NCBI GenBank assembly: GCA_013329455.1
Contig: DUKF01000159.1
Coordinates: 18,874 to 42,005, forward strand
Direction: 5' to 3'
Length of the DNA stretch: 23,132 nucleotides
Origin: Methanotrichaceae archaeon
Lineage (GTDB): Archaea > Halobacteriota > Methanosarcinia > Methanotrichales > Methanotrichaceae
The notes under the pieces were generated by a model. It ran no database searches, was not told where the DNA came from, and saw only the letters and a list, made by a program, of their open reading frames with translations. The translations under genes and the position numbers were made by a program. The stretch's first letter is position 1. Every line of letters begins with the position of its first letter. This document shows positions 1-23,132 of this stretch, one piece after another.

Positions 1-96
1 TTATTTTAGAAATAAATGTGATAGTGGGCTTGCTGGAGTACATGGGCACCAGTTCAACTGAAGGTTTAATAGTCCAAGATAATCTATGGTGATACA

Positions 97-1461
97 ATGA
101 ATAAAATGCAGGATAATCAGATTCCGATCTTGAGGTCTTATGCGGTTTTGCGACAGGAATTTTTCGGCGGCATGTTGTTTAATTTTTTTTCGCCACCAGA
201 ATTGAAGCTGGATCATATTCGATTCAAAATTGCCCTCATGTGTAATGGGGCTTTTTCGATAAAGGATATCAAGGACTGTTTAGGTCATGAGTTGAACCAT
301 TCACGAGAATATGTAGATTACCTCGTGGAAAGTACTCTAAGCCTCTTCGATGACCAATCGCTTCTATATTGGAGGACAAAAAAGCTAAACGATCCACGCG
401 ATTTTAGCAATTTTTCGAAACCAATGATTAATTCTCGGCGATTTCTTTCTGCACCTTTAGCGGTAATCTGGGAGGTTACTCAAAAATGTAATTTGAGATG
501 CAAGCATTGTTTTTCGAATTCTGGGCATCAAGAATCCGATGAGCTGACTACTGATGAGGTCAAAGAGATAATAGATCTTCTCGCTGACAAAAAGGTTTTT
601 TATATCAACTTTACGGGCGGCGAGCCTCTGTACAGACCAGATATATTTGATATCTTGAGCTATGCATCCAGCAAAAATATTTCCATCAACCTCTCAACTA
701 ATGGCGTTCTCATCACCGAAGATATCGTGGAATTGCTGAAAAAAACTAACGTATTTAGTGTTCAGATATCGATTGATGGCTTGAATGATTTGCATGATAG
801 CTTTCGTGGCGTGAGGGGAGCATTTCAACAGGTTTTGAGGGCAATAAGACTGCTAAGAGAAGCGGACATCGCGGTAGAAATCAGCACCGCAGTCAACAAG
901 ACTAACATGGACCAGATCTCGGAAATAATTGATCTCGCGGCTAACATGGGCGCATTGTCCTTCAAGACAACTTTATTTATACCGGTCGGACGGGGGAAAT
1001 CAAACCAACGAGAATTGAGTCTGGAAAGCCATGACGTACATAGATTGGCCCTGTTGATGAAAGAGAAGGAAGAAGAAATGAGCGGCAGGCTATATCTTGA
1101 AAATCGAAGCTGTTACCCATGGCTCCTAGATGGAAGCACTTTTGCAGCTCCTTCCTGGATGAAAGCCAAGAATGTAGGCTGCTCAGCTGGAAACTCGAAT
1201 ATCTATCTCAAAGCCAACGGTGATGTGGCGCCATGCCCGTTTTTAAGAGATCTAACGGTAGGTAATATACGCAGGGATAGTTTAGATGAGATTTGGGAAT
1301 CGAAGGTGCTAGATGCCTTTAGGAACCTACATCCGGGAGATCTTGGGGGGAAATGTAGAAATTGCGAACATCTAGGGATGAAGTGTTATGGGGGTTGCAG
1401 GGCTGCAGCACTTGCTTACAACGGAGATCTCTATGGCGAGGATCCTTTCTGTTGGAAATAG
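97..1461 (+). CDS. Radical SAM/SPASM domain protein with PqqD-like N-terminus
   Basis: This 454-residue protein is a radical S-adenosylmethionine enzyme. The cluster motif CNLRCKHC gives CxxxCxxC at C131/C135/C138, and GGEP follows at 174-177. The C-terminus carries a seven-cysteine SPASM-type set (C362, C380, C420, C423, C430, C434, C452) expected to hold auxiliary Fe-S clusters. Residues about 10-100 resemble the small PqqD-like peptide-binding or winged-helix region that precedes the radical SAM core in peptide-modifying enzymes and in the AhbC/AhbD/NirJ heme group. The ATG at 97 follows a GGTGAT Shine-Dalgarno-like string at 88-93; ATG 106 is an alternative. Codon use is clearly more AT-rich than in the genes from 1850 onward, which suggests horizontal acquisition. 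No precursor peptide or partner gene is visible, although only 96 bases lie upstream. The substrate is unknown; peptide (RiPP) or tetrapyrrole modification are both possible. Confidence 0.88.
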   Translation: MNKMQDNQIPILRSYAVLRQEFFGGMLFNFFSPPELKLDHIRFKIALMCNGAFSIKDIKDCLGHELNHSREYVDYLVESTLSLFDDQSLLYWRTKKLNDPRDFSNFSKPMINSRRFLSAPLAVIWEVTQKCNLRCKHCFSNSGHQESDELTTDEVKEIIDLLADKKVFYINFTGGEPLYRPDIFDILSYASSKNISINLSTNGVLITEDIVELLKKTNVFSVQISIDGLNDLHDSFRGVRGAFQQVLRAIRLLREADIAVEISTAVNKTNMDQISEIIDLAANMGALSFKTTLFIPVGRGKSNQRELSLESHDVHRLALLMKEKEEEMSGRLYLENRSCYPWLLDGSTFAAPSWMKAKNVGCSAGNSNIYLKANGDVAPCPFLRDLTVGNIRRDSLDEIWESKVLDAFRNLHPGDLGGKCRNCEHLGMKCYGGCRAAALAYNGDLYGEDPFCWK

Positions 1462-1849
1462 ATTGTATCATGAACCCATTCAGGTCGGTCGCAACGTTAA
1501 AATTGATATAAATTTTGTTGCTTTTCTTCTTTTTTCGTTTCTTCCTTTTTTCGTTATGGCAATCCTCATTATAAGTGGAATATGATAGAAGTAGCCGAGT
1601 GGAAAGTTCTGGGGGCAAAACTCCGCTATGAAAAAATAAACTGTCATTATGGGATTTTTGGCCGAATATGTGTATATATTCATTTTTCTTCGGTTTTCTG
1701 GTATAATATTGCCTGGGAGTTTACGAAAATTATATATAGTGGCCTGATGGTCAACATGATGTCTATTAGGCTCTTTAGCCGGAGAAGAAACGGTTTTGAT
1801 CCTTTTTCTGACTGTAAGAGCCGAATTTAATGGTAGGAGAGGAGCTTAA
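1462..1849 (+). promoter_or_regulatory. Intergenic region: U-tract terminator and histone promoter/leader
   Basis: This 388-base AT-rich stretch contains no convincing gene. A pyrimidine tract with several runs of T (about 1513-1555) lies just after the radical SAM gene and looks like an archaeal U-rich terminator. A TATA-like box occurs at 1727-1738. If it is used, transcription starts near 1760 and leaves a histone leader of roughly 90 bases. The leader contains the inverted repeat GGCTCTT (1769-1775) / AAGAGCC (1816-1822) and a strong purine-rich ribosome site at 1835-1844, just before the histone start. Confidence 0.5.
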
Positions 1850-2083
1850 ATGGCGATACTTCCAGTGGCACCGGTAAGCAGACTCATTCGCGAGGCTGGA
1901 GCCAAAAGGGTCAGTGAAGGCGCGCGTGATGCCCTTGCAGAAATTCTGGAGAGCTACGGCATGGAGGTGGCTGAGGAGGCTGTCGAATGGGCCAACCATG
2001 CCAAGAGGAAGACGGTGAAGGCCGAGGACATCAAAGAGGCGGTCAAGAGGGTGAGGCCGCCCCGAGCGCCCGGCACCGACTGA
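1850..2083 (+). CDS. Archaeal histone (HMf family)
   Basis: A 77-residue protein that is one complete histone fold: VAPVSRLIREAG for helix 1, the long central helix (about 24-52), then HAKRKTVKAEDIKEAVKR for the last loop and helix. Archaeal histones dimerise, wrap DNA and stack into hypernucleosomes. The usual length is 65-69 residues. This one continues past the fold with a short proline/arginine-rich tail, RPPRAPGTD. The ATG at 1850 is preceded at good spacing by AGGAGAGGAG (1835-1844). The gene appears to be monocistronic, with its own upstream promoter and a long leader. Family assignment is secure; the role of the tail is unknown. Confidence 0.96.
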   Translation: MAILPVAPVSRLIREAGAKRVSEGARDALAEILESYGMEVAEEAVEWANHAKRKTVKAEDIKEAVKRVRPPRAPGTD

Positions 2084-2087
2084 GGCA

Positions 2088-2109
2088 GATATTATTTAAC
2101 CCTGGAGGT
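2088..2109 (+). promoter_or_regulatory. gatE promoter TATA box
   Basis: An AT-rich box, TTATTTAA (about 2092-2099), sits about 28 bases before the gatE ATG at 2124, which predicts a leaderless or nearly leaderless mRNA. A GGAGG string at 2104-2108 is too far from the ATG and too close to the TATA box to be a convincing ribosome site. Confidence 0.45.
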
Positions 2110-2123
2110 AAGGTCGTTTCTCT

Positions 2124-4016
2124 ATGCCTGAAAGCTTAGACTACGCCTCCCTGGGTCTGGTATGCGGTATCGAGATACATCAGCAGCTCGATACCGCCGC
2201 CAAGCTGTTTTGCGGCTGTCCCACAAGGATCAGGGACGTAGAGGAGTCGAACCATCAGTTCTTCAGGTACCTGCGACCAGCCAGAAGCGAGCTTGGCGAG
2301 ATCGACAGGGCCGCTCTGGAAGAAGTTCTGGTCACCCGAAAGTTCATCTACAATTCTTACGATTCCACCTGCCTCGTTGAGGCTGACGAGGAGCCGCCCC
2401 GCGAGCTTAACCGCGAGGCACTGGAGATTGGGCTCGTCGTATCGAGCCTTCTCAACATGCAGATCGCGGACGAAGTTCACACCATGAGAAAGATCGTGAT
2501 CGACGGCTCCAACACCTCGGGCTTTCAGAGGACTGCCTACATCGCCTCCCACGGCCACATCGAGACCTCCTGCGGCAAGGTCAGGATGGAGACGATCTGT
2601 CTTGAGGAGGAGGCCGCAAGGATAATCGACGATCGGGGTGACGAGGTCGTCTACTCTCTCGACCGGTTGGGGATACCTCTCGTCGAGATCTGCACCTCTC
2701 CTGACATCGTATCTCCTCAGCACGCAAGAGAGGTGGCTCAGCGTCTGGGCATGATCCTCCGTTCGACAGGCAGGGTCAAGAGGGGTCTAGGGACGATCCG
2801 CCAGGACGTCAACGTCTCCATCAGGGATGGGATGAGAGTCGAGATAAAGGGCGTCCAGGAACTGAACCTGATCGAGACGATCGTCGATGTCGAGGCGAAA
2901 AGGCAGCACCTCCTCTTGAAGATAAGGGATGAGCTTCTGAGGAGAGGGGCAGAGGTTCACGACCGGGTGGCCGATGTCACCGGGATCTTCACCCCCACCG
3001 AATCGAAGGTGATCAAGGGTGCCCTCAAGAAGGGCGGCGTGGTCTTGGCGGTGAGGCTCGCGGGCTTTGCGGGCCTCGTGGGGATGGAGATTCAGCCGGG
3101 ACGGCGGCTCGGCTCTGAGATCTCGGACCGGTCCAAGAGGGCGGGTGTCGGCGGGATCTTCCATACCGACGAGCTACCTGCCTACGGCATCACCCAAAAA
3201 GAGGTCGAAGCCGTTCGGTCCGAGCTCGGTGCCGAGGAGGGCGACTGTGTGGCGATGGTTGCAGCGCCCCGGGACAGGGCCGAGGCCGCGATGAAGGCGG
3301 TCCTGATGAGGGCGAATGAAGCTCTCATTGGGGTTCCTGAAGAAACGAGGCGGGCCCTTCCCGAGGGGACGAGCGAGTACATGAGGCCCCTTCCTGGATC
3401 TGCCAGGATGTATCCGGAGACTGACGTTCCCCCCGTGGTGGTTACTCCCGAGTACATCGCGTCCCTGGAGCTGCCCGAGCTCTTCGACCAGAGGGCGACC
3501 AGGTTCGAGGAGGAGTACGGGCTGGGCTCCGAGTTTGCGGGGCTTATCGCCTCATCTCCGAACTACCAGCTCTTTGAGGTGGCCGCCCGAAAGCTCTCCC
3601 TTCCGCCAGCCCTGGTGGTGAGAACCCTCGAGATGATCCCCAGGGAGCTGGCCCGAGAGGGGATACCTATCTCGAATCTGACCGAAGATCACTATCTCGA
3701 TGCCCTCTCCCTCGTCGCCGAGAAGGGCGTGGCCAAGGAGGGGATTCCCCAGCTTCTTGAGACGATGGCAAAGAAGCCTGAGCTCTCCGCCTCAGAGACC
3801 GCGAAGGCCTCCGGCCTGATCGGCGTAGATCAGGGGGGCGTTGAGGACGTGGTGGTCGGGATCGTCGCCGAAAAGGAGGCTTTTGTCAGGGAGAAGGGCG
3901 AGGCCGCCCTCGGACCCCTGATGGGCCTTGCGATGAAAGAGCTTCGAGGAAAGGCCGACGGGTCTCTGATCAGCTCCATCCTCAAGCGAGAGATCGATAA
4001 GTTGCTGTCGGAGTAG
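2124..4016 (+). CDS. gatE: Glutamyl-tRNA(Gln) amidotransferase subunit E
   Basis: GatE pairs with the asparaginase-like GatD to convert Glu-tRNA(Gln) to Gln-tRNA(Gln), the archaeal route to glutaminyl-tRNA. The 630-residue length is normal for the family. The N-terminus carries the hallmark GIEIHQQLDT (15-24), and the GatB/E core shows DGSNTSGFQRT (127-137) and DRLGIPLVEICTSPDI (180-195). The middle section (about 290-410) is the inserted GAD domain shared with bacterial-type AspRS, which distinguishes GatE from GatB. The helical tail and YqeY-like C-terminus (about 480-630) bind tRNA. The start at 2124 fits the family N-terminus, with the conserved block beginning about ten residues in. gatD is not in this window. 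Confidence 0.97.
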   Translation: MPESLDYASLGLVCGIEIHQQLDTAAKLFCGCPTRIRDVEESNHQFFRYLRPARSELGEIDRAALEEVLVTRKFIYNSYDSTCLVEADEEPPRELNREALEIGLVVSSLLNMQIADEVHTMRKIVIDGSNTSGFQRTAYIASHGHIETSCGKVRMETICLEEEAARIIDDRGDEVVYSLDRLGIPLVEICTSPDIVSPQHAREVAQRLGMILRSTGRVKRGLGTIRQDVNVSIRDGMRVEIKGVQELNLIETIVDVEAKRQHLLLKIRDELLRRGAEVHDRVADVTGIFTPTESKVIKGALKKGGVVLAVRLAGFAGLVGMEIQPGRRLGSEISDRSKRAGVGGIFHTDELPAYGITQKEVEAVRSELGAEEGDCVAMVAAPRDRAEAAMKAVLMRANEALIGVPEETRRALPEGTSEYMRPLPGSARMYPETDVPPVVVTPEYIASLELPELFDQRATRFEEEYGLGSEFAGLIASSPNYQLFEVAARKLSLPPALVVRTLEMIPRELAREGIPISNLTEDHYLDALSLVAEKGVAKEGIPQLLETMAKKPELSASETAKASGLIGVDQGGVEDVVVGIVAEKEAFVREKGEAALGPLMGLAMKELRGKADGSLISSILKREIDKLLSE

Positions 4017-4134
4017 ACGCAATAGAATGGCCCGAACTTCCCGCCGAGTTTGGGCCAGGGAACCTTATTTATTTCTGACCGAACCAACTACTATTTTGTT
4101 TGTTCAGATAAAAAGGCCGTTTGGGGCTTGAATT

Positions 4135-5262
4135 ATGAAACGGGAGATCCTCCTCTGGGACGAGACGATCTTCAAGGACCGGGAGGTCCTGGAGTTCGAC
4201 CACCTACCTGAGCATTTTGCTCACCGCGAGTCTCAGATGGAGTCTCTCAAGTTCTGCGTCAGGCCCGCCTTCCAGGGTGGTCGTCCCGTCAACGCCCTCT
4301 GTCTGGGCCCTCCCGGCACCGGGAAGACGACGGCCGTGGTCAAGCTCTTCAGCGAGATCGAGGCCCATTCATCCAAGGTGGTCCCGGTCCACGTCAACTG
4401 CCAGATGGACCACACCAGGCACGCCATATTTCTGCGGATCTACAGCAAGGTTCTCGGCCATTCGCCCCCCTCTAGCGGCGTCTCCTTCAAGAGGGTTCTC
4501 GAAAGGATCGCGAGGACCATGACGAAGGAGAACCGGGTTCTGGTGGTGGCCCTCGATGATGTGAACTACCTCTTCCCGGAAAAGGAGGTGGACCGGGTTT
4601 TGTACACCCTCCTTCGGGCTCACGAGACCTTTCCCGGGTTTCGGGCGGGTGTGATCGCGATCCTCAGCGAGCCGGCCCTCAACTACGTCTTCGATCCGAG
4701 GGTGGGGTCGGTCTTCCAGGCGGAGGAGGTCTCTTTCCCCCTCTATTCGATCGGGGAGATCAAAGACATCCTGGAACGCCGGGCCCAGATCGGCTTTTAT
4801 CCGGGTGTCGTCTCGGGGGAGATCATCGAGAAGGTATCCGACCTCACCGAGCGGGCTGGAGACCTCAGGGTCGGGATCGATCTTCTCAAGAGGGCGGGGA
4901 TGGAGGCCGAGAGGAGGGCTTCCAGGACGATATCGGAAGAGGACGTGGACCGGGCCTATGGGGGGTCGAGGCTCGTCCATCTGCAAAGCGCCCTGAAGCC
5001 TCTCCGGGAAGACGAGCTCCTCCTTCTCAGGCTGGCGGCGGAGATGGAGACGTCAAAGGCGGGAGATCTCTACAAGAAGTTTCAAGCATCCACCGGTTCC
5101 GGATACACCAGGTTCCACGAGATTCTGAACAAGCTTGATGCTGCGAGGCTGATAGATACCGACTTCAGCGGTCCGGGACACCGGGGCAGGTCCAGGATCG
5201 TCAGGATAAGGTACGACCCGAAGGAGATCCTGGACAAGGCGAAGCCCGAGGAAAATATATAG
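4135..5262 (+). CDS. Orc1/Cdc6 family AAA+ ATPase
   Basis: A 375-residue ORC/Cdc6-type protein. The AAA+ core has Walker A GPPGTGKT (58-65), a Walker B region VLVVALDDVNYLF (D141-D142), the SFPLYS segment near 200 typical of the linker before the lid, and a sensor-2 motif GDLR (242-245). A winged-helix region (about 285-370) would bind origin DNA. Two positions depart from the classic pattern: Walker B reads DD rather than DE, and the sensor-1 position reads ILSEP instead of a strand ending in Asn. It is therefore probably one of the divergent Cdc6 paralogs found beside the main Orc1 in many euryarchaea. No clear ORB/mini-ORB repeats were found next to it, so no origin is called. A TATA-like stretch lies at 4064-4074. 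Confidence 0.9.
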   Translation: MKREILLWDETIFKDREVLEFDHLPEHFAHRESQMESLKFCVRPAFQGGRPVNALCLGPPGTGKTTAVVKLFSEIEAHSSKVVPVHVNCQMDHTRHAIFLRIYSKVLGHSPPSSGVSFKRVLERIARTMTKENRVLVVALDDVNYLFPEKEVDRVLYTLLRAHETFPGFRAGVIAILSEPALNYVFDPRVGSVFQAEEVSFPLYSIGEIKDILERRAQIGFYPGVVSGEIIEKVSDLTERAGDLRVGIDLLKRAGMEAERRASRTISEEDVDRAYGGSRLVHLQSALKPLREDELLLLRLAAEMETSKAGDLYKKFQASTGSGYTRFHEILNKLDAARLIDTDFSGPGHRGRSRIVRIRYDPKEILDKAKPEENI

Positions 5263-5301
5263 AGTATATTCTGTATGATCGGTATCTCGAGGTAACACAT
5301 A

Positions 5302-5331
5302 TATTTATTCTATTGTGGTAAATTTTATACA
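5302..5331 (+). promoter_or_regulatory. pstS promoter block (copy 1)
   Basis: TATTTATTCTATTG (5302-5315), then 7 bases, then the TATA-like TTTTATAC (5323-5330). The same arrangement with the same spacing recurs at 8758-8786 before the second pstS. The TATA centre is about 31 bases before the ATG, so the transcript should have only a few leader bases. Confidence 0.6.
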
Positions 5332-5357
5332 AGGCGCTTGTAAGTGGGTGGCCCCTG

Positions 5358-6221
5358 ATGAATAGACCGCTAGTTTCCTTTTTGATCGCCTGTTTGGCGA
5401 TCGTATCGATCCTATCCTTTTCGGGATGCATTGACGAGGAGAAAGAAGGCGCGCCCGCTCCGGATGCGGCCGCCGTCTCCGTTGCCGGATCCACCACGGT
5501 GATGCCCCTGGTGGAAGCCTGCGCTGAAGAGTTCAACAAAATCCAGAATATGGTTCGCGTTTCCGTCACCGGCGGCGGTTCCGGTGTTGGGATCAAGAAC
5601 GTTGCCGAGGGCCTGTCCGACATCGCCATGGCCTCAAGGCAAGTGAAGCCCGATGAACTCGCCGCCTACGGCAACAGCTTCGAGGAATTTGTGGTCGCCT
5701 ACGACGCCATAGCCGTCGTCGTAAGCCAGCCCATCTACGAGGCAGGCATCACCGACCTATCCCAGGAGCAGGTGAAGGCCATCTACAGCGGCGAGGTCGC
5801 CAACTGGAAGGACGTGGGAGGTCCCGATGAGAGGATCTACGTGGTTGCAAGGGAGGTTGGCTCCGGGACCAGAGACACCTTCAACGGGATGGTAATGGGC
5901 GGCGTTGAGGCCGAAACCCCGGGCGTTACCACCTACCACGGCAGCAACGCCGAGGTGAAGACCGCCGTGACTAACAGCGATAAGGCGATCGGATACGTCG
6001 GGATGAACTACGCCGAGGGCGGAGCCCTTCGTGCCATAGCTTACGGAGGAGTTACGCCCTCAGCAGAGACGATAAAGGACGGCTCCTACCCGCTTTCGAG
6101 AGCCCTCAACCTCTACACCTTCGGCGATCCCGGCCCCGACGCCAAAAAGTTCATCGACTTCATCCTGAGCGACGAGGGTCAGAATATCGTCCAGGATTCC
6201 GGGTTCGTCCCGATCCGGTGA
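5358..6221 (+). CDS. pstS: Phosphate ABC transporter substrate-binding lipoprotein PstS
   Basis: A 287-residue periplasmic-type phosphate-binding protein. It starts with a hydrophobic signal sequence ending in the lipobox LSFSGC (C24), so it should be lipid-anchored outside the cell membrane. The mature part shows GSTTV (44-48), TGGGSGVGI (71-79), the SDIAMASR block (about 87-94) and REVGSGTR (165-172). The last corresponds to the Arg/Ser-Gly-Thr phosphate-binding loop of the PstS family. The C-terminal section ends in the usual LSDEGQNIVQDSGFVPI. It is the first of three intact pstS genes here and the only one with a lipobox. It shares its promoter block with the second copy. It is expected to feed PstC/PstA at 12089-15356. 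Confidence 0.95.
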   Translation: MNRPLVSFLIACLAIVSILSFSGCIDEEKEGAPAPDAAAVSVAGSTTVMPLVEACAEEFNKIQNMVRVSVTGGGSGVGIKNVAEGLSDIAMASRQVKPDELAAYGNSFEEFVVAYDAIAVVVSQPIYEAGITDLSQEQVKAIYSGEVANWKDVGGPDERIYVVAREVGSGTRDTFNGMVMGGVEAETPGVTTYHGSNAEVKTAVTNSDKAIGYVGMNYAEGGALRAIAYGGVTPSAETIKDGSYPLSRALNLYTFGDPGPDAKKFIDFILSDEGQNIVQDSGFVPIR

Positions 6222-6249
6222 ACCAAAAAATTGAAAATTTGAGGGGGCG

Positions 6250-6274
6250 GCGCTGGCGGTTAAAGTGCCAGCGC
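6250..6274. terminator. Bidirectional hairpin between pstS and secreted protein gene
   Basis: A perfect 8-bp stem, GCGCTGGC (6250-6257) with GCCAGCGC (6267-6274), and a 9-base loop. It lies between two convergent stop codons (6221 and 6319) and has T-rich sequence on both sides. A related hairpin follows the paralog at 7470-7498. Confidence 0.6.
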
Positions 6275-6318
6275 AACTCTATCATCGCATTTTTCTTCGC
6301 GCCCAATCACATTCTTCA

Positions 6319-7236
6319 CTAATACTGCGCTTTGGATTTGTCTGGCCAGGAGTCACCCCAAGCGACGTCTCTGCAGGTGCAGTCGAAGATCTCCTCTTCG
6401 CCCCAGACCCTGTCGTAATCTTCCATCTCGCCGTAGCCGCCGACGCAGCAGGAGAGCCAGTCTGGCCTCACTTTCTTGGCGTACTTTGTGGCGCAGTATT
6501 CCATGTTCTTCGTTATCTTGAAAGTGCCCACGTAGTCCTCTTCGATCTCGATCTTTGGGTCCTTCCAGGCATAATCCTCTGAACCTGCCACCAGTTCGCC
6601 TATGTGGACAGTTCCTTCGGTCACCTCTTCCTCGATCCTCATCCGGGCGAGGCCCACTCCATTTTCATGCGAGGAGCTGTATTTCGATGTCGTTGTGGGA
6701 ACCGGTTCCTTGCACTGCAGGTCGACGCCCACGTCCTTTTTGAACGCTGCAGCGTACTCGATCTGATGGTGCATCGAGGTCCGTACTTCACCCTGGTAGT
6801 TCTTGCCCCAGGTCTTCTCCTTCAGCTTGGAGTTGTAGACTATGGGGTTCTTTTCGTAGTAGCCGGTCCCATAGGCCATCGCCACTGGAGCGTAGACCAT
6901 CTCGTTCTGCTCCAAGAAGGATATGTTCTGGCTGTAGGCATATTCGGCCGGGAGATAGACCTGTGTATTTAGATCCTGAGGATAGTACTTGATTTTGCTC
7001 TCGTTTGAGCTGATCAGGGTCGCTGCATCCATAGTGCCGCTCCCGTGCATATAGTTTTGGAGTTCCAGGGTCGGAGTGTTCACGTTTTGATACACCATGG
7101 TGTAGCCTTCTCCCTCCACATCCTGTTCGAAGTTGTGTTCGTAGAGCTGAACCCATCCAGCCGATGCTGACGCCGCCATGAAGATCAGCAGGACAAGTGC
7201 AGCCCCGGCGTTCATCGTCCTTCCAACACGTATCAC
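6319..7236 (-). CDS. Secreted cysteine-containing protein of unknown function (paralog A)
   Basis: The function is not recognised. This 305-residue protein has a signal peptide (hydrophobic 10-22, probable cleavage after ASASA at 26) and no other membrane segment, so it should be exported. It is rich in Tyr, Glu and Gly and appears beta-rich. Blocks shared with the neighbour at 7539-8450 include LQNYMHGSG (59-67), AYGTGYY (121-127), SMHHQIEYA (154-162), EGTVH (207-211), YVGTF (235-239) and a C-terminal module with SCCVGGYGEME (262-272) and FDCTCRDVAWGDSW (284-297). Its cysteines (C175, C248, C263, C264, C286, C288) are all conserved in the paralog, which suggests disulfides or a metal site. 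The start is a GTG at 7236, 5 bases after GGAGGG. Nearby ATGs at 7241 and 7238 are out of frame, and ATG 7215 is a weaker alternative. It converges on pstS. Confidence 0.85.
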   Translation of the reverse strand: MIRVGRTMNAGAALVLLIFMAASASAGWVQLYEHNFEQDVEGEGYTMVYQNVNTPTLELQNYMHGSGTMDAATLISSNESKIKYYPQDLNTQVYLPAEYAYSQNISFLEQNEMVYAPVAMAYGTGYYEKNPIVYNSKLKEKTWGKNYQGEVRTSMHHQIEYAAAFKKDVGVDLQCKEPVPTTTSKYSSSHENGVGLARMRIEEEVTEGTVHIGELVAGSEDYAWKDPKIEIEEDYVGTFKITKNMEYCATKYAKKVRPDWLSCCVGGYGEMEDYDRVWGEEEIFDCTCRDVAWGDSWPDKSKAQY

Positions 7237-7538
7237 ATCATCCCTCCTATAAAATTAAGATTGTTCTAACGCAATTTGCGCGACAATCTATCTCAAAATG
7301 AGTAGTTGCATCAAGTATATAACGATTTATACTCAGCACAAACAGTCTAAATTTGTCATACGAATCAGATATTTATGTGCAAAGATTTTTAAAAATAAGA
7401 AAAATCGTTTTAAAAACACCATACAATCATAACGATAAAAGCACGCATAAAATAATATGGAGGGAGTTTGCGCTGGTGTTTTAAAAAAAAGCCAGCGCGA
7501 CTCTACTTTTCATCGTGATTTCTGGCAGATTCGTTCAA
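7237..7538 (-). promoter_or_regulatory. Upstream/leader region of paralog A and 3' end of paralog B
   Basis: This AT-rich stretch of about 300 bases has no gene. Reading on the minus strand, TATA-like boxes lie at 7326-7333 and 7314-7323, implying a leader of 50-65 bases for paralog A. Within that leader are the inverted repeat AGATTGT (7258-7264) / ACAATCT (7283-7289) and an inner palindrome CGCAATTTGCG (7270-7280), which could fold in RNA or serve as an operator. A distant pair, AACGATTT (7321-7328) / AAATCGTT (7402-7409), is also present. The right end holds the terminator hairpin of paralog B. Confidence 0.4.
7464..7503 (-). terminator. Terminator hairpin of paralog B
   Basis: GCGCTGG (7470-7476) pairs with CCAGCGC (7492-7498) around an A/T-rich 15-base loop. 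Outer GAGT/ACTC pairs (7464-7467 and 7500-7503) extend the stem past a small bulge. It lies 41 bases after the stop of paralog B. The string GCCAGCGC followed by RACTCTA is shared with the hairpin beyond paralog A. Confidence 0.6.
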
Positions 7539-8450
7539 TTACAGGGATTGTTCATTGGATTTGTCGCTCCAGGAGTCGCCCCAGGCGACGTCTCTGCAGG
7601 TGCAGTCGAAGATCTCCTCTTCTCCCCAGATCTTGTCGTCGTCTTCCATCTCGCCATAGCCGCCGACGCAGCAGGAGAGCCAGTCCTTGGGAGCTTTAGG
7701 CTTGCTCTTCTCGGCGCAGAGCTTCATGTTCTTCTTGATCGCGAAGGTTCCAACGTAGTTCTCGTCGATCTCGATCAAGGGGTCCTTCCATCCTCTGCTC
7801 CCTTCAGGATTGGTTAAGAGCTCGCCAACGTGGACCGTACCTTCTATCACCGTCTCCTCGATCCCCATCTCCGCTAGGCCGTGGCCTTTAACGCCCTCCT
7901 CATTGCTCTCTATGCACTCCAGGTTCACCCTGATGTCCTTTCCAAACCCCTGGGCGTACTCGATCTGATGGTGCATCGAGACGCCTTCCTGGTAGCTCTT
8001 GCCACAGGTCTTCTCCTTCAGCTTGGAGTCGAAGACTACGGGGTTTTTGGCATAGTATCCTGTGCCATAGGCGAAGCTCTGTGGGGCGTAGTCCATCTCG
8101 TTCTGCTCCACGAAGGATATCGTGCCCTGTTTAACTTTCGTCTTACTCGAAGCGTATCGGCCTGTGTCCGGATCGAACTTGTAGTAGCTCTTCTCCGCCT
8201 GGCTGGAGTTGATCAAGGTCGCTGAGTCCATGCTCCCGCTCCCGTGCATGTAGTTTTGGAGCTGGAGAGTCTCGGTGTTCACCTTCTGATAGACCATGGC
8301 GTACCCTTCGCCAGAGACGTCCTGGGCGAAGCGGTGCTCGTTCTCGACGAAGTATCCTTCAGGGTTATTGGCGGCCAAAGAAGGACCTCCCATGAAGAGC
8401 AGCACCGAAAGCGCTGCTGTCACGTTTATGATCATCCCTACATCCCTCAT
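7539..8450 (-). CDS. Secreted cysteine-containing protein of unknown function (paralog B)
   Basis: A homolog of the gene at 6319-7236, about the same length (303 residues from this start); function not recognised. A signal peptide (hydrophobic 7-20, probable cleavage near SLAA at 24-27) predicts export. It shares the LQNYMHGSG, AYGTGYY, SMHHQIEYA, EGTVH and YVGTF blocks and the C-terminal SCCVGGYGEMED / FDCTCRDVAWGDSW module. The six shared cysteines are C179, C245, C260, C261, C283 and C285; C149 is extra. The open frame runs back to 8513, but ATG 8450 is preferred because it is preceded by AGAAGGG at 6 bases and gives a normal signal peptide. ATG 8456 would abut that site. With paralog A it forms a minus-strand pair between two plus-strand pstS genes, so a role in phosphate limitation is possible but only inferred. 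Confidence 0.85.
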   Translation of the reverse strand: MRDVGMIINVTAALSVLLFMGGPSLAANNPEGYFVENEHRFAQDVSGEGYAMVYQKVNTETLQLQNYMHGSGSMDSATLINSSQAEKSYYKFDPDTGRYASSKTKVKQGTISFVEQNEMDYAPQSFAYGTGYYAKNPVVFDSKLKEKTCGKSYQEGVSMHHQIEYAQGFGKDIRVNLECIESNEEGVKGHGLAEMGIEETVIEGTVHVGELLTNPEGSRGWKDPLIEIDENYVGTFAIKKNMKLCAEKSKPKAPKDWLSCCVGGYGEMEDDDKIWGEEEIFDCTCRDVAWGDSWSDKSNEQSL

Positions 8451-8566
8451 ATACATCCCTTCTCTAAATTTGCGGCTGTTGATTGCGATTTTTACATCGA
8501 CTGACACAACCATCAGGGATATGGGGTATAAAATTAATCACAATAATATAAATAGGTCTAAAGACT

Positions 8567-8614
8567 ATGGTTACATAACTTTTTCGTACACATCGATGGT
8601 TACAACACTTTTTC
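8567..8614. repeat. 19-bp direct repeat pair, possible operator
   Basis: ATGGTTACATAACTTTTTC (8567-8585) and ATGGTTACAACACTTTTTC (8596-8614) match at 17 of 19 positions and start 29 bp apart, close to three helical turns. The position between two divergent promoters suggests a regulator-binding array. The regulator is unknown. Confidence 0.55.
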
Positions 8615-8631
8615 ACAAGTATTTTATATGC

Positions 8632-8712
8632 TCAGATATCGACCCGCTCCTCTTCCAGCAGATCGAAACACGATTTGACCTTTTCCGCATCCCCAACTTC
8701 GATATAGAATAT
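8632..8712 (-). pseudogene. Possible short gene remnant
   Basis: On the minus strand this stretch reads as 26 coding-like residues (including IEVGDAEKVKSCFDLLEEE) ending in TGA at 8632-8634. There is no start codon after the preceding in-frame TGA. Base composition is unlike the AT-rich sequence on either side. It may be the C-terminal tail of a lost gene; the family cannot be named. Confidence 0.3.
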
Positions 8713-8757
8713 GTCTCAGAACATTGTCTATATATGCAAAAGTCGAGTGAGTTTATC

Positions 8758-8787
8758 TATTTATTTTATTGAGAATAGTTTTATACA
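8758..8787 (+). promoter_or_regulatory. pstS promoter block (copy 2)
   Basis: TATTTATTTTATTG (8758-8771), 7 bases, then TTTTATAC (8779-8786). It matches the block before the first pstS at 13 of 14 positions, plus the whole TATA element, with identical spacing. The TATA centre is about 30 bases before the ATG at 8813. Confidence 0.6.
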
Positions 8788-8812
8788 TTATCCCGGCAGG
8801 GTCCGGTACCGT

Positions 8813-9640
8813 ATGAGCATAAGGTCAAAATCTGTACTAGCCAGCGTTCTGATAGTGGCGTTTTTGGTGGCCGCAGAGACCGCTGCAGCTCTATCTGTAT
8901 CAGGGTCGACTACGGTCCTTCCCTTTGGCGTGCAGTGCGCAGAGGATTTCAACACGATGCAAAGCGACATTGATGTCTCTGTCACCGGTGGCGGATCCGG
9001 CGTCGGCATCAAGAACATCGCCGAGGGGATCAGCGACATCGCCATGGCCTCAAGAAAGGTAAAGGACTCCGAGAAGGAGGCCTACCCTGACGAGGAGTTC
9101 GTCGAGACACCCATCGCCTACGACGCTGTTTGCGTCGCCGTGAGCCAGGCGGTCTACGACGCCGGCGTCACAGACCTGTCCCAGGAGGATGTCCAGGCGG
9201 TCTACAACGGCGAGATCACCAACTGGGCGGACCTTGGCGGCGACGATGAGGCGATCTACGTGGTCGGAAGAGAGGTCGGCTCAGGCACCAGAGACACCTT
9301 CAACGGGATGGTCATGGGCAGCGACGAGGCTGAAACTGAGGGTGTCAGGACCAACGTCGGCAGCAACGCCGAGATGAAGACCGCGATAGTCAACAGTGAC
9401 AAGGCCATCGGCTACCTCGGTCTCAACTACGTCCAGAACGGAGACCTCGTGGCCATCGCCTATGAGGGGGTTGAGCCCTCCGCCGATACGATAAAGGACG
9501 GGTCCTATCCTCTCGCTAGAGAGCTTTACATGTACACCTACGGCGAGCCCAGCGAGGACGCTCAGGTCTTCCTGGACTTCGTGACCGGTGAAGACGGTCA
9601 GACAATCGCCGAAGATCTCGGCTTCGTATCGATAAACTGA
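8813..9640 (+). CDS. pstS: Phosphate ABC transporter substrate-binding protein PstS (second copy)
   Basis: A 275-residue PstS paralog. A signal peptide (hydrophobic 8-21, Ala-rich end near 26) leads directly into the binding domain: SVSGSTTV (28-35), TGGGSGVGI (58-66), SDIAMASR and REVGSGTR. There is no lipobox cysteine, so the protein is either released outside the membrane or held there by other means, unlike the first copy. The start at 8813 is chosen over the open frame from 8711 because the conserved TATA element at 8779-8786 lies inside that upstream extension and because the signal peptide begins at 8813. The sequence between GSTTV and the C-terminus is very close to the first copy, indicating a fairly recent duplication. 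Confidence 0.93.
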   Translation: MSIRSKSVLASVLIVAFLVAAETAAALSVSGSTTVLPFGVQCAEDFNTMQSDIDVSVTGGGSGVGIKNIAEGISDIAMASRKVKDSEKEAYPDEEFVETPIAYDAVCVAVSQAVYDAGVTDLSQEDVQAVYNGEITNWADLGGDDEAIYVVGREVGSGTRDTFNGMVMGSDEAETEGVRTNVGSNAEMKTAIVNSDKAIGYLGLNYVQNGDLVAIAYEGVEPSADTIKDGSYPLARELYMYTYGEPSEDAQVFLDFVTGEDGQTIAEDLGFVSIN

Positions 9641-9661
9641 GCTTGAAAAAGAGATGACATC

Positions 9662-9714
9662 GCCTGGGGCCCTCGCGGGCCCTGGGCCATCCCTCTGTCT
9701 TGGGTCGCATTTTG
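9662..9714 (+). terminator. Strong hairpin after second pstS
   Basis: GCCTGGGGCCC (9662-9672) pairs with GGGCCCTGGGC (9677-9687) across a TCGC tetraloop, making an 11-bp stem with two G-U pairs. It begins 22 bases after the pstS stop and is followed by moderately T-rich sequence with TTTT at 9711-9714. It may also stabilise the mRNA 3' end. Confidence 0.55.
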
Positions 9715-9776
9715 TCTCCTGTCGAAGGGATTTATGAGCTTCTGTTCTTCGAGCTTGAGAGTTTGAGGCTGCTTTT

Positions 9777-10124
9777 TTGGAGGTGTCGGATTTCGTGGGC
9801 AGAAGATCAGGATGCGTTCTGAAACTCGTCGCTATCTTTGTCATTTCAGTCATTGCTGCATTTTCGTCTTATTCTGGGACAATGATCAGGAGAACGTCCT
9901 TCGCTCGGCTCAAAGGCGCGCCCGGCTTTCTGTGGTCGGGTCGACTTCGGTTCTGCCTTTTGCCGAGATCTGCTCTGAGGAGTTTCAACTCCGTCCCGCC
10001 GGTTTCCGTGACCGGGGCCGGGAGCGGGACCGGGTGCGGCATTGGCATCGGGATCAAGAGCCTCGCTTCAGGCATCGCAGACATCGCCATGGCCTCAAGA
10101 TAGGTGAAGCGTGAGATGGCATAA
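9777..10124 (+). pseudogene. Decayed pstS fragment
   Basis: Pieces of a PstS N-terminal half lie in two frames. One frame gives a hydrophobic export segment (LVAIFVISVIAAF). The other frame then gives RLSVVGSTSVLPFAEICSEE, matching the GSTTVLPF region. The first frame resumes with VSVTGAGSGTGCGIG and LASGIADIAMASR, matching the TGGGSGVGI and SDIAMASR blocks. Two compensating frame changes are therefore needed. TAG follows immediately after MASR (10101-10103), a few homologous codons (VKREMA) remain, and then TAA ends it. The phosphate-binding second half is missing. It lies between two intact pstS copies, so it is a failed tandem duplicate. Confidence 0.8.
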
Positions 10125-10191
10125 AACGGTGAAGTTCGAAAATTGAGATCGGGGAAAGATTGATATTATTTTGAAAGAGGTGTTGAAGAGG

Positions 10192-11052
10192 ATGACGAGG
10201 CCTGAATCTGTCATGACCTGGGTCGTGGTGGCAATATTCGTCACGGCCGCGGCATTTTTCTACTTCATCGGCGGCGAAGACCCGGCCTTTTTCGATTCGT
10301 CCGGCGGCACGGTTTCGACCTTGTCGGTTGCGGGATCGACCACGGTTCTGCCCTTTGCCGAGGCTTGCGCTCGAGAGTTCAATCGAGAGCAGAAGGATGT
10401 GATTGTCACCGTCACCGGTGGCGGGACCGATGCTGGGATCAATCGACTGGCTGCGGGTCTTGCCGAGATAGCGATGGCATCGAGAAAGGTTGACGACGCT
10501 GAGATGGAGGACCTTGGCGGTCATTTAGCGGAGCATCCAATCGCTCGTGACGCTGTATCGATCGTTGTGAGCAGGCCCATTCGTGAAGCCGGGATTGATG
10601 ATCTGAGCCAAGACCAGCTCAGGGCGATCTACACCGGTGAGATCACCAGCTGGAAGGAGCTCGGCGGCCCGGATCGAGAGATTATCGCTGTATCAAGATC
10701 CCCGGGATCGGGGACCGGCGAAATCTTCAGCGAGAGGGTGGCAACCCCCGGGGTTGCGGTATACCGTGATAGCAGCGCCGAAGTCGAGAAGTACATAGCC
10801 GGAAGCGACAGAGCGATCGGGTATCTGGGCTTGAACCTTGTCTGTAACGAAGGTCTGGGTGTCGTCGCCTACGAGGGCGTTATGCCATCAGTGGAGACCG
10901 TGAAGGACGGGTCTTATCCCCTCGCAAGGACCCTCTACATGTACACCTGGGGCGAGCCTGACGAGAACGAGTGGGCGTTTTTGGACTTCGTCACTGGAGA
11001 AAAGGGACAGACCATAGCCGAGGAGCTGGGGTTTGTGCCAGTCTCGACCTAG
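10192..11052 (+). CDS. pstS: Phosphate ABC transporter substrate-binding protein PstS (third copy, membrane-anchored)
   Basis: A 286-residue PstS paralog with GSTTVLPF (48-55), a changed glycine loop TGGGTDAGI instead of TGGGSGVGI, LAEIAMASR, and RSPGSGTGEIF in place of REVGSGTRDTF. The Arg and Ser-Gly-Thr of the phosphate loop are kept, but the neighbouring Arg is lost and the segment after it is shortened. The N-terminus has a hydrophobic helix (about 9-27) with no lipobox and no clear cleavage site, so it may stay as a membrane anchor. ATG 10192 is preferred because GAGGTG (10177-10182) sits 9 bases upstream. A TTG at 10171 would add seven residues. It lacks the promoter block of the other two copies. 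It is the most divergent copy and may differ in affinity or ligand. Confidence 0.9.
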   Translation: MTRPESVMTWVVVAIFVTAAAFFYFIGGEDPAFFDSSGGTVSTLSVAGSTTVLPFAEACAREFNREQKDVIVTVTGGGTDAGINRLAAGLAEIAMASRKVDDAEMEDLGGHLAEHPIARDAVSIVVSRPIREAGIDDLSQDQLRAIYTGEITSWKELGGPDREIIAVSRSPGSGTGEIFSERVATPGVAVYRDSSAEVEKYIAGSDRAIGYLGLNLVCNEGLGVVAYEGVMPSVETVKDGSYPLARTLYMYTWGEPDENEWAFLDFVTGEKGQTIAEELGFVPVST

Positions 11053-11116
11053 CAAAGCCAAAAATTTTACCGGGTAAGTTTCAAGGCGCGTTTTAGTTGA
11101 GTTGGCGATTCCAACT

Positions 11117-11380
11117 TCAGCAGGCCTCCGTACCCGGAGGACCGTATTCCTCAAAGCTCTGGGCGACGATTGTCCTGGTGGTGATGACGCCGTCCATTTC
11201 CCGTATCGTCTCGACAAAACCGTTGAGCATTAAAAGGCCATCCACCTGGACGTTCAGGAAGAAGTCGAAATCTCCGAAGAGAATGTACATCTTTCTGATC
11301 CCAGCGGTGCCTTTGAGCATTCTGTGAATACTCTTTTCATTGCCAGGAACTATCTTCACCATAATGATTCCGTCGATCAT
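11117..11380 (-). CDS. Stand-alone Lrp/AsnC-type ligand-binding (RAM) domain protein
   Basis: This 87-residue protein resembles the C-terminal RAM/ACT-like domain of Lrp/AsnC regulators without the DNA-binding helix-turn-helix: IIMVKIVPGNEKSI (strand and helix), the conserved KMYILFGDFDFFLNVQVDG turn-strand, then VETIREMDGVITTRTIVAQ. Such single-domain proteins usually form dimers or octamers that bind small ligands, or partner with full-length Lrp proteins. ATG 11380 is chosen from the domain boundary. ATG 11437 in the same frame overlaps the last stop of the alkaline phosphatase remnant (TGATG) and would add 19 residues. No good ribosome site decides between them. It converges on the third pstS. 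Confidence 0.6.
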   Translation of the reverse strand: MIDGIIMVKIVPGNEKSIHRMLKGTAGIRKMYILFGDFDFFLNVQVDGLLMLNGFVETIREMDGVITTRTIVAQSFEEYGPPGTEAC

Positions 11381-11436
11381 TTTTTCTTCAACCCCTTTGT
11401 GAGATATTTCGGAGTTTCTCTCCGGAATACGAATCA

Positions 11437-11766
11437 TCAAATCCCATCGCCCTCCACATTTTCCGGACCGCCCAAGTCCAGAGAGTCCGATAAAATCTGG
11501 ATGCTGCATCCCATCTTGTCCATTTACAGCTTGGTGTTCTGGTAGTTGTCCAGGGTGGGTTGGTAGTTGGGCTGGTCGCCACCGGCCTTTTCCCACCTGG
11601 CGGCGGTCACCTGGGCGTATCCCATGCCGTCGCCGATCAGGAAGATCACACTCTTTGCTCCGTCTGCTGTACCGTCTTCCATCTCGGTTCCCATGGCTGC
11701 CATGGGACGCGAAACTGAAATGAACAATAATGTCAAAACCCAGAGGGCTAAATGCTGCCATCTCAT
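11437..11766 (-). pseudogene. Truncated alkaline phosphatase (5' fragment)
   Basis: The reading frame begins normally: AGAGGT (11773-11778) lies 6 bases before ATG 11766, followed by a signal peptide (LALWVLTLLFISVS) and then AKSVIFLIGDGMGYAQVTAAR, the N-terminal metal-site signature of alkaline phosphatases (GDGMG carries a Zn/Mg ligand Asp). After 80 codons a TAA (11524-11526) interrupts. The frame continues with MDKMGCS, which fits the expected continuation, and degenerates to a TGA at 11437-11439. More than two thirds of a normal 400-500 residue enzyme, including the catalytic serine region, is absent, so it cannot be active. The fragment fits the phosphate theme of the island. Confidence 0.8.
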
Positions 11767-12088
11767 TCCGATACCTCTTTTGTCAGATCATGTGGCGAGC
11801 TACCTTTTCGCCGGCCTTCTCGCATTTCAGAAAGGCGCTTCAACGCCGCCACGGTCGATAGCAGGGCACGGCTTTATGTAAATATTGCACAAATATAATA
11901 AATAGGGGTGCTTATTTCGTATTCCGTCCATTTTCTATATAGATCGAGCTCAGCGCTCTTTAACTGAGATGCTACTTTTCTCATCAGTCTCGAATGCAGT
12001 AACAAATTTCCAGCAGCTGGCCAATATCTATATAGATTCTTTTTGAGAATTTTCTCTATATAATAAATATGGAAAAGAGGCTTATACT
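11767..12088. promoter_or_regulatory. Divergent control region before first pstC
   Basis: A 322-base gap without a gene. It carries palindromic TCTATATAGA elements at 11934-11943 and 12026-12037 (ATCTATATAGAT) and a related CTCTATATAATA at 12054-12065. The last is centred about 29.5 bases before the pstC ATG and is the likely TATA box. AAAGAGG (12074-12080) is a possible ribosome site if a more upstream promoter is used. AT-rich sequence at 11882-11903 could serve the leftward alkaline phosphatase remnant. Confidence 0.5.
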
Positions 12089-13024
12089 ATGTACCAATCG
12101 AAAATTCTCATGGCCGCTCCGAAGAAGAGCCCCCTTCTGAACCGCCGCATTCGAGAGCAGATCATCGAGTCGTCGTTCTTCTTCGCCGCCATCACATCAA
12201 TTTTGGTGATGGTCCTGATCTTCTACTTTTTGATTCACGAGAGCTTCTCGGCTTTCATGGAGGTGGGTATCTTCAACTTGCTCTTCGGCCAGAAGTGGCA
12301 CTCTGCTGGAAACATCTTCGGCATGGCCCCCATAATCGTGGGCTCGACCATGGTCACCCTCCTTGCCCTCATCATAAACATCTTCGTGGGAGTTCCCCTG
12401 GCCATCTACCTGTCAGAGCTTGCCGGGCCCCGGATTCGTTCGGTTTTGAAGCCCGCAATCGAGCTGTTAGCTGGCGTTCCCTCCATCGTCTACGGCTTTC
12501 TCGGGGTTCTGATTCTAGTGGTCTATCTCGAGAAGAGTTTCGATATGCTCACTGGAAGATCGATTCTGGCTGGATCGATTCTCCTCGGGATCATGTTCAT
12601 CCCAGCCCTGACGACGATATGCGAGGACGCTCTCAGGGCCGTTCCCAAGGAGTTCAAGGAGGGATCTCTCGCCCTCGGCGCAACCAGGTGGCAGACGGTG
12701 CGAAGAGTCACTCTTCCGGCCGCGTCCTCGGGGATCATCTCCGCCGTCGTTCTCAACGTTGGAAACATCATCGGGGAGACTATGGCCGCTCTCCTGGTGG
12801 TGGGTAATGTCGCAAGGCTCCCCTCGCCCATCTTCGACGTATTTGATCAGAGTGCCATCTTCACATCGGTAATCGCCGGGGAGATGGGGGAGGTTCCCCA
12901 TGGTTCGATGCACTACCACGCACTCTTCGCCGTGGGGTTCGTTCTGCTGGTGATAGTAACGGTCCTCAACATATCGGCGGACTTTGTAAGAGCTGCGATC
13001 AAGAAGAAGTTCGGAGAATACTGA
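12089..13024 (+). CDS. pstC: Phosphate ABC transporter permease PstC (first copy)
   Basis: A 311-residue inner-membrane permease that with PstA forms the phosphate channel. After a polar N-terminus there is a hydrophobic helix (about 30-52), a loop typical of PstC, then the ABC permease core with several helices. The coupling EAA loop is EGSLALGATRWQTVRRVTLPA, which contacts the ATPase PstB. GETMAALLVVGN and the late HYHALFAVG segment are also family features. It is separated from the second pstC by 114 bases with a new promoter, so it is probably its own unit. It is nearly identical to the next gene in the central and C-terminal parts and differs mainly at the N-terminus and the first periplasmic loop. 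Confidence 0.93.
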   Translation: MYQSKILMAAPKKSPLLNRRIREQIIESSFFFAAITSILVMVLIFYFLIHESFSAFMEVGIFNLLFGQKWHSAGNIFGMAPIIVGSTMVTLLALIINIFVGVPLAIYLSELAGPRIRSVLKPAIELLAGVPSIVYGFLGVLILVVYLEKSFDMLTGRSILAGSILLGIMFIPALTTICEDALRAVPKEFKEGSLALGATRWQTVRRVTLPAASSGIISAVVLNVGNIIGETMAALLVVGNVARLPSPIFDVFDQSAIFTSVIAGEMGEVPHGSMHYHALFAVGFVLLVIVTVLNISADFVRAAIKKKFGEY

Positions 13025-13103
13025 TCAGTTCACTTTTCGTGGAAATAGAATCTTCATTCCACCGGTTGCCGTCTGCCGCTTGTGGGATATATAGCAGTAC
13101 TCA

Positions 13104-13115
13104 CTCTATATAGAG
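13104..13115 (+). promoter_or_regulatory. Palindromic TATA element of second pstC
   Basis: CTCTATATAGAG is a perfect 12-bp palindrome centred 29.5 bases before ATG 13139, the same distance as the CTCTATATAATA element before the first pstC. Its TATATA core is placed as a TATA box for a leaderless transcript. Its symmetry would also suit a dimeric repressor. Confidence 0.55.
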
Positions 13116-13138
13116 AATATAGATAAGTGCTATAAGCG

Positions 13139-14080
13139 ATGAATGAACGCTCAGGTGGTAATATGGGTCCTCCAGCCAAACGCGGCGTCCTCCGCTCTCG
13201 CAGATACGGCGACGGCTTTGTGGAAGCGCTCCTCTTCTTTGCCGCCATCACTTCCATACTGGTAATGGTCCTGATCTTTTACTTCCTTACCTACGAGAGC
13301 TTTCTCGCCTTCAGGGACGTGGGCGTCTTCGATATGATCTTCGGCCAGAAGTGGCATCCTGCCGGCGATATCTTCGGCATGATGCCGATAATCGTCGGCT
13401 CAGTTCTGATCACCTTCATCGCCCTCTTCATAAACATCCTGGTGGGGATTCCTCTCGCGATATACCTCTCCGAGCTTGCAGGGCCCTGGTCCCGGGAGTT
13501 TCTAAAGCCCGCGATCGAGCTTTTGGCGGGGGTTCCTTCCATCGTCTACGGCTTTCTCGGGGTTCTGATTCTGGTGGTCTATCTCGAAAAGAGCTTCGAT
13601 ATGCTGACCGGAAGGTCGATTTTGGCGGGGTCGATCCTCCTAGGGATCATGTTCATCCCGGCCCTAACGACGATATGCGAGGACGCCCTCAGGGCCGTTC
13701 CCAAAGAGTTCAAGGAGGGCTCTCTCGCCCTCGGCGCCACCCACTGGCAGACGGTGCGAAGGGTGACCCTCCCCGCCGCCTCCTCTGGGATCATCGCCGC
13801 CGTGATCTTGAACGTCGGCCGGGTCATCGGGGAGACTATGGCCGCCCTCCTGGTGGTGGGAAACGTCGCCCGGATTCCCTCGCCCATTTTCGATGCTTTC
13901 GACCGGGGCGCGATCTTCACCTCGGTCATTGCCGGGGAGATGGGGGAGGTGGCCCACGGATCGATGCACTACCATGCCCTCTTCGCCGTGGGTTTCGTTC
14001 TGCTGGTGATCGTGACCATCCTCAACATCTCGGCGGACCTCATCAGGGCCGCGATCCAGAAGAAGTTCGGAGGATACTGA
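13139..14080 (+). CDS. pstC: Phosphate ABC transporter permease PstC (second copy)
   Basis: A 313-residue tandem paralog of the preceding permease. The block VPSIVYGFLGVLILVV through EGSLALGAT and on to GETMAALLVVGN is almost unchanged, while the first 30 residues differ. ATG 13139 suits the TATA box spacing. ATG 13163 has AGGTGGT three bases upstream and would remove eight residues; either is possible. It is coupled to pstA: TGA ends at 14080 and the pstA ATG is at 14082, with GGAGGA (14070-14075) inside the end of pstC as the ribosome site. This copy is therefore the one made together with PstA. Confidence 0.93.
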   Translation: MNERSGGNMGPPAKRGVLRSRRYGDGFVEALLFFAAITSILVMVLIFYFLTYESFLAFRDVGVFDMIFGQKWHPAGDIFGMMPIIVGSVLITFIALFINILVGIPLAIYLSELAGPWSREFLKPAIELLAGVPSIVYGFLGVLILVVYLEKSFDMLTGRSILAGSILLGIMFIPALTTICEDALRAVPKEFKEGSLALGATHWQTVRRVTLPAASSGIIAAVILNVGRVIGETMAALLVVGNVARIPSPIFDAFDRGAIFTSVIAGEMGEVAHGSMHYHALFAVGFVLLVIVTILNISADLIRAAIQKKFGGY

Positions 14081-14081
14081 G

Positions 14082-15356
14082 ATGAAAAAAATCAAGCCGG
14101 TACCACTGGCATCGATCGTCGTCGCCCTCTTTTTGCTAATCTCTTCACTTTATTACCTGTTAATCCAGTCAGAAGAGATCCCCCTGGTGCCGTTCTGGAT
14201 GGGTGGTCTGCTGGTCTGTACCGTTCTCATATCGGCCTCTGCCCTAGCTCTCAATCGGAACGCTGACGATCGGACGCGCGTCGTCTGGACCCGGGGCAGG
14301 TTTTTGCCTTTGGCAGCAGATCTGGTCTACTTTCTGGCCGTATTTCTTCTGGTTTTTTCGGGTCGGATCCGCCCTGACCTGGAGTTCGAGTTTCTGGGGC
14401 TGAGCGCGGTCTTCACCTATGATCTGGTCCTCCCCTTTCTGGTCCTTTTGGCGAGCTTCCTTGTGATAAAGGACTCAATCAACCTTCTCTACGGGTACAG
14501 CACCAGGGGAAGGGAGGTTCTGGTATTCTCGATGGTCCGGCTCTCAGCGGTCTTCACCCTCTTGCTTTTGGGCGGCATCATCTCGATAATCCTCTACAAA
14601 GGCATCGGGGCCATAAGCTGGGAGTTTCTGACCCAGCCCCACTTCCGGCTCGGACAGGAGGGTGGGATAAGCACCTGCATCGAGGGCAGCTTCTGGCTGG
14701 TGATGGGGGCGATGCTGATCTCGGCCCCGTTGGGGGTCGGGGCCGCCATCTACCTCAACGAGTACTCCAAGCGCACCGGGTTAAAACGGATCGTCACCAT
14801 CGCCGTCGGCTGTCTTAACGGCGTGCCTTCGGTCGTCTACGGCCTCTTCGGGCTCGCTTTCCTGGTGGCGACCTTTGGCATATCGCTTCTGTCTGGATCC
14901 ATAATCCTGGGCCTGATGAACCTGCCCACCATAATTCTCACAAGCCAAGAGGCGTTGAAGAGCGTTCCAAACTCTTTGCGGGAGGGGAGCGTGGCTCTGG
15001 GTGCGACGAAATGGCAGACGGTCTGGAAAGTGGTGATACCCTCGGCTCTTCCAGGAGTCCTTACAGGGATGATCATAGGGGTTGCCAGAGCTGCCGGAGA
15101 GACGGCCCCCATCATGTGGACTGCCGTGACCTTCTCTGCGACGCCAGTCCACATGTTCTACGGCGTCATCCCCGACGTAACCCAGCCCGTGAACAACCTC
15201 TGCTACCATCTCCTCAATCTGATATACTTCCTGGGAGCATGGGACGTTGAGACTAAAGCCTGGGGGACTGCTTTGGTTCTGCTGGCCCTCGTCTTGATCA
15301 TTAACATGGTAGCCATCCTGGTCCGAAACCACTACAGAAAGAAGATCTCCTGGTGA
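14082..15356 (+). CDS. pstA: Phosphate ABC transporter permease PstA with N-terminal membrane extension
   Basis: A 424-residue permease. The C-terminal 280 residues are standard PstA: a helix at about 152-172, GAAIYLNEYSK, GVPSVVYGLFGL, the EAA coupling loop EGSVALGATKWQTVWKVVIPS, and RAAGETAPIMW. PstA proteins are usually near 280-300 residues. Here about 145 residues precede the core and contain roughly four additional hydrophobic segments (8-27, 38-57, 76-93, 108-128) with a short charged loop (60-72). The extension may help assembly or accept a partner. The gene is translationally coupled to the second pstC. The next gene, after a 48-base gap with its own TATA box, is unrelated, so the ATPase gene pstB is not in the operon. 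Confidence 0.93.
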   Translation: MKKIKPVPLASIVVALFLLISSLYYLLIQSEEIPLVPFWMGGLLVCTVLISASALALNRNADDRTRVVWTRGRFLPLAADLVYFLAVFLLVFSGRIRPDLEFEFLGLSAVFTYDLVLPFLVLLASFLVIKDSINLLYGYSTRGREVLVFSMVRLSAVFTLLLLGGIISIILYKGIGAISWEFLTQPHFRLGQEGGISTCIEGSFWLVMGAMLISAPLGVGAAIYLNEYSKRTGLKRIVTIAVGCLNGVPSVVYGLFGLAFLVATFGISLLSGSIILGLMNLPTIILTSQEALKSVPNSLREGSVALGATKWQTVWKVVIPSALPGVLTGMIIGVARAAGETAPIMWTAVTFSATPVHMFYGVIPDVTQPVNNLCYHLLNLIYFLGAWDVETKAWGTALVLLALVLIINMVAILVRNHYRKKISW

Positions 15357-15404
15357 GGCAGCACCCCACAACTTTTATCATTTCAGGGACATAACAGAAC
15401 CTTT

Positions 15405-16799
15405 ATGAGACCGATCTCTCCTGACGAGATGAGAGCTACCGACACCAACTGCACCTATTTTGGTCTGCTTCCTCTCCAGCTGATGGAGAACGCAGGAGCT
15501 GCCCTCGCCCGAGAGGTCCAAAAGAGGGCCCGGGGAAAGAAGATAGCCGTCGTTGCAGGGCGGGGAAACAACGGTGGAGACGCCTTCGTGGCCGCCCGCC
15601 ACCTCGCGGATTTCGAGGTTACAGTATTTCTTCTCGGCAGGTCCAGAGAGATCGCCACCGAAGAGGCGAGGCGGAACTGGGAGATTCTGGAATTTCTCAA
15701 CTTCGATCTTCGGGAGGTCCGCGATTCGAGCGACCTGAAATCGTTGTCCCAGTACGATCTGATTCTGGATGCGGTCTTCGGTACTGGTGTGCGCGGAACG
15801 ATCCGTGGCCTCGAGGCCGAGGCGATCGATGCCATCAATTCCTCCAGAAAAAGCGTCGTATCGGTGGACGTTCCAAGCGGCCTTGGGACCGATAAATTCG
15901 TTGATCCCGAGGTCACCGTCACCTTCCACAGGCCGAAAGCAGGCATCACCGGCGATGTGGTGGTGGCGGGTATAGGTATACCACCGGCGGCCGAGTTTCT
16001 GGCAGGTCCCGGGGACCTCGATCTTGTGACCGCCCGGGCATCCGAGAGCCACAAGGGCCAGAACGGCCGCGTTCTGGTGATCGGTGGTGGGCCTTACAGT
16101 GGTGCACCAGCCCTCTCGGCCATGGCCGCCCTCAGGGCTGGGGCAGACCTCGTCACCGTCGCCACACCCGGCAACGTCTCCAGGATAATCGCCGGTTTCT
16201 CCCCGAACCTGATCGTCCGGGAGCTCTCCTGCGACCATCTCTCCCTCGACGACCTGCCGGCTTTGAGGGATCTCGTACACCGCCACGACGTCGTCGTCGC
16301 CGGCATGGGTCTGGGCCGAGATCCCGAGACGAGGGAAGCTCTGGCAAAAATCGTGCCCGAGTGCGGTAAGGTGGTGATAGATGCCGATGCCCTCCTTCCC
16401 GGAATCCCTCTCAAGGGGATAATCACCCCCCACCAGAGCGAGTTTCGGAGGGTCAGCTCCATCAAGGTGCCTCCGGGCCAGGTCCAGGACGAGACCTTGA
16501 AGAGCTTCGCAAGAGACATGAGCCTCACGATCCTTCTCAAGGGGAAGGTCGACCTGATCACCGACGGCGAGGTTGTGAGAGGTAACGCCACCGGGAACGC
16601 GGGGATGACCGTCGGCGGGACCGGGGACGTCCTGGCCGGGATGACGGGGGCGTTCTACTGCAAGACCTCGCCATTGCGGGCTGCGGTCGCCGCCGCTTTC
16701 GTCAACGGCACCGCTGGCGACCTCGCCTTCGAGGAGAAGGGCTACTCTCTCCTCGCAACCGACGTGATCGAGAACATACCCAGGGCCATGAGGCGGTGA
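15405..16799 (+). CDS. nnr: Bifunctional NAD(P)H-hydrate repair enzyme (epimerase/dehydratase)
   Basis: This 464-residue fusion repairs damaged NAD(P)H hydrates. The N-terminal YjeF_N epimerase domain (about 1-210) shows LMENAG (26-31), AGRGNNGGDA (51-60), FGTGVRG (125-131) and DVPSGL (155-160). The C-terminal ribokinase-like dehydratase (about 215-464) shows VIGGGPYSGAP, DADAL (326-330), TPHQSEFRR (341-349) and GNAGMTVGGTGDVLAG (397-412), the ATP/ADP-dependent catalytic loop. Length and domain order are normal. TTTTAT at about 15373-15378 places a TATA box 30 bases before the ATG, so the mRNA is probably nearly leaderless. moaC follows with a 4-base gap and is probably co-transcribed. Confidence 0.95.
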   Translation: MRPISPDEMRATDTNCTYFGLLPLQLMENAGAALAREVQKRARGKKIAVVAGRGNNGGDAFVAARHLADFEVTVFLLGRSREIATEEARRNWEILEFLNFDLREVRDSSDLKSLSQYDLILDAVFGTGVRGTIRGLEAEAIDAINSSRKSVVSVDVPSGLGTDKFVDPEVTVTFHRPKAGITGDVVVAGIGIPPAAEFLAGPGDLDLVTARASESHKGQNGRVLVIGGGPYSGAPALSAMAALRAGADLVTVATPGNVSRIIAGFSPNLIVRELSCDHLSLDDLPALRDLVHRHDVVVAGMGLGRDPETREALAKIVPECGKVVIDADALLPGIPLKGIITPHQSEFRRVSSIKVPPGQVQDETLKSFARDMSLTILLKGKVDLITDGEVVRGNATGNAGMTVGGTGDVLAGMTGAFYCKTSPLRAAVAAAFVNGTAGDLAFEEKGYSLLATDVIENIPRAMRR

Positions 16800-16803
16800 T
16801 CCT

Positions 16804-17274
16804 TTGAGATTCGATCCAGCTTCCCGAGAAGATCGGGCGGGGATGGTCGAGATAACCGAGAAGCCGATCGTGAGGAGAAAGGCCGTCGCCACCGGCCTCA
16901 TCCTGCTCAAAAAGTCCACGGCGGAGGCTATCCGGAAGGGCGAGGTGGAGAAGGGGGACGTCCTCACCGTGGCGAGGGTTGCAGCGATCCAGGCGGTGAA
17001 GGAGACCCCCCGGCAGATCCCCATGTGCCACCCTATACCGATAACCGGCGTCGAGGTGGCCTTCGAGCTTGAGCCGGACCTCGTCAGGGCAACGGTCGTT
17101 GTCACCTCCATCGGCCAGACTGGCGTCGAGATGGAGGCTCTGGCCGGAGTCTCGGCAGCCCTTCTTAACGTCTGGGACATGGTCAAGTCCCGGGAGAAGG
17201 ACGAGACCGGGAACTACCCCTCGACGAGGATCGAGGAGATCCGGGTGGTGGAGAAAAGGAAGGACGATGTTTGA
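16804..17274 (+). CDS. moaC: Cyclic pyranopterin monophosphate synthase MoaC
   Basis: MoaC makes cyclic pyranopterin monophosphate with MoaA in molybdopterin/tungstopterin synthesis, needed by methanogens for formylmethanofuran dehydrogenase. The 156 residues include the signatures MVEITEKPIVRRKAVATG (14-31), MCHPIPITGVEV (74-85), GQTGVEMEAL (104-113) and DMVKSREKD (125-133), which contain the active-site His, Glu, Asp and Lys residues. The start is TTG at 16804. The strong ribosome site GGTGATCC (16795-16802) overlaps the stop of nnr, and the residues from TTG on fit the usual MoaC N-terminus. Coupling to nnr is therefore likely. Confidence 0.95.
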   Translation: MRFDPASREDRAGMVEITEKPIVRRKAVATGLILLKKSTAEAIRKGEVEKGDVLTVARVAAIQAVKETPRQIPMCHPIPITGVEVAFELEPDLVRATVVVTSIGQTGVEMEALAGVSAALLNVWDMVKSREKDETGNYPSTRIEEIRVVEKRKDDV

Positions 17275-17295
17275 TGGAACGGATGCTGGGGGATG

Positions 17296-17351
17296 CTATA
17301 TTTTTGCGTAATGTCGACTTAATTGTCCTCCTTTAGCTACCAATAAGTCGA
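17296..17351. terminator. Hairpin between convergent moaC and trpS
   Basis: TCGACTTA (17314-17321) pairs with TAAGTCGA (17344-17351). ATTG/CAA inside extends the stem past a one-base bulge. A T run (17300-17305) lies on the moaC side. It probably ends transcripts from both sides. Confidence 0.45.
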
Positions 17352-17412
17352 AATCACCCAAAATGTAGCCTTGGCTTAAAAATCAAGAAAATGTACCGGA
17401 GTAGGCTTCCGC

Positions 17413-18714
17413 CTATTTTTTGATTCCGTACTCTGGTAGTCTCTCCCGTGCGATCTCCCTCTCGCGCTGGTGCTCGGTCAAGAACTGCTTAATCCTCTCG
17501 GCCGCCTCCTTCTTGCATGTTCCGCACATCCTCTCGCCGCTTTTGCACTCCTCGAAGATCTCTTTGAGTTCATCCTCGTCATCGGAGAGGTGGAAGAGCA
17601 TCAGCTCGTAGACGGTGCACTTGTCCGGCTCGCCCCCGAGCTTCTTCTGCTCGGCCAAGCTCTGCCTTCCGCCAGTCAGGGCACGCATCACCTTCTTGGC
17701 CGCCTCCTCGGGGTCTTCAGTGAGGGCGATGTGGCTGTCGGGCTTTGAGGAAGACATCTTGCCTCCGGTAAGGCCAGTCATGAACCTGTGGTACAAAGAT
17801 GCCGGAGGCATGAAGCCGTATCCGCCCTGTTCGACCTCAAACTCCCTCATCAGCTCCTCGACCCTTCCCGCGTCTTTTGCGTCGAAGACGTCGATGTGCT
17901 CCTCATACCGCTTCACCTTCTTGTATCCCATCTCCTTGAGGTGAGCGGCCGCAGCCTCGATCAGGTCGGAGCCTGCTGCCTTTCCCCGGAGGCTCACGTA
18001 CCCCTCCCTCTCTTCCACCAGGAACTTTCTCATCCTGCTGGCGAGATCGCGGGTGAGTCTGATGTGGGCGTCCTGGTCCGAGCCGACCGGTATGACGACG
18101 GGCTTTGGCCCCCCGTTCTCGGCGAGCTGGGGGTGGAGGATGTCGGCGCTTTGAACCATCACGCTCACCATGTGGGCGACGTTCGTCTCGCCGGAAAATC
18201 CGTAGATGGCGGCGAGCTCCGAAAATCTCGCAGCGGCCGCAAGCTCGAAGGCGAGATCCCGGACCGCCTGGCTTTTGGACTGGAAATAGATGTGGCCGGT
18301 GGGCTCAAACCCGAGAGCTATGAGGCTCAGGACGTACTCCTCGATCCCCATCTCTTTGCACCTCTGCCAGCTTATGCCCCGGACTGAATGGGCTTCCATG
18401 TCGGCTATGGCGACGAATGCGTCCCCCCCGTGCTTTTGATGCCAGATGATCTCCTCCATCACCATCTTGCCGCCAAGATGAACCCTTCCGCTGGGCATAA
18501 ACCCGCTCATCACTGCGAAGGGCTTCTTCTCATTCATAGCCTGGACGACCGACTGGTAATCACGATGGCCGAATATTATGTGCCGTTTCATATATAGATG
18601 GGGATCGTCAATCTGAGGCAGAATCTCCTCGAAGCTCGATATTCCGAACTCCTCGAAGAGCTTCGAGTAGTCGTCTATCGAGACCGCGCCCCAGGGGTCC
18701 AGCTTCGTTGCCAT
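17413..18714 (-). CDS. trpS: Tryptophanyl-tRNA synthetase (archaeal type)
   Basis: A class I aminoacyl-tRNA synthetase of 433 residues that charges tRNA(Trp). It has PSGRVHLGG (75-83, the HIGH motif), [13 protein letters not shown] (211-223) and GGKMSSS (317-323, the KMSKS loop). The stretch of about 60 residues between roughly 240 and 298 looks like an insertion relative to the short archaeal enzymes. The C-terminus has C390, C397 and C400 (MCGTCKKEA), a CxxC that may bind metal. The frame stays open to 18903, but ATG 18714 is the start: a TATA box (GTATATTT on the plus strand, 18738-18745) lies 27-28 bases upstream and the residues before it are not protein-like. Divergent from the phosphoribosyltransferase gene. 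Confidence 0.96.
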
Positions 18715-18842
18715 AAGTCCAGGCGATGCAGAATATGGTATATTTACCTTCTCGTCATCCCCGCCCCTCAGGGAAGGTCGCCTGGTCTGACGTGCAAGGG
18801 TCTGGTAAAAATATTTAAATTTGAACGTCGGTGCTGTTGGCG
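18715..18842. promoter_or_regulatory. Divergent promoters of trpS and phosphoribosyltransferase
   Basis: Two TATA boxes face away from each other: 18738-18745 for trpS (leftward) and TATTTAAA at 18812-18819 for the rightward gene. Each is centred about 27.5 bases before its start codon, predicting leaderless mRNAs in both directions. Confidence 0.55.
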
Positions 18843-19508
18843 ATGATCTCCGAATCTTTCCCCTGCGATCTTGTGACCTGGGCCGAGTTTTACGATCTCG
18901 CAAAGTCCCTATCCCGTTTAATCAAGTCCTCAGGCTGGCAGCCCGATCTTGTGGTGGCCATCGGTCGGGGCGGCTACGTCCCGGCCCGGGTCGTCTGTGA
19001 CTTCTTGGTCCACGACCTTCTAACCAGCATGAAAGTTGAGCACTGGGGAATCGCAGCCCAGAAAAAAGATCAGGCAACGGTCCGCTTTCCCCTGGCGACG
19101 GGCGTATCCGGCCGGAAGGTCTTGATCGTCGACGACGTAACCGACACCGGTGACACCCTCACCACGGCGGTCGGCTACGTGGAAAGCCTGGGGCCCGAAG
19201 AGATAAGGACCGCGGTCCTCCAGCACAAGACCAGCTCTGCGTTCGAGCCCGACTTCTACGTCGAGAAGATTACCGATTGGAAGTGGATTATCTATCCCTG
19301 GGCGGTTCACGAAGACCTGGTGGGCTTCACCGAACGGGTCCTCTCCAGTTCAGATCTTCCATTGTCAGCGGATCAGATACGCGCAGATTTGAAGAGGAGG
19401 TTTATGATCGATGTGGAGAAAGAGCGCATGGCGGAGATCTTGGAGGACGTGGTAGCTCTGGGAAAGGGAACCCTGTCAGGAGTGGTCTACAGAGGCGTTG
19501 GCGGCTGA
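18843..19508 (+). CDS. Purine/pyrimidine-type phosphoribosyltransferase
   Basis: A 221-residue type I phosphoribosyltransferase with the PRPP-binding loop [13 protein letters not shown] (93-105) and the early strand [14 protein letters not shown] (37-50). This is close to the archaeal COG2236-like group. These enzymes join a base to PRPP for salvage; xanthine, guanine or uracil are candidates and the sequence alone does not choose. After the catalytic domain (to about 163) there is a C-terminal extension of nearly 60 residues (TERVLSS to the end) that looks helical and may bind nucleic acid or dimerise. ATG 18843 is chosen over GTG 18831 because of the TATA spacing. Confidence 0.88.
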
Positions 19509-19589
19509 ATCAATAATCTTTTCGGATAAACAAAAATAAGCTATTTATATGAGAATGAATTTGTAACCAGAAAAATAGATGTGATTATT

Positions 19590-19979
19590 ATGAGACAATT
19601 TTCGGTCAAAGTTTTGGACGATAACGACCGGGAGTTCGTAGAGGTTCTGCGTGATCTCGGCATCCCCCGAAACGTCGCCAGCATGATCACTTACCTCGCC
19701 AACGTCGAGGAGGCCACCTCCCGGGAGATCGAGATTGGATCCAATCTCCGGCAGCCGGAGGTCAGCATCGCCATGAGAACCCTCCGAAAAAACGATTGGG
19801 TCGAGGAACGGGAGATAAAGAAGGACGGAAAAGGCAGGCCGATGAAGGTCTACAAGCTCACCATATCCCTGGACGACATAATCAGGCATTTTGAGGACGA
19901 GAAGAAGAGAGAATCGACGAAAGTGATGGAAAATATAGATCGTCTGAAGGATCTGAGCAGAAAGCTGAGCAACGGCTGA
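19590..19979 (+). CDS. Winged-helix transcriptional regulator (ArsR/TrmB-like)
   Basis: A 129-residue DNA-binding protein. Residues about 10-85 form a winged helix: IPRNVASMITYLANVEEATSREIE, then NLRQPEVSIAMRTLRKNDWVEERE as the recognition helix, then the wing KKDGKGRPMKVYKLT. A charged helical tail (about 90-129) would mediate dimerisation. No ligand-binding domain or metal cysteines are visible, so the signal is unknown. A TATA box (19542-19549) implies a start near 19571. ATG 19590 follows GTGAT at 4 bases; GTG 19581 is an alternative adding three residues. It converges with the MoaD-like gene. Confidence 0.88.
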   Translation: MRQFSVKVLDDNDREFVEVLRDLGIPRNVASMITYLANVEEATSREIEIGSNLRQPEVSIAMRTLRKNDWVEEREIKKDGKGRPMKVYKLTISLDDIIRHFEDEKKRESTKVMENIDRLKDLSRKLSNG

Positions 19980-19988
19980 CGAGTCCGT

Positions 19989-20201
19989 TCATCCCGAGGA
20001 GACGATCCGGATGATCTCAAGGTCTCCGGGCTCGACCAGCTCGTCAGTCGGAACGGGGTGGCCCTCCCAGAGCGCCACCACCGTCTCTGGGTTTATTTTC
20101 AGAATCTCAAAGAGACCTTCGTAGGTCAGGCCCCTTTCCACTTCGATCTTTCTTTCAGAAACGCGGCCCTCGGCGAGGACCAACACATTCAAAGCGGTCA
20201 C
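19989..20201 (-). CDS. MoaD/ThiS-like ubiquitin-fold protein
   Basis: A 70-residue beta-grasp protein: NVLVLAEGR (strand 1), KIEVERGLTYEGLFEILKI (strand 2 and helix), VVALWEGHPVPTDELVEPGDLEIIRIVSSG at the end. The pattern is that of small sulfur carriers (MoaD, ThiS, archaeal SAMP), which are normally activated on a C-terminal Gly-Gly. This one ends in Ser-Gly, so either a variant tail is used or it does not act as a conventional carrier. The start is GTG 20201, overlapping the TGA of the upstream small gene (GTGA), with GGTGA about 10 bases before. It is probably translationally coupled. Confidence 0.8.
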   Translation of the reverse strand: MTALNVLVLAEGRVSERKIEVERGLTYEGLFEILKINPETVVALWEGHPVPTDELVEPGDLEIIRIVSSG

Positions 20202-20329
20202 TCTTCTTCTTCACCGCCTGTGCCGACGAGATCCTCGAGGTTCTCCTCGATCAGCTTCTTCTCCAGGTTCTCCGTCTTCTTGTCGCCCTTTCTCTCAGTC
20301 TCTCTTTTCTTGAACTTAGGCACAAGCAT
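20198..20329 (-). CDS. Small highly charged protein
   Basis: A 43-residue Lys/Glu-rich protein beginning MLVPKFKKRETER and ending DLVGTGGEEEE; not recognised. The frame is open to 20449, but that part overlaps the methyltransferase gene. Candidate starts are ATG 20329 or GTG 20323; GGGGTGAT just upstream fits the GTG better. The stop overlaps the GTG start of the MoaD-like gene, which argues that it is translated. It might assist the MoaD-like protein, but this is inference only. Confidence 0.45.
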   Translation of the reverse strand: MLVPKFKKRETERKGDKKTENLEKKLIEENLEDLVGTGGEEEE

Positions 20330-20372
20330 CACCCCTGCTCCCTTCTTAATCTGAGACTGTATTAACCTTTCG

Positions 20373-21287
20373 TCACCTCTGCCTTCGTCCAACGCAGACC
20401 CACTGATCGTAGATTCCGAGGTCGTCGGGGTTCGCCACCACTTCGCCATCCCATCCGGCGGACTTCAGAGCTTCGGTCACAATGCGGGCCTCCCGTTCGG
20501 TGTATGTGGTGTAGATCACCATATCTTTCGCAAGCTCCGACGACCGGAGAAGTATATCCTTCCAGAGGGGCCAGTTGATGTCGTCTATCAGCCCTACCAT
20601 GAACCCCACAACTGCCTCGAAGTGCAGGGGAGGAAAGAAGCGGTCCATCAGCCGGGCATCCAGGACCATCGCCCTTCGGGGGTCAAGATATGTCGACTTC
20701 AAAGCCTGGCAGATCTCGCAGCTGTCCAGGTCCTCGGTCCAGGGACTAAATCCTAGTTTTTTTAGGGTTTGGGTGGCCATACCGCTCCCACAACATATCT
20801 CCAGCACCTCGCCTCCGGCAGGTAGAAGTGGTCGCAGAAACTTCTCCAGGTTCTCAATCCTCTCGGGGACGAAAAGGGGCGGGCTCGCAACAGGACAGCT
20901 TTCGCAGAATAGCTCTTCCTCCAGGGAGATCGCAAGCCACTCCACCAGCCCCTCCATAAACTTCCTCTCCTCAACCCTTACAACTTTCGAGCTCGAGCTT
21001 CGGGGAAAGGCCTCGAGGGCACCGGAACCCGAGTAGCGGTCTGTCAAGAGCAGCCAGAGCTCTGCGGGCTCAGTCAGCTTCAAGGCAACTCCTAGACGGA
21101 CGCCTCCGTCTTCTCTTTCGTCCTCGTCTGCGCCCATCTTTTCCCATATCTCTATCGACTCCTCGACATCCAGCCCTGACTCGAGGATCTCCGATGTCAC
21201 GGGGATGGTGATCAGGTCGGCCAGGGACTCTTCGGCCAAAAAGACGTCCTCCTCACCGTCGATTTTCAAGATTTCATGAAGCAACAC
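20373..21287 (-). CDS. SAM-dependent methyltransferase-like protein with CxxC pairs
   Basis: This 304-residue protein has a Rossmann methyltransferase core: motif I VLEICCGSGMATQTL (161-175) and a following acidic segment (TEDLDSCEIC, 184-193). The first 110 residues are a separate acidic domain not recognised. Cysteines are unusually frequent around the active region: CESC (128-131), CC (165-166), CEIC (190-193) and a late QWVCVG. This could reflect a metal or Fe-S site. The start is GTG 21287, 5 bases after GGAAGTGAT. Substrate unknown. It heads the minus-strand cluster with the small charged protein and the MoaD-like protein. Confidence 0.78.
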   Translation of the reverse strand: MLLHEILKIDGEEDVFLAEESLADLITIPVTSEILESGLDVEESIEIWEKMGADEDEREDGGVRLGVALKLTEPAELWLLLTDRYSGSGALEAFPRSSSSKVVRVEERKFMEGLVEWLAISLEEELFCESCPVASPPLFVPERIENLEKFLRPLLPAGGEVLEICCGSGMATQTLKKLGFSPWTEDLDSCEICQALKSTYLDPRRAMVLDARLMDRFFPPLHFEAVVGFMVGLIDDINWPLWKDILLRSSELAKDMVIYTTYTEREARIVTEALKSAGWDGEVVANPDDLGIYDQWVCVGRRQR

Positions 21288-21370
21288 GAATAATCACTTC
21301 CGAGCCTGGCAGATATCAAGGTTTCTTTTGGGGAAACGGCTATATTGTCTTCTGTCGACTCTGGTACGGT

Positions 21371-23132
21371 TTGAAGCTGAAAGATATTCCAGGGGTTGGG
21401 GTCAAGGTGAACGAAAGGCTCGTGGCCCACTTTGGAGATGAGGATGCCGCCCTTGAGGCTATATTGAAAGGAGACGTGGCAGGTCTTTTGGGAATGAGGG
21501 GGATGAGCCAGCGCCAGGCGACTGCACTCGTTCAAAGAGCCCGAGGCGCAAAGTACGGCGTTTCTCCCTCTGACTTTCTGGCCACAGATGAAGCGGTCCG
21601 GATCTATGAATCTTTAATGGAGCTATTGGCAAGGTCAGCCCATACCGACTACGCAAGGCAGAAGCTCGGCACCTTCTTTCCCTCCTCCTGCCGGGAGATG
21701 ATCGAGGAGAACAGGAAATTTGCAGAATCAGCGATCAGTTCAGCTTCAGCTCTTGTCGATACCGACCTCGCTCTCCACCTATCCAAAATAAAGGCGCTTC
21801 GAAAGAGTGCCGGCTTTCGGGTAAGGAACCGGGCCGTTGCGGTCGATTCAGCATCAACCTTTCGGGTTTTAAAAGAGAGGGGCATCGACAAAAATATCGA
21901 CGTCCATCTGGTCGAGAGCTTGATGGAGCTGAGGGACCTCGCCCAGGGGTACGATCACGTCACACTTCTCGGCGGAACTCTTGACAGCCTGGCCCTCTCC
22001 GAGATCGAGGAGGCGGAGAGCGACGAGGACTGGTACCTCGTTCCGGAGCGGATCCTACATCGTTACCAGGAAAACGAGCCCCTTCTCGATGCGATCTTCA
22101 AGGCGGCCGGAATCCTGGAGATGTGCAAAGTCGCCTCTTTCGAGGGGCTTGAAGAGCTGGTTCGTGGGCTTTCAAAGCTCAAGGTTGACGACGATCCAGA
22201 AGTTCGACGGCTTGACCGGCTCATCGCGGAGCTTGAAGGTCGGGTGGAGGAGACTGTGGCCTGGGCCAACACGGAATTGAAGAGGAGGGTCGAGAGCTGT
22301 TCAGTGACCCTTGCCGGGGACGACCTCCTCTTCGCCCTGGGCAGGAGCGGGGATCTTCGAGATGTCTTCAAATCTCGGATGGGGGTGACCTTCCAGGATG
22401 TCTTAAAGGCGGCACGTGATCGAGCCTTTTCTGATCTGGAACTGTTGGGGGCTGAAAGGGCGCACATTGAGGAGATAATCTCCTCGGAGGTCCGCTATCC
22501 TCTGGAGGAAGATCGAGAGGCAATGATCCGTTTTCTTCGGGAGCTACGCAAGAAGGCGGAGGCAAAAAGGCTGAAGTCCCGAAGGGATCTTGCCAAAGAT
22601 CTTGCAGGAAAGTGGAATCTCGTCGAGACCCTCAATGGAGCCCTCTTGGAGTTTGATGTGGGATATTCTCTCGGCTGCTTTGCCCTGCAGAGGGTTTTGA
22701 TCATGCCCCAGTTTGTGGAGGACCCTTGCATCGGCTTTTCGGACGGAAGGACCCTCTTTCTAGACGACCCAGAGCCCGTAAGCTACTCGGTGGGTCCGAC
22801 GGGCCTAGCCGAGCCCTCGGAGAGGGTGGCGATCCTCAGCGGCGTGAACTCCGGCGGCAAAACGACGCTCATCGAGCTTGCGGCTCAGGTTGTAATCCTG
22901 GCCCAGATGGGGTTTCCAGTTCCGGTAGCTTCCTCTCGTCTCTCTATTTTCCAGAGCCTCTACTACTTCGGTAAAAGCAGAGGCACTCTGGGCGCTGGGG
23001 CCTTCGAGGCTACGATCCGAAAGTTCTCCGTTCTAGCTGGCGGGGACAGAAAGCTCGTTTTGGCAGACGAGCTTGAAGCGATAACCGAGCCAGGAGCCTC
23101 GGCCAAGATCATAGCATCCCTTCTGGACGAGC
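21371..23132 (+). CDS. HhH-MutS family ATPase, 3' end outside window
   Basis: At least 587 residues of an archaeal MutS-related protein, running off the window. The N-terminus LKLKDIPGVGVKVNERLV is a helix-hairpin-helix, followed by a second HhH-like unit (GMRGMSQRQATALV). A long helical middle (about 60-460) resembles the MutS lever/clamp. The ABC-type ATPase shows Walker A SGVNSGGKTT (490-499) and Walker B KLVLADELEA (D566-E567), followed by TEPG. These proteins lack the MutS mismatch-recognition domain and are closer to MutS2/MutS5-like families with roles in recombination or branched DNA. The start is inferred to be TTG 21371, since the HhH begins there and a TATA-like GGCTATATTG (21338-21347) lies about 28 bases upstream. 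The frame is open farther upstream without an ATG. Confidence 0.85.
   Translation, partial: MKLKDIPGVGVKVNERLVAHFGDEDAALEAILKGDVAGLLGMRGMSQRQATALVQRARGAKYGVSPSDFLATDEAVRIYESLMELLARSAHTDYARQKLGTFFPSSCREMIEENRKFAESAISSASALVDTDLALHLSKIKALRKSAGFRVRNRAVAVDSASTFRVLKERGIDKNIDVHLVESLMELRDLAQGYDHVTLLGGTLDSLALSEIEEAESDEDWYLVPERILHRYQENEPLLDAIFKAAGILEMCKVASFEGLEELVRGLSKLKVDDDPEVRRLDRLIAELEGRVEETVAWANTELKRRVESCSVTLAGDDLLFALGRSGDLRDVFKSRMGVTFQDVLKAARDRAFSDLELLGAERAHIEEIISSEVRYPLEEDREAMIRFLRELRKKAEAKRLKSRRDLAKDLAGKWNLVETLNGALLEFDVGYSLGCFALQRVLIMPQFVEDPCIGFSDGRTLFLDDPEPVSYSVGPTGLAEPSERVAILSGVNSGGKTTLIELAAQVVILAQMGFPVPVASSRLSIFQSLYYFGKSRGTLGAGAFEATIRKFSVLAGGDRKLVLADELEAITEPGASAKIIASLLDE

Follow-up and report, generated by a model that had tools for sequence, protein, structure and literature searches.

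The Pho regulon comprises the pst genes and phoA, and PhoE of E. coli is the outer-membrane porin of phosphate limitation. Methanothrix, a major biological methane source, has a sheath, a very resistant protein coat. The core of archaeal sheath (SH) proteins is described as amyloid-like, with two six-stranded beta-sheets, and the survey by Medvedeva et al. 2024 (PMC11576556) found SH proteins throughout the Methanotrichales, with up to 40 copies, and a patchy occurrence in Methanomicrobiales, ANME-1 and Thermofilales. In that survey, SH groups are compared by structure alignment, as the groups resemble each other little in sequence, no conserved genomic context is described beyond SH genes themselves, and all but a few SH copies of M. 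thermoacetophila have very low transcription, Mthe_0668 and Mthe_0667 being the most transcribed; a separate paper gives Mthe_0677 as an S-layer gene.

Here we describe two genes for probable SH-family proteins that lie within a phosphate-uptake locus. The window is a stretch of 23,132 nucleotides, part of a 42-kb contig from a Methanotrichaceae genome (G000) that is 81.5% complete and, among named records, comes closest to those of Methanothrix harundinacea and Methanothrix sp.; we compared it with the other members of its M. harundinacea-type genus, nine genomes in all. The features that bear on the argument are as follows.

5302–5329, plus strand: 28-bp element before pstS1
5358–6221, plus strand: pstS1, phosphate-binding protein (PF12849, E 2.6e-45)
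6250–6274, minus strand: 3′ hairpin of SH1, GCGCTGGC...GCCAGCGC, identified by eye
6319–7236, minus strand: SH1, probable exported SH-family (sheath-type) protein with a Cys-rich C-terminal tail, 305 aa from GTG 7236 or 298 aa from ATG 7215
7470–7498, minus strand: 3′ hairpin of SH2, identified by eye
7539–8513, minus strand: SH2, probable exported SH-family protein, 324 aa as listed
8527–8554, minus strand: 28-bp element of SH2, TATTTATATTATTGTGATTAATTTTATA, 13 bases before the listed SH2 start
8569–8585 and 8598–8614, plus strand: two perfect copies of the direct repeat GGTTACANNACTTTTTC, 29 bp apart, between SH2 and pstS2
8758–8785, plus strand: the same 28-bp element before pstS2
8813–9640, plus strand: pstS2, phosphate-binding protein (PF12849, E 5.3e-43)
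9812–10114, plus strand: decayed pstS fragment with shifted frames, between pstS2 and pstS3, identified by eye
10171–11052, plus strand: pstS3, phosphate-binding protein (PF12849, E 1.2e-40)
11117–11380, minus strand: stand-alone Lrp/AsnC ligand-binding domain of 87 aa (PF01037), between pstS3 and the permease genes
11524–11766, minus strand: truncated alkaline-phosphatase (phoA) remnant, 80 codons before the first stop
11877–11904, minus strand: the 28-bp element in diverged form, with 4 mismatches, before the phoA remnant
12089–15356, plus strand: three permease genes, each with PF00528

Pfam places the three permeases in the permease family only; from their position we take them to be PstC1 (12089–13024), PstC2 (13139–14080) and PstA (14082–15356), and their order is kept in the related loci that we fetched. 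The Lrp/AsnC ligand domain could be part of a regulator, and relatives of it also occur within the pst locus of G005–G008 and G001.

A first-pass annotation made from the sequence had described a reverse-oriented pair of exported paralogs of about 300 residues with six common cysteines, lying between two pstS genes. This description is borne out: the listed proteins of 305 and 324 aa have 59% identity across 314 columns (E 3e-126), SH2 has a seventh cysteine in its mature part, and the flanking plus-strand genes match PF12849. The invariant blocks that it pointed out, SCCVGGYGEMED and FDCTCRDVAWGDSW, are indeed identical in SH1 and SH2. Both N-termini carry a hydrophobic run and an Ala-X-Ala site (judged by eye), which points to export, and the mature proteins are acidic, with a pI of about 4.7 and a net charge of −19. 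The start of SH2 is likely the ATG at 8450 or 8435, which fits promoter geometry better than the listed start. Beyond a DWL(P/S)C motif both proteins continue into a Cys-rich acidic tail, DWLSCC...FDCTC, with CC and CTC cysteines; a tail after this motif is also found in other family members and so is not specific to the phosphate-linked copies. An AlphaFold2 model was only moderately confident (mean pLDDT 62.9, pTM 0.62) and placed three long strands in residues 58–142 and three to four in 178–269; a control model of the 243-aa protein introduced below reached a pLDDT of 36. The predicted strand pattern in two blocks would be compatible with the SH core and is no proof of a two-sheet core.

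A protein search of 5.8 billion sequences returned 202 relatives, and the names among the 120 listed were Methanothrix, Methanocrinis or Methanotrichaceae. Members were found in 37 of 37 Methanotrichaceae genomes and in 0 of 23 other genomes of the class, with 2–16 matches per Methanotrichaceae genome (some being halves of one gene) and 7 in the source genome. When profiles were searched across the phylum, 20 of 392 genomes matched, comprising 15 Methanotrichaceae and 5 from three other families.

M. thermoacetophila PT has, in its sheath-gene cluster, a protein to which the family is related. Using hhalign, the profile of 60 homologs matched the profile of a 243-aa exported protein from this cluster (L096:7904-8635, minus strand) with a score of 59 over 217 columns and a probability of 95; the reversed profile scored 16 and the best of 100 column shuffles 25 (0/100 as good), and with the mature parts alone the best shuffle scored 33. 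Neither a repeat nor a broader family alignment produced a shuffle as good (0/60 in each). In PT, three consecutive genes for exported proteins of 243, 271 (the middle one) and 379 aa lie about 8–10 genes before the S-layer gene at 715.7 kb; counting from that gene, taken as Mthe_0677, the three should cover Mthe_0667 and Mthe_0668. The 271-aa neighbour shares colinear motifs with the 60-homolog profile but is not significantly similar to it: 4/60 shuffles were as good, rising to 11/60 with the broader alignment. The 379-aa protein showed no match to the family. The 243-aa and 271-aa profiles match each other only marginally (1/60 shuffles as good), and it is therefore the position within the cluster that gives the 243-aa protein its sheath label. 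A paralog in the source genome (C247) bridges both sides, with E 2.6e-6 to SH2 and E 6.3e-53 to the 243-aa-type profile, and the same genome also has a canonical 243-aa-type gene (C152).

SH1 and SH2 are most likely SH proteins. They resemble the archaeal SH proteins of Methanotrichales, Methanospirillum and ANME-1, as described in three papers (PMC11576556, PMC10593813, PMC6242892), in being apparently exported, about 300 aa long, beta-rich by prediction and cysteine-bearing, in occurring as multi-copy, tandem paralogs with a similar taxonomic spread, and in their significant profile match to the PT sheath-cluster protein. Unlike known SH copies they sit in a pst locus, where one would be driven by a pstS promoter element, and relative to the PT-type protein they extend past its DWLPC end by the Cys-rich acidic C-terminal extension. 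The first-pass annotation recognised no known family, which is right for Pfam and NCBIfam (0 families at E ≤ 10 for SH1 and SH2, with the three PstS proteins matching PF12849) and probably wrong for the literature, since the family is related to a sheath-cluster protein. Its proposed HMM and structure search was likewise divided in outcome, with no Pfam or NCBIfam family and no informative match in Foldseek or VIA comparisons, and on the other side the profile match to the 243-aa protein. Among the functions it had offered, a cell-envelope or sheath component gains support from that relation; we found no support for phosphate capture or for an extracellular hydrolase accessory. Tandem canonical SH-type genes also occur at G002:C8, G007:C71 and G001:C2:555-557 kb, arranged as are the SH clusters described in PMC11576556.

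The placement of these genes beside pstS is conserved within the genus. There, a pstS is found no more than 2.5 kb away from 18 of 20 close homologs (E < 1e-80) and from 21 of all 38 listed matches; outside the genus the figure is 4 of 102 listed matches, where all these counts refer to the matches listed (the weakest being absent), split matches having been joined manually and a G002 gene in two halves entering twice. Two arrangements recur across the nine genomes. The first locus has the order GatE-Orc1-PstS1-SH-PstS2-(PstS3)-permeases, and SH adjoins PstS2 in 9/9 genomes. In G001 and G004 extra genes lie between PstS1 and SH, in G003 TrpS stands at that spot instead, in G005 the contig ends there, and in both G003 and G005 PstS1 lies beside Orc1 on another contig; the G002 SH gene is split over two contigs, and G008 has an SH2 remnant that lacks the promoter element, followed by SH1. 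The second locus pairs another pstS with a convergent SH gene, again in 9/9 genomes (in G004, N letters hide part of the SH gene). The link to phosphate genes thus holds within the genus and does not characterise the family at large. A neighbourhood survey had been set beforehand as the test that could refute a phosphate role, and within the genus the link withstands it: all 9/9 genomes have close homologs next to pst genes, with a promoter element common to both. Outside the genus, 4 of 102 listed matches have a pstS within 2.5 kb.

The 28-bp element is shared almost exclusively among the pstS1, pstS2 and SH2-type promoters. In the window, the SH2 copy is identical to each pstS copy at 24 of 28 positions and no other site reaches 19, and the best match in 200 random sequences of 11.4 kb was at most 21. 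The first-pass annotation had already called the two pstS genes co-regulated, which the copies before both genes support, and had missed the copy before SH2. We searched the nine genomes with the pattern TATTTATNNTATTGNGNNNANTTTTATA, which was drawn from the window and from aligned SH-pstS2 intergenic regions, so that perfect matches at these promoters are partly circular; the evidence that counts is that the pattern is missing elsewhere and occurs at pstS1. With up to 3 mismatches allowed, this gave 32 matches, compared with 1 for the reversed control, distributed over pstS1 (9), pstS2 (9), the SH transcription unit (8) and a small-peptide gene (4), with 2 unexplained. The element ends in a TATA-like stretch 27–28 bp before both pstS start codons, a position that would fit an archaeal promoter. 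In two genomes it drives a short exported ORF first and then the SH gene (G001, L102 10142-10562; G006, L111 8543-8979); this ORF has an SH2-like signal peptide with a different remainder and overlaps the following SH gene by ATGA. No copy precedes SH1 in the window or the SH genes of the second locus, and the pstS3 and permease genes have none within 3 mismatches.

In G001, G002, G005, G006 and G007, a phoA gene of full or almost full length is preceded by a diverged copy with 4 mismatches, which is present in G008 too, where phoA was not found. This variant is weak, with a mean identity to the other copies of 17.8–19.2 of 28, about the level of random sequence. The phoA gene itself is full-length at the corresponding place in G001, G002, G005 and G006, with 403/419 aa matched in G007; the G001 relative of the window remnant has 419 aa and matches PF00245 at E 1.9e-91. 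Outside the genus, two genomes of genus g5 carry the element (1 mismatch) directly before pstS, on contigs without a listed SH match; in G020, one of the two genomes, a different contig bears a pstS fragment next to an SH gene. Its presence at pstS and at no SH gene in g5 suggests that the SH gene was recruited to it, and the simplest reading of these promoters is that the element is a promoter of the phosphate regulon, under which the M. harundinacea-type genus has brought an SH gene. The locus resembles a Pho regulon in uniting pstS, permease genes and phoA and in having an element common to two pstS genes; it differs from the usual one in that a coat-protein gene and a small-peptide gene also have the element, while pstS3 and the permease genes have no copy at the same threshold. 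The small peptide, about 45 aa long and ending in DPV(D/N/T)(H/R)WWLDA, lies directly behind the element in 4/9 genus genomes (0/8 others searched) and has no Pfam match, at the following loci.

G000:C263:8846-8980, minus strand: conserved peptide of about 45 aa
L102:8304-8438 (G001), plus strand: conserved peptide of about 45 aa
G004:C1:126013-126144, plus strand: conserved peptide of about 45 aa
G005:C158:136-261, minus strand: conserved peptide of about 45 aa

We consider it fairly probable that SH1 and SH2 are SH-family proteins that are now part of the phosphate regulon of this genus and join the sheath under phosphate limitation. When phosphate runs short, a regulator would act on the shared promoter element and induce the SH transcription unit (SH2 in the window) along with pstS1 and pstS2; the SH protein would be exported, fold into a beta-rich core and take its place in the hoops of the sheath as an alternative subunit, giving a coat under phosphate limitation that would differ from the normal one. 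The extra Cys-rich acidic tail may cross-link hoops or face outwards, which is a guess, and the benefit might be a changed permeability or surface chemistry. The broader proposition, that one Methanothrix lineage responds to the exhaustion of phosphate by remodelling its amyloid-like sheath with a dedicated subunit, after a sheath gene was recruited to the pstS element, we advance tentatively and at slightly less than an even chance. In principle this would resemble PhoE, as a phosphate-limitation isoform of an abundant outer-coat protein, although the proteins are unrelated and a charge comparison gave no sign of a more basic, anion-selective isoform.

The same sheath proteins could carry the element without any phosphate control, if it were a mere core promoter (TATA region) that local duplication had spread from one divergent gene to the other. 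SH2 and pstS2 are indeed divergent neighbours, the element has an AT-rich, TATA-like 3′ end, and SH1 and the second-locus SH genes do without it. A general promoter, however, would not be nearly absent from the rest of the nine genomes, where only 6 of the 32 matches fall, 4 of them at one peptide gene; pstS1, 3 kb off, has the element in 9/9 genomes, the two g5 genomes have it (1 mismatch) at a pstS whose contig holds no listed SH match, and a variant occurs at phoA, so that we regard the core-promoter explanation as unlikely. Lower still we place a direct role in phosphate uptake, in which SH-related exported proteins would serve at the surface, for example to capture phosphate or one of its compounds, and would not be structural sheath subunits. 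The position among three pstS genes, the conserved Cys-rich tail and the placement kept in the genus would all suit such a role, but the proteins have no PstS-like or other known domain in Pfam or NCBIfam and their acidic mature parts make no obvious phosphate trap, and because 98 of the 102 listed homologs elsewhere lie far from pst genes the family is not tied to phosphate. Finally, these SH variants might disturb or end the sheath hoops and thereby fragment the filaments under phosphate shortage, an idea with a parallel in the viral SH-like proteins, which PMC11576556 proposes to disturb the host sheath; the long-term conservation of the genes in the genus speaks against it, nothing we found is specific to breakage, and we judge it very improbable.

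The phosphate link is the new part of this picture, the SH proteins themselves having been surveyed in 2024. A search of literature on the sheath or Methanothrix together with phosphate, whose scope excluded most subscription papers and bioRxiv preprints, found no paper on such a link, and the words ‘phosphate’, ‘pst’ and ‘promoter’ are absent from the main text of the SH survey (PMC11576556). Phosphate limitation is thereby named as a likely condition for one set of SH genes, through a short promoter element that is directly testable, and the coat would be tied to nutrient supply; if this is true, the sheath is a nutrient-responsive layer and not a fixed shell.

Further sequence features accompany these genes. 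The GCGCTGGC...GCCAGCGC hairpin was seen by eye 3′ of 8/10 first-locus SH genes tabulated in the genus, and a similar GGCGCTTG-type hairpin 3′ of 7/7 second-locus SH genes tabulated; none was seen by eye after the two canonical SH genes tabulated. The charge and hairpin tabulation lacks G018_SHp, G007_SH4 and L027, whose reading frames could not be recovered, as well as the second-locus gene of G004, which contains a run of N; a further analysis dropped f10_G283, G000_C155 and G023_70k as well. The direct repeat GGTTACANNACTTTTTC may be a regulator site: it gave three matches at up to 3 mismatches against 0.21 expected, and is partly present in some related genomes. Among 16 contigs found, one (L048, JAHKLX010000024.1, 3065 bases) is titled Candidatus Micrarchaeota and encodes a relative that is 59% identical, perhaps through mis-binning or transfer.
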